Shown here piece after piece: positions 1 to 64,000 of a stretch of DNA of 64,000 bases. The stretch comes from Meghimatium bilineatum. Its lineage: Eukaryota > Mollusca > Gastropoda > Stylommatophora > Philomycidae. The stretch covers positions 6,599,010-6,663,009 of the forward strand of contig CM067310.1 of NCBI GenBank assembly GCA_034231615.1, read 5' to 3'. The notes under the pieces are model-generated. The model had not been told where the DNA came from, did no database searches, and worked only from the letters and a program-made list of their open reading frames with translations. The first letter of the stretch is position 1; the number at the start of each line of letters is the position of its first letter. The position numbers and the translations under genes are program-made.

Positions 1-19
1 TCATTAGTTTATAAAGCAT

Positions 20-306
20 ATACGCAGTCTTTACTTCCCGAATTAATCCGGTACCCATTTAAGGCTGGGTCGACATGGGAGCCGTTGCGATCTGAAAACC
101 ATTTCCGCCTCAGCTGGGGAATGAACTCAGGACCACTCATATGCGAAGCCAGTGCGCTAACCACTGCGTTAACGCGGCTCCCAGGAGACTGCGAGGGAGA
201 GGAGATGGCTACCGCCCTCATTTGCAGAGCCTGTGAAATGTGAGATCGCTAACATCTCACACCCCTACGGCATTAATAAATGCTATGGGTTACTTTACTT
301 ACTTAC
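20..306. mobile_element. SINE A copy with inverted 5' half
   Basis: The tRNA-derived head of SINE A lies on the minus strand at about 20-185, with an A-box-like TAGCGCAGTGG-type motif and a B-box-like GTTCATTCC. The 3' body and TTACTTTACTTACTT tail lie on the plus strand at about 187-306. The break is at the same internal point in both parts (around GACTGCG). The 5' end of the head abuts the start of the body, which is the arrangement expected from twin priming during retrotransposition. The intact copies at 28730 and 47824 show the normal order. Confidence 0.8.
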
Positions 307-500
307 TAAAGCATATTCGACGAGAAGAGAAGCAGAAAGAAGAGCCAAGGGTAGACCTAGAGTACGCTGGATCGACAACATCAAAGAGACATTACACGAA
401 CACCAAATAACATTATCTGAAGCTGCCAGAAAAGCGAGAACAAGAACATTGTATCTCCCTCGACACCCGTAAAGGGTAAAAGAGGAAGGAAAGAAGAAGA
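307..500 (+). mobile_element. LINE family 3-like ORF2 C-terminus fragment
   Basis: The plus frame from about 310 encodes GRPRVRWIDNIKETL, then a basic tail and a stop near 470. This matches the basic GRPRxRWxxNIKET segment near the C-terminus of non-LTR reverse transcriptase proteins and resembles the copies at 49.6 kb and 60 kb. An (AAG)n tail follows at 495-510. There is no RT domain, so this is a 5'-truncated insertion directly abutting SINE A. Confidence 0.6.
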
Positions 501-704
501 AGAAGTCTACCAGACTCAAATAAAAAAACAACATTATAAGGTGAAAACTTCCGAGTTAGACTTAGCCGGGAAACTCATCCAGGTCACAGGAGACGTCAAT
601 TCATTAAGCAGCAGAGAATATATGCACTCTTGAAAGAGTCTCCCGATCCTGGTCTTGCGGCTGTGTTCTCATCTTGGAACCTTAGATACCAGAGTATAAC
701 ACGT

Positions 705-978
705 ATGCAGTGGTAGTAGCAACGTACAGCCTTCTCTAGGTAGTAGCAACGTACAACCTTCTCTAGGTAGTAGCAACGTACAACCTTCTCTAGGTAGTAG
801 CAACGTACAACCTTCTCTAGGTAGTAGCAACTTACATCTTTATCTAGATAGTAGCAACTTACAACTTTCTCTAGATAGTAGCAACTTACAACTTTCTCTA
901 GATAGTAACAACTTACATCTTTATCTAGATAGTAACAACTTACATCTTTATCTAGATAGTAACAACTTACAACTGGTC
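705..978. repeat. 27-bp minisatellite, about 10 units
   Basis: The unit is about 27 bp (GTAGTAGCAACGTACAACC plus TTCTCTAG). Left units carry CGTACAACC and right units carry CTTACATC, so variants are graded along the array. Because 27 is divisible by 3, the minus strand stays open (159 codons, repeating CYYLEKVVS). I regard that ORF as an artefact. Confidence 0.9.
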
Positions 979-1305
979 GAGGATAGGATGCGGGAATATC
1001 AAAGCTTATTCTGGGAAAACTTATTCTGGATCCAGGAAATGCAACAAAAAACATCAAATAAAGTGGCAGGACCACATCATAAAAAGATAACTACTCAGTG
1101 TTAGAAACAACCTAACGTACTAAAGATGTGAGGGCTGGTGCAACACAAAGTAATGAGGGGGGATATAGATACGAAAGGATTGCTGCTGCAAAATACAAAA
1201 CACACTAACGAGAACAACAAAAACACGACAAGTTTTTTGACTAAAAAGTCTTCATCAGGACAAACACCAAGAAATGAATATTGCAGTATAAATTATGGTA
1301 GTTAT

Positions 1306-1579
1306 CTTCTTCTTCTTCTGCGTTTGTTCTCAAACTCCTGCAGATTAGCAGGATGTAGTCCGGAGAACGGAATATGTTGTGTCATGGTTTACAGCATTGA
1401 TGCGATATCTGCGCCTTTCGGCCTGACACATCCGAGTTCCGCATGGATTTGGGTCACTGACTCTATATGGGATGGGACATCCAACTTCATCCCATGACCT
1501 CATTAGTCGCCTTTTACGACATGCGTGGAAGGTAAACAGTGTTGCTATTCTTTGCTCCCCTTTCGGGCTCCGACAACAC
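1306..1579 (-). mobile_element. SINE B, full length
   Basis: Sense is the minus strand. The 5' end GTGTTGTCGGAGCCCGAAAG is at the right and the (AAG)n tail at the left. A near-perfect TSD flanks it: ATGGTAGTTAT at 1295-1305 and ATGGTAGATAT at 1580-1590, one mismatch. About 275 bp, as other complete B copies. Confidence 0.88.
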
Positions 1580-1614
1580 ATGGTAGATATGAAACTGGTT
1601 AAAAGGAGAATATA

Positions 1615-1856
1615 AATGGCTAAAAGTACCTTCAATGACATGAGGAAAATATTAACATCTAAACAAATTACAAACAAGTTAAAACTAAGAATTATAAAAT
1701 GTTGCATCTATTCTACATTAAGGTATGGCTCAGAAACATGGACAATAAACAAACAAGAAAACAGAATTTATGCCTTTCAGAGATGATCTTGGAGAACTTC
1801 GAGGAAAGTGAAGATTATGGGGTTCTGACAACACTTCATATGAAAAAAAGAATTAT
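1615..1856 (+). mobile_element. LINE family 1 RT C-terminal remnant
   Basis: Interrupted plus-strand frames encode a degraded thumb/C-terminal region including YGSETWTINKQ at about 1725-1760, a signature common downstream of the RT palm in RTE-like and related non-LTR elements. The same family recurs at 55.8 kb. Several stops and frameshifts mean it is dead. It runs directly into the GACA/GATA microsatellite. Confidence 0.7.
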
Positions 1857-3436
<1,580 letters not shown>

Positions 3437-3474
3437 ATGCCTGACTTTTTCATTGGATACCAGAGTATCATTAA

Positions 3475-3715
3475 GCAGGATTTCACAAATAAATCACTAA
3501 CTCTAGCAATGTCTCAACCACCAGCTAAACATCTCACAAATAAACCACTAATTCTAGCAATGTCTCAACCACCAGCTAAACATCTCACAAATATACCACT
3601 AATTCTAGCAATGTCTCAACCACCAGCTAAACATCTCACAAATATACCACTAATTCTAAAAATATCTCAACCACCAGCTAAACATTTCACAAATAAACCC
3701 CAAACTCTAACAATG
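3475..3715. repeat. 51-bp minisatellite, 4-5 units
   Basis: The unit contains GTCTCAACCACCAGCTAAAC and recurs every 51 bp at 3511, 3562, 3613 and 3664. 51 bp equals 17 codons, so a 94-codon plus-strand ORF (3437-3721) stays open. No domain is recognisable and I do not call it a gene. Confidence 0.9.
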
Positions 3716-3721
3716 TCCTGA

Positions 3722-4332
3722 ATTTGTAAAAGTAACGTAAAACAACAGAATGTGTCTGCAGATGCAGTGCCATAAAAAAAAACTACAACCTATTTTTCTA
3801 CCGGTTCACAACATTTTACTGCTGAATCCAACCAACAGGTAAGATTATGATTAATACCCCAGGTATGGGACCAATTATCATCCCACCTGACGCCACAAAC
3901 AAAAATGAACTAATACAGGTAAACATAAAGGATAGACTTCAAAGAAAATATGTGGATCTAGTCGTTAATTATTCCCTGTATAAACAACTGGGAAAAACCG
4001 AGCAACAAACGACAACGGTTGCTGAGTATGCTCTTGGCAGGATTCTGCCTAGCCTTTCTCCGGAATGTTCCTGCGCGCTGATCTAAAACGTCACTTATCA
4101 TGGCTGATACGATCTATCATTGCTCTCTTTGCGTGTGTTGTGCATCGTCAGCCAATAAAATAAACGGTACAAATCGGACCAACAGAGATAAATGATGCTG
4201 TATGGAAGCAGCTATAAGGGCTAAAACTGAAGAAGGGATTGACTTTTTGATAACGCGATGAAAATGCGGTTGTCGGGGCAAATTATACGAGTTATGTTAA
4301 ATATATTCTGTGATACAACTAATAAGGTTAAC
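3722..4332. other. Unassigned stretch with a 79-codon ORF
   Basis: A plus-strand ORF at 3847-4086 starts MINTPGMGPIIIPPD. I recognise no domain, and I see no clear splice or promoter context. It could be an eroded exon, a transposon piece or chance. Confidence 0.3.
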
Positions 4333-4615
4333 AAATTTTCTTCTTCTTCTTCTGCGTTCGTTCTCAAACTCCTGCAGATCAGCAAGATGTAGTCCGGAGA
4401 ACGGAATGCGTTGTGTCATGTTTTACAGCATTGATGCGATATCTGCGCCTTTCGGTCTGACACATCCGACTTCAGCATGGCTTTGGGTCACTGACCCTAT
4501 ATGAGATGGTACAGCCAACTCCATCCCATAACCTCCTTAGTCGCCTTTAACGGTATGAGTGGAAGGTAAACAGTTTTGCTATTCTTTGATCCCCTTTCGG
4601 GCCCCGACATAACAT
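4333..4615 (-). mobile_element. SINE B, near full length
   Basis: All B landmarks are in order on the minus strand: CCCGAAAGGGGATCAAAG near the 5' end (right), the GTCGGATGTGTCAGACC central block, and GAACGAACGCAGAAGAAG tail (left). The TSD is not clear. The terminal helix is imperfect in this copy. Confidence 0.85.
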
Positions 4616-4734
4616 GGATGATTTTTTTCTCTATATTCTTATAAGTACTATTGAATATAATATTATTCTAATTACATATATATATTCGATATAATTATTA
4701 TAGTATTTATTATAGATATAATAGATAAGGAGGA

Positions 4735-5040
4735 ACGCGGTTCGCTAGTTGATAGTGAGCTTGCTTGCTATCAGGGTTATAGCGTGCCAGGTTCGAAACC
4801 ACGTCTGGACACACAAAAAATTCAAACAAAAAAAAATCCAGGTTGTGATTTCTCGCTTGACGAATATTAACAATCCTCCAGTCGACTCAGCTGTAAATGA
4901 GTACCTGAAGCATGAGTTAGGGAAGGTAAAAACAGCTAGGAAGGGAACTGGCACCCCTCCTAATAGTTGCTGCGGATTAGTACAGGAAGGGTTATCTTCA
5001 TCACGGACAGCAGATGCCATGGGAACCACCTACTATAAAC
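4735..5040 (+). mobile_element. SINE E (tRNA-derived)
   Basis: The head contains CTAGTTGATAGTGAGC (A-box-like) and GGTTCGAAACC (B-box) at about 4745-4800. The body has GTCGACTCAGCTGTAAATGA and CATGAGTTAGGGAAGG. Copies occur at 38440-38815 (minus) and 62445-62695 (plus). Confidence 0.8.
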
Positions 5041-5086
5041 AAAGTGTACATAATTGTAAAGTACAAAAAATATATGCTTGTTTGCT

Positions 5087-5166
5087 ATCCACGTGAATTG
5101 CTATCCCCGTGAATTGCTATCCCCGTGAATTGCTATCCCCGTGAATTGCTATCCCCGTGAATTGCG
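5087..5166. repeat. 16-bp minisatellite, about 5 units
   Basis: TTGCTATCCCCGTGAA is repeated about five times just downstream of SINE E. Confidence 0.92.
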
Positions 5167-5323
5167 AACAACTTGCTTTTACTTCCTATGTGCAGTGAGT
5201 ATATAGTAATATATTCTCAGAGCTGTCTTTCATACCCAGGAGACTTCAAATTAATATTACATATATATAATTATATAATACGGTATATAAATTATAATTA
5301 TTGTAGTATTAATTATAAGTATA

Positions 5324-5495
5324 TATCCGCCGAAGACGGATGTGTCGAGCCATTGGCGCAAATAAAACGGCAACACAACGAATTTCCATTATCTGGACTA
5401 CATCCTGCTGGAAATCTTGTAAGACCATTGCCCTGCTTGCTACAAAAGAGATCCAGCGGGAGTTTGAGAATGAACGCTGAAGAAGAAGAAGAATT
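5324..5495 (+). mobile_element. SINE C, full length
   Basis: Sense is plus. It starts CCGCCGAAGACGGATGTGTC, has GGCGCAAATAAAACGG, then CATCCTGCTGG, and ends GAGAATGAACGCTGAAGAAG. Flanks AATTATAAGTATA / AATTATAAATATA resemble a 13-bp TSD with one mismatch. This is the unexpanded reference for the tandemly expanded copies at 10.8 and 43.9 kb. Confidence 0.85.
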
Positions 5496-5989
5496 ATAAA
5501 TATAATTATATAGATACAATTATTATATAACGGAGATATAAAATTTAGATACTATATATATATATATTATCGCCTTGCTCTCTAAAATCTGTAGTTCAAG
5601 CACAACATAGGTAAGTCGGAACATCCTGGTAGTTGTTATCGAAGGTTACGACTACGGGATCCCCAGGGGAAAAAAAAAAGGAAATCACAAACACATAAAA
5701 GTAAACTGTGACCACAAAGTAAACATGACATCATCTTTATCCTGAATTATACTCTGGATAGCAAATGTGCTAATCTGTAGAAAAGTTGATCTGAGGTGTG
5801 GATCCTGGACGTCTGAGATCAGAACAATAGCACCTGGTCTGCCACAAAGATTTCCTCTGTCCCCAGTGCTGTTTAATGTGTATTCGTTAAAACCTGGTCA
5901 ATTTCAAACGTCCAGTAATTGTAAAGTTCTAACATACATTGATGGTGTCCTACTATACATCATGAGCAGGAATAGAACAATGCACAGCG

Positions 5990-6275
5990 ATTCGGTGCTG
6001 CTAGAACAGACCTGGTTCAATTCCCGTCAGCTGTAAGAATGTACAGAATTTTTCACAGGGATTCGGTGCTGCTAGAACAGACCTGGTTCAATTCCCGTCA
6101 GCTGTAAGAATGTACAGAAATATGTACAGAATGTTGCAAGGCGATTCGGTGCTGCTAGAACAGACATGGTTCAATTCCCGTCAGCTGTAAGAATGTACAG
6201 AATTTTTCACAGGGATTCGGTGCTGCTAGAACAGACCTGGTTCAATTCCCGTCAGCTGTAAGAATGTACAGAGTG
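5990..6275. repeat. Tandem repeat of a SINE F tail segment, 4 units
   Basis: Four units of about 72-82 bp each contain GATTCGGTGCTGCTAGAACA and GGTTCAATTCCCGTC, which is the B-box-like part of SINE F. They split the RT remnant just after the palm motif. Confidence 0.85.
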
Positions 6276-6658
6276 GGCTAGATCAATTGTCGATATGGTG
6301 CAGAACACGAAACACTGTGATAAATCCCTCGAAAGCAAAGGTCGTCCGGTACTCCTTAAATAATTAATAATCTGGTCACGGACACACTGCCAGTTGTCAG
6401 TTGCATTGTCTCATTCATTGAAAGACAACTTGACCTTAAATATCTTGGGATAACCTTTGATAGAATTCTCTCATTCAACATTCAACAAGCACGTCACAAA
6501 TATGATTCAGAAGGCTAAAAGATGGATCAGTGTTATCAAGGTTATGGCGACATTCGACATGCAGCAATGGGTACTTTTTCTGCTTCTACAATTCATGGTG
6601 CTATCTGTCATAGATTACGGCCTCGGTCTACTAACACTGTCACAGACACAAGTCGATA

Positions 6659-6853
6659 AGAAAAAAAATTGGTAGCATATCTTATCCAGGACGTAGCTAT
6701 CAACCCAGCATTTGTTGGCTGTGGTGATTTTCTAGGCAATATAAATACGTTCAGTAGGTTTCCATTGCTTTCTGAACGGTCCGGATGCACAATTGCCTGT
6801 GGTGAGGAACGAACTCAGTACCTTTGCCGTCACAGACGCGCTCTGTACCACTT
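6659..6853 (-). mobile_element. SINE D inserted in the RT remnant
   Basis: Sense is minus, with the tRNA-like head at right (GTGGTACAGAGCGCG) and a T-rich tail at left. It is flanked by a perfect 11-bp TSD ACAAGTCGATA at 6648-6658 and 6854-6864. Removing it rejoins LINE sequence. Confidence 0.88.
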
Positions 6854-7084
6854 ACAAGTCGATAGATTGGTAAAAGTCCAAAATGGGACAATGAGAGTGG
6901 TGCTGGGGTGTACTAGGGATACACCCATCTTTGAAATGAAATTTCTGCTTGATGTCCACATTATTAGAGTGCAACTTCGGGTAGCATAGGTCAGGTAGTA
7001 CCTTAAAGTAACAGAATACAACCACCACCCAATACACCAACGTCTAGATGAGTCAAAAGGAAAAGCAAATAATACGACGTATAG

Positions 7085-7500
7085 TATCAGTTACGTACTT
7101 ACTACTTTTTAAGTACAGTAAGACATATAGTGTCAGCCATGTACTTACTACTTTCTAAGTACAGTAAGACATATAGTCTTCTTATTCTTCTGCGTTCGTT
7201 CTCAAACTCCTGCAGATTATCAGGATGTAGTCCCGAGAACGGAATGCGTTGTGTCATGGTTTACAGCATTGCTGCGATTCTGCGCCTTTCGGCCTGACAC
7301 ATCCTACTTCAGCATGGCTTTGGGTCACTGACCCTATATGGGATGGGACAGCCAACTCCATCCCATAACCTCCTTAGTCGCTTTTTACTACATGCGTGGA
7401 AGGTAAACAGTGTTGCTATTCTTTGCTCCCCTTTCGGGCCCCGGCAACACACGGGCGAAGACATATAGTGACAGCCATGTATTTACTACTTTCTGTCTAC
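7085..7500. repeat. 46-bp minisatellite interrupted by SINE B
   Basis: The unit contains AAGTACAGTAAGACATATAG and repeats every 46 bp (7120, 7166) with a partial unit further left. It continues at 7458 after the SINE B insertion. Confidence 0.85.
7178..7457 (-). mobile_element. SINE B, full length, perfect TSD
   Basis: Bounded by an exact 12-bp TSD AAGACATATAGT (7166-7177, 7458-7469), so the 280-bp limits are firm. The sense 5' end is CGCCCGTGTGTTGCCGG and the 3' end is an (AAG/AAT) tail. It has the 5' helix GTGTTGC/GCAACAC. Confidence 0.95.
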
Positions 7501-7990
7501 AATAAGAAACAAAAGGGACAGTACCCATAAAACAGTATCACAAGTAGAATGTTCTTTTCTTTCCTAAAATGTCGATTGATTACTTTCCCTCATTAAGAAA
7601 AAGGAAATTGTCAATGTACTTGACATGCCAAAATTGTTTTTTTAAATGAAACTGTGAAACAATGGAGATAAAACGAGCATTTGTGAGAAAAGGTCACCAT
7701 AAACCCAACAAAAATGAAGAAATTGATTTTTTTAAGTTTAATCCCTATCCCGTGACACATCTATGGCCTTGGTTGAGAGTCTATAAAAATGTATGCGAAA
7801 AGGTGAAGTGGTCGCACACAGTTTGAGAATCACTGCTCTAAAGGATCACGTCCATGTAGTAGGGGTGTTAACGTGGAAAGCATCACGTTTTGAAGTTTAG
7901 TCTATATATATCTGATTTCGATATATTTCGTAATGAAAAAAAAAGTTTAAAATTTGTTCAATATCTTTGATTTCCATATATTTTCTAGTG
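7500..7990. other. Unassigned, with a hAT-like terminus
   Basis: No gene seen. On the minus strand near 7825-7848 the sequence CAGTGATTCTCAAACTGTG resembles hAT terminal repeats. No partner end was found. Confidence 0.4.
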
Positions 7991-8070
7991 ATATGGTTGG
8001 TTGGTTGGTTGGTTGGTTGCTGATCCAGCGGTCCATGGGCTCATGCCCTTTGGCCCAATGCCATTGTTTG
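7990..8070. repeat. (TTGG)n-linked dispersed repeat
   Basis: A short TTGG run is followed by GATCCAGCGGTCCATGGGCT and CATGCCCTTTGGCCCAATGC. A second copy lies at 17917-17985. Identity unknown. Confidence 0.7.
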
Positions 8071-8084
8071 ATATATCTAGTGAT

Positions 8085-8370
8085 ATAAAGTTTCAATTTT
8101 TTTCTATATCTTTCACTTCCATATATTTTCTAGTGATATAAAGTTTCAATTTGTTTCTATATCTTTCACTTCCATATATTTTCTAGTGATATAAAGTTTC
8201 ATACTGGGTTTAATTTTTCTGTATACTTATCCTAACATGGTTACTTGTTTTCCCATTTTCCATCTTGACTCAATATCTTATCCTAACATGGTTACTTGTT
8301 TTCCCATTTTCCATCTTGACTCAATATCTTATCCTAACATGGTTACTTGTTTTTCCATTCTCCGTCTTGA
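8085..8370. repeat. Two adjacent short tandem arrays
   Basis: At 8085-8200 a unit of about 58 bp (ATATTTTCTAGTGATATAAA) occurs about 2.5 times. At 8228-8365 a unit of about 51 bp (CTTATCCTAACATGGTTACT) occurs three times. Confidence 0.85.
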
Positions 8371-8552
8371 ATCACGACCAATCGTAAAATAAGACCTAAC
8401 AGCAGAACCAAAACAAGGTAGAATCAGCCTTTTTACGTGATGTTTTTTTACTTATTGCTGTTATTTTTTGTTGGTCTCTATTTACATTCTTTGTGTCGTC
8501 TGGGTGTTATCTGCAGATGCCTACCAACAAAATTAACGGGGATAATCGAAAA

Positions 8553-8839
8553 CACCACCCGTGTGTTGTGTGGGCCCGAAAGGGGAGCAAAGAATAGCAA
8601 CACTGTTTACCTTCCACGCATACCGTAAAAAAGGACTAAGGAGGTTATGGGATGGAGTTGGCTGTCCCATCCGATATAGGGTCAGTAACCCAAAGCCATG
8701 CTGAAGTCTGATGTGTCCGGCCGAAAGGCGCAGATATCGCTACAATGCTGTTAACCATGACACAACGCATTACGTTCTCCAGACTACATCCTGCTAATCT
8801 GCAAGAGTTTGAGAACGAACGCAGAAGAAGAAGGGAAAA
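8553..8839 (+). mobile_element. SINE B, full length
   Basis: Sense is plus, from GTGTGTTGTGTGGGCCCGAA to GAACGAACGCAGAAGAAG. TSD AATCGAAAA at 8544-8552 and 8840-8848. Confidence 0.9.
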
Positions 8840-8892
8840 AATCGAAAAACATTACTCAAATGCTTGCCTGAATTCTGGTTGTAGGTTTTACA

Positions 8893-9052
8893 TTGGTGAA
8901 AGTCACTGTTGGAGAAAGTCACTGTTGGAGAAAGTCACTGTTGGATAAAGTCACTGTTGGAGAAAGTCACTATTGGAGAAAATCCCTGTTGGAGAAAGTC
9001 ACTGTTGGAGAAAGTCACTGTTGGAGAAAGTCACTGTTGGAGAAAGTCACCA
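8893..9052. repeat. 16-bp minisatellite, about 9-10 units
   Basis: GGAGAAAGTCACTGTT repeats with few changes, immediately downstream of SINE B. Confidence 0.93.
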
Positions 9053-9126
9053 GTTGAGGACGACGCGTATTCTGTTACATTCAAAAATGTTAGTGTCTTT
9101 CTTCATTAAGTGTATTTAATTTCATT

Positions 9127-9292
9127 CGTCTTCTTCTGTTTTTCGTCTCATACTCCTACTGGGTAGCAGGATGTAATACAGACAACTTAATGCTTTAAAT
9201 CATAGTTTATTGTTTGGCTGTAATATCTGCTCTTTTTAGCCCAACAAATCCGATGTCTGCATTATTATTGGGTCATTTGAATCAGATAACAT
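9127..9292 (-). mobile_element. Diverged SINE B/C 3' fragment
   Basis: Plus-strand landmarks CGTCTTCTTCTG, CTGGGTAGCAGGATGTAATA and CCCAACAAATCCGATGTCTG match B in order with many substitutions. An old copy. Confidence 0.6.
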
Positions 9293-9725
9293 TTCATTAA
9301 TTAACGAAATAGGAAACAATTACCAATTCAAAACACAGAATAGGAAACAATTACCTATTTAACACACGCAATAGGTAATAATTAGGAATTTAGCACATAC
9401 ACAATAGGAAACAGTTACCTATTTAAAAAGCACAATAGGAAACAATTTACCAATTTAACATACACACAATAGAAAACAAATGCCAATTCAAAACATTCAA
9501 CAGGAAACAATTACCAATTTAAAACATACAATAGGAAACAAATATCAATTTATAACATACAACAGGTAACAAATGTCAATTTAAAAATGCCAATTCAAAA
9601 CACACAATAAGGAACAATTATACCAAATTACGAGTAAAACACACAATTGGAAACAAATATCAATTTATAATACACAAAAGGTAACAAGTGCCAATTTATA
9701 GCATACGCAATAGGTAACAATAATC
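9293..9725. repeat. Degenerate AT-rich tandem repeat
   Basis: Units of about 35-40 bp are built on ACACAATAGGAAACAATTAC and CAATTTAAAACA. They are strongly diverged, unlike most arrays here. Confidence 0.75.
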
Positions 9726-10823
9726 ATACAGGAATCATCATACTGTGCGCAAATCAATTATAAGTTATTGCGAAGATCAATCTCCTTTATTATTGTGATT
9801 TTTATTGGCTGGCGAAAGTATAAATAGCAAAGTATAAATAGCAAAGTATAAATAATGTACAAAGAAAAATCACTGCAATAGTTGGAACGGCCTAAGGAAG
9901 TGACGTTGCACACGGGCCTGTAAAAAGTAGGTCATGCTTTGTACTGTGTTCAGATATTTCTGTGTACAGCAGAGACATCGGAGCACGCACACTTATTAAC
10001 TGAAAACACACTGAACCTTGAACTAACATACACAACACTTTCTAAACTTATCACAGATTACTTTCAACAATTACTTTCGCATTTTGTAAGTTATCAGAAA
10101 CTATCAACACATAGCTATCCCAATTCCTGAATCTCCAAAATAGCATCTGATACGAAACTGTCCACACGAAACGAGAATGCAACAAACTAACTACACGTTC
10201 CTACTCACGCACAATGCACCCAGCGTGAATACTGAAACCCTGTCATTTGTCATACATAATTTTTATCCTTTTTTATATTCTCCTTCGTTCTAAACCAACC
10301 CGATCGCTTTCATGCCACTCCGTCCATATCAGCATTAAAACGGCCCTTAAGTTTACATTTTCCTCATTCAGTTCCCTGGGTACGTGCGGAGTTTTTCTCA
10401 AAGCGATATTTTAAAAAGGACCTGAAAAAAATAGGCTCGCGTGAGTAGAATTATATCTGTTTGTTGCATTCTGACGACCTGGACAAAGGAATATTCTTAA
10501 TGATGTCGGTTTTTGGTGGAGTGTAAACACGGTTGAAAAAGAGGCTATCATGAAATCAATGGAGCGGCGTGATTAAGTGTCCATTATTGTAATATGAAAT
10601 CTGATTTGCTGGTTGTATGAAACTATAAACAAAAGATGTCAACGGCCAACGATGACAGAGTATCGGGCGTTCTGATCTCAGCATTATCGGACGAGATCTA
10701 CATTTTGTTTCTGCCTTGTTGTGAGTTCAGATTAAATTTGATCACGGCCTTCAAAGTCCATGCGGAGCACAGGTTTCAATAATTTTTGCGTGCTTTCAGA
10801 TAGTTATTCTTCTATCTGTAATT
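9726..10823. other. Unassigned stretch with a triple TATA-like motif
   Basis: At 9800-9858 ATTGGCTGGC (CCAAT-box-like on the reverse strand) precedes three direct copies of AAGTATAAATA at 14-bp spacing. Downstream is a 63-codon ORF (9939-10130) with no recognised domain. I see no other feature in this kilobase. Confidence 0.3.
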
Positions 10824-11634
10824 CCGCCGAAGATGGATGTGTCGCGCCATTAACGTAATAAACGGCGACACAACGAAAATAGAAAATTTCTATTCTCTGG
10901 ACTTCATTCTGATGGAGATCTAGTAGGATTATTGTCCTGCTACAACAGATCTAGTAGGATTATTGTCCTGTTACAACAGAGATCTAGTAGGATTATTGTC
11001 CTGCTACAACAGATATCTAGTAGGATTATTGTCCTGCTACAACAGATCTAGTAGGATTATTGTCCTGTTACAACAGAGATCTAGTAGGATTATTGTCCTG
11101 CTACAACAGATCTAGTAGGATTATTGTCCTGCTACAACAGAGATCTAGTAGGATTATTGTCCTGCTACAACAGAGATCTAGTAGGATTATTGTCCTGCTA
11201 CAACAGATATCTAGTAGGATTATTGTCCTGCTACAACAGATATCTAGTAGGATTATTGTCCTGCTACAACAGATATCTAGTAGGATTATTGTCCTGCTAC
11301 AACAGATATAGTAGGATTATTGTCCTGCTACAAAAGAGATCTAATAGCATTATTGCCTGCTACAACAGATCTAGTAGGATTATTGTCCTGCTACAACAGA
11401 GATCTTGTAGGATTATTGTCCTACTACAACAGATATCTAGTATGATTATTGTCCTGCTACAACAGATATCTAGTAGGATTATTGTCCTGCTACAACAGAT
11501 ATCTAGTAGGATTATTGTCCTGCTACAACAGATCTAGTAGGATTTCTGTCCTGATACAACAAAGATCTAATAGGATTATTGTCCTGCTACAATAGAGATC
11601 AAGCGGGAGTTTTATCATGAACTGAACGCTGAAG
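10824..11634 (+). mobile_element. SINE C with internal tandem expansion
   Basis: The 5' part (10824-10914) and 3' end (11600-11634, GCGGGAGTTT...GAACGCTGAAGA) are those of SINE C. The internal GATCTAGTAGGATTATTGTC segment, present once in other copies, is amplified in between. The element is therefore about 810 bp instead of about 170. Confidence 0.88.
10915..11600. repeat. Array of 27-33-bp units inside SINE C
   Basis: About 22-24 units of TAGTAGGATTATTGTCCTGC plus TACAACAGA(GA)TC. Units vary in length by the linker (CAGATC, CAGAGATC, CAGATATC). In the unexpanded SINE the segment is flanked by AGATC-like direct repeats, a plausible origin for slippage. Confidence 0.92.
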
Positions 11635-11904
11635 ACTAACGAATCTTGAATATTCCATATCTCTGCCGTTGTATGCCGTTGTGAATAATACAAACCATAA
11701 TGTTGCATACGAGATTTGAGCTAGGTTCTCTTAGATAACCCCATCTCGCAACTTCAGTCAACACATTTTCCGTCTTCGACCATACCACATCCCTAAAATA
11801 AGGCAATTTTGTCAAAACGTCCAACGTGTATGTTTCAAACTACTATGAATATGGACCGGTCGAACGACACACAGACAAAACAACACACGCATCATTTGTA
11901 TGTA

Positions 11905-12130
11905 TAATCGTCTTCTTCTTCTTCTTATGGTCCATGCCGCGTGGCGTTGGTTATCATGTCTTTCCACGGCCTTCTATTTCGTGTGAGGTCAATCATTTCC
12001 GATGTTCTCCCATGCCGATATACCAGGTTGTAGAACATCTTCTCTTTTAGTCTCCTAGCCTACCTCTCTTGCTCTTCAACTTGACTGTTATTCAAATGTG
12101 TTCCATCTTTCCTTTGCTCATGATGTGTCC
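11905..12130 (-). mobile_element. LINE ORF2 C-terminus and tail
   Basis: The minus strand, with shifts, encodes YIGMGEHRKMIDLTRNRRPW followed by MITNATRHGP. This is the characteristic end (NATRHG) of a widespread non-LTR ORF2. An (AAG)n tail follows at 11906-11920. Heavily 5' truncated. Confidence 0.7.
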
Positions 12131-12183
12131 AAAAAATGTGATCTTTTTTTCTGAAACTGTTTCTTTTTAAGCAGCTCTCTTTT

Positions 12184-12456
12184 ATCGCACTGGCTTCGCA
12201 TATGAGTGGTCCTGGGTTCATTCTCCAGTTGAGGCGGAAATGTTTCTCAGTTGTGGCGGAAATGTTTCTCAGATCGCAACGGCCCCCGGGTCGACCCAGC
12301 GTTAAAATGGGTACCGGATTAATCCGGGAAGTAAAGACTGAGAGGGAGAGGAGATGGCTACCGCCCTCATTTGCAGAGCCTCTGATATGTGAGATCGCTA
12401 GCATCTCACATCCCTACGGCATTAATAAATGCTATGGGTTACTTTACTTACTTACT
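12184..12456 (+). mobile_element. SINE A, slightly 5'-truncated
   Basis: It begins within the tRNA-like head (CGCACTGGCTTCGCATATGA). A small internal duplication of GGCGGAAATGTTTCTCAG is specific to this copy. It ends GGTTACTTTACTTACTTACT. Confidence 0.88.
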
Positions 12457-12489
12457 ATTAGATAACTACGGGATACATATTAAATATTA

Positions 12490-13627
12490 ATTTGATATTA
12501 CCATCTTTGATATTACCATCTTTGATATTACCATCTTTGATATTACCATCTTTGATATTACCATCTTTGATATTACCATCTTTGATATTAGCATCTTTCA
12601 TATTACCATCTTTGATATAAGCATCTTTGATATTACCATCTTTGATATTACCATATTTGATATTACCATCTTTGATATTACCATATTTTATATTACCATC
12701 TTTGATATTACCATCTTTGATATTACCATATTTGATATTACCATCTTTGATATTACCATATTTGATATTACCATCTTTGATATTACCATCTTTGATATTA
12801 CCATCTTTGATATTACCATCTTTGATATTAGCATCTTTCATATTACCATCTTTGATATAAGCATCTTTGATATTACCATCTTTGATATTACCATATTTGA
12901 TATTACCATCTTTGATATTACCATATTTGATATTACCATCTTTTATATTACCATCTTTGATATTACCATCTTTGATATTACCATATTTGATATTACCATC
13001 TTTGATATTACCATATTTGATATTACCATCTTTGATATTACCATCTTTGATATTACCATCTTTGATATTACCATCTTTGATATTACCATCTTTGATATTA
13101 CCATATTTGATATTACCATCTTTGATATTACCATCTTTGATATTAGCATCTTTGATATTACCATCTTTGATATTACCATCTTTGATATTACCATCTTTGA
13201 TATTACCATATTTGATATTACCATCTTTGATATTACCATATTTGATATTACCATCTTTGATATTACCATCTTTGATATTACCATCTTTGATATTACCATA
13301 TGTGATATTACCATCTTTGATATTACCATCTTTGATATTACCATCTTTGATATTACCATCTTTGATATTACCATCTTTGATATTACCATATTTGATATTA
13401 CCATCTTTGATATTACCATATTTGATATTACCATCTTTGATATTACCATATTTGATATTACCATCTTTGATATTACCATATTTGATATTACCATCTTTGA
13501 TATTACCATCTTTGATATTACCATCTTTGAAATTACCATGTTTGATATTATCATCTTTGATATTACCATCTTTGATATTACCATCTTTGATATTACCATC
13601 TTTGATATTACCATCTTTGATATTACC
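12490..13627. repeat. 15-bp satellite-like array, about 76 units
   Basis: The unit is TTTGATATTACCATC with a frequent CATATTT variant. A rarer variant block (TTAGCATCTTTCATATTACC ... ATATAAGCATC) recurs at 12584 and 12824, exactly 240 bp (16 units) apart, indicating a local block duplication. Because the unit is 15 bp, both strands are open for hundreds of codons; these ORFs are artefacts. Confidence 0.95.
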
Positions 13628-14430
13628 ATTAGATAAGTACCGAATACATGAACAACTAGAAAACATAAGAGCACTATGTAACAACTCATGAAGTATAATA
13701 AGAACAAATGAAGGACTCACAGAAACATTCGAAACAACAACAGGGAGTAAGACATGGATGTGTACTATCACTACTGCTGTTTGTTACATATACACGGACA
13801 TGATAGCGAAAGAGGCAGAAACAAGAAGAAAACACATCTCATAAATATCGTGAGACATAAGTAACTCTCTGCCCGATCTGCTCTTCGCCTATGATCAAGG
13901 TTTAATATAGGAAGCCGAAGACACACTAAAAAGACACACAAATAAACTACAGACTGCGTGCGAAGAACACAATGTGAGATTAAACAAATAAAAAACAATG
14001 AAAATATACAGAGCAACAAAACAGCTAAATGTGTATGTAAATGGCACAAAACTAAAACATACTTCATAATTTAAATATCCAGGAATCATTTTTACAGAAG
14101 ACGGCAAAATTGATAGAGAAATTGCGATGAGATGCCAAAAAGCAAACGCTGTGCTAGACCAACTGTCACCGCTGTTTAAAAACCCAGCAATCAACATAGC
14201 GACCCCAAAAAAAAACAGATAATAAACACCATATTTATTCTAAGGTTAGGTTTCCAGTGCCAGACATAGCCCCTGACAAAAACACTCTTCAGAAAGATTA
14301 CAACATGCAAAATGAAATTCCTGAAAAAGTCTATAAACGTCACCAGAAGAGACAGAATGAGAAATGAAGACAACAGAAAGAAAGACCGGTACAATACAGG
14401 AATCAGTGGACAAATCACGTGACAACATAC
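13628..14430 (+). mobile_element. LINE family 3 RT remnant
   Basis: Plus frames give TFETTTGSKTW / VRHGCVLSLLLF (RT motif), LLFAYDQGLI (YxDx), LQTACEEHNVRLN, NVYVNGTKLKHTS, FKYPGIIFTEDGKIDREIAM, then thumb-like residues. Order and spacing follow the RT fingers-palm-thumb of non-LTR elements. Several stops and shifts. Further eroded C-terminal sequence may extend to about 14870. Confidence 0.75.
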
Positions 14431-14689
14431 CAACTTTTTAATTTCATATGCTATTGCACTATCTCGGAAACTTAAAAAGTCGTAACTTAAAATACCGATC
14501 TAGCGATTTGCGCGCAATGAACTGGCCGTCCACCTCCCACTCAGTGTGCAGCGCGTATGTCGAGTGGTCAGGGGCTCTCATCGCGCAACGTGTCAAATAT
14601 TTGATACGTCGGTATATGCGTCTTTATCGGAATTTCGTTCCATGTAATTATGTTAGCTATTTGTTCCGTAAAAACGTGCCCACTGATTC

Positions 14690-14870
14690 TTGTATTGTAC
14701 CGAAAGACCATATCATGCAAACAATATATAAAAAGACAGCAGATCAACTGGTTCGAACAAATTACTAGAATGGAATCAACATAACTAGCCAGAGAGGAAA
14801 AGATAAGAACAATACTGCCTGCTATGCAGACCCTGTTATAGAATACAAGCAATGCGTGCTTACAGCATCA
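14690..14870 (+). mobile_element. Possible continuation of the family 3 LINE
   Basis: A frame with IKRQQINWFEQITRM-like residues matches the IKRQQIKWFxH segment of family 3 copies at 49.9 and 60.3 kb. The link to the 13.6-kb RT across 14430-14690 is inferred. Confidence 0.45.
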
Positions 14871-15254
14871 CTCATCTTGGCTGATCAGGTTTATTATCGG
14901 TCACTATGTGTATACGTAGTGTCGTTAGACAAAAGAACAGAAAAAATCGGACAGCCAAGAAAAATGACGCTGTATGAGATCAACGCGACGGACAAATATT
15001 ATGGAGAAATGCTTGTGTCATGCATATTGTAAGAAGCGACACATGAGGTTGAAATTTAAGTTGACTAACCTACCCAGTAAAAATCTAAAGCGATATTTCA
15101 ACATTACACGCATAAATAGGTTGGTCGAGTGGCCCCTCTGCCATGAATTGAAAGGTGAATAGTATCAACACTTGCTAGAAGCAATGATAACTTTTCTAAT
15201 CTACCCTACAAATATTCCGTGTACGTTCTTCGTCTTCAAAAGCGTTCGTTTTCT

Positions 15255-15420
15255 TCTTCTTCTTCAGTGTTCATTCTCAAACTCCCACTGGATTTCTCTC
15301 GTAACAGGACATAACAGGACAATAGTCCTACAAGATTTCCAGTTGGATGTAGTCCAGAGAATGGAAATGCGTTGTGTTGCAGTTTTATTAGCGCCAATGG
15401 CCCAACACATCCGTCTTCGG
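15255..15420 (-). mobile_element. SINE C
   Basis: Minus sense; the plus strand shows TTCATTCTCAAACTCCCACT, GATGTAGTCCAGAGAATGGA, GCGCCAATGGCCCAACACAT and CCGTCTTCGG in the expected order. Confidence 0.85.
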
Positions 15421-15424
15421 TGTG

Positions 15425-15525
15425 GTTCGTTTTCAAATTCCAGTAAATCAGTAGGATGTAGTCCAGAGAACCGAATGCTTTGTGCGTGGATTACAGCATG
15501 CCTGCGATTCTGAGTCTTTTGGCTC
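15425..15525 (-). mobile_element. SINE B 3' fragment
   Basis: TTCGTTTTCAAATTCCAGTA then GTCCAGAGAACCGAATGC, TGGATTACAGCATGCCTGCG. It directly abuts the SINE C copy. Confidence 0.65.
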
Positions 15526-15561
15526 GACCTTCAAAATGGTATGGTGTTTCAGTAAGAGAGA

Positions 15562-15702
15562 GTCACACAGAGCTGTCAAGACTTTATAATAGAGAAAACC
15601 AAGTTACAGAACTGTCAAGACTTTATAATAGAGAAAAACAAATTACAGAACTGTCAAGACTTTATAATAGAGAAAAACAAGTTACAGAACTGCCCATGCC
15701 CT
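15562..15702. repeat. 39-bp minisatellite, 3.5 units
   Basis: CTGTCAAGACTTTATAATAG plus AGAAAAACAAGTTACAGAA. The 39-bp length keeps a short plus frame open (ELSRLYNREKQVT). Confidence 0.93.
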
Positions 15703-15910
15703 ATAATGGAAAGTAACTGTACATAACATAACATTCCGTGAACGAGAATAAACGCATAGAAACAACATAAACTTCACGAAAATCGATATCGATGAAAAGG
15801 AACAAAGACTGACCCTGTCAATTCAAGCACAACTCGCCTGAAGCAGATGGGAGTGCTGTCAGCGATGCGTTTAATCCGACACGCTGCTTGTTGCGAATGT
15901 TAGTAAGCTG

Positions 15911-16094
15911 CAGGGTTGCCGGTAAAATCGTTCATTGTATTATCAAATTTTACAAAGTGTGCCAAATTTAAATGTCACTAGCAGTTAAATTTATATTTGG
16001 TCACTTTGTTATATTTTCATCATTCGAAAATGTATTTTTAAATTTGGAAGTTTTTACTAAATTTTGTGGCATTGCCAACTACCTGGCAACCCTG
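15911..16094. mobile_element. hAT-like MITE, 184 bp
   Basis: Terminal inverted repeats are CAGGGTTGCC(A)GGTA at both ends (10 bp exact, about 14 with one gap). The interior is AT-rich with no ORF. The 8-bp flanks (GTAAGCTG, GTTAAGTG) match at only 5 of 8 positions, so the TSD is weak. Confidence 0.65.
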
Positions 16095-16329
16095 GTTAAG
16101 TGTTCACATGCATACAATGTTGCCAACGTGGGTACTTCTCAATAATAAATTTTAAATTAAGAGATAGCCTCGTTCTTTGAATCAACAGTCACAGTAATGT
16201 TTCCAATATGCTTCAAATGCAGTCGAAATGATGACACAACCCACAGGTTTGGAGGAAACAATCAGTTTTAAATTGTAGGTCATAACAGACTCATACAACA
16301 TGTGTATAACAAAGATGGAGTTGTGACAC

Positions 16330-16485
16330 TGACATTTGCCCCGGTGTAACAACATTATGAGATGGACAGGTTACAGAGTGCTCCACCAAGACAAGAGACA
16401 GGGGATGTTGGAAGTCTGTTGCAGCCAACCTTCGTTGCGGAGACGGCACTTCATGATAATGATCCAGTATGGCACTCTTACTACC
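16330..16485 (+). mobile_element. LINE family 1 3' end
   Basis: ATTATGAGATGGACAGGTTA ... CAACCTTCGTTGCGGAGACG GCACTTCATGAT is the same 3' end as at 56.2 and 38.2 kb, encoding (I)xRWTG then LRCGDGT-stop. Confidence 0.7.
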
Positions 16486-16584
16486 CTCGCGGGTTATGGT
16501 TATTATTTCTTGATTAACTCGACCCAGCTTAAGATTTAACCTAAGGTTTACTTTCACTGTACTCTGGTATGTATGTACAGTGTC

Positions 16585-16955
16585 CTTCTTATTCTTCTTG
16601 ATTCTTGATTAGAAACTGATCTCACAGCACATGGGGCATTCCCATAAGTGTTCCGCCCTCTTTTCCAGCAGCCATCCGACTCGATGGTGTTTTGAGTCTA
16701 ATGCCGCTGAAACAGACGTCGAAATCAGGGCACAACTCTGACCCTTGCGAGAAAATTCCTTTTGGCCCTTTTCAATGAAGCCGTATGCTGTCTGCAGAGA
16801 GTACAACGTTTAGCACGTATCTCCGTAGCTTCACACACTTATCCCCTAGAATCTCCAAGAAAATGCACTTGTAAATAAAACTTCGCGACCTGGAACTGAA
16901 CTCGCGATCGCTTCTGCACACAAAAAAAGAAAAAACCACTGTGCCGCAGAGATTC
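16585..16955 (-). mobile_element. Putative SINE G
   Basis: The minus strand has GGCACAGTGGT (A-box-like), then GAGTTCAGTTCCAGGTCGCG (B-box-like) at about 16885-16945. A body of about 300 bp and a (GAA/TAA)-rich tail follow at 16583-16600. Only one copy is in the window, so repetitiveness is not shown. Confidence 0.4.
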
Positions 16956-17256
16956 TTTAAAGGGGGGGGGGGGAGTTATAGCAGAGACGTGCTAGCTTTA
17001 CCACAAAAATTTATTAAAAATTTATTTTTGAAGTTATAAAATTTCATCTATATGAAAACACGATGTTTCTGGGATTAGAAGAGAAATTTTAAAAATGAAA
17101 TGTAATAATCTGCAAGTATGAAATATAGATTTCATTTCTAACACAATTTTAAGGGGGGGAAAATGTCATCTTCAACTAAATTCAACAAGCATATGTTGTT
17201 TGTCCATCACATGATGATGATGACCATTTGTTACATCCACTTTTGAAAATTCAATT

Positions 17257-17667
17257 TTAGTTATGTCCTTGATTATGAGTTCGTAAATGGATAATGAGCC
17301 CTATTCGAGCTGTAAATGTCCTTGGACAGTTTGGGCATGGAATGACCACTCTAGACGGATCTTGGTCTATCAGTGACTTTCTAGCTGCTCTCCGCTGTTG
17401 AGCTGCTGCAATTATCTTCTTTTCACAAGATGATGCGCTCTTTTTTATTTTATAACGCCATGTAGATCTATTTTGTGCAAGTTCTTCCCATGTATCGTGG
17501 TCTATTTCAAAAGCTTTCAGTGAGTTCTTTAACGAGTCCTTGTAGCGCTTCCTTTGGCCACCTTGAGATCGTATACCCTTCTCTAGCTCCCCATAGAGAA
17601 GTATCTTTGGCAGACGATGGTCTGGCATACGCACCAAATGACCTGCCCAACGAATCTGTGTCTGCAT
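17257..17667 (-). mobile_element. LINE ORF2 C-terminus with C2H2 zinc finger
   Basis: Open for 136 codons: MQTQIRWAGHLVRMPDHRLP, then LYGEL, SQGGQRKRYKDSLK, DTWEELAQNRSTWR, and a terminal CPNCPRTFTARIGLIIHLRT-H. The RWAGHxxRM...GGQxKRYKD series with a C-terminal C2H2 finger (CxxC-x12-HxxxH type) is a widespread non-LTR retrotransposon C-terminal region. It is intact over this part but lacks RT and EN, so it is 5'-truncated. Confidence 0.82.
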
Positions 17668-17699
17668 CAGGATCGTGTCAATGCTTGGGATACCAGCTC

Positions 17700-19010
17700 A
17701 ATAAGCATATACATATATGGAACATGCATGGCAGAAACTAAGGAAAATAATATATCTTAACTGCTTGTTTGTTTACAGCATGCTTGTTTATCACACTTTT
17801 TAAACGTAAAATTTCTAAATTTTGAAAATACATAAAAAATTAAACTAACCACGTTACAGCAATTCCTTTAGTTTGTGCCATATGCAGGTATATGGCAAAC
17901 AAGTATAGAATATTGCAGTTGGTTGGTTGGTTGATGATCCAGCGGTCCATGGGCTCATGCCCTTTGACCTAATGCCATTAAATGGCATTATATTGCTGCG
18001 AAGTCTGTGGATTTTCGGCCCACCCCGGGACAAAGCCAGAGAATAACTATCACATCTCCAGGAAGGTAGGTTTCAACATATGCACTGCTCCTAGCCACTG
18101 TAGCCAAGATAGGGTTCACTGTGCTCATTTCCCGCCACCAATTGACTACTGGTTATGCCGAACTTCTCTATTGCTTCGGGCATGCAAGCAAATGTTCAAG
18201 TCAAAAGGATTGTCACGTCCTGAGTCACTGTGCCTCTATGATGGGTTTCAACCATAGGAAAAAAACAGTGCTGTCAGTCTTCTCCTCCCCAGTGCTGCAC
18301 AGTACATCTCTGGCTCCCTCCCAACCACAGAGAATGCATACATATATATTCAGGTAAACATGAAACACATTTCAACAACAAAATAAAAGCATAATTGTAT
18401 AGATGACATGCCATGAAGCTTCTCTAAGAAGATAATCTCAATATAACGGCATGTCATCTACTAATGTTTTCTGTTGCATGGGTGGTTTGTCTAGTGGGCC
18501 ATTGGTGAGACCCACAGACGCAACCACATGCGTAATATTGCAGTTAGATTGGTTAATATTTGAAAACGATGGTGTAATAAGTAAGCCTACTATAAAGTAT
18601 TATTTTTCGTTAAAGTTTACGAAATCTTTATATTTGATGCAATTTGGTTGCATATGATTTCAGGATCTATAATTCTGTAACCTTTAGATTCACTGTAACT
18701 ACAATCTTCATTCCTTGTTGATTCTTTTCCAATATATGACAGTATTTTCTGCAGTAATTCCATATAGGTATTTCATTCTCATGAATGACCGACTGTGAGT
18801 GGGAGTGGTACTTTGAATTTTAGATTCCCTAGTAATTTCATAATTCACATAATTTTTTGCAGTACTCCTAGTATCGTCACGTTGTTTGTCGCTTGTTTGA
18901 ACTGTGTATAAGTTACATTAATTTTGTTCAAAGGTAAACATGTCCTTGTGAAATTTGCGCTTCCATCTAGGAACTACGCCTGTTTGGTCATATAAAGAGA
19001 CACAACTGTT
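17700..19010. other. Mostly unassigned; second (TTGG)n-linked repeat
   Basis: 17917-17985 repeats the TTGG run plus GATCCAGCGGTCCATGGGCT seen at 7990. 17990-18340 is less AT-rich and has a 91-codon ORF without recognised domain. The rest is AT-rich with nothing I can name. Confidence 0.4.
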
Positions 19011-19014
19011 TAGA

Positions 19015-19203
19015 AAGACAAGTAATGGAGGGAAGAGTACCTGGGAAGAGGAGATGGGGCAGACCAAGAAGACGATGGACTGACGACATTAAAGATAACA
19101 TGAATACATCGCTAGAAAATGCAAGCCACATCGCCCAAGACAGAGAGAGGTTCAGAGAGTTCATTGGGAAGACAACGTTCTGGAAGGAATACGTCACATG
19201 ACA
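19015..19203 (+). mobile_element. LINE family 5 C-terminus
   Basis: GRVPGKRRWGRPRRRWTDDI, then DRERFREFIGKTTFWKEYVT and stop. It is the same segment as at 26.9 kb (plus) and 29.6 kb (minus), and matches the GRxxxGRPRxRWxDxI C-terminal theme of RTE-like elements. Confidence 0.78.
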
Positions 19204-19204
19204 C

Positions 19205-19684
19205 ATCTAGGAAGTAAATATTGTGTATCACGTGACGTTAACAAAATCTAACTAGGAATTTGAATAGTGTTTACATTCTATTTTTAACAACCGGTTTGGG
19301 AGCATACATTATATAAATCGTCGTGACGGGAGGTACCAGTTGTTGTAAATGAGATGGCACAAGTACGTTTTTGCCTGATTGGATTTTTTTTATTTTCAGG
19401 AATAAAAAAGAAACACCTCAACATCTTTGAGATATCATTTCTTACTCACTAATTAATCGATTCTCAAAATTTTAGTCAATTTATGTAAAGATACGGTTGA
19501 TCTTCAATTATAAATCATTTGTGATGTACTACTAAAAAGAAACGATTTGTTTTCACTAGTCCCAGCTATATATCCCCCTCCCCTTTTCACACGTAGGTGC
19601 CCCCAGTACTGTTGGTTCTTCTACACGTAAAAGAATCTTCCTCCTCATAGTGGATTTACGTGCGTATATATGAGATACCTCTTT
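19205..19684. other. Unassigned AT-rich stretch
   Basis: I see no gene, repeat or transposon terminus here. Confidence 0.4.
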
Positions 19685-19838
19685 TTCAGCGTTCATTCTC
19701 AAACTCCCGCTAGATATCTCTTGCAGCAGGGCAATGGTACAACTAGATTTCCAGCTGGATCTAGTCCAGATAATGAAAATACGCTGTGTTACCGTTATAT
19801 TTGTGCTAATGGCACGATACGCCCGTCTTCGGCGGCAT
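19685..19838 (-). mobile_element. SINE C
   Basis: The plus strand shows GCGTTCATTCTCAAACTCCC, GATTTCCAGCTGGATCTAGT and CCCGTCTTCGGCGGCAT in order. No internal expansion. Confidence 0.82.
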
Positions 19839-19972
19839 CTAGAATACATGTTCTTCCATTTTGTATCTAATCACAAGAAAACCTGCAACCATCTGGTAGT
19901 ATACATGTTGACCACTCTTGACCACACAGTCCATATGACTTCATGCGTCATTACGTCTATGAATTATATCTT

Positions 19973-20248
19973 CCTCTTCATCTGCGTTCGTACTCAAACT
20001 CCTGCAGATTAGCAGGATGTAGTTCAGAGAACGGAATGCGTTGTATCATGGTTTATAGCATTGCTGCGATATCTGCGCCTTTCGGCCTGACACATCAGAC
20101 TCTAGCATGGCTTTGGGTCACTGACCCTATATGTGATGGGACAGCCAACTCCATCCCATACCTCCTTAGTCGCCTCTTACGACATGCATGGAAGGTACAC
20201 AGTATTGCTATCCTTTGCTCCCCTTTCGGGTCCCGCAATACACGAGCG
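19973..20248 (-). mobile_element. SINE B, full length, perfect TSD
   Basis: Exact 13-bp TSD TGAATTATATCTT (19960-19972, 20249-20261). The sense 5' helix is GTATTGC/GCAATAC, a double substitution relative to GTGTTGC/GCAACAC in other copies that preserves pairing. Confidence 0.95.
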
Positions 20249-20289
20249 TGAATTATATCTTAAACCAAAAGAATATATTAAACGCTATA

Positions 20290-20463
20290 CAGTGGAATCC
20301 CGTTATAACAACTTGGTCCGGACTGACAAAATATGATTGTAATAATAGAAAGTCGCTATGTACAGTACAAACAATATGGAATCGATATAATTGAAAATTG
20401 TAAAATATGTTGTTATAGTGGGACATTTGTTATAACAGAATGCGCTATAGATTGACTCCACTG
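20290..20463. mobile_element. pogo/Tigger-type MITE, 174 bp
   Basis: Ends read CAGTGGAATCCCGTTATAAC (left) and, reversed, CAGTGGAGTCAATCTATAGC. Both have GTTATAACA further in. It is bounded by TA dinucleotides (20288-20289, 20464-20465), as expected for IS630-Tc1-mariner/pogo insertion. No ORF. Confidence 0.82.
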
Positions 20464-21175
20464 TACTAGCCGTTATACTAAACACTGTACACAAAGAACG
20501 TCTACTAACACAACGCACTTCTCATAGAAAACTAAACGTTTATTCTAAAAAAAAAAAAACTATCCAGGAACTATATGACACGCATCCATATCCACATGAA
20601 CTAGCCGATACATTTCATGGATATTTTTTCCAACACAGTAATAGCATCCAATACTCACTCAACTTGCATTTGAACCTAAACTTTCTAGAATAAATGTAAC
20701 GAAGTTAAACCACCTTCTCCTGTACAACCGATATACCCGAATCTGTATTTCTAGTTGATATATATCCTTTCAGAGAATAGCCACATTCCACTTTCAGAGA
20801 ATAGCCACATTCCACTTTATTCAATGTTCCAGAGTAATCCTAGATTGAATAATGATGTAACAACAGTTGTTCCCAGTAATTACCCCCCAGCTCTGGTTTG
20901 GTGACTGGGTAATTATTGCTAGACTAATAACGTCTGTACGTGATGCTGGAACGGTCTGCTTCTAACTACCACAGCGACAGCCGAACAGTAATGATCTGTC
21001 ATGAAGCGGTTTGGACAAAGCTGTGTTTATTACTAAACCAAATTTGTTCTCTCTTAAGTATCAATGGACGTTCAAGAAGCGAGCAAATAAATAGCCATAT
21101 TTTCTGAGCCTGAATTTGTGTTTACATTAATGTTTACTAGAACGGAATTGTTTGACTTTGTTTCCATATCTAGGA
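20464..21175. other. Unassigned; one 25-bp duplication
   Basis: TTTCAGAGAATAGCCACATT is duplicated in tandem at 20770-20820. Otherwise nothing recognisable. Confidence 0.4.
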
Positions 21176-21447
21176 ATTAGTGTTGCCGAAGCCCAAAAGG
21201 AGAGCAGAGAATAGCAACATTTTTGCCTGACATGCATGTTTAAGGAGTTGTGGGCGTAAATTACGTTATTTCACTTCACAGATTGTCCAATTGATCCGGA
21301 ACACATGATGAAGTCGGATGTGTCAGGCCGAAAAACACATATATCGTTGTCAATCTTGTAACAAAGATACAACTAGTTATGTTCTCTGAACTAAATCATG
21401 TCTATCTGCACGAGATTGAGAACGAACGCAGAAGAAGAAGAAGAAGC
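21176..21447 (+). mobile_element. SINE B, diverged
   Basis: Plus sense from GTGTTGCCGAAGCCCAAAAG to GAACGAACGCAGAAGAAG, with an internal deletion and many substitutions. No clear TSD. Confidence 0.8.
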
Positions 21448-21545
21448 TCTTCCTTCATATATGCAGTTTGGATTAGGAGAGGGGCAGTCTTCATGGCTTT
21501 CTTTAAAACCTACAAGAATCACATTCTCAGTGATATAGGGTACAT

Positions 21546-21639
21546 TTGAAAGAAGCCTTCTTGTCAAAGAAGACAACCTCCAACACTGTGTATGAAAGAA
21601 GCCTTCTTGTCAAAGAAGACAGCCTCCAACACTGTGTAT
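21546..21639. repeat. 46-bp minisatellite, left part
   Basis: Two units of GAAAGAAGCCTTCTTGTCAA plus AGAAGACAGCCTCCAACACTGTGTAT before the LINE 3' end. The array resumes at 25689. Confidence 0.93.
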
Positions 21640-21673
21640 CTTCTTCTTCTTCTTTCGTTCACTTGAAACATGT

Positions 21674-24600
21674 CTATATCTGTAATTCTGTCTCCTTAAT
21701 AAAACTCACTGTCTTTTGTAGTTCATACAGTGTCCCATAGAGCTTTGATTCCAGTGTTGTTTCCTCTGGCCAATATGTCTGCCTCAGCGTTTCATGCTCA
21801 GAACACTCTTGAAGTATATGTTTGGCACTCTGTGCTGCCTGTCCACATGTACACATGGCCGTGTTGCCAATCTTGAACTTTGTATACATGTGACTGCGGA
21901 GTCGGTTGTGTCCTGTTCTGAGACGTAGAATTATAACTTGTTCTGATCTGTTCATATTGTGATAGTCATCTTGTGTTGGTGTTTGTGGCTTTCTTATTGA
22001 CTTGATCATCTGTTTTTTCTGATGGTAGGTGATTGGTATATCTGGTTGGTCTTCGACAGCACCTTCCTTAGCCAGTTGGTCTGCTTTTTCATTTCCTGGT
22101 ATTCCACAGTGAGAGGGTATCCACTGCATGGTTACCCTATACTGGTAAGACAATTCGCTAAGTAGTTTTTTTAAGTCTGTTAGTTTTCCAGACTGGAGAG
22201 CTTGAAGCACTGACCTTGCATCTGTCAGGAATACCACAGGCTGTAGGTCAGAGTTGTTCAGCAGTTTTTTAGCTGCCACACTAATTGCCTGGATTTCTGC
22301 ATCATAATTATTGCAGAATTTTCCTGTCGGTGTTCTGATTGTATCTCTAGGCTTGTGTGGATATTCTATATATACACCTGCACCTCCATTCCTCACAGCA
22401 TTCTGTGCTGACCCATCTGTGTACACTCTGACCCATATATCTTGTGGATATTCCTCATCCAGGAAACTGAGGGTGACTGTCATTCGCTGCACACTGTTCT
22501 GTTCGTCCTCGCTTAGTATTCCTTTCACATGGGTCTGAATGTATATTGGCATTCCATGGCTTTCACTCCATGGGGTTTGCTCTGGTACAGACCTTAAGGG
22601 GCTGTCAACTTCAGGTAGGTCTGTAAGTTGTCTACGGAGTCGTTTAGCTTGATGGATAAAGCTGCTCCTTTTCAGTCGTCCCATTGCTAGATTTTGGAAT
22701 CTTTCCTTCATTGGATGACTTGGCATACACTGAAACTTTTCTGCTTGAATTAGTACTTTTGTGTCTCTGCGTTCGCCAAGTGTTTGCATTCTTCCCATTT
22801 TCTGCATCTCTGCTATGGGTGTTGATTTCATTGCTCCCAACATTATTCTAAGTGCCTGGTTTTGCACTTTATCTAGATCTTGTAATGTGGTGTTTGATGC
22901 AGGACACCACGCAGCTGAATCGTATTCCAGGTGTGGTCTTATGCCTTGCTGGTAAACTTTACTGAGTATATTTCCACTGGCTCCCCATGTGGTTCCACTT
23001 AGTTTTCTCAGGATAGCTAGTTTCCTCCTGGCTTTTGTTGTTGCTTTATTTATGTGCTGCTTCCATGTCAGCTTATCATCAAAAGTAACTCCGAGGTATG
23101 TGGGTTGTTTGTCTTCTTTCAAGAGCTCTCCATCTATCTTGATATGACCAGCTTTTTGTTTTGGTGAGAGGGTAAAGAGTGTAGTGCTGCACTTATCTGT
23201 GTTAATGCTGACGCACCATCTATTAGCCCATAAGGTTAGGGCATCGATAGCTCTTTGTATTTGTTTAGTGGCCACTGTTGCATGTTCTTCCGTGCACCAG
23301 ATCACCAGGTCGTCAGCATACATTGCCACTTTGATCCCGTGTGGTAGTTCAGCAACTAGGTCATTGATGTAAACCAAGAAAAGTGTGGGTGACAGGACTC
23401 CTCCCTGGGGGACTCCATGACGCAGTAGAACTTTCTTGCTCTTGCGACCATCTAATTGTACCCTGGCTCTTCTATTATGCAGGTATGCTTTTACCCATTT
23501 GTACATTCTTGAGCTAACCCTGCAATTTCTTAATTTCTTTAGGAGCCCTTCTTTCCAAACCTTATCAAATGCTTTCCTGAGGTCTATCCATGCTGCTAGT
23601 ACCAGTTTCTTTTCTTGGAAGGCATCCTCAATCTCTTGGGAGAGGTAGGTTGCCTGATCTTCAGTAGAGTAGCACTGTCTGAAACCTGCTTGCTATGATA
23701 CAAGAAGGTTTTCACTTTCAAGGTACCACTGCATCCTAAGATTGATAATGCGTTCCATTGTTTTACATAGACAGCTTGTGAGGCTGATGGGCCTGTAGTT
23801 GGAGACTGTGTTGCCATCTTTTCCTGATTTGAGGAGTGGTATCATTATTGCTTCTCTCCACGCCTGTGGTACATTACCTGTGGACCAGCTTGTGTTAAAG
23901 ATCTGCAGTAGCTTTGCTCTTGCTGCACTTCCCAGGTTTCTAATCATTTCATTGGACACTCCATCAGCTCCAGGGGACTTTTTCATTTTCAATTTGGATA
24001 TTGCATGCTCCAGTTCTCTCATTGTGATTGGTGCCTCCATGACTTCAGGTATAGGTTCACCTTGTCCAATGTTTTGCTGGTTCTCTCGAACCTCCTGTTG
24101 TTTGTCTGGGCTGACTTTGACGTTGTCTTCTGCAAAGGAATCTGCAAAGTAATCAGCTGCATGTTTACCTGTTAAAATGTTTCTATCTTTATAAAGTGTG
24201 ATCTTGGTATTTCTCCCTGTACCTTCATCATTTAGTTGTTTTACAAGTTTCCATAATTTCCTAGTATCTCTTTCTAGGTTCAGCGACTCTGTTTTTTCTT
24301 TCCAGCTGCTCCGTCTGGCTTGTAACTTGGCTCTTTGAAATTTAGCCTTGGTTTGCTGATATTTGTTGTGATGTTCTTGGCTAGGTCTGTTCTCAGCCTG
24401 CTGTCTAGATGTTTCCATCTCATTTTGCAGCTTTTCCAGTTCATCATTCCAGTAGGGTTTGTAGTTTTTGCGTGCCCCCCTGGGTATGGTTTTACTAGCA
24501 GCATGTAGTATACATCTATTAAATTCTCTCACTGCTCTATTGATGTCTTTGTCCAAGTTCATGTCCTTAGCTAGAACACTGGTTAAATGCTGGTACATTT

Positions 24601-25519
24601 TCCAGTCTGCCCTTTTATAGTTCCACCTAGTGAGCGTGCTGCTGTCCGTGGTAAATTCATTGTGGATTTCCAGAAATACTGGTCTGTGGTCACTACCTCC
24701 AAGCTGCTTTCCAACAACACGTGTGATGTTCCATTCCAAGCCTGGTGAGTGGAATGCTAGGTCTGGTGTAGAGGTGGTGTGCCATGCTCTCGAGTAGAAG
24801 GTTGGTGAGTCTGCTGGCTAGTTAATAAGGATGAGATTATTTTCATCCTGCCAGCTCTCAAGTTCCTCACCTCTCTTGTCGATATGATCGTAGCCCCAGC
24901 TCTGAGAGTGGCTGTTGAAGTCACCACACACCATAAGTCTCTCTTTGTCTGGAATTGTGTCTAGTGCCAATGGTTTATCATTTGGGCAGTAGTAGTTCAG
25001 GAGATGGAATTCTGCACTGTCTGTTTTTAGGTGGAGCATCTGGTATTCTGCCCCTTCCATATATACTTCCAGCTGACATGCGCTGATATTGTTTTTAACA
25101 AGTGTCAGAATTCCACCCTTTCGCCTGTCCTTTCGGTCAGATCGGTAGCACTGGTAGCCTCTGATTTTGAAGGCTATGTCGCTGCTGAGGTGTGTTTCTT
25201 GGATACAGCATATGTTAACTTGTTCTTCACTGAGGACATTTTCAAGTTCCAATTTTTTGCTGTATCCATCTCTTTTACTGTTGACACCCTCAGCATTCCA
25301 GTGCATTATTTTTATTGGTCGTTTGTTTGTTTGGCCAGTAGCTCTATTCCCTTGCCTCCTGGCTCCTCGGGGCAATTGAGAAGGACTTCCAGTAACTGAG
25401 GTTGGGCCCTTTCGAGGTATAGGGCCCGGCACCGTCCCTGCCTGAACGTCCGCCACAGGGCAGGCACCATAACTATTTATAGATGTAGACATGTTTCCAT
25501 TGTGTTTTGTGCGTGGCAT
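21674..25519 (-). pseudogene. LINE polyprotein: EN-RT-RNase H, two in-frame TAGs
   Basis: One continuous frame of 1,282 codons, closed only by TAG at 24818-24820 and TAG at 23693-23695. Residues ~68-285: APE-like endonuclease (HWNAEG, QETHLS, CGDFNSHSQSWG, GGSDHRPV). Residues ~480-800: reverse transcriptase (KSPGADGVSNEM, GVPQGGVLSP, MYADDLVIW with an intact catalytic ADD). Residues ~1025-1145: RNase H with its D-E-D-D set (YTDGS, AEI, TDARS, PSHCGIPGNEKAD). Near 1226: CTCGQAAQSAKHILQEC, a CxCx8Hx4C motif. Both TAGs sit where related elements commonly have Gln (before PADSPTFYS; before QAGFRQ), consistent with CAG-to-TAG transitions. The start at 25519 is the first ATG in frame. The first ~67 residues are low-complexity with no zinc knuckle. 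It is inactive as written unless read through. Confidence 0.92.
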
Positions 25520-25613
25520 CCTGATTATCTGTGCGCCTTTTGGCTGGATGCCTCCGTCTTCAGCACTCTGCTTACTAGGGCAGGACTATGGTCCTGCTCG
25601 AGTGGGACTGCCC

Positions 25614-25688
25614 GACCAGTCTTAGTTTCCAGCCCCTGATGGCTGAACTAAGCCCCATCACCTCTGCACGGTGCTGGTCTCGATGGAG
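25614..25688 (-). ncRNA. Candidate HDV-like ribozyme at LINE 5' end
   Basis: Numbering from the TSD boundary (nt 1 = 25688): P1 CTCCAT (1-6) with ATGGGG (31-36). P2 GACCAG (10-15) with CTGGTC (70-75). P3 CACC (16-19) with GGTG (27-30), loop of 7 nt. P4 CAGCC (44-48) with GGCTG (55-59). J4/2 contains CTAAG, as in the antigenomic HDV ribozyme around its catalytic C. The strand order P1-P2-P3-P1'-P4-P2' is that of the nested double pseudoknot. Odd points: nt 1 is C rather than the usual G, J1/4 is long, and P1.1 is unclear. HDV-like ribozymes at 5' ends of R2, RTE and L1Tc/ingi elements are established; this one is inferred by hand folding. Confidence 0.55.
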
Positions 25689-25911
25689 ACACTGTGTATG
25701 AAAGAAGCCTTCTTGTCAAAGAAGACAGCCTCCAACACTGTGTATGAAAGAAGCCTTCTTGTCAAAGAAGACAGCCTCCAACACTGTGTATGAAAGAAGC
25801 CTTCTTGTCATAGAAGACAGCCTCCAACACTGTGTATGAAAGAAGCCTTCTTGTCAAAGAAGTTTTATATATATGAAGAAAACAGCCTCCAACACTGTGT
25901 ATGAAAATCCA
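25689..25911. repeat. 46-bp minisatellite, right part
   Basis: About five units of the same 46-bp repeat as 21546-21639, the last diverging with an insert (TTTTATATATATGAAGAA). Without the LINE the two parts form a single array of about seven units. Confidence 0.93.
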
Positions 25912-26600
25912 TACCTAGATGCGCATACCCTGTCATGCTCGCAGGGGTACCACATTGGATGCATCAACACACAGTCAGGAAAGAGTTAACGCATAATATT
26001 CATCAACATACACAGTCGGGACCTCAGGGTTACCACATTACATGTAACAACACAGAGTCAGGAAACAGGGTTACCACATTAGATTCATCAACACAGAGTC
26101 AGGAAACATGGTTATCACATTAGATTCATCAACACAGAGTCAGGAAACAGGGTTACCACATTAGATTCATCAACACAGAGTCAGGAAACAGGGTTACCAC
26201 ATTAGATTCATCAACACAGAGTCAGGAAACAGGGTTATCACATTAGATTCATCAACACAGAGTCAGGAAATAGGGTTACCACATTAGATTCATCAACACA
26301 GAGTCAGGAAACAGGGTTATCACATTAGATTCATCAACACAGTCAGGAAACAGGGTTATCACATTAGATTCATCAACACAGAGTCAGGAAACAGGGTTAC
26401 CACATTAGATTCATCAACACAGTCAGGAAACAGGGTTACCACATTAGATTCATCAACACAGAGTCAGGAAACAGGGTTACCACATTAGATTCATCAACAC
26501 AGTCAGGAAACAGGGTTACCACATTAGATTCAGCAACATACACAGTCGGGACCTCAGGGTTACCACATTAGATTCAGCAACACAGAGTCAGTGTGGCAAA
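25912..26600. repeat. 41-bp minisatellite, about 16 units
   Basis: The unit is ATTCATCAACACAGAGTCAG plus GAAACAGGGTTACCACATTAG. Some units are 39 bp (ACACAGTCAGG). The first and last carry a CATACACAGTCGGGACCTC variant, so both array ends share a subtype. Confidence 0.93.
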
Positions 26601-26922
26601 GAAACAAACACCCAAGATTCCATTTTATAGCAGCAACGTAATACACAACCCCAATACATTTAAAGGAGAGTTGAAATGGTGCAAGAAACAAAACACATTT
26701 AATAAAAGAAAAATATTCAGTGTAATATAAAACTGATAGCTTCTCCTATACAGGGCGTAACAATCCATCAATAAGTTTTTTGACTGTAGTGATTTTCATA
26801 CTTCCGCCACGATGACCGTTGAGAACAAATGTGTTCTCTTTACGGTGTTCGATTAGCTGCTGTTCTTTCCTGAAAGTAATAGCAACCTACGGGAATACTG
26901 TGCCTAGAAATTCCTAATTTTA
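26600..26922. other. Unassigned
   Basis: No gene seen. TACAGGGCGTAACAATCC at 26751 resembles a mariner-type end but lacks a partner. Confidence 0.35.
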
Positions 26923-27098
26923 ATGGAGGGCAGAGTACTTGGGAGGAGGAGAAGGGGCAGACCACGAAGGCGATGGACTGGCGACATTAAAGATAACACG
27001 AATACATCGTTGGAAAATGCAAGGCCCATCGCCCATGACAGAGAGAGGTTCAGAGAGTTCATTGGGAAGACAACGTTCTGGAAAGAATACCTCACATG
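26923..27098 (+). mobile_element. LINE family 5 C-terminus, second copy
   Basis: The plus strand encodes MEGRVLGRRRRGRPRRRWTG, ending FREFIGKTTFWKEYLT. Very close to the 19.0-kb copy over the same segment. Confidence 0.78.
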
Positions 27099-27107
27099 AC
27101 AGTGATT

Positions 27108-27233
27108 TTCTAGGCAATATAAATACTCTAGTAGGTTGCCATTGCATATGAGCGATTCAGATGCAAAACTGTATATTATTGGGAATGGATCCGTTACCCT
27201 TGGTGTCGGAAACTCACTGTGCACTTCTACACC
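27108..27233 (-). mobile_element. SINE D, short copy with TSD
   Basis: The body GATTTTCTAGGCAATATAAA...GTAGGTTGCCATTGC matches the SINE D copies at 6.7 and 34.4 kb. TSD ACAGTGATT at 27099-27107 and 27234-27242. It lacks the distal body. Confidence 0.78.
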
Positions 27234-27414
27234 ACAGTGATTCAATATAATTGTATCTTGCCACATATCTAATGCTATAATTGAAATTGTTACTCATTAA
27301 TGAAATTCAAAACTCGCGGTTGAGTTTTCGTTAATGCTATATCACAACATACTGAACATTTAATAATTTTTATTTTTATTTTATTTTTTCAAAAGAAGCG
27401 TTGTAATCCACCCT

Positions 27415-27530
27415 CTAGGAGATATATAGATTCATAGTGGAATAAAAATTCAGCCTCTCTGAGATATGTAGATTCATAGGGGAATAACAATTCAGCCTCT
27501 CTGAGATATGTAGATTCATAGGGGAATAAA
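27415..27530. repeat. 42-bp tandem repeat, about 2.7 units
   Basis: GAGATATGTAGATTCATAGG plus GGAATAACAATTCAGCCTCTCT. Confidence 0.88.
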
Positions 27531-28717
27531 ACTCAAAATTCTTTAAGACACCGAAGTAAAATCAACATTTTTGTTTAGCTTAAAGTTCCAGCCAGAGACT
27601 CAAAAGAAAACTCATGTGGGGTCGCGAACCATGAGTTGGTAAACCTTGTCTTAAAGTATTACAAATAAATTTCGAGTTTTCCTTTTATGAATAAAAGATC
27701 TCAAGCAACCGTACAACCCCCCCCCCCCCCCCTCCACATAACAAACAAAATAAAGGTAGCTAGTAGATCTTCAGGATACAAACAGACAAACAAACGAACA
27801 AACAAACAATTAAAAAAGACATCGTTTTACTATCAAAACACAAAAACTCGGTACTTCAATGTTGCCAATGTGTATTCAAGATAGAAAATTTTATTTAGAA
27901 AGGTGCAAGAAAAGTGCCTGCCATTCCTCATTTATTCGATTCTTAAAAACAACGTTTGAAAGTGTGACCTCTCAACAGTAACAGTCCATTGAAATTTCGT
28001 CTCTCGGCGCGTTACTGCACGAGGCTACTGCTAGCTTTTCATTGGCTGGCTACAAAACGTATACAAAAAATGAACATTAAAAAGCTCGAATTAGCCTTTG
28101 GTAATGACGTTATGTGACCGAAGTCTAAAGTTCTGTAATTATAGAAATGTCACGCTTGAAAGCGTTGGGAAGTGGAGGGCCGATATTTTGAACAGATTAG
28201 CGCTTCAAAATATTTGAAACTGCATCAAAGCAAGAAAAATATAGCCGGCTTGCTGAACTTGATGAAGGCTAAATTAATGCATCACCCTAACTAAAAGCCA
28301 TGAGACAAGGAATACTAACTGTATTTTTGATATGGCATGTAACAATGAACGTCAGCTGCATCCGGTGCGCCGCATCAGCATAGTCACGTGCAGTCACGTG
28401 CTGTGTAACAACAATAATGATCAAAGAATCTTTTTCTCAGAAACCGAGCTTCCAGGATCACATTCAACATCAAGACCACGAATTATGTTTTTAATTCACG
28501 GGGTGTTGCCAGAGCTAGAGAAACATGAATGTTTAACACTGCCGTCTACCATGTATGACGTAAGCGACGACTAAGAAGAGTCTGTGGATTGACTATCCCA
28601 TAATATGCTGTCTGTGGTGATAAATTCTCCTGAAGCAACATGCATGGATTGGACATTAACTCTTTTATCTCCAGCATACTTCAAGTTTGCACGACAATCA
28701 ATTGTTCGACTCGAAGC
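27531..28717. other. Unassigned; contains a hAT-like end and G/C runs
   Basis: On the minus strand near 27617-27650 CAAGGTTTACCAACTCATGG then TTCGCGACCCC resembles a hAT terminus. A poly-C run is at 27715-27732. An 80-codon ORF (28332-28574) has no recognised domain. No clear gene. Confidence 0.4.
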
Positions 28718-28729
28718 ACTGCGTTCTAA

Positions 28730-28996
28730 TTCGCGTTAGCGCAGTGGTTAGCGCACTGGCTTCGCATATGAGTGGTCCTGGGTTCATTCCTCAGTTCAGG
28801 CGGAAATGTTTTCAGATCGCAACGGCTCCCAGGTCGACCTAGCCTTAAATGGGTACCGGATTAATCCGGGAAGTAAAGACTGCGAGGGAGAGGAGATGGC
28901 TACCGCCCTCATTTGCAGAGCCTGTGAAATGTGAGATCGATAACATCTCACACCCCTACGGCATTAATAAATGCTATGGGTTACTTTACTTTTTTT
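28730..28996 (+). mobile_element. SINE A, full length, perfect TSD
   Basis: Exact 12-bp TSD ACTGCGTTCTAA (28718-28729, 28997-29008). Head: TTAGCGCAGTGGTTAGCGC (A box) and GGTCCTGGGTTCATTCC (B box). Body contains GGGTACCGGATTAATCCGGG. Tail TTACTTTACTTTTTTT. Best reference copy of family A here. Confidence 0.95.
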
Positions 28997-29197
28997 ACTG
29001 CGTTCTAAGGACACCGTTTGTCATCTTGGACTTGCAAAGTTCTAAGTAATAAGACATAACTCGCGAGGATTGTTATGCGTCCCACAATGAAGCCATCAGC
29101 AAAAAAAGCCATCAAAACAAATCTGTCATTTGCCATTGGGAGGAGCGTAGGAAAACTCATGTCCAGACTATTCCTTGATGTTGTCAGTTCAAGATGT

Positions 29198-29483
29198 CGC
29201 CCGTGTGTTGCCGGGACCCGAAAGGGGAGCAAAAAATAGCAACACTGGTTACCTTCTATGCATGTCGTAAGAGGCGACTAAGGAGGTTATGGGATGGAGT
29301 TGGCTGTCCCATCCCATATAGGGTCAGTGACCCAATGCCATGCTGAAGTCGGATGTGTCAGCGCGAAAGGTGCAGATATCACCGCAATGCTGTAAACCAT
29401 GACACAACGCATTCCGTTCTCCGGACTACATCCTGCTAATCTGCAGGAGTTTGAGAACGAACACAGAAGAAGAAGAAGAAATC
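29198..29483 (+). mobile_element. SINE B, full length
   Basis: Plus sense, CGCCCGTGTGTTGCCGGGAC to (AAG)n. TSD CAAGATGT at 29190-29197 and 29484-29491. Confidence 0.92.
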
Positions 29484-29619
29484 CAAGATGTGGACTGTTT
29501 CCCTGGCAAAATAGTTTTAGACAGTGAGTCGTGCCTCGTTGAATTAACCAAATAAGTATACGTGGTTTGATAACTATATAAAATATACATTATATTATAA
29601 AATATATACTAATGTATAC

Positions 29620-29855
29620 ACCAGGTGACATATTCTTTCTAGAATGTATTCTTCTTAATGAATTCTCTGAACCCCTCACGATTCTCAGCGTGTTGACCTG
29701 TTGCAACCAGGGGCATGTTTGTACAATAGAAGATGTTTCTTATCCATCGTCGTCTTGGGCGACCCTTACCGTCGCATCCAGAAACCATACCGTCAATTAT
29801 TAATTTTTCAACGCTGTTATGGCTATTTTTATGGCTAAAATATCTCAGCGTTATT
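29620..29855 (-). mobile_element. LINE family 5 C-terminus, minus strand
   Basis: The minus strand encodes KLIIDGMVSG then GKGRPRRRWIRNIF and EGFREFIKKNTF, aligned with the 19.0- and 26.9-kb copies but with one region scrambled. Confidence 0.7.
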
Positions 29856-29871
29856 ATTATGTCATGTAAGA

Positions 29872-30398
29872 TCCACCATTATAATGCCGTTTTAGAGCCA
29901 ACCCTTATAATGCCGTATAAGAGCCAACCCTTATAATGCCGTATAAGAGCCAACCCTTATAATGCCGTATAAGAGCCAACCCTTATAATGCCGTATAAGA
30001 GCCAACCCTTATGATGCCGTATAAGAGCCAACCCTTATAATGCCGTATAAGAGCCAACCCTTATAATGCCGTATAAGAGCCAACCTTTATAATGCCGTAT
30101 AAGAGCCAACCCTTATAATGCCGTATAAGAGCCAACCCTTATAATGCCGTATAAGAGCCAACCCTTATAATGCCGTATAAGAGCCAACCCTTATAATGCC
30201 GTATAAGAGCCAACCCTTATAATGCCGTATAAGAGCCAACCCTTATAATGCCGTATAAGAGCCAACCCTTATAATGCCGTATAAGAGCCAACCCTTATGA
30301 TGCCGTATAAGAGCCAACCCTTATAATGCCGTATAAGAGCCAACCCTTATAATGCCGTATAAGAGCCAACCCTTATAATGCCGTATAAGAGCCAACCC
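29872..30398. repeat. 26-bp minisatellite, about 20 units
   Basis: ATAATGCCGTATAAGAGCCA plus ACCCTT is repeated almost without variation (ATGATG twice), so homogenisation is recent. Confidence 0.96.
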
Positions 30399-30477
30399 TC
30401 TTCAATGTTGAATGTTCTTATCCACTTCCTGGGTAGTCCTTTTCTCTGTGCATGTTATTCTCAGAATATACACTATA

Positions 30478-30618
30478 TCTTCTTCTTCGGCGTTCATTCT
30501 CAAACTCCCGATGGATCTCTATTTCTAGATTTCCAGCAGGATGTATTCCAGAGAATGGAAATGTGTTGTGTCGAATTTTATTTGCGCCTAGGTCCGACAC
30601 ATCCATCTTCGGCGAAAT
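30478..30618 (-). mobile_element. SINE C, internally deleted
   Basis: GGCGTTCATTCTCAAACTCC, GGATGTATTCCAGAGAATGG and CATCCATCTTCGGCGAAA in order. The AGGACNATNGTCCT segment is missing. Confidence 0.82.
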
Positions 30619-30999
30619 ACAATATATAAAACCTGGAAATATTTATACAATGTATAATCTCCTAACACAAATAATGTCAAATAAATACAAATCTGGAGTA
30701 AACACCGTTTTGCAGTGGGAAAAATAGTGAAATTCTCTCGTGCACCCTCTGAATTCAACCATTGCTGTTCAGGACATTTGGGAGTGAATGCTTGATATCA
30801 TGTTGTATTTTCCTGAAACCTTAATCATCCTCCCCGTATCATCAGGTTTGCTGTGATCGTATCTCTGCCTTCTCTACAGCAATTTCTTTTTCCGAAATTA
30901 ATCTCTTAGAAAGTTTTAAATATATTTCCTTTTCTCGTTATTCCCGTTTATTCATTGCATCGTCGTGGGTAGAAGATTTCTCCGGAGATGGCTTTTTTT

Positions 31000-31380
31000 C
31001 TGTGATTTATGTATGTGTGTTTCCGTTGATTCTTTTATATATGTACTCCATCGTTTGCATGGTCTGCCCCTGACTTTGTATCCTCGTGTTTGTATAGTAA
31101 TGCTTTTTTGAGGGGCACTGTCTGATGGTAGTCTGGAAGCATGTGAAAACCACTTTTATCTGTAGTCTTCTGATGTAATCCAGGATGGGCATTGTGTTTG
31201 TCAGTCTCCTGATGTTTTCGTTTCTGATTTTATCTCTTATTTCTACTCCGAGGATTTTACGTAAACAACTCCTTTCTGTTGTAGCAATTATTATTTTGGC
31301 GTTTGTTGTTGAGTGTCCACGTTTGACATTGATAGAATACTGATGGTATGATGGGTGTTTTATGTAGTGCAATTTTGGTG
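31000..31380 (-). mobile_element. LINE family 3 C-terminal fragment
   Basis: The minus frame encodes SYHQYSINVKRG, TERSCLRKILGVEIRDKIRN, ENIRRLTNTMPILDYIRRLQ, colinear with RRILGVSLRDRIRNDNIRQI in the 60-kb copy. Confidence 0.8.
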
Positions 31381-31439
31381 TTTATGTCTTACATATTGTT
31401 TGGGAAAGATTCAAATCAAACAAGAAAATAAGAGAAGAC

Positions 31440-31612
31440 ATTAAACAGCAATATGTTTCTACAACAATAAAACACCAAACAGCAATATGTTTCTACAACA
31501 ATAAAACACCAAACAGCAATATGTTTCTACAAAAATAAAACACCAAACAGCAATATGTTTCTACAACAATAAGACACCAAACAGCAATATGTTTCTACAA
31601 CAATAAGAAAAA
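31440..31612. repeat. 34-bp minisatellite, about 5 units
   Basis: AAACAGCAATATGTTTCTAC plus AACAATAAAACACC. Confidence 0.93.
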
Positions 31613-31784
31613 AAGCGATGGATTTATATCGAACATGTACTTTGAATGAATGAGAACAGACTATCACTACAAGCATTAAAATGGGTACCAGACAGCAAGC
31701 GAAATTAGGGAAATACCACGAGAGACAGCAGAACAACCATCAAGCAAGGTAACAGTAAATGTAAACTAACGTTAACACATATCA

Positions 31785-32025
31785 TTTATTAATGTCGTAT
31801 CGGTGTGAGATGTTATGATTTCCCATTTCAGTGGCTCTGCTATATGTAGGCGGTAGCCATCTCCTTTCCCTCAAAGTCATTACTTCCCGGATTATTTCGG
31901 TACCTAATTGAGCCTGGTCGACCCGAGAGCCGTTTCGATGTGAAAATAACATTTCCGCCTCAAATGTAGAATGAAGCAAGGACTACTCATATGTGAAGCC
32001 AGCGCCCTAACCACTGCGCTTGTGG
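31785..32025 (-). mobile_element. SINE A, diverged
   Basis: Minus sense; TGCGATTAATGTCG-side tail at the left, head (AAGCCAGCGCCCTAACCACT on plus) at right. More substituted than other A copies. Confidence 0.82.
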
Positions 32026-32159
32026 CCTCTGTCAAAACAGAGTATGATGGCTATGTGTGTCAATGACAAGCAAGAACAAATTGGAGACTACTAGAGATAG
32101 ATAAAAATATTTCTCCAACACATTTCTTGCAACTTTCCCTTTTCTCATACCCTTATTTC

Positions 32160-32178
32160 TGCCAGCAATATTTCTTTA

Positions 32179-32213
<35 letters not shown>

Positions 32214-32400
32214 CGTTTCATGTCTCTCTCTCTTTTCTCTTTCCCTCTTTCTCGTTAGTTCTATCTTTCACTCACTCTTTATCTGTCTCGCGCTGATTCT
32301 CTATTTCTTTTTCTCCCTTTCTCTATCTGTCGATCTTTCTCATTCTCTCACTCTCTTTCTCTCGATATTTCTCGCTAATCACTCTTCTTTCCCTCTCTTC
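32160..32400. repeat. Pyrimidine-rich (TC)n tract
   Basis: A pure (TC)n core near 32180-32212, then imperfect CTTTCTCTCTC sequence to about 32395. Confidence 0.85.
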
Positions 32401-33100
32401 TGAGCACAAAATAATGATCACTCCCTTCAAGCCCTTCCCACAAAACTTCAACCTGACATCTGACCCATGTTTCTAGAATAATTAGAACCCTTGACCCCTC
32501 AGACATTTACGCGCCTGTCAACTCTTAGACAGCTCTGATTCATCTCTCTCCACAGCCCATTCCAATCTTTGCATATTCATCGTTCTTCTCTCCCTTTGTT
32601 TAATCATCAATTGTCTCCCTTGAGAAATGACCATTAGCCCCCTGGTCATTTATTTTCCCAACACCACACTTCTCATCTGCAACTTTTAGGTTCTGTCCGT
32701 GTCAAGTCCAGTAGCACAGCTCCATCAAAATTCAAAACATCAAAAACTCCCACTGAAGACGTGGCAACAGCACTTAAATACAAGCTTCCAGGATTAATAG
32801 TCCCAGGGGATGTGTGCAATAATTGAAGGAACGGAACCCTTTTATTTTCTCACGGTGAAGCAACGAGACTTATTCAAACTTCCCCTGATGAAAAGTTCTC
32901 CTGTGGGACATTAGAAATTAACCACGTGGAAGGAGTAGGCAGGAACGATGTGCGTGAGTAACAAGCATATATTTGTAAATATACATATATATAATATACA
33001 CATATATAGATATATATTTTTAGTTTATATATATATAGTTTGTTTACTGATGGGTTTGCCTCATTTGGTAGAGACACTCCACTTTCAACCTATGAGTAGT
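32401..33100. other. Unassigned
   Basis: No gene or mobile-element end seen; (TA)n-rich around 32980-33045. Confidence 0.35.
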
Positions 33101-33104
33101 TTTC

Positions 33105-33560
33105 ATCTTGGTTATATCACGGCGTAAGGGGATCGTTGTTTCTTGTGGCATGTATGCCTTGTTGGCACTAGAACATTTCTACGCAGCCGGGCTTCCGCTG
33201 ACGATTCTAACTGCAGTCCTTAAAAGGACTACCTTGTGGCTTTTTCGTGATCCTATGAGGGACCATGAAGCCTTGGTTGGGTAGCCCTCGTTAAGTTTTT
33301 TTTAGGCGTGGTTTGGATTGGTCGTCTGGGTGGTACTGTTTGCTGTCATCTGTTGAAAAGGGCTCCAAGATGTGCTGTGTGTGTTGTCTGTTCTTTCTGA
33401 ACGTATTTGTATCATGTTGCGCATCACTCATTGGTGATGATGATTTTGGCGTCCTGGTTGTTGCGTCGAGAGTTCTTGTCCAGAAATTGTAGTGGTTAAT
33501 TGATCCTTGCCTTGCTGGGCCGGTTGGTCGTCGGTCCTGCAGGTTTTTTTTGTTTTAATG
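33105..33560 (+). mobile_element. Unclassified possible retroelement segment
   Basis: A less AT-rich block with the hairpin AGTCCTTAAAAGGACT (about 33216-33231), ending in T-rich sequence and an (ATT)n tract as many 3' tails do. No coding motif recognised. The call rests mainly on the tail. Confidence 0.3.
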
Positions 33561-33569
33561 GTTTTTTTT

Positions 33570-33632
33570 CATGATTATTATTATTATTATTATTATTATT
33601 AATTTTCAAATAAATCATTACTTTTCTGTCTT

Positions 33633-33667
<35 letters not shown>

Positions 33668-33737
33668 GTTGTTGTTGTTTTTGTTGTTGCTATTATTATT
33701 ATTATTATTGTTGTTGTTGTTGTTGTTTTTGTTGTTG

Positions 33738-33769
<32 letters not shown>

Positions 33770-33782
33770 GTTGTTTTTGTTG

Positions 33783-33834
<52 letters not shown>

Positions 33835-33835
33835 C
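33570..33835. repeat. (ATT)n/(GTT)n microsatellite
   Basis: Alternating blocks of ATT and GTT/TTTTG triplets with a short unique break at 33600-33632. ORFs on both strands are artefacts. Confidence 0.95.
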
Positions 33836-33904
33836 ACATATTTAGGAAAATTTATCAACACAGAATTCAAGCCTCTTAGAAATGTTCATTGGTAATTGAT
33901 TTCA

Positions 33905-34110
33905 CATTCGTCTATTGTCCATTGCCTATCCCCAGGTGAAAGCTGGTTGATAGAATACACACGTGGCTGTTAAGCGTAGGTGTGGGAGATTTCTGTTCAA
34001 GGCCAGATGTGATGCCTGAGTCGTACTGAGTCCGTGTTTGTGGTAGATGTTCTTGATTTTATCGATCCATCTCTTTCTCTGTCTTTCCTGTGCTCTGTAT
34101 CCAGTTGTTT
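33905..34110 (-). mobile_element. LINE family 3 extreme C-terminus
   Basis: The minus strand encodes GYRAQERQRKRWIDKIKNIY, then LSTTQASHLAL and RLTATCVFYQPAFTWG. The end matches RLTASVDTVNHHSPGD in the 49.6-kb copy. Confidence 0.72.
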
Positions 34111-34384
34111 GTTAAGGGATACATGTTCCAGAGTAGGGTAACAACCCTAAACAGGAAGTAGGTGGCCGGAGTAACACAGGGCAAATGTCAACATAACAAA
34201 AATAGGTAAATGTATTACCAAAATAAAACATAAAACAACCTAACAACTAGATACATGGACAGACTACAGGTCTGTCATAGAATCTGACGCGACATGAGCG
34301 CGAACTTTCACACCATCACAACCGCCATGTTGGCCAGATTTTTCATTTATCTACATATATATATATAAATATATATATATATAT

Positions 34385-34593
34385 TGACACCATACCCTAT
34401 TCAGGATGTAGCTATCAATCCAGCATTTTTTGGCTGTGTTAATTTTCTAGGAAATATAAGTACGTTCAGTGGCTAGCCATTGCTATTTGAACACTCTGGA
34501 TGCCCAATTGCCTGCCACGGGATGGGATCCGAACCCGGCACCTCTCATTGATGAGAGGTCACACAAGCGATCTGTACCACGTCGCCACCATAT
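34385..34593 (-). mobile_element. SINE D, full length
   Basis: Minus sense with tRNA-like head GTGGCGACGTGGTACAGATC and B-box GGGTTCGGATCCC. Body includes GATAGCTACATCCTGAATAG. Flanked by (TA)n on both sides. Confidence 0.85.
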
Positions 34594-34739
34594 ATATATA
34601 TATATAGAGCGTCCAGGGCAGACCATATGGAAGGATAATTCATGGCTCATAATGAGTCCACGGGACTATATTGTTGAGCGACTCTGTATGACTCTGTTAC
34701 TTCGAAAAAAACTAGCTTCTCTTGACTGTCACTAACCAC

Positions 34740-34885
34740 CTTCAACACCGACCCACATCAAACACTTCAACATGATTCAAACATTGCCACAACCGACCCA
34801 CATCAAACACTCCAACGTGATTCAAACATTGCCACAACCGATCCACGTCAAACACTCCAACATAATTCAAACATTCCCACAACCG
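34740..34885. repeat. 45-bp tandem repeat, 3 units
   Basis: CCACAACCGACCCACATCAA plus ACACTCCAACGTGATTCAAACATTG. Confidence 0.9.
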
Positions 34886-34999
34886 ACGCCACCTTCATTG
34901 TTCCCATCACAATCAGTACACAACCAGTAGCATTAATACGCTTTTTTTTCGTCCTTTTATGTAAAGAAAAAAAGGAGTGAAAGGTTTCTCCAGAACCTT

Positions 35000-35410
35000 A
35001 TTTCATATCTAAAGTCCCCTAACTCGGAGCAGTATATCACATCTAAAGTCCCCCAACTCGGAGCAGTATTTCACATCTAACGTCCCCCAACTCACAACAG
35101 TATTTTATATCTAAAGTCCCCCAACTCGGAGCAGTATTTCACATCTAAATTTCCCCAACTCGGAGCTGTATTTCACATCTAAAGTCCCCCAACTCGGAGC
35201 AGTATTTCATATCTAAAGTCCCCTAACTCGGAGCAGTATTTCACATCTAAAGTCCCCCAACTCGGAGCAGTATTTCACATCTAAAGTCCCCCAACTCGGA
35301 GAAGTATTTCACATCTAAAGTCCCCTAACTCGGAGCAGTATTTTATATTTAAAGTCCCCCAACTCGGAGCAGTATTTCACATCTAAAGTCCCCCAACTCG
35401 GAGCAGTATA
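35000..35410. repeat. 34-bp minisatellite, about 12 units
   Basis: CGGAGCAGTATTTCACATCT plus AAAGTCCCCCAACT. Confidence 0.95.
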
Positions 35411-35454
35411 AAAGCTGTGAGAAGACACGCATTACATGCATTAAAATACTTGTA

Positions 35455-35550
35455 GCTTGTACCATTTCTGACTTAAGATGTAGTCATCAATCCAGTATAT
35501 TGTCTAGGCAGTATAGATACTCTCATTATGTTACCATTGCTTTCTTCATG
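35455..35550 (-). mobile_element. SINE D fragment, diverged
   Basis: GATGTAGTCATCAATCCAGT ... TTGTCTAGGCAGTATAGATA ... TTACCATTGCTTTC matches the SINE D body. The following 35590-35725 loosely resembles SINE C. Confidence 0.55.
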
Positions 35551-35839
35551 TTTTGATATTATTTTTTAAAAATAAATGTAGTGACATATTTTTCTTTGTC
35601 TGCCTTCGCTCTTTGATAACAAACACAAAATCTCGCGTGATTTCTACTTAGAGAGCGGGAAGTACGTTGTGCTCGGGTTTTATTTTCACAAAGTAGGCAT
35701 GGAACATCCGTTTCAGCATCAGTGATACATTTATAACTTCAAGACAGAAACAAACATTTTCTATATCTCCTCTTACCTCTCAGCGGTGATGTCGTAGCCC
35801 TTTCTTCTAAACAAATAGATAACTCCTGAAATGAAATCA

Positions 35840-36410
35840 GTAGAGACAGTTTATAAATCAGTAGAGACAGTTTATAAATCAGTAGAGACAGTTTATAAAT
35901 CAGTACAGATAGTTTATAAATCAGTAGAGAGAGAGAGTTTATAAATCAGTAGAGACCGTTTATAAATCAGTACAGATAGTTTATAAATCAGTAGAGGCAG
36001 TTTATAAATCAGTAGAGACAGTTTATAAATAAGTAGAGGCAGTTTATAAATCAGTAGAGCGGGTTTATAAATCAGTAGAGGCAGTTTATAAATCAGTAGA
36101 GACAGTTTATAAATCATTACAGATAGTTTATAAATCATTACAGATAGTTTATAAATCAGTAGAGACAGTTTATAAATCATTACAGATAGTTTATAAATCA
36201 GTAGAGAGAGTTTATAAATCAGTAGAGAGAGTTTATAAATCAGTAGAGAGAGTTTATAAATCAGTAGAGAGAGTTTATAAATCAGTAGAGACAGTTTATA
36301 AATAAGTAGAGGCAGTTTATAAATCAGTAGAGAGGGTTTATAAATCAGTAGAGGCAGTTTATAAATCAGTAGAGACAGTTTATAAATCAGGAGAGGCAGT
36401 TTATACCGTA
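35840..36410. repeat. 21-bp minisatellite, about 27 units
   Basis: GTTTATAAATCAGTAGAGAC plus A. Variants (GAGGCA, TACAGAT, GAGAGA) occur in blocks. 21 bp keeps a minus ORF open. Confidence 0.95.
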
Positions 36411-36474
36411 TGTAAAATAATAATCAGTGGAGGCAGTTTATAACGTATGAAAAATAATAATAAATGAAACTGCA

Positions 36475-36905
36475 GGAAAATAAAACATAATCTTTACTTT
36501 CTACATGGAACATAAAACATAATCTTTACTTTCTACATGGAACATAAAACATAATCTTTACTTTCTACATGGAACATAAAACATAATCTTTACTTTCTAC
36601 ATGGAACATAAAACATAATCTTTACTTTCTACATGGAACATAAAACATAATCTTTACTTTCTACATGGAACATAAAACATAATCTTTACTTTCTATATGG
36701 AACATAAAACATAATCTTTACTTTCTACATGGAACATAAAACATAATCTTTACTTTCTACATGGAACATAAAACATAATCTTTACTTTCTACATGGAACA
36801 TAAAACATAATCTTTACTTTCTACATGGAACATAAAACATAATCTTTACTTTCTACATGGAACATAAAACATAATCTTTACTTTCTACATGGAACATAAA
36901 ACAAT
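36475..36905. repeat. 31-bp minisatellite, about 14 units
   Basis: AAACATAATCTTTACTTTCT plus ACATGGAACAT, almost identical units (one TATATGG). Confidence 0.96.
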
Positions 36906-37039
36906 GTTTACAATTTCTGAGACACATGTCCCTATAGTTTGAAATACTAAGAAAGTCGTGCAAAAATTCAATGCTCTTGAGATAACTTGATTGTCTCCCT
37001 GATTTCTTGACTCCGAAACGGTGAAGTAGTGTTGGATTT

Positions 37040-37460
37040 TCAGCTGTGCACACATATTTCGTACACAGTGACGATATCCACACATATTTTTTACACAGTG
37101 ACGATATCCACACATATTTTTTACACAGTGACGATGTGCACACATATTTTTTACACAGTGACGATGTGCACACATATTTCTTTCACAGTGACGATATGCA
37201 CACATATTTTTTACACAGTGACGATGTGCACACATATTTTTGACACAGTGACGATGTGCACACATATTTCTTTCACAGTGACGATATGCACACATATTTT
37301 TTACAGTGACGATATGCACACATATTGTGGACACAGTGACGATGTGCACACATATTTCTTTCACAGTGACGATATGCACACATAATTTTTACACAGTGAC
37401 GATGTGCACACATATTTTTGACACAGTGACGATGTGCACACATATTTCTTACACAGTGGC
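37040..37460. repeat. 30-bp minisatellite, about 14 units
   Basis: CACAGTGACGATATGCACAC plus ATATTTTTTA, with alternation of GATATGC and GATGTGC and TTCTTT or TTTTTTA linkers. Length divisible by 3 leaves long ORFs on both strands. Confidence 0.95.
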
Positions 37461-37469
37461 GCCGTTTTA

Positions 37470-38160
37470 GAGAGCGCACCATAATGACGTTTGTTGGTAC
37501 AACAGCTCACAAAATAATGCTATTTCAAAAGTTGTGGTGGAACCCGTGATCGTCAAAGGTGGAAAAGTCAGTAAATGAATATCATTATGAAATTGAATAT
37601 TTGTTTGCTTCGATTTTCTGGAATTATGAGCAGCAGAGCTTTTGTATTCTTTTGTGCATTTGGGGGGGGGGTGTATCTCCAGATTTATTTTACACTTAAA
37701 TGATTTCAACTCTCAGCGATGTGCAATGTTTGGGAGAATAAGCCCTTCTGCTAGAAGGCGGTAAAAATGTACAGATAAAGTGTTGTAAATAATGACATCA
37801 CACTAAAGTGTTGTGGGGGGGGGGGGGCTTACACACAAGTAAATCCTCACTAAAATGTTGTGGGGGCTTCCACACCAGGAAATCCTTATTATAAACGAAT
37901 GTCAACTAGTAGAGGTTTACTGCATGATAGTTGGTCTGATGCGCCACTGATGGGCTACTGATGGGCTACTGATAGGCCAGTGCTGAAAAATGTAGTCGGT
38001 CTGGTGGTCTACTGATGGGCCACTGCTGAAAAATGTAAGACCTTTTCACAGATGTGTACTAGGGAAATAGCTACAATTGAGTTATGCTAGACTGCCTTGG
38101 CATTTTACTATTATTATTGTTATTGTTATTATTATTATTATTATTATTTAATTTATTACT
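37470..38160. other. Unassigned with short local repeats
   Basis: A GATGGGCTACTGATAGGCCA-type repeat at 37935-38035, poly-G runs at 37663 and 37815, and (ATT)n at 38107-38150. No gene seen. Confidence 0.45.
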
Positions 38161-38164
38161 ATTG

Positions 38165-38290
38165 TACAAGTGTGAGAGAAAAACCACGAGATGGACAGGT
38201 TACCGCCTAGTAGAGTGCACCACCAAGACACGAGACTGGATGTTCTAGATCCGTCGTAGACAACCTTCGTTTCGGAGACCGCTTGATGAT
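38165..38290 (+). mobile_element. LINE family 1 3' end
   Basis: CACGAGATGGACAGGTTACC ... CAACCTTCGTTTCGGAGACC then an ATT-rich tail. Same end as at 16.3 and 56.2 kb. Confidence 0.68.
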
Positions 38291-38439
38291 TACTATTATT
38301 ATTAATATTATCATTAATATTATTTATTTATTTATTATTATAGAGAAAACTGTTAGTATTAATCACTATTTTTATTTTTTTTTAAATTCTGCTATTATTA
38401 TTATATTAACAATACATTCCATTTCATGTTAAATTGCAG

Positions 38440-38815
38440 ACACCCATTTGTTGCCAGGGTCTGAAGGAGTATCAAAGATTTGTAGCACTGTCAGCTGCCA
38501 CGCAAGTTGTAAAGGTAAAGGCATGTCCATGGCATCAACCTGCCGTCGGGATGAAGATCACTCTTCATGTACTAAGACAAAGCTACTATTAGGTGAGGTG
38601 GCCAGTTCTCTTCCTTGCTGTCTTTACCTACCCGAACTCATGCTTCATGTACTCATTTACAGCTGAGTCGACTGGAGGAGTGGTCGTGTCAAGCGAGAAA
38701 TCACAACTCTGATTATTGTTTTTTGGCCGGACGTGGTATCGAATCTGGCACGTTTTAACCCAGTGATAGAAAGCAAGCGCAATATCAACTAGGCTACCAC
38801 GCTCCTCACGCAAGT
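38440..38815 (-). mobile_element. SINE E, full length
   Basis: Minus sense; tRNA-like head at right (plus strand GTGATAGAAAGCAAGCGCAA and TATCAACTAGGCTACCACGC). Body CATTTACAGCTGAGTCGACT on plus. The longest E copy. Confidence 0.82.
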
Positions 38816-39002
38816 AGTAAGATGTGAATAAGAAGGTTTGGGGTTCTGTTGACTACAAATCCCATGATCTTCGTTGTATTAAAGCCAATCAAAATTCCAA
38901 GCTTAGATTGTTAGCCGTGGGTGGGGGAGGGGGGGTCATCCAACTATCTGTAGCATGTCTCGAGATTGTGAGTTCAAACCCCAGACTAAGACCATCCAGC
39001 TT

Positions 39003-39220
39003 GTGACATTGTACCCACGGCCACATCCTCAAGTTTGTGACATTGTACACACAGCCACATCCTCAAGTTTGTGACATTGTACACACAGCCACATCCTCAA
39101 GTTTGTGACATTGTACACACAGCCACATCCTCCAGTTTGTGACATTATACCCACAGCCACATCCTCCATCTTGCGACATTGTACACACAGCCACATCCTC
39201 CAGTTTGTGACATTATACCC
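39003..39220. repeat. 34-bp minisatellite, about 6 units
   Basis: TTTGTGACATTGTACACACA plus GCCACATCCTCAAG. Confidence 0.93.
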
Positions 39221-39454
39221 ACTTGGTTTTTAAAATAAATTCCTAGTAATAAATATCATGTTATCATTTCCTAAACAGGGCAAGAGAGAGCTAGAGGGGA
39301 CGGTTAAATACCTTAAACTCACCCACCCCCTTTAATCTACTTACGGATTTGTTCATACTACTTCGTGGCTGTATAATCATCCTCGTTTTCAGTAATTTTA
39401 CTAAGCTCAACATATATCTATTTTAGATATCTCTGGTAGACCCAAAAAAATACT

Positions 39455-39735
39455 GAAAGCAGGTCAGCGGTATCGAAAGAGTTAAGAGCCAAAGCTGGTC
39501 TGCGGTATCGAAAGAGTTAAGAGCCAAAGCTGGTCCGCGGTATCGAAAGGGTTAAGTGCCAAAGCTAGTCCGCGGTATCGAAAGAGTTAAGAGCCAAAGC
39601 TGGTCTGCGGTATCGAAAGGGTTAAGAGCCAAAGCTAGTCCGCGGTATCGAAAGAGTTAAGAGCCAAAGCTAGTCCGCGGTATCGAAAGAGTTGAGAGCC
39701 AAAGCTGGTCCGCGGTATCGAAAGGGCTAAGAGCC
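39455..39735. repeat. 35-bp minisatellite, 8 units
   Basis: GAGTTAAGAGCCAAAGCTGG plus TCCGCGGTATCGAAA. It includes a SacII-like CCGCGG in most units. Confidence 0.95.
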
Positions 39736-39835
39736 GATGCTCTTTATATTTTCGTGCATCGCTTTCTGTTATAAACTTTAACAAATAACTTTATAAAATA
39801 AAATATTCAAGAAGGAAGCCAGAGGATAAATTAAA

Positions 39836-39992
39836 AATTCATGAGACTAACGGGAATTCAACGAGTCCGTTCAACGGCAAAAAAAGTAAAATAGTTGGTC
39901 AAGTACAGAAAAACTCGTGTACGAGAGTTGCTAGGCGATTTGGTGCCGTTGAACGAACCGGTTCAATTCCCGTTTGTCTCACTAATTTTAAA
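39836..39992. mobile_element. SINE F fold-back pair
   Basis: Left arm GAGACTAACGGGAATTCAAC...CGTTCAACGGCA and right arm TGCCGTTGAACGAACCGGTT...CCCGTTTGTCTCA are inverted copies separated by about 60 bp. The right arm carries a B-box-like GGTTCAATTCC. Confidence 0.72.
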
Positions 39993-40294
39993 AAAATTAA
40001 AAGATAGAGGGAGTCGAATGATAAGGACAACGGCAGTTCTGAAATTAACATGTGGGCAGAGTAATTAGTAACATTTGGCGATAAGGCAAAGAAACATATT
40101 TGAAGTCTCCAAGATAGAGATATCTGTTTGTTTAAACAGGGTCGGCGCGCAGCAGTAGAAATACACAGAAACGGACAAGAATGAATTGATGATTTGTCAC
40201 TTTATGAGACGCGGGGTGGGGGTGGGGGGGGGTTGGCTGAGACACATTAATTGAAAGAAGTTAATCAAAAACATAAATAGGAAAACGTAATAGA
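39993..40294. other. Unassigned
   Basis: Nothing recognisable apart from a G-rich run at 40212-40232. Confidence 0.35.
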
Positions 40295-40420
40295 TATCAG
40301 GGGCGAGAGAGAAAGAGAGAGAGAGAGAGATAAAGAGAGAGAATGAGAGAGAGAAAGAGAGAGAGACAAAGAGAGAGAGAATGAGAGAGAGAGAAAGAGA
40401 GAGAGAGAAAGAGAGAACAA
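40295..40420. repeat. Purine (GA)n tract
   Basis: GAGAGAGAAAGAGAGA-type sequence for about 125 bp. Confidence 0.92.
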
Positions 40421-40614
40421 ACAAATGACTCGGAATTAATGAGAATAAAATCGTGACTGTGCGTAAATAGTTGTAGGGGTCAGATGGAAACTTGTGAAAT
40501 AGGGATCAGGGCAGCTTCCTAGATAAAACTTTGTAAATGGGAGATGGCATCTGAGTGGCAGGGGTGGAGGGGGGGGGTTCCTCTTATAAATAGTAAATCA
40601 CAAAAACTCCTGTG

Positions 40615-40771
40615 TTGGAGGAAACCCGAAAAGGGAGCAAAGAATAAAAACAGTGCTAACCTTCATGCATACCGTTAGAGTCGACTAAGGAAGTTATTGG
40701 TTGGATTTACCTATCCCATCCCGTATAGGATCAGTCACCCAGAAGTCATGCTGAAATCGGACGTGTCCCTA
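40615..40771 (+). mobile_element. SINE B, 3'-truncated
   Basis: Plus sense from AACCCGAAAAGGGAGCAAAG to GAAATCGGACGTGTCCCT. The 3' half is missing. Confidence 0.82.
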
Positions 40772-40778
40772 CTTATTT

Positions 40779-41084
40779 CTCCCTCTTCTTCTTTCCATAC
40801 TTCTTTTTCTTCTGCGTTCGTTCTCAAACTCCTGCAGATTAGCAGGATGTAGTCCGGATAACGGAATGCGTTGTGTCATGGTTTACAGCATTGCTGCGAT
40901 GTCTGCGCCTTTCGGCCTGACACATCCGACTTCAGCATGGCTTTGGGTCACTGGCCCTATATGGGATGGGACAGCCAACTCCATCCCATAACCTCCTTAG
41001 TCGCCTTTTACGACATGCGTGGAAGGTAAACAGTGTTGCTATTCTTTGCTCCCCTTTCGGGCCCTGGCAACACAGGGACGCTTT
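40779..41084 (-). mobile_element. SINE B, full length, opposite strand
   Basis: Minus sense and well preserved. TCCCTACTTA occurs on both sides (about 40768 and 41085) and may be its TSD. If so, it landed at the truncated end of the preceding copy, forming an inverted pair. Confidence 0.85.
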
Positions 41085-41372
41085 CCCTACTTAATTTTCC
41101 CCTACCTCCTATCTTGCCTATTTCTCCCCCACCTTTCCTCACTTTACTCATCTTCCTCCTATTTTTTCTTATTTCTCCTCATCTTTCTTTCCTGATTTTC
41201 CTTTTTTTTTCTGTAACTTCCCTCCGTTCCGTGTTAACTGTCACCTAAACAGACAATCTGTGAAGGCTAAAGTATTACCCTCGTGTCTAACAACCGAACT
41301 GTCCGTGTTTGTAATCATGTCCCCCTTCACGTGAATCCACTCTGATCAAACCTTGCACTTGAGACTATACAA

Positions 41373-41696
41373 CAGGGCTATTCAATTAGCGGCCCGCGGG
41401 CCGGATGCGGCGCGTGGAGGCCTAGTAAATGGCCCGCGGATCATTGCTAAAACAGTGAAATAAAGTTATTAAAAAACTAAATGTTTAAAATCATTCAATG
41501 TGGTTTATTTTTTTTTATAAATCTATGAGAAAAATAAAATTATCTTAGCATTTTACATCTGTTTGAGTAAAAGTGACCAGCTCGACTGACCTAGGGTCTT
41601 ATCTTTTTGGTAGCCGGGGATTCGGACCTTTGGCCCGTGATGATCCCCATTTTCTACATTTTGGTCCCCCCGAGTAAATATAGTTCAATAGCCTTG
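41373..41696. mobile_element. hAT MITE, 324 bp
   Basis: TIRs CAGGGCTATTCAATTAG (left) and CAAGGCTATTGAACTAT (right, reversed), followed by CGGCCCGCGGGCC-like subterminal sequence typical of hAT. 8-bp TSD CTATACAA (41365-41372) and CTATACAG (41697-41704), 7 of 8. No coding capacity. Confidence 0.86.
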
Positions 41697-41864
41697 CTAT
41701 ACAGTAATAGAGTATCGCTCCTTGCATTGTGTATTGAGATTCATCATTATCAGAGGGTCTGGCACTCCACGGGCACACTTATCTATTCCGCATCTGGTAC
41801 CACATCCTCAAACACGCACACACTTTATCTGTCGTATTACAAGCACCCCATACATGACTGTCCT

Positions 41865-41945
41865 CTATGTAGTCCAAAAAATAGAAATGCGTTGTGTCGC
41901 CGTTTTATTTCCGTCAATGACCGGACACATCCGAATTCGGCGGTT
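41865..41945 (-). mobile_element. SINE C 5' fragment
   Basis: TGTCGCCGTTTTATTTCCGT and CGGACACATCCGAATTCGGC match the C 5' half. Confidence 0.75.
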
Positions 41946-41999
41946 TGTCTCCTTTCACGGCTCACCTATATCACTCCAAACCTCCGTAATTTCCTTCAC

Positions 42000-43250
42000 T
42001 CTCCTCCCTCCTTATCTCTCTCTCCTTATTTACCATACTTTCCCTACCTCTCTTATTCATTCACTTTACCCTCTTCTTGACGTCTAACCTTCAATCTTCT
42101 CTCATTCCTCTTCATTTTTCCAACTGTTCCTCTTTTACATGCTCCTCCTCAAATTAATTCCTCTCAAACGTATCTACATATTTTATTTTCTTACCTCTTC
42201 TCACTCCCCTCTTTATATCTCCACACCCCTATTTCCTAATTTCATCATTCACTCCAGTCCGTATATTTTCTCCATCCTATCTTCTCACTCCCCTCTTTAT
42301 ATCTCCTATTCCTCTCATATCTTCCATTACTCCCTTCTTCACGCTTCCTTTACCCTCTCCCTCTTCATACGCCTATATCACATCATCTTCTCCCACTTTC
42401 TCTTACTCCTTACCCATACACTTTACATCAAACACTCTCCTACATTCGCCTGTATCTCCACTCCCTTTATATCTGTCATACATCCTACTCCACCTCCACT
42501 TTACCCTCTCAACATCTCCTACATACTCCCCCATCTCCACTCACTCCCTCTCCTACATACTCCCCCATCTCCACTCACTCCCTCTCCTGCATACTCCCCC
42601 ATCTCCACTCACTCCCTCTCCTGCATACTCCCCCATCTCCACTCACTCCCTCTCCTGCATACTCCCCCATCTCCACTCACTCCCTCTCCTGCATACTCCC
42701 CCATCTCCACTCACTCCCTCTCCTGCATACTCCCCCATCTCCACTCACTCCCTCTCCAACACACTCCCCCATCTCCACTCACTCCCTCATGCATACTCCC
42801 CCATCTCCACTCACTCCCTTTCATATACACTCCTCCATCTCCAGTCACTCCCTCTCCTACATACTCCTCCATCTCCACTCACCCCTCTCAACATCCTCCA
42901 CCCACTCCCTCATCTCCACTCACTCCCTCTCCTACATACTCCCCCACCTCCACTCACTCTCTCCTACATATTACTCCATCTCCACACACCCCGCTAAACC
43001 TCCCCCACCTCCACTCACTCCCTCATCTCCACTCACTTCCTCTCCTAAATACTCCTCCATCTCCACACACCCCGCTAAACCTCCCCCACCTCCACTCACC
43101 CCACTCACTCCCTCTCCTACATATTCCTCCATATCCACTTAACCACCCCACCTCTACTTACTCCCTCATCTACACTCACTCCCTCTCCCACATCCTCCCC
43201 CACCTCCACTCACTCCCTCTATCTCTCCTATATTCCTTATATACCGCACC
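42000..43250. repeat. 1.2-kb pyrimidine-rich tract with 34-bp array
   Basis: The plus strand is almost all C and T with scattered A. A regular 34-bp unit (ACTCCCTCTCCTGCATACTC plus CCCCATCTCCACTC) is clear at 42500-42790 and decays towards 43240. The 385-codon frame here (Pro/Ser/His/Leu) has no domain and reflects composition. Confidence 0.88.
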
Positions 43251-43585
43251 GTGCCACTGTTTTATTAGATCTACCTGTTGGTATTCTCACCTGTAACTGC
43301 AACATCTACAAACCAATTTTCTAATCCTATAAATTCCGCCAGATCTAGCGTCCAGTCTAGACACCAGCCGTTTCATACATGTCGTCCCTACAACCATCTT
43401 CTACTCAACCACATTCTTCGATTGTCTGAAAATAAATCTGTATTAGTAACAAACAACACGTTTACCTCTCTCCCTGTCTTTCCAGTCCGTGTGTGTTTAT
43501 CTTTCTTCTGCACGTGTGAGAGAGATATTGAGATTGCAAGTATGTATGTATATAATTTGTGTGTGTGTGTGTGTGTAGTGTAGAT

Positions 43586-43855
43586 CAGTGGTTCTCAACT
43601 TTCTTAATGCTGCGACCCTTTAATACAGTTCCTCATATTTTTATACTCCCCCTCCCCCACCTTTAATAGGCCTACAGTTCCTCATGTTGTGGTGACCCCC
43701 AACCTTTAATACAGTTCCTCATATTTTTATACTCCCCCTCCCCCACCTTTAATAGGCCTACAGTTCCTCATGTTGTGGTGACCCCCAACCTTTAATACAG
43801 TTCCTCATATTTTGGTACTCCCCCCCCCCCCAACCTTTAATACAATTCCTCATGG
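43586..43855 (+). mobile_element. SPIN-like hAT 5' end, tandemly expanded
   Basis: Starts CAGTGGTTCTCAACTTTC, then AATGCTGCGACCCTTTAAT, CAGTTCCTCATGTTGTGGTG and ACCCCCAACC. From memory this is essentially the 5' end of the SPIN/URR1-type Charlie hAT family known from mammals. An 86-bp segment (AATACAG starts at 43622, 43708, 43794) is repeated about three times. The 3' end of the transposon is absent. Confidence 0.72.
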
Positions 43856-43879
43856 TGTGATGTTTGTTCCTACTGTTCT

Positions 43880-44342
43880 TCTTTTTCTATCGTTTATTTT
43901 AAACTCCCACTGAATCTCTCTTGTATCAGGACTTGTCCCCTACTAGACTTTCTGCAAGATTTAAGTCCAGAGATCTCTCTTGTATCAGGACTTTAGTCGC
44001 CTACTAGACTTTCTGCAAGATTTAAGTCCAGAGATCTCTCTTGTATCAGGACTTTAGTCGCCTACTAGACGTTCTGCAAGATTTAAGTCCAGAGATCTCT
44101 CTTGTATCAGGACTTTAGTCGCCTACTAGACTTTCTGCAAGATTTAAGTCCAGAGATCTCTCTTGTATCAGGACTTTAGTCCCCTACTAGACTTTCTGCA
44201 GGATTTAAGTCCAGAGATCTCTCTTGTATCAGGACTTTAGTCGCCTACTAGACTTTCTGCAGGATGCAAGTCCAGAGAACGGAAATGCGTTGGGTCTCCT
44301 TTTTATTTGCACATATGCCCCAACACACCTATCTTCGGCATA
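43880..44342 (-). mobile_element. SINE C with 61-bp internal expansion
   Basis: Ends are SINE C (TTTATTTTAAACTCCCACTG at left; AACACACCTATCTTCGGCA at right). In between, ATCTCTCTTGTATCAGGACT through TTTAAGTCCAGAG (61 bp) is repeated six times (repeat starts 43921, 43980, 44041, 44102, 44163, 44224). The repeated segment overlaps the one expanded at 10.9 kb, but phase and length differ. Confidence 0.9.
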
Positions 44343-45439
44343 GTTTATAATCAAGAACCAAGAAAAGAAGTATAAATCTCTTTGAAATGACGTATATGTT
44401 ACACTTTTAACTAGAATTTATTTTTTCATGAACTGTTTTTGTTGCTCTGTGAATATGTTTATTTCCTGAACTGTTTTTGTTGCTCTGTGAATATGTTTAT
44501 TTCTGAAATTGTGTCTCTTCTGTTATAAACTTGACTGTAACTTGACGTAAGAATATGGGTAAAATATGAGAACTCATTTTTGTAAAAATGTAAGGAAATG
44601 GTTAAATATCGCTATTACTTCTTGATCCCACGTTACTGGGTTCATAAAGGGAGCAAAGAATAGAAAGGAGGTTATGGTGCGGAGTTAGCTGTTCCCATCT
44701 AAGGTCAAAGCGACACAGAAGCCATGAAAGTTCGGATGTGTTAGGTCAAATGGCGTAGATATCACAACAAGGCTGTAAACCATGACATAACGCACTCGGT
44801 TCGCCGGACTGCATCCTACTAATCTGCAGGAGTTTGAAAACGAACGCTATAAAAGAAAAATTACTTCTCATTTTTTTTTTTAAATAAGATCTCCAAACAA
44901 AACTGAATAATCCAGAGAAAACAGAATTCTTCTTAATTATTACATCCTTTACAACGACATACATACATAAAATATACTACTTCTTGTGATGACCAGTCTG
45001 GTCCACTTTCATATTTCACAATTTGAAGCATGCCCTACAAAATTATTTTGATAATTCAGTTCTTTAACTTTTCTTAATGCTGTTTATCAACGGGAGCGAT
45101 TACATAACCTTAGAAATCACAACACAATAGTATTATAGGAGAATATGCGCAGATTATATTAGTTTATAAGGAAATGAAGTGTTATAACGCCTTCAACGAC
45201 ATAAACTGAACTAACTTGACTCAAGCTGTTCCAATATAGTTTATAACACTCAAGCGCTTCATGTTACATGTGATGTCATTGGTAAACTAAACAATTTTTA
45301 AAATTTACTTTTACAAAAATTGATAAATTGAAGGCGAAGAAGATCACAGCTATTTATTAAATATATTTATTTGTATACTTGTAAGTTTCGAGAACTTCCA
45401 ACTCACATTAGTTTTAATAACGTTAAAATGACTGGGGAC
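44343..45439. other. AT-rich, mostly unassigned
   Basis: Contains a 36-bp duplication (CTGAACTGTTTTTGTTGCTC) at 44428-44500 and one SINE B (listed separately). The rest shows nothing I can name. Confidence 0.4.
44635..44858 (+). mobile_element. SINE B, diverged
   Basis: Plus sense; GGGAGCAAAGAATAGAAAGG to GCAGGAGTTTGAAAACGAAC, with a deletion near the 5' end. Confidence 0.8.
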
Positions 45440-45575
45440 TAGTCTAGTCCTACTAGCTTAATTACAGCGGACCATGGGTTAACAATTACGATTTATATTT
45501 AAGGACGAACAGACCGTGTAATATAGGCAGGTGGACCACGTCCTGCTAGCGGGCCGTAGGTTGCCTACCCTGGTT
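45440..45575 (-). mobile_element. hAT terminal fragment
   Basis: The right edge, read on minus, is CAGGGTAGGCAACCTACGGC then CCGCTAGCAGG, typical of hAT ends. No left TIR found. Confidence 0.5.
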
Positions 45576-45884
45576 GTGTAATAGAGTGAAAGCAAGACCT
45601 ATGAGATTATGTCATTATGTGGAAGTAACAAACATAATTATTTCTTTATTACTTCACTAACACACACATTTTTACTCCGATATCTAACACTAATCTACAG
45701 ACGCCTCGCTCACTACACCAAGGCCCCCTCCGACTATACCTCTCTTCTCTGGATAACGGCCAAACACAGCAACAAAACCACCTGACATTTCAAACACGCA
45801 AACATCAAATGTGTCTGGCAAGGCAACCAGCCAACTGTTAGGTGAACGATGTGATTTAATGAACATTAGGTTGCATATGCTGCA

Positions 45885-45990
45885 TTCTTGATGTGGCGAT
45901 AAACCCAGAATTATTTCGATGTACTGATTTTTACAGGCATGATTTAGTTTCAGGAGGTTGCCATAGCTGGAGAAAGCTTCAGTTGTTAGA
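45885..45990 (-). mobile_element. SINE D, strongly diverged
   Basis: TTGATGTGGCGATAAACCCA ... TTTACAGGCATGATTTAG ... GGAGGTTGCCATAGCTGGAG retains the D body order. Confidence 0.5.
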
Positions 45991-46002
45991 CTTGATATCT
46001 TC

Positions 46003-46146
46003 TTCTGCGGCGTTAATTCTCAAACTCCCGCTGGATCTCTTGTAGCAGGACGATGTTTCTACTAGATTTCCAGCTGGATGTAGTCCAGAGAATGGAAACG
46101 CGTTGTGTCGCCGTTTTATTTGCGCTAATGGCCCGAAACATCTGAC
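46003..46146 (-). mobile_element. SINE C
   Basis: GCGGCGTTAATTCTCAAACT, GATGTAGTCCAGAGAATGGA, TGTCGCCGTTTTATTTGCGC in order. Internal segment present once. Confidence 0.86.
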
Positions 46147-46204
46147 TGACAGGAGACTTAATATAATATGCGTTTTGTATGAATGTTCGTTTATTTATTT
46201 GATT

Positions 46205-46430
46205 TCATCACAGGAATTAAGAACACCACAGAATACCAACACTGTGTACCTTCCATGCACGTCGTAAGAGGCGACTAAAGACGTTTTAGGTGGAGTTGGC
46301 TGTCCCATTCCATATAGGTTCAAAGTGACCTAGAAACCATTCTGAAGTCGGATGTGCCAGACCAAAAGAAATAAATATCGCAACAATGTTGTAAACCATG
46401 ACACAACACATTCCATTCTAGGGACTATAA
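46205..46430 (+). mobile_element. SINE B, diverged
   Basis: Plus sense; AACACTGTGTACCTTCCATG, GTCGTAAGAGGCGACTAAAG, GTTGGCTGTCCCATTCCATA, GACACAACACATTCCATTCT. Confidence 0.8.
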
Positions 46431-46640
46431 TAATAATTCTTTTTATTAAAAAAAAACCCCACCAGGTTCGTACGGGTGGGTCGAATTAAGACTTTTGATG
46501 CTGAAAGATCGCCATGCGTTTCTATCCTCTTCCATCTCCTGGTGAGTTTGGAAACTTCGCATCCTGTACAGTCCTTGATGTTATCCAGCCATGTCCTATT
46601 CCATCCTCCACAGTACTTTGAAGACCATCTTTTGTCGTAG
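46418..46640 (-). mobile_element. LINE C-terminus (RTWLDNIK type)
   Basis: The minus frame encodes GGWNRTWLDNIKDCTGCEVS, LTRRWKRIETHGDL and ASKVLIRPTRTNLVGFFF to a stop at 46418. The W(L/M)DNIK-x-xTG and terminal RPT segment is typical of the end of a non-LTR ORF2. Confidence 0.65.
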
Positions 46641-46925
46641 AGAAATATCTCACGACGTGCTTGTACCACCGAAGTTTAACGAATTTTGTCATAGAGGAAT
46701 GTCTCGCCACGTGCTTGTACCACCAGAGTTTACCGAATTGTGTCGTAGAGAAATGACTCACCACGTGCTTGTACCACCAGAGTTTACCGAATTGTGTCGT
46801 AGAGAAATGACTCACCACGTACTTGTACCACCAGAGTTTACCGAATTGTGTCGTAGAGAAATGACTCACCACGTACTTGTACCACCAGAGTTTACCGAAT
46901 TTTGTCGTAGAGGAATGACTCTCCA
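46640..46925. repeat. 54-bp minisatellite, 5-6 units
   Basis: TGTCGTAGAGAAATGACTCA plus CCACGTACTTGTACCACCAGAGTTTACCGAATTG. 18 codons per unit keep both strands open. It lies at the 5' edge of the LINE C-terminus and may have amplified from LINE sequence. Confidence 0.92.
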
Positions 46926-46927
46926 CT

Positions 46928-46964
46928 TTAGCATTCATTCTCAAACTCCTCCAGATTAGCAGGA
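46928..46964 (-). mobile_element. SINE B 3'-end fragment
   Basis: GCATTCATTCTCAAACTCCT then CCAGATTAGCAGGATG, fused to LINE family 2. Confidence 0.6.
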
Positions 46965-47520
46965 TGAGATTGCCAGAAATTACAACCCGCATTGCCCTAG
47001 CATCAAGTGCATTTAACAGACTGTCTAATATCTGGAAGTCAAAGTCAATCAGCACACGCACGAAAATGTGCTTATTTATTTCCTGCGTTATTCCGGTGCT
47101 ATCATATGGATGTGAGAGCTGGAAACGCTCTTTATCTTCAGAAAAGAAATTACTGAGTTTCGAGAACAAATGTCTTCGTAGGATAACTAACACCCATTGG
47201 AGTGAATTCAAATCGAATGATAAAATCAGAGAAGAGACACATCAAAATTTCATCACAGATGTTATCAGAAAACGCCGTTGGTCCTACATCCGGCATGTCC
47301 TGCGTGCAGACACCAACAGAATACACCACCAATCTCTTGAATGGATACCTACAGGCAAATGAGCAAGGGGTAGACCAAAAGAAACACTCAGAAGAACAAT
47401 ACTTAGAGAAAGTAAAACAACCAATATACCATACTATTCAAGAACTGCACAGAATCGCTTTTGAACAGACAGAATTGGAGAGATCTGACCTCTGCCCTAT
47501 GCGCTAACTTCAGCGCAAAA
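46964..47520 (+). mobile_element. LINE family 2 thumb/C-terminal region
   Basis: The plus frame runs ITTRIALASSAFNRLSNIWK, SYGCESWKR, FENKCLRRITNTHWSEFKSN, VIRKRRWSYIRHVLRADTNR to a stop at 47362. A shifted frame then continues ...LHRIAFEQTELERSDLCPMR. It is colinear with the 59.5-kb copy, which extends further in frame. RT palm and endonuclease are absent. Confidence 0.85.
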
Positions 47521-47539
47521 GGAAAATGAATGAATGAAT

Positions 47540-47757
47540 CCAGAGGAAGTAATGCGGTGTATCATGGTGTACATTTTAGCTTCTATGTCTGTGCATTTAT
47601 GACACATCTAACTTCGGCATGACTTCAGTGTCCCTTTGCTTCTGGACGGACAGGATAGCCATTTCCACCCCCAGAAACCTCCTTAGTCGCCTCTTACAAA
47701 ATTCGTGGTAGGTGACAGTGTTGCTGTTCTGTGATCCCCTTTCGGGCTGTGGACATA
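47540..47757 (-). mobile_element. SINE B, diverged
   Basis: Plus-strand landmarks GACACATCTAACTTCGGCAT, ACCTCCTTAGTCGCCTCTTA and GATCCCCTTTCGGGC in B order. Confidence 0.78.
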
Positions 47758-47823
47758 CTTTTGCTATAAGATGTTCTTGTTTGTCTGCCAGAGCAGGTTT
47801 TATTTAGGCACATAATAAAAAAG

Positions 47824-48088
47824 TAAAGTAACCCATAGCATTTATTATTGCCGTAGGGGTGTGAGATGTTAGCGATCTCACATTTCACAGGCTCTGCAAA
47901 TGAGGGCGATAGCCATCTCCTCTCCCTCGCAGTCTTTACTTCCCGGATTAATCGGTACCCATTTAAGGCTGGGTCGACCCGGGAGCCGTTGCGATGAGAA
48001 ACATCTCCGCCTCAACTGGGGAATGAACAGAAGACCACTCATATGCGAAGCCAGTGCACAAACCACTGCGCTACGCGGCTTCCAATTA
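47824..48088 (-). mobile_element. SINE A, full length, perfect TSD
   Basis: Exact 12-bp TSD ATTTAGGCACAT (47812-47823, 48089-48100). Minus sense; AAGTAAAGTAACCC tail at left and tRNA-like head at right. Confidence 0.95.
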
Positions 48089-48199
48089 ATTTAGGCACAT
48101 TGTATTTTAAGCACATACACACGTGTATAAAAATGGGTCGAGAGCAGATTTAGCCTTTTCGTGTGTTGTGGCATCTAACAGATTTTTTTCAGTCTCTTG

Positions 48200-48640
48200 G
48201 AGAGTATTCGATTATGAGAGGAGTATGGGAGTATGAGAAGAGTATGGGAGTATGAAAGAGAGTAGAAGAGGCGTATAGAGTATAGAAGAAGTATGAGAGT
48301 ATGAGAAGAGTATGAGAGATGAGAATATTAAAGTATGAGAGGAGACTTAGAAGTTTGAGGAGTAGAGTATGAGAGTGTTAGAGGAGTATGAGAAATGAGA
48401 GGAGTATGAGAAATGAGAGGAGTATGAGAAATGAGAGGAGTATGAAAAATGAGAGGAGTATGAGAAATGAGAGGAGTGTGAGAAATGAGAGGAGTATGAG
48501 AAATGAGAGGAGTATGAGAAATGAGAGTGTTTGGGGGAGTATGAAAGAAGTATGAGAGGAATATGAGAGGAGTATGAGGGGAGAGCATGAGAATAGTATG
48601 AGAGATGAATGAGAGGAGTATGAGAGTATGCAATCAATAA
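48200..48640. repeat. Purine-rich GAGGAGTATGAGAAAT array
   Basis: A 19-bp-like unit (GAGAGGAGTATGAGAAAT) is regular at 48375-48525 and loose elsewhere. The plus strand is nearly all A, G and T. Confidence 0.88.
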
Positions 48641-49224
48641 TTGAGAGAGGGAAGGCTATATCTCCAAACTCTGAAACTTTTTTTTAACCAACTAAAAGGC
48701 TGACAAATTTTATTAACACCCCCCACCCCCACAATTTAGAATTTTCCAAAAAAATGTCACAAATTCATTTTTTTTAAAAAGAATTACGCAGGAAAATGAG
48801 CAAATGATCTGATCAACTCAAAATGCTACTGAAGCCATATCTACGCTCCTGACAGTATCAATTGCCTAAATATATATTGTGGTTGTGCTACGCTCCTGAC
48901 AGTAACAATTGCCTAAATATATATTGTGGTTGCTACTCTCCTGACAGTAACAATTGCCCACATATATATTGTGGTTGCTACGCTCCTCATGAACTAACAA
49001 CAATTAGCTCTTGCTTCCTATTTCACCACTTAAAACGTAACAGTCTTCAGTAAATACCTCTGTTCAGAAAGTAAGTCTTCATTCTTTACCTCTTTTATTA
49101 TTGCCGTGATGTTCATTACTCACTATTACTATACTTGAAGCCGAGTGTCCCAAACAAAGGTAAGGCGGACCAACGAAATCCACGAAAATTGTCAGAAATC
49201 AGCCTTGCAGATCGTGTTTACTTT
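48641..49224. repeat. Mostly unassigned; ~45-bp repeat at 48840-49000
   Basis: ACGCTCCTGACAGTAACAAT plus TGCCTAAATATATATTGTGGTTG occurs three times at 48843, 48890 and about 48936. The rest is unassigned. Confidence 0.6.
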
Positions 49225-49640
49225 CTGTACAAATAAACTCAAGAAGGAAGCCAGAGTATAAATTAAAAATTCTCGAGTCTAACATGGATTGAGCCAGTCC
49301 GTTCAACCGCACCAAATGGCATTGCACTGTCTATATATGTTATCCATGTTTACAAGAAGACCTATCGGCCCTTGTAGAACTAATACGGATGTTATATGTT
49401 TGTTGTTACTGAGGGTACTTCAATACCTGTACGGGATATTTGTTGCTGTTGTAATAGTACTTGTCTCGATTGGTCCGTTCTCAATAATTTGAGTGCACAG
49501 TTTGAAAGTCTTGACAAAATCGCATCTTTTTTTTAGGAGATGCGGTTAGTCAAGTACGGAAAATATCGTGTACACGAGTTGCTGGGCGATTTGATGCCGT
49601 TAAACTCCACGTTAGACTCAAGAATTTTTACTTTCTGCAA
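49225..49640. mobile_element. SINE F fold-back structure, long loop
   Basis: The left arm (49255-49320, CGAGTCTAACATGGATTGAG...CGTTCAACCGCACC) is an inverted copy of the right part (49575-49640). The right part is a fuller F copy (GAGATGCGGTTAGTCAAGTA). AAGAAGGAAGCCAGAG before the left arm also precedes the 39.8-kb pair. Confidence 0.65.
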
Positions 49641-50200
49641 CCAGGTCTTTGGTTCGGTCACCTTATGAGAATGAATCCAGACCAAACAACAATTAGAACG
49701 TATAACAAAAATATAACTGGACATAAAGCCAGAGGTGAACCAAGAACACGATGGTCATATGACAGTCATGTGAAGTCTTTAACAGTCTCACAGCAAAGTA
49801 AAAACGTTACATGTGAAATAAAGTGTCTGAGAAAAGCTGCAATGATTTTAAACTAAACAAAATAAGAAATGAAGAAATTAGTAAAAACAGTAGCTATAAT
49901 ATCATGTATTGAACATATTGAAAGACAACAAGTAAAGGGTTCGGCCACTTTATGAGAATGGACCAAAAACAAATACCAATACGAGCATATAACAAAAAGA
50001 ACATTCGGACATAAAACTAGAGGTGGACAGAAGAAAACGGTGGATAGAAAACATCAAGATAGCCTTCAACAAACATGGACTTAATGCAGCCACGGCGGCA
50101 CATCTGGCCTTGGAGCGACAATTGAGGCTCCCAACCCTACGATTAACGGCAAGTGTGGATACTGTCAACCATCATTCACCTGGGGACAGACAATAGAGAC
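49640..50200 (+). mobile_element. LINE family 3 C-terminal region, duplicated segment
   Basis: FGHLMRMNPDQTTIRTYNKN, GHKARGEPRTRW and, 290 bp later, FGHFMRMDQKQIPIRAYNKK followed by a shifted frame ending RLTASVDTVNHHSPGD. The FGHxMRM segment thus occurs twice, meaning two nested or tandem family 3 fragments. Confidence 0.75.
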
Positions 50201-50559
50201 ACACGTCTTTACTGGAGTCTAGTCTTGCTTCACGGCAGTTGTGTATACCTCAGAAACCTGTTTCTAGAAGGTGTGGTACACCTATATGATTCATACATTG
50301 ACACGTAAACATGTTTGATACTGTACACGATCGCCGGTCTGTTTCAATGTGCGTATTAATTATAGGAAGATGGGGGGGGGGGGGGAATCCCCTCAGATCA
50401 AAGAAAACGTTTGATAAAAGCTGCTTTCCTTTGAAGTTGTGTAAGCCGTAACAAATGATAAACCGATATCGTGAACAAATACCACACCTGTGCTGTTTGC
50501 TGTATCTTCCTTCGTATTTAAGTCATTTTACACCTGGATCTTTCCTTATACCTTCATTT
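50200..50559. other. Unassigned
   Basis: Poly-G at 50369-50384; nothing else recognised. Confidence 0.35.
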
Positions 50560-51180
50560 ACCTTTTCTTACTATCTTTAATAGAGAGATAGAAAGAGATA
50601 AGAAGAGGACGTGTATGCAGGAGACAGAGGTGGGGGGGGGGGGAAACGTAAAAGGGAACAAGAGGAAAAAAACAGGGAGAGATAATAAAAATAATAGTGT
50701 TACTAATAGAAATAATTACAGCGAGATAGAAAGAGAGAAAATGAAAAGAGAAAGAGGGAAATGGGAGAGAAAATGAGAGAGAAAAAAGAGAGAAGAAAAT
50801 CGAGAGAATAGGAGAAAAAGAGAGAAACAATCGAGAAAGAGAGGCGAAAATGAGAAAGATAGAAAAATAAAAACGAGAGAAAAAAGGAGAGAAAATGAAT
50901 AGAAAAAATAGAATTTTGAGTGAAGTAAAAAAAAAAAAAAGAGAAAGAGACAAAAAAAAGAGAAACATATGATGGGAAAAGATAAAAGAGAAAAAAAAAG
51001 AAAAATGAGAAAGAGAGAAAATGTATGGATGAAAAATGAGTGAAATAACTAGAAATACACAAGAGAACCACAGAGAATGAACAACAGAAAGAGACATATT
51101 GACAGACACGAGAAAAAGAAAACTTGAAATTGACAATAAAAAACGAAACAAAAAAAAGGAGACAAAGAGAAATTAAAAAA
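50560..51180. repeat. Polypurine tract, about 600 bp
   Basis: The plus strand is almost entirely A and G (AGAGAGAAAATGAGAAAG types), with occasional T. The 197-codon minus ORF (Phe/Ser/Leu) is compositional. Confidence 0.9.
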
Positions 51181-51184
51181 ATTA

Positions 51185-52255
51185 ATAAATGGAAAGTGAA
51201 TACTATCTTCCTATTTTTTTTTAGATTCTCCTTTCAACCGACAACTGAAAAAGCTGTTCCGAGAATCCGAAATGTCTGACGAGGCGGACTTTACAACACG
51301 TGTCACGTCTATACATCAAAGTAAATATATTTAAACAATCAAACACGCCGACACAGGTATCTTTTCGTTTCTGTGTTTGCTTGTGTTAACGTTTGTTTTC
51401 ATGCCAAGTTAATTTCTTCTGTACCAGGTCTGCCTCATTGGCAATTCCACGCCAAATTTAACAAATTTGGTTTTTTTTAAAAACTGCCATACGATTTATG
51501 TGTTACCAGCAGGTTTCAGTAGCTTTGCCCTCAAACATATATCATTATCTGATTAACTGTCTAACGTATTAATGTCATTTTTTGCATATGTTGTTATATT
51601 TGGTTAGCCCCAATAAATATATACGTTACATTTGTGTATCATGTCAGTTTTTTTTTAAATAAACGAATGGAATCAATTGGTCTTTGTCGACATACTAATT
51701 AGAGTATTGAGTTTTGTATGTTCAAGAGCAAAGAGATGGTGCAATTTCACGATTTAATCATGCTACTCGAATGATAAGCAACCCATGCGTAAATGAGAAT
51801 TTGAGAATTGTCAGTAAATATTTTCTGTTTAAAAAAAAATATGTGTTAGATGTGTGTTTACAAGTATACATTATATATATCGCAAATAAACGGAAATTAA
51901 AACCAATTACTGCATTTTAATGAAACATTTAATTCATAGGGTCTATACCATTTCAAATACGCGAACACAATTTCAATTATATGCGATATATATTTGCTGA
52001 AATATATTTTGAAATTGCTAGTGAACAGCTAATAACACATACAAATCGACGTTCCAACAAAAAAGCTTCTATCAAGACTATGTACACATCACACAAAAAT
52101 GGCAAGCAAGAACGGCACTATTGACGTTCACATGACGTGGAGATAACCCGGAGGGATTGAAACTAGAAGGTCAGAGGTGAAACAGTACAAACAAAAAATA
52201 TACAAAACACACCCAAACACAGGTGAAACAAGATAAACTAGAAATTACGGAATAA
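51185..52255. other. Unassigned AT-rich stretch
   Basis: I see no mobile-element end, repeat or convincing coding segment. Confidence 0.4.
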
Positions 52256-52261
52256 CATGAT

Positions 52262-52445
52262 ACTTTCCATACAACTGGCAATCATTGATTCCAACATATT
52301 TTCCATTAAACTGGCGAGCATTGATTCCAACGTGATGTTTTCCATACAACTGGCAAACATTGATTCCAACATATATTCCATACGACTGGCGAGCATTGAT
52401 TCCAACATGATATTTTCCATTACAAATGGCCAGCATTGACTCCAA
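52262..52445. repeat. Alternating 36/39-bp tandem repeat
   Basis: ATTGATTCCAAC starts at 52284, 52319, 52359, 52395 and about 52434, so spacing alternates between roughly 36 and 39 bp. A 75-bp higher-order unit. Confidence 0.85.
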
Positions 52446-52519
52446 AAGAATTCAATCCTGCACAATTGATTATACAAATCGCACGGTTCTCGGGCGAGTG
52501 ACAGGGTTCGGTCGTCTGA

Positions 52520-53260
52520 GAATCACGACATAATGGCCGTCACTTGAATATCTTGGGCGTCCCGAAGGCCCATACCATTGAAGTGGCTGAAAACAGTAGT
52601 TTTCAAATGGTATTTGATGCTGTACAGATGTTGGCATAATTGGTCTGCAAGCTTCCTTCCAATCTCACCCATATACGTCATAGTGTAACGCTTGCAGATG
52701 ATGGCATAGATCATGGATCGGGAACCTTTTTGTCTGAGAGAGCCATGTACACCTCATATTTTAAAAAGTAATTCTGTGAGAGCCATACATTATGTTTAAA
52801 ACTAAAAATTCAAGTAAATATGTGCATTTTGTGTAATTTCAACACTAAAAGTACAATAATTATGTCTCTGAATTCTTTTTAATAACATTGTTATGCTGTT
52901 TCTAATCAATAATGAGTATTTCTTACCATTAATGCGACTTAGATTTTAGCTCATTTGTAGAATGAAATATTGATATGCAGATAATATGTAGATCAAAGGA
53001 GTCTACAGAAACATTTTTTATAATAATCGAACATTTGTCTGCGAGCCAGATGCAGCCATCAATAGAGCCAAATCTGGCTAGTGAGCCATGGGTTCCCGAC
53101 CCCTCGCATAGATGATGTATGGGGACACACATGTGAAACTCTCTTCAAAGGCGCAGGTAGTTTTCAGGAATGTGACAGATCGGGTTTGGGTGACATAGGT
53201 ACAGGTGTAGCATCTTCCAAGTTTGCAACTGATGGTGCCAAAATAATTTTTTTAAATTAG
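52520..53260 (-). mobile_element. Penelope-like element, GIY-YIG domain fragment
   Basis: The minus strand encodes CKLGRCYTCTYVTQTRSV, then SPYI, then (across the hAT insertion) IYAIICKRYTMTYMGEIGRK and LADQLCQHLYSIKYH...FNGMG. The Cys cluster followed by xYxIxCxxCxxxYxGExGRxLxxRxxxH is the C-terminal GIY-YIG-type region of Penelope-like elements. Here the second Tyr/Gly part is YMGE. The RT core is missing. Upstream minus-strand sequence to about 53610 may belong to it but is less certain. Confidence 0.78.
52712..53105. mobile_element. hAT MITE, 394 bp, perfect 8-bp TSD
   Basis: Exact TSD GCATAGAT at 52704-52711 and 53106-53113. TIRs CATGGATCGGGAACC and GAGGGGTCGGGAACC (12 of 15). Subterminal GAGCCA/TGGCTC repeats. 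No transposase ORF. It splits the Penelope-like frame, and deleting it with one TSD restores that frame. Confidence 0.93.
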
Positions 53261-53639
53261 ACTTGAAATGAATTCGAACCAATAAGTCCTTGAGGACAAT
53301 AAAAAAATTATTCATGTACACGTCGCGGCGACAGTTTTGGCAAAGCGGCCTTTATTCCCACAGCCGTAACATCCTCCCTGCACTCCTTAACAGGAAAACA
53401 CGCAGTAATGAAGTCCCTGATGTTCTTGTCAGATCTGTCAGTAACCAGAGGGCGATCGCAGACAGAACACCTCCCGCGTCTTACTGTCCGACAAGAGAAG
53501 ATGAAGGTGTCGGAGTAGAAATGAGGGACAGTATCACTGCTATAACTGCTACGTAAATCATTGTTTGTCGTCGAGTTTTTCTTCAGGTCTCTTCTCTCCA
53601 CAGCTTTCAACAATTACAACAGAGGAACACTCACCAAAG

Positions 53640-54290
53640 GATACGACTGGCAATATGGACAAGTTTTGGCATAATCGCACGCACGGTTTTCAAACTCCCC
53701 CAGACATTAGTGTCACTCTTAAATAAAAAGCAATACCGTCGGAAATAAACAGCGTAATACAACAACTAGCAACATAACACTATTTTGCAATAATAGCGCG
53801 CACGGTTCTCAATTCCCCCAGACCATAGCGTCACACGCATCTTGGCCAAAAATAAACATCAATTACATATATACCTTCAGGTTATTGATGGGGTCTTTGT
53901 TACCTCTAATATTTTATGGTAGTGTGTCCTGATATAACCTAATTGGACTTTGTCCGCTGGTTGAAAGGTGCACGCCTCTCCAAAAGAGAGGCAAACTCAT
54001 TAACTACCAATAAACATCAACTCTACCTAGCAATATAGATCATATTTAGCAATAGCATGCAAGGGCTTTCCAAACACCCAGACCATTAGGTAACATTTAG
54101 ATAAAGGCTAATACGACCTGATATAACCAAAATAGACTTATGTCTTAGGTTGAAAGTGTCGTGCCTCAGCTAAGAGGCTTTAATCCCCCATTAACAAACA
54201 AAAACAAACAAACATACTATAACTGCTGCAGTAGATGTTGACAAGCAGGAGAGGGGTCACATGGGATAACAATTGTTAGACGCCTGTAGA
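53640..54290. repeat. Diverged ~120- and ~190-bp repeats
   Basis: CGCACGGTTCTCAA...CCCCCAGACCATAG recurs at about 53675, 53797 and 54056. CCTGATATAACC plus GTTGAAAG recurs at 53928 and 54117. An old, poorly conserved repeat. No gene seen. Confidence 0.65.
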
Positions 54291-54319
54291 ACATACATAT
54301 CTAAGCTCTACAGACCCAC

Positions 54320-55365
54320 ACATTCACCCACACACTCACCCACACACCGGAAAACAAACCCTCACAATGCTACTATTCACCCACACACTCACCCACACAC
54401 CGGAAAACACACCCTCACAGTGCTAATATTCACCCACACACTCACCCACACACCGGAAAACAAACCCTCACAGTGCTAATATTCACCCACACACTGGAAA
54501 ACAAACCCTCACAATGCTAATATTCACCCACACACTCACCCACACACCGGAAAACAAACCCTCACAGTGCTACTATTCACCCACACACTCACTCACACAC
54601 CGGAAAACAAACCCTCACAATGCTACTATTCACCCATACACTCACCCACATACCGGAAAACAAACCCTCACAATGCTACTATTCACCCACACACTCACCC
54701 ACACACCGGAAAACACACCCTCACAGTGCTAATATTCACCCACACACTCACCCACACACTGGAAAACAAACCCTCACAATGCTAATATTCACCCACACAC
54801 TCACCCACACACCGGAAAACTAACCCTCACAATGCTACTATTCACCCACATACCTGAAAACTAACCCTCACAGTGCTACTATTCACCCACACACTCACCC
54901 ACATACCGGAAAACAAACCCTCACAGTGCTAATATTCACCCACACACTCACCCACACACCGGAAAACTAACCCTCACAATGCTACTATTCACCCACATAC
55001 CTGAAAACTAACCCTCACAGTGCTACTATTCACCCACACACTCACCCACATACCGGAAAACTAACCCTCACAGTGCTACTATTCACCCACACACTCACCC
55101 ACATACCGGAAAACAAACCCTCACAGTGCTACTATTCACCCAAACACTCATCCACATACCGGAAAACAAACCCTCACAGTGCTACTATTCACCCACACAC
55201 TCACCCACATACCGGAAAACTAACCCTCACAGTGCTACTATTCACCCACACACTCACCCACATACCGGAAAACAAACCCTCACAGTGCTAATATTCACCC
55301 AAACACTCATCCACACACTGGAAAACACACCCTCACAATGCTACTACTCACCGACACTCCCTCCT
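54320..55365. repeat. 53-bp minisatellite, about 20 units
   Basis: ACCCACACACTCACCCACAC plus ACCGGAAAACAAACCCTCACAATGCTACTATTC. Some units lack the ACACTCACCC duplication. Variants (AATGCT/AGTGCT, CATACC/CACACC) occur in blocks, including a repeated multi-unit block near 54840 and 54990. Confidence 0.95.
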
Positions 55366-55799
55366 CCATATTATAATTAGCCAAATTGAACCCGTTCCTC
55401 TTCGTCCAAATGCTGTCCTCTAGCGCCCTGTTTAAATCGGCGCTGACGTAGAAACACTCTGCAGAAACAAATTTAGAAATAAATAAACACTCAAATAATG
55501 AATATCCATCGATTCAAATGTAAACATTTCAAGTAAACAATTTTTTTGAAATCGTGTCCAACAATAAATATAAGATCTGCTAGCTCACTGAAAATCATCC
55601 TTCTGAAGTGAATCAATAACATTCCACAAGATTTTCATTGATCACTTTGTGTAGACTTTGTGTCGGCAGCCAATACCAATCACGGAAACAGTTAAATATA
55701 GTCACTTTCGCGGATTACACCAGTGAGTGACCAACCCTTATATTATCAATGGGCTTGGTTTGTATCAATTTGGAAAGATATAACTCTTCGGGAAATCAA
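55366..55799. other. Unassigned
   Basis: No feature recognised. Confidence 0.35.
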
Positions 55800-56305
55800 G
55801 GCTCATGAGAAGGTTATTATTATCTGAACATATTACAAACAAGTTAAAAATGAGAATTATAAAATGCTACATCTATTCCATATTAATGTATGGCTCAGAA
55901 ACATGGACCTAAATAAACAATTAGAAGACAAAATTTATGTCTTTGAGATGTGGGTATATAGGAGAATAGGGAGAACATTATGGAAAGAGAAGAAAACAAA
56001 TAAAGAGGTGCTAAAGACACTTAATATGAAGAAATAACTACTAAGAGAAATAAAGATCAGGCAAATACAATTATTTGGACACATTAAAAGACATGACTCC
56101 TTATTGAAGACCTTACTTGAGGGTAAAGTCAAAGTGAAGCGAGTAAGAGGTAGGCAGGGATACAAGTGGGAGAGTAACATCACACGATGGACAGGTTAGT
56201 CTAGCGGAGTGAACCACCAAGACAAGAGACAGGAGATGTTGGAGATACTTTGCAGCCAACCTTCGTTGCGGAGACGGCACTTAATGATGATGATGATGAT
56301 GTTCG
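55800..56305 (+). mobile_element. LINE family 1, C-terminal region to 3' end
   Basis: LKMRIIKCYIYSILMYGSET-W, then (shifted) IKIRQIQLFGHIKRHDSLLK, GRQGYKWESNITRWTG, and LRCGDGT with a stop, followed by an (ATG)n tail at 56284-56302. This is the fullest family 1 copy and ties the 1.6-kb (RT thumb) and 16.3/38.2-kb (3' end) fragments to one family. Confidence 0.82.
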
Positions 56306-56334
56306 CCATAAACAGCCGAAGCCGACCAATGAAA

Positions 56335-56530
56335 AACAGCCGAACGTTTTGCTGTGGGTTGGCAGTCCCATCCAAGTGGGTGGGGAGGGGGGAGTGGCAC
56401 AGAAACCACGTTAAAGTTGGATGTGTTCGGTTGAAAGGTGTACATATCGCAGACTAGCTGTAAACTATGACACCGTGCATTCCGGACTTTACATTTTGCT
56501 AAACTGCAGGAATTTTAGAACAAACATAGA
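56335..56530 (+). mobile_element. SINE B, diverged
   Basis: GGTTGGCAGTCCCATCC, GTTGGATGTGTTCGGTTGAA, GACACCGTGCATTCCG, CTGCAGGAATTTTAGAACAA. Confidence 0.72.
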
Positions 56531-56756
56531 AAGAGAAATATCAATAAAAGGTAGTACTGCTAGTAGAACAGAATGAAAATAATACTCACGTGAGAGACAG
56601 GTAATGACGTTCTACTAACAACTAACAGTAACACACTATCACTGTCGGATGCCTACATGAACTAATATATTATACACAACAAAACACAGAGAAATATGCA
56701 TGTCAAATGGATTAGATATTTTAATATCTTTGAAAACTGTGACATCATATCTCGAG

Positions 56757-56829
56757 GTTTCCGTAGTGTAGTGGTTATCACATCCGCCTAACACGCGGAA
56801 GGTCCTGGGTTCAAGCCCCAGCGGAAACA
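56757..56829 (+). tRNA. tRNA-Val (anticodon AAC)
   Basis: A 73-nt gene with all arms paired: acceptor GTTTCCG/CGGAAAC plus discriminator A; anticodon stem TCCGC/GCGGA around loop CTAACAC (anticodon AAC); T stem CTGGG/CCCAG with TTCAAGC loop. The internal Pol III promoter is intact (A box TAGTGTAGTGG, B box GGTTCAAGCCC). No intron, no CCA. From memory, only a few positions differ from the animal tRNA-Val(AAC) consensus, unlike the decayed SINE heads nearby. Probably functional. Confidence 0.96.
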
Positions 56830-56835
56830 TTTTTT
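56830..56835 (+). terminator. RNA polymerase III terminator of tRNA-Val
   Basis: Six T residues start directly after the discriminator base, with a further T-rich stretch to 56843. Confidence 0.88.
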
Positions 56836-57069
56836 ATTTCTTCTAAAAGAAATTTGCCTTAATTTATTTTTAATTTTCATTCATTCCCTGTTACCTCCTT
56901 TACCTCCTGTTTATTATATCTTTCATTAAATATTCATTAGTAACCATTTCTTTTCCAGGATCAGTTAATTAGTTAGGGCCTCTGTGTTCGTTGGATATAA
57001 TCAATAGGCTATCACTTTGAATGGATGTATCAAAATATTTCATCTTTTTCTTTTAAAGATTCTCTAAAG

Positions 57070-57180
57070 CAGTGGTTCCCAACGTCGGCCCTATGGTCTC
57101 CCTAAGACTTGAAGGTAAGCCACACAGAAATAATTTAGTGGGAACAAACCCGTCCACCGGAATGTAACAACAGGAATGAT
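57070..57180 (+). mobile_element. hAT-like terminus fragment
   Basis: CAGTGGTTCCCAACGTCGGC resembles hAT Charlie-type ends. The right end is not found; a tandem array follows. Confidence 0.45.
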
Positions 57181-57199
57181 AGCTCGCAAAATGTATAGC

Positions 57200-58397
57200 T
57201 AGTTAGTTAGTTAGTTTGTTGATTGGTTGGTTGGTTGGTTAGTTAGTTAGTTTGTTGATTGGTTGGTTGGTTAGTTAGTTAGTTTGTTGAGTGGTTGGTT
57301 AGTTAGTTAGTTAGTTAGTTTGTTTGTTGATTGGTTGGTTAGTTAGTTAGTTAGTTTGTTGATTGGTTGGTTAGTTAGTTAGTTAGTTAGTTGATTGGTT
57401 GGTTAGTTAGTTAGTTAGTTAGTTTGTTGATTGGTTGGTTAGTTAGTTAGTTAGTTTGTTGATTGGTTGGTTAGTTAGTTAGTTAGTTAGTTTGTTGATT
57501 GGTTAGTTAGTTAGTTAGTTAGTTAGTTTGTTGATTGGTTGGTTAGTTAGTTAGTTTGTTGATTGGTTGGTTAGTTAGTTAGTTAGTTTGTTGATTGGTT
57601 GGTTAGTTAGTTAGTTTGTTGATTGGTTGGTTAGTTAGTTAGTTTGTTGATTGGTTGGTTAGTTAGTTAGTTTGTTGATTGGTTGGTTAGTTAGTTAGTT
57701 TGTTGATTGGTTGGTTAGTTAGTTAGTTTGTTGATTGGTTGGTTAGTTAGTTATTTAGTTTGTTGATTGGTTGGTTAGTTAGTTAGTTAGTTTGTTGATT
57801 GGTTGGTTAGTTAGTTAGTTTGTTGATTGGTTGGTTAGTTAGTTAGTTAGTTTGTTGATTGGTTGGTTAGTTAGTTAGTTAGTTTGTTGATTGGTTGGTT
57901 AGTTAGTTAGTTAGTTTGTTGATTGGTTGGTTAGTTAGTTAGTTTGTTGATTGGTTGGTTAGTTAGTTAGTTTGTTGATTGGTTGGTTAGTTAGTTAGTT
58001 TGTTGATTGGTTGGTTAGTTAGTTAGTTAGTTAGTTTGTTGATTGGTTGGTTAGTTAGTTAGTTAGTTTGTTGATTGGTTGGTTAGTTAGTTAGTTAGTT
58101 TGTTGATTGGTTAGTTAGTTAGTTAGTTTGTTGATTGGTTGGTTAGTTAGTTAGTTAGTTTGTTGATTGGTTGGTTAGTTAGTTAGTTAGTTTGTTGATT
58201 GGTTGGTTAGTTAGTTAGTTAGTTTGTTGATTGGTTGGTTAGTTAGTTAGTTAGTTTGTTGATTGGTTAGTTAGTTAGTTAGTTAGTTTGTTGATTGGTT
58301 AGTTAGTTAGTTAGTTAGTTAGTTTGTTGATTGGTTGGTTAGTTAGTTAGTTAGTTTGTTGATTGGTTGGTTAGTTAGTTAGTTAGTTTGTTGATTG

Positions 58398-58432
<35 letters not shown>

Positions 58433-58433
58433 G
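57200..58433. repeat. 1.23-kb TTAG/TTGG array, C-free plus strand
   Basis: Units (TTAG)2-6 TTTGTTGATTGGTTGG of 24-36 bp, about 42 in all. No C occurs on the plus strand between about 57200 and 58433. Length variation is mostly in the number of TTAG steps. Confidence 0.96.
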
Positions 58434-58679
58434 TCGCATCAACATCACTGCAAACTGGACACTTCGATAGTTTCTCAGATCTCTCCCTGATTGTATCCGC
58501 CATCACACTTCTGCTGACAGTACCGGTCATATGCTGGTTGACCATCATTCTTCTGCGCCCTTTAAAATGTTTACTTCAAGCAACACCACATTACAATCCC
58601 TGATCTTTAATCCTGGCCATTGAAAAGGAATCATCATCCACATTAGTCTCACTCTCGCGTGTTATATCTCTTCAGGAAT
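58434..58679. other. Unassigned
   Basis: No feature recognised in this short, more GC-balanced stretch. Confidence 0.3.
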
Positions 58680-58838
58680 TCTACTTCTTCCTCGCGTTCA
58701 TTCTCAAACTCCCGCTGGATCTAGCAGGACCATGGTCCTACTTATATTTAGAGCAGCATGTAGTCCAGAGAATGGAAATGCTTTGTGTTGCTGTTTTATT
58801 TGCGCCAATGGCCCGACACATCCGTCTTCGGTGGATTA
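58680..58838 (-). mobile_element. SINE C
   Basis: CGCGTTCATTCTCAAACTCC, AGCAGGACCATGGTCCTAC, GTCCAGAGAATGGAAATGCT, GCGCCAATGGCCCGACACAT, CCGTCTTCGG in order. Confidence 0.87.
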
Positions 58839-59130
58839 AGGAGTTCAAAACGTTAGCTCGATCCATTGCCCTATCGTCCTGAGCCACAATCGCGCATGAT
58901 GCTAGTAGATCCGCTCTTTCATTGCCTCGAACATCCACATGTCCCGGCACGAAAATAAATATAACCACTTTCAGCCTCGCCTTTCTCAAGGTTTCAATCT
59001 ACTGTTCGCGAACAAGACCCACTTGTACCTTCCTAATCATACTCATAGAGTCACTCAAGATGCAGACCTGCGTTACCTTCTGTGTGCATACCCATTCAAA
59101 TACCCTTGTCACCGCCATTGTCTCCATGGT
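58839..59130 (-). mobile_element. I-like LINE RNase H fragment
   Basis: The minus strand encodes TRVFEWVCTQKVTQVCILSD-S, MIRKVQVGLVREQ, a stop, then LRKARLKVVIFIFVPGHVDV-R, GNERADLLASCAIV and DRAMDRANVLNSL. The SDS and PGH-x-GNERAD motifs are those of the RNase H domain of I-superfamily elements, different in sequence from the 21.6-kb element. It abuts the 5' end of SINE C. Confidence 0.82.
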
Positions 59131-59311
59131 CATACTATCCTGTTTATTATTATTATTTAGCACCCTACTTTACAGCTTGGTTGAGACAGTGTGATTTGAT
59201 ATTTGCTACTCTCACAAACCAGTGCGTATTATAACTTAAAATCAATCTAGTATGCCAATAAATATAAATTGGTGGGCCTGATTTGAACCGCGGGCCGTAT
59301 TTATGCAACAT

Positions 59312-59478
59312 CTACTTCTTCTGTGTTGGTTCTCAAAATCATGCGATTAGCAGGATGTAATCCGAGCAACGGGATGTGTTCTCTCATGATATACTGTCTA
59401 GCTGGGATATATGCGCCTATCGACATCACATCTGACTTCAGAATGGCTTCTGTGTCACTTCGATTCTGCATGGAATAT
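59312..59478 (-). mobile_element. SINE B 3' fragment, diverged
   Basis: ATTAGCAGGATGTAATCCGA, ATATGCGCCTATCGACATCA and CTGACTTCAGAATGGCTTCT follow B in order. Confidence 0.65.
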
Positions 59479-59499
59479 AAAGCCAACTGCACCCTAACT

Positions 59500-59870
59500 A
59501 CTGAAGTTTGGTCAGACTTCAAATCAAACACAGTTGTCAGACAAGAATCAAAACACGAATATGTGTCCATCTATATTAGAAATCGTCGCTGGAATTACAT
59601 CGGACACGTACTACAAATGGATACTGAAAGACTCCCCTGTCAAGCTTTGATATGGTCACCAAAGGGCAAGTCAAAACGAGGAAGACCACAAGAAACTTTA
59701 CGAAGAACTATTACAAGGGAACGTTTCACCATCGGTATCAGAAACAATGAAGATCTGAAGCAAATTGCAGTGAAACGAGAGACATGGAAATCTATGACAT
59801 CCGCCCTATGTGCCGTTGTTGGTCCTAGAGGAATAACTAAAGCACCCAAAGTCTCCTTGACATGTATAAC
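59500..59870 (+). mobile_element. LINE family 2 C-terminal region
   Basis: Open plus frame: VWSDFKSNTVVRQE, YIRNRRWNYIGHVLQMDTER, SPKGKSKRGRPQETLRRTI, NNEDLKQIAVKRETWKSMTS-ALCA. Colinear with 46964-47520 but 5'-truncated further. The frame runs on to 59946 into unrelated sequence. Confidence 0.83.
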
Positions 59871-60061
59871 CGTTAACTGTGTCGTTATTATTTGCCCCAC
59901 TTTTAACCCGGTCGACACACTAACGCCAACTTTTCTTATGATTTAAGCCTGCTACATTCTTCATGCAATCCTACAACATCATCAAACAAGGTGTAAAAAT
60001 GTCTACTTGTTGATTAGTTCAAGGTGAAGGTGGATACATTACAATGAGTGTCACGATACAT

Positions 60062-60867
60062 CGATGGGACAGTTCAATCTATGTACACGCTGTGTCTCTT
60101 ATTTGCCTTGCGGCGACATAAGTGGAAGAGTTCTCTGGAGTTGGCCTTCCTGTGTGCTGTTTGTAAGCTTGTTCCTGTGGTTTCTTTGATTTCTGTGATC
60201 CATCTTTTACATGTTCTGCCTCTGGCTTTATAGCCATTATGTCTATGTGTCATGACCATCTGTGGCATGTTATCTATTGTCAGTCTGAAAGCATGTGAAA
60301 CTCACTTGATTTGTTGTCTTTTGATGTGTTCCAATACTGATATTGTTTTGGTTATCTGTCTGATGTTATCGTTTCTAATTCTATCTCTCAATGACACTCC
60401 AGTATTCTTCATAGAAGTGTCATTTCTGTTGTCACTATTTTTCTTTTGTCTTGTGCTGTCATTATCCAGGTTTGGTACTGGTAGCATAGTGATGGAATAA
60501 TAATAGTCTTATATAATGCAACTTTAGTGTCTATGTTTACATTTTTGTTCTTAAAAATACGTGTCATCTGTTCCAGGATCTGGTATGTTGTGTTGCATCT
60601 ATTTTGTATCTCTTTACTGGTTTTCCCTTCACTCGTTATAATGCTTCCTAAGTAAGTGAACTCATGTACCTGTTTAAGGTGTTTATCATCGATGGAGATA
60701 GTGATATTTCTTTCTTTCTTTGCTATTGCCATTATTTTGGTCTTTTCAATATTAATCTTTATGTTGAATTTTTTACATATTTTGTGGAGTCTGTTCATAT
60801 GATCTTGCAATTGTTCTTCTGGTGTCGCTATTAGTACTTGGTCGTCGACAGTATGACCGTTATGCAA
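60062..60867 (-). mobile_element. LINE family 3, RT palm to C-terminus
   Basis: The minus strand encodes VDDQVLIATPEEQLQDHMNR (palm xxDD), NIKINIEKTKIMAI, FTYLGSIITSEG, IIIPSLCYQYQTW. After a frameshift near 60415 come VSLRDRIRNDNIRQITKTIS and IKRQQIK, a TGA near 60302, then GYKARGRTCKRWITEIKETT. This is the most complete family 3 copy here. One shift and one in-frame stop make it inactive. It is 5'-truncated within the palm. Confidence 0.87.
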
Positions 60868-60934
60868 AGAAACTAGTTATATATAAAAGGATTTGTATGA
60901 AGAAAGAAACCCTTCAAATCCCTGCTATCGTATT

Positions 60935-61080
60935 GAATGTCTTGACAAAATCACAACTTTGTATGGGATTGTGGTTGGTCAAGTACAGAAAACATGTTTA
61001 CTTGAGTTGCAAGGCGATTCGGTACCGCTAGAACAAACCTGGTTTAATTCAATGCCAGCCTTAAAATTTTCTAAAGCATT
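60935..61080 (+). mobile_element. SINE F
   Basis: GTCTTGACAAAATCACAACT, GGTTGGTCAAGTACAGAAAA, GCAAGGCGATTCGGTACCGC and CCTGGTTTAATTC in order. Confidence 0.72.
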
Positions 61081-61344
61081 AGGAACCATCCGAAAAGCCG
61101 AATAAAACAGAATATTAGAGAGCTAATGAACATGCAGGCCTTTCTCCAAAATAAAAACGTGCGCTTATTCCAAAACTGCGTTACCTATTGCTGCTTATTT
61201 GATGCGATTGGTTACTTATACTTCGCATTTGTCAAACTGTCAATACTGCATTGTTCTCGGGAAAAAAAACACCTGGTCCTTACCGGGGACCGAACACTGA
61301 ACATTACCGGCGTAAGACCAACGCTCTAATCTGAAAAAGGGCGT

Positions 61345-62075
61345 ATAAATATAACATTACATCAACGGTTCCCAGTACGTGGTATATGTCTTCCAACGGT
61401 TCCCAGTAAGGGGTATATGTCTTCCAACGGTTCTCAGTAAGGGGTATATGTATTCCAACGGTTCTCAGTAAGGGGAATATGTCTTCCAATGGTTCTCAGT
61501 AAGGGGAATATGTCTCTTAGCGGTTCTCAGCAAGGGGTATATGTCTCTCAAAGGTTCTCAGTAAGGGGTATATGTCTCCTAGCTGTTCCCAGTAAGTGGT
61601 ATATGTGTCTCAACGGTTCTCAGTAAGTGGTATATGTGTCTCAACGGTTCTCAGTAAGGGGTATATGTGTCTCAACGGTTCTCAGTAAGGGGTATATGTC
61701 TTCCAATGGTTCTCAGTAAGGGGTATATGTCTTCTAATGGTTCTCAGTAAGGGGTATATGTCTTCCAATGGTTCTCAGTAAGGAGTATATGTCTTCCAAT
61801 GGTTCTCAGTAAGGGGTATATGTCTCCCAGCTGTTCCCAGTAAGTGGTATATGTGTCTCAGCGGTTCTCAGTAAGGGGTATATGTCTCTCAATGTTCTCA
61901 GTAACGGGTATATGTCTTCCAACGGTTTTCAGTAAGGGATCTATGCCTCTTGGAGGTTCTCAGTAAGGGGCTTATGTCTTCCAACGGTCCTCAGTAAGGG
62001 GTACATGTCTCAAAGGTTCTTAGTAAGGAGTATATGTCTCTCGGCGGTTCTCAGTAAGGGGTATATGTCTCCCAA
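61345..62075. repeat. 31-bp minisatellite, about 23 units
   Basis: GGTTCTCAGTAAGGGGTATA plus TGTCTTCCAAC. Subtypes (TGTGTCTCAAC, TGTCTCCCAGCTGTTCCC) recur at intervals, suggesting block duplication. Confidence 0.95.
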
Positions 62076-62079
62076 AGGG

Positions 62080-62440
62080 AAATCACCGTGTTTTGTCAGA
62101 AAGTGGACAGAGAAAAACATGCCTGCATACGCTGCAGAAGACTAGTTGATTCCACAGTGAACCTATCTTGGCTAAGTCGACTTTTTGTGTGTTTTTTTCC
62201 ATTGGCTAAGCCGATTTTGTTTGTATTTTTTATTGGCTGATGACTTAAAGTACACGAAAAGTGACCAATGATCTGCTGTATTAGTCAAAAGGTGATGTTG
62301 TATGAGAATATGGTGCATGGCATGTATCAGGTGAAGGATTTGCCTGACTAGAATTAATGATATTTACATATTTACATATTGTCTATTTTCTATTTATTAT
62401 TTTCCGTTATCATCTTAATTTTTTTCTGTTAGTGCACATG
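62080..62440. other. Unassigned; short TTGGCTAAG repeats
   Basis: CTTGGCTAAGTCGACTTTTT and ATTGGCTAAGCCGATTTTG are loosely repeated at 62169-62235. Nothing else recognised. Confidence 0.4.
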
Positions 62441-62444
62441 ATGA

Positions 62445-62695
62445 TGGAGAAGCACAGTGGCCTAGTTGATAGTGAGCTTGCTTATACGTTCGAAACCACG
62501 TCCTAAACACAAATCCGGGTCGTGATTTCTCGCCTGATACGACCGCTCTTACAGTCGATCCAGCATTAAATGAATACCTGACGCATGACTTAGAGAAGGG
62601 AACTGGTCACTCCCACCTAACAGTTACTGCTGCTGGCATACTACACGACGAGTTATGTTTATCCCCGACGGCAAGTTTCTGTTGTAGGACATACC
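62445..62695 (+). mobile_element. SINE E
   Basis: GGCCTAGTTGATAGTGAGCT, CGTTCGAAACCACGTCC, GTCGTGATTTCTCGCCTGA. A 16-bp deletion between A and B boxes relative to the 4.7-kb copy. Confidence 0.8.
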
Positions 62696-62814
62696 TCCAC
62701 CTTCACATGATGGTGGTGGTGATGATGAAGTAATTGCTGTAGATGTAAGAAAGTACGGTAGAACTTGATGTCCCATATACATTCTGACTATAAAGCTAGT
62801 TTTCTCAAATGTAT

Positions 62815-62965
62815 AGAAATTCTTGAGACTAACGGGAATTGAACCAGTCCGTTCTACGGCACCAAATCGCCTAGCAACAATTGCACACGCGTTCTTCCAT
62901 ACTTGACTAACCGCATCTCCAAAAAATGATGCGATTTCATCAAGCCTTTCAAACCGTGCACACAA
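62815..62965 (-). mobile_element. SINE F
   Basis: Minus sense: GAGATGCGGTTAGTCAAGTA, GGCGATTTGGTGCCGTAGAA, GGTTCAATTCCCGTTAGTCT. Best single copy of F here; a short stem CGCATCA...GATGCGG lies upstream. Confidence 0.78.
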
Positions 62966-63044
62966 AGTCACCCGAAGGCACCAATCGAGGCCAATTTAAA
63001 TTGTATTGTTTAAATTCAAATAGTTACGGTGTTTATAGAATCAT

Positions 63045-63155
63045 GATTAATACCGGAAGAGATGCAGGAATACATGTGTAACTGTATCGAAGGAGCGTGA
63101 TTAATACCGGAAGAGATTCAGGAATACATGTGTAACTGTATCGAAGGAGCGTAAT
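63045..63155. repeat. 54-bp tandem duplication
   Basis: GATTAATACCGGAAGAGATG plus CAGGAATACATGTGTAACTGTATCGAAGGAGCGT, two units and a remnant. Confidence 0.9.
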
Positions 63156-63289
63156 TAATACATGTGTAGCTGTAGGGGGGATGTCCTCTTTTTTCTTTCT
63201 TCCTTCTTAGTAATAAATTTCATGTTATATTTTCCTGGGGGGATAAGGAATGATAGCATGGACCAAAAACATAAAGAATACAGCCATCC

Positions 63290-63565
63290 TGAGAGAAATG
63301 AATGTAAAAGAAAACTGACTAAACAGCATGGTTCTTTCCAGAAAACTACAATATGTTCACTATAAACAACGCCATGACAACCTAGAGAACCCTAATGGAC
63401 GGGATAATGTCAGGGAGACTAACACGAGACAGACCAACAAGAAGATGGGCACAAGATATCAAAGACCACCTGAACATGACAGTAACAGAAGAAGGCAGAC
63501 ATACTCAAGATCAACAGAAGTTTCGAAAGTTTGTGATAACCGCTACATCCTGTTCAGGATATGTT
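63290..63565 (+). mobile_element. LINE C-terminal fragment (RPTRRWAQDI type)
   Basis: The plus frame encodes MDGIMSGRLTRDRPTRRWAQ-DIKDHLNM then EGRHTQDQQKFRKFVITATS. Upstream frames give NTAILREMNVK and the HDNLE segment. This is the same architectural region as family 5 but a different family. The open frame continues to 63820 into low-complexity sequence. Confidence 0.7.
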
Positions 63566-63719
63566 GATGTTGATTGGGGATGGATAGAGGACGAATACCT
63601 AAACATCCCTCCCTTTTATATACGAGCTTTACCTTTTAGTGGAGGTCCATACATTATGTCAATAATTAATGGGGTGGTCAATAAAAGTTTGACAGTTGTT
63701 GACAGAGTGGGGGGGGTTG

Positions 63720-64000
63720 GCAACATCACATCGGATATCACAACAACATCCCAACAGTGTATTACAACACACATCACAACAAATATAACAACATCACAAC
63801 ACACATCACAACAAATATAACAACATCACAATAATATTACAACACACGTCACATCATATATCACAACAATATCAAAACAAACATCACATCAATATCCCAC
63901 CATTACAACATCACAACCACATCATAACAATATCACAACATCAGAATATCACATCACAACATGCATCACGACAGATATCCAACAACAGCACAACAACATC
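63720..64000. repeat. Degenerate (ATCACAACA)n repeat, runs off window
   Basis: CATCACAACA / TATAACAACATCACAACA variations to the window end. The plus strand is nearly G-free from about 63780. Confidence 0.88.

What the first reader, a model, noticed from the sequence alone, without database searches (positions are those of the whole stretch)
25614..25688. Candidate HDV-like ribozyme exactly at the 5' end of the LINE
Seen: the 5' terminus was fixed from an 11-bp TSD before folding. Counting from it, CTCCAT/ATGGGG (P1), GACCAG/CTGGTC (P2), CACC/GGTG (P3) and CAGCC/GGCTG (P4) interleave in the P1-P2-P3-P1'-P4-P2' order of HDV-like ribozymes. P3' runs straight into P1', and CTAAG sits in J4/2. 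Known: HDV-like ribozymes process the 5' ends of R2, RTE and L1Tc/ingi-type retrotransposons. Inference: this element makes its 5' end by self-cleavage. Weak points are C at nt 1, a long J1/4 and no clear P1.1.
Basis: partly seen in the sequence, partly recalled or inferred. Interest (0 to 1): 0.88.

Follow-up and report, generated by a model that had tools for sequence, protein, structure and literature searches.

The report
HDV-like ribozyme at a LINE's start
The first 75 letters of an abundant jumping gene in a probably invertebrate genome can fold like the self-cutting RNA of hepatitis delta virus, and older relatives keep much of that fold through matched letter changes, which suggests that the element may trim its own RNA start.

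Summary
Position 25688 is nt 1 of a ~4.05-kb EN-RT-RNaseH LINE: 30 of 30 loci fetched without using nt 1-48 start there, and 14 of 18 testable copies have a 9-12-bp TSD ending at nt 1. An HDV-type descriptor, written after seeing the candidate, fits 1 of 100,000 shuffles at nt 1. An older family (F58) has the same 5' fold with compensatory changes in P2, P3 and P4, about one family-level event each. P1 is conserved without family-level covariation. C at nt 1 is no weakness: trypanosomatid L1Tc/ingi-type ribozymes are cleaved before C1 (PMC4035085). F58 mostly carries the HDV L3 U/G signature; the young subfamily has G for U. Against or open: no Rfam HDV match, a 1-bp P1.1 candidate, only slightly higher conservation than the next 52 nt, and a conserved 6-bp complementarity of J1/4 (CUUAGU) with J4/2 (ACUAAG) that could bury the putative catalytic C. 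Cleavage is untested. Most likely a new member of the retrotransposon HDV-like ribozymes, of the L1Tc/ingi-like C1 type, in a probable invertebrate.

The parts
25683..25688 (-). P1 5' strand (nt 1-6, CTCCAT); predicted cleavage immediately 5' of 25688
   Evidence: CCCCAT in most older copies and in F58
25680..25682 (-). J1/2 (nt 7-9, CGA)
25674..25679 (-). P2 5' strand (nt 10-15, GACCAG)
   Evidence: nt 11-74 is G-C, G.U or A-U
25670..25673 (-). P3 5' strand (nt 16-19, CACC)
   Evidence: nt 17-29 U-A in F58, A-U in most window-type copies
25663..25669 (-). L3 (nt 20-26, GUGCAGA); G22 candidate P1.1 partner of C37; nt 20 is U in most F58 rows and in 5 of 21 window-type rows, G here
25659..25662 (-). 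P3 3' strand (nt 27-30, GGTG)
25653..25658 (-). P1 3' strand (nt 31-36, ATGGGG), contiguous with P3'
25647..25652 (-). J1/4 (nt 37-42, CUUAGU), complementary to nt 63-68
   Evidence: 6 of 6 identical between window element and both F58 subfamily majorities
25641..25646 (-). P4 5' strand (nt 43-48, UCAGCC)
   Evidence: nt 43-60 C-G in F58A, U-A in F58B, U.G in the window element
25629..25634 (-). P4 3' strand (nt 55-60, GGCUGG)
25620..25628 (-). J4/2 (nt 61-69, AAACUAAGA); putative catalytic C64 = 25625
   Evidence: 9 of 9 identical between window element and both F58 subfamily majorities
25614..25619 (-). P2 3' strand (nt 70-75, CUGGUC)
21640..25688 (-). host LINE: 5' UTR of 169 nt, EN in the first and RT plus RNase H in the last of three separate open frames, (GAA)n tail
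   Evidence: the middle frame has no Pfam match
25689..25699 (-). 5' target-site duplication ATACACAGTGT
21629..21639 (-). 3' target-site duplication ATACACAGTGT

Best explanation
The first 75 nt of this LINE encode an HDV-like self-cleaving ribozyme (P1, P2, P3, P4, L3 and J4/2 with CUAAG). When the element is transcribed from an upstream host promoter or read through, the nested pseudoknot forms as the RNA emerges, and C64 in J4/2 helps to cut the RNA just 5' of C1. This frees an element RNA with an exact, uncapped 5' end, and copying it to that end by target-primed reverse transcription gives the exact 5' junctions seen in the genome. Shown here: exact 5' ends, the possible fold, compensatory changes in P2, P3 and P4, and conserved L3 and J4/2 letters. 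Inferred: cleavage, its site and chemistry, the uncapped end and the role in the life cycle.
For: Uniform starts at nt 1 in 30 of 30 loci, and TSDs ending there in 14 of 18. Descriptor fit at nt 1: 18 of 54 aligned rows, against 2 of 108,000 shuffles of the same rows and 0 of 4 5' ends of another LINE family, F2. Compensatory changes among 53 distinct rows: nt 11-74 G-C 20, G.U 17, A-U 8, other 8; nt 17-29 U-A 32, A-U 19, other 1, gap 1; nt 43-60 C-G 19, U.G 18, U-A 12, other 4. Covariation score 0.145 against 0.105 +/- 0.006 (0 of 500 shuffles as high), and at most 0.072 with slid partners (the 28 pairs counted include the rival J1/4-J4/2 helix). U20/G25 in 25 and G22/C37 in 29 of 34 subfamily-assigned F58-type rows; a U and a G five apart in loop III is the HDV signature (PMC3386971, abstract and passages). 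CUAAG agrees with antigenomic HDV at C76, U77 and G80 (named in those passages; the AA between is recalled). C1 is the mapped +1 of five trypanosomatid ingi-type ribozymes (PMC4035085, Results read).
Against: No Rfam HDV family matches, even at E up to 10, in 25500-25720 or in 12 relative loci (whole window at gathering scores). P1 has no family-level covariation (U-A in one row each at two pairs). Weaker controls: 9 pairs with a change on both sides, against up to 16 when slid and 15 of 500 shuffles; 29 further pair types, equalled at slide -3 and by 53 of 500 shuffles. The compensatory changes amount to about three family-level events. nt 1-75 is only slightly more conserved between the window element and F58 (64 of 75 and 63 of 75) than the next 52 nt (41 of 52). 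P1.1 is one candidate pair. G20 replaces U20 in the young subfamily. J1/4 and J4/2 could pair over 6 bp and bury C64; permuted letters give such a helix in 1,564 of 200,000 trials, and nested folding predicts it. 36 of 54 rows do not fit the strict descriptor. No cleavage data exist.
Confidence: 0.75

Rival explanations
1. A structured but non-cleaving 5' end. The RNA starts at nt 1 because an internal promoter initiates there, and the pseudoknot serves translation, protein binding or packaging of the element RNA.
For: Exact 5' ends would also follow from a fixed transcription start. P1 has no family-level covariation. Trypanosomatid Pr77 is promoter as well as ribozyme (PMC4035085 Background; PMC8190864 passages).
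Against: P1 begins at nt 1 itself, J3/1 is 0 nt, and L3 and J4/2 carry HDV-like core letters in F58, which a mere binding structure would not need.
Confidence: 0.13
2. Extended-hairpin fold: J1/4 and J4/2 pair (nt 37-42/63-68), making one 12-bp P4 with a 2-nt bulge and leaving one nucleotide before P2'. The HDV order is there but there is no active site.
For: Both strands are identical in the window element and both F58 majorities. Nested MFE includes the helix once nt 68 is made. In one search, with the helix drawn as 7 bp (37-43/62-68), P1+P3+P4 goes from -17.5 to -23.5 kcal/mol.
Against: No pair of this helix has a change on both sides in 53 distinct rows. It does not explain why J4/2 reads CUAAG as in HDV. 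A single nucleotide bridging to P2' looks sterically tight (inference).
Confidence: 0.08
3. Chance complementarity at the 5' end, kept by descent only.
For: The descriptor was written after seeing the candidate, and 3 unrelated window positions also fit it. nt 1-75 is hardly more conserved than the next 52 nt.
Against: 1 of 100,000 shuffles at the anchored position, and compensatory changes in three helices.
Confidence: 0.03

Closest known systems
L1TcRz and other trypanosomatid L1Tc/ingi (Pr77) HDV-like ribozymes (PMC4035085: abstract, Background, Results and discussion and one Methods section read)
   Same: At nt 1 of a LINE that codes for endonuclease, RT and RNase H; about 77 nt; +1 is C; the paper says that G-C orientation in P1 and the make-up of P1.1 differ from R2 and HDV; downstream sequence can fold too (an attenuator in L1Tc; here only predicted hairpins).
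   Different: Host is a probable invertebrate with a 1.61-Gb genome. Homology could not be tested at letter level because no L1Tc letters were at hand. Conserved CUUAGU/ACUAAG complementarity; 1-bp P1.1 candidate.
R2 retrotransposon ribozymes (PMC3774820: abstract and sections 12, 16, 18, 19 read)
   Same: HDV-like fold at the 5' end of a LINE; P1 of 6-7 bp, P2 of at least 5 bp.
   Different: R2 J1/4 has 0-2 nt, here 6; R2 sits in 28S rDNA and often cleaves upstream in rRNA; here the flanks differ from copy to copy and the fold starts at nt 1.
Antigenomic HDV ribozyme (PMC3386971: abstract and passages; the rest recalled)
   Same: Order of helices; U and G five apart in L3 (most F58 rows); J4/2 CUAAG.
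   Different: P1 of 6 bp starting with C-G; P1.1 candidate G-C instead of C-G (recalled); no such J1/4-J4/2 complementarity recalled for HDV.

Membership tests
HDV-like ribozymes | Nested double pseudoknot, order P1-P2-P3-P1'-P4-P2' | tested here: met
   P2, P3, P4 kept through changes, P1 by conservation only. The second pseudoknot, P1.1, is the next row
HDV-like ribozymes | P1.1 pairing of L3 with the nucleotides after P1' | tested here: inconclusive
   one candidate pair, G22-C37, in 29 of 34 subfamily-assigned F58-type rows; invariant at family level, so no covariation
HDV-like ribozymes | L3 U/G trans pair, five nucleotides apart | tested here: inconclusive
   U20/G25 in 25 of 34 F58-type rows; nt 20 is U in 5, G in 15 and A in 1 of 21 window-type rows. 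G23/G28 kept 16% cleavage at 2 h in HDV (PMC3386971, passage)
HDV-like ribozymes | Unpaired J4/2 with the catalytic C | tested here: inconclusive
   C64 in CUAAG is conserved but could pair with J1/4
HDV-like ribozymes | Spacer between P1 and P2 (none: no activity; 1 nt: little; PMC4908430, passage on one mosquito ribozyme) | tested here: met
   3 nt, CGA
HDV-like ribozymes | Match to an Rfam HDV covariance model | tested here: not met
   a database test rather than a defining chemical feature
HDV-like ribozymes | Self-cleavage 5' of nt 1, dependent on the catalytic C | not testable with these tools
   needs in vitro transcription
L1Tc/ingi clade | EN-RT-RNaseH domain order in a LINE | tested here: met
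   (PF03372, PF14529, PF00078, PF00075)
L1Tc/ingi clade | Position in an RT phylogeny | not tested
   no reference LINE proteins were at hand; the clade name is an inference
L1Tc/ingi-type ribozyme | C at +1, paired with G in P1 | tested here: met
   C1-G36 in 43 of 53 distinct rows; the L1Tc side is from PMC4035085

The most novel reading that the evidence does not exclude
The ribozyme carries a built-in lock: J1/4 is kept complementary to the catalytic strand J4/2, so the RNA can cut only in the short time before the two strands pair. After cleavage it snaps into an extended hairpin that serves as the structured 5' UTR. The young, very abundant lineage has in addition lost the U of the L3 signature, as if weaker or slower cleavage were favoured.
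Probability: 0.2. Interest if true: 0.7.

Novelty: new member of a known kind. Interest (0 to 1): 0.55.

Why it matters
If it cleaves, HDV-like ribozymes of the C1 type described in trypanosomatid ingi elements also exist in an abundant LINE of a probable invertebrate, which bears on whether these ribozymes were inherited with this LINE lineage or arose more than once. The genome holds a graded series of types (F58A, F58B, older and young window type) with natural changes in helices, in L3 and in P1, so catalytic tolerance can be tested on natural variants. The conserved pairing partner of the catalytic strand is a concrete hypothesis for control of cleavage.

Tried and rejected
Rfam gave no HDV match in the window or in 12 relative loci. 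The first 110 nt are identical in the 20 young copies fetched and the window, so these say nothing on covariation; older copies and family F58 were used instead. The LINE family F2 (about 35% aa identity in RT) has a different 5' end and does not fit the descriptor, 0 of 4. The family of the fragment in L010 gave 40 hits, but none of 10 stretches fetched held a recognisable 5' end. The family of the fragment in L051 could not be searched: busy both times. RT protein in viral contigs: no match. Two L1Tc papers (PMC3185411, PMC3383444) are not held, so no letter-level comparison with L1TcRz was possible. A DPE-like promoter motif was considered but not tested. Searches in print: 'hdv'+'ribozyme'+'ingi' 6 papers, 6 listed; 'hdv-like ribozyme'+'retrotransposon' 23, 23 listed; looser searches, 15 of 21,195 listed, 15 of 23 and 20 of 86. 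No title or abstract start in these listings describes such a ribozyme in an animal ingi-type LINE; most full texts were not read.

Full report
What is there. The window lies in contig C13 of an unnamed 1.61-Gb, 32-contig genome. The one COX1 match in it reads without stops under the invertebrate mitochondrial code, with TGA as Trp and AGR as Ser (no other mitochondrial code was tried), so the host is probably an invertebrate; the fragment lies on a 122-Mb contig and may be a nuclear copy. On the minus strand, 25688 to 21640 is a LINE of about 4.05 kb with endonuclease, reverse transcriptase and RNase H domains, now in three separate open frames, with a (GAA)n tail and an 11-bp TSD. It belongs to a young family: two searches list 1159 and 1025 first-look candidates, of which 40 each were scored, and the full-length matches among the 20 stretches fetched are 97-99% identical.

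The 5' end. 30 loci (of 40 listed, all on contig C1 and 100% identical to the query over nt 49-209) start exactly at nt 1 in 30 of 30; upstream the commonest base reaches 19 of 30 at -11 and 18 of 30 at -1, and less elsewhere. Of 20 full-length copies fetched, 18 show both ends, and 14 of 18 have an exact 9-12-bp TSD that ends at nt 1; L015, L017, L018 and L024 do not. These 20 were ranked by a similarity that included a few flank bases, so their common upstream 'GT' is a selection effect; one search does not show it.

The fold. P1 1-6/31-36, P2 10-15/70-75, P3 16-19/27-30 and P4 43-48/55-60, with J1/2 CGA, J3/1 0 nt, J1/4 CUUAGU, J4/2 AAACUAAGA. A descriptor of this kind anchored at nt 1 fits 1 of 100,000 dinucleotide shuffles of the first 90 nt and 5 of 127,780 window positions, two of them this site. 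It was written after seeing the candidate.

Relatives. Older copies of the window family (L060-L078, and one in L022) and an older family, F58, carry the same 5' end. F58: 8599 first-look candidates of which 40 were scored, most of those listed 80-85% identical to the query fragment; about 69-72% DNA identity to the window element in four copies. F58 splits into A and B. The alignment of 54 rows holds 33 F58-type rows of 38 in hand, 19 older or young window-type loci (L060-L078), the L022 copy and the window. L079, L124, L128, L129 and L135 were dropped beforehand because their 5' part is missing or ruined. L059, whose match to the window element begins only at about nt 123, was left out too. 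F58 5' ends were fetched for 33 places of the hits, chosen for reaching near the query's start.

Covariation (53 distinct rows, 28 pairs including the rival J1/4-J4/2 helix). nt 11-74: G-C 20, G.U 17, A-U 8, other 8. nt 17-29: U-A 32, A-U 19, other 1, gap 1. nt 43-60: C-G 19, U.G 18, U-A 12, other 4. By subfamily nt 43-60 is C-G in 20 of 21 A rows and U-A in 12 of 13 B rows (split on nt 60, so only nt 43 is independent; L129 and L135 dropped, L130 and L134 in neither). Standard pairs make up 90.1% of cells, against at most 48.4% when partners are slid and 0 of 500 shuffles. Cells with changes on both sides: 46, against at most 29 slid and 0 of 500 shuffles. Weaker measures: pairs with any change on both sides, 9 against up to 16 slid and 15 of 500 shuffles; further pair types, 29, equalled at slide -3 and by 53 of 500 shuffles. 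These are about three family-level events, one each in P2, P3 and P4. P1 is conserved, C-G or U.G at its first pairs, with U-A in one row each at two pairs. Overall, nt 1-75 agrees with the F58 majorities at 64 (A) and 63 (B) of 75 positions, the next 52 nt at 41 of 52: only slightly better.

Active-site letters. In F58 nt 20 and 25 are U and G in 25 of 34 subfamily-assigned rows, five apart as U23 and G28 of antigenomic HDV (PMC3386971, abstract and passages; that these are the first and sixth place of L3 is recalled). Among 21 window-type rows nt 20 is U in 5, which look oldest, G in 15 and A in 1. In HDV the G/G mutant still cleaved 16% in 2 h (PMC3386971, passage). J4/2 holds CUAAG. PMC4035085 (Results read) maps the +1 of five trypanosomatid ingi-type ribozymes to C1 and says that P1 G-C orientation and P1.1 differ from R2 and HDV.

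The open problem. J1/4 nt 37-42 can pair in full with J4/2 nt 63-68, burying C64. Both junctions are identical in the window element and both F58 majorities (6 of 6 and 9 of 9). Permuting the letters gives such a helix in 1,564 of 200,000 trials. Nested folding, which cannot show pseudoknots, prefers it, but no pair of it has a change on both sides (helix 4). Conservation of CUAAG is expected for a ribozyme; conservation of CUUAGU is not. It could be a lock, a partly open helix with C64 turned out, or chance fixed by descent.

Verdict. It looks like an HDV-like ribozyme of the L1Tc/ingi type; membership of the element in the ingi clade by phylogeny was not tested.

Noticed in passing
L101:3424-3700: A short chimera: nt 3-194 of the ribozyme-type 5' UTR (74% identity to the window element) runs into a piece of the RNase H region (element 3578-3669, 80%). 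It looks like an internally deleted, non-autonomous derivative that kept the ribozyme region, comparable to NARTc/SIDE elements.
   Followed up: partly
L136:1554, L137:1590, L139:1558, L138:1415: Another young LINE family (F2, about 35% aa identity in RT) starts with a different, strongly paired 5' end (ACGCATGGTTTGCGTC...GACAAACCACCCATGC) that does not fit the HDV descriptor in 4 of 4 copies; its structure is unassigned.
   Followed up: partly
L033 and L043: 2 of 30 young copies share loss of one G in P1' (ATGGG), which would break the first pair of P1; sub-lineage or two events is unknown.
   Followed up: no
window 25690-25880 and 21560-21639: The LINE is inserted in a 46-bp tandem array whose visible units contain the TSD sequence ATACACAGTGT.
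   Followed up: partly
window 42001-44000 and 54001-58000: Strong strand asymmetry (GC skew -0.72, -0.46, then +0.39), perhaps from low-complexity tracts.
   Followed up: no
L008:532-1422 (minus strand) and L059: A more divergent LINE (68% DNA identity over 919 bp), present as two 99%-identical copies about 7 kb apart, similar to the window element only from about nt 120 on; a young insertion lies at or beside one of them.
   Followed up: partly
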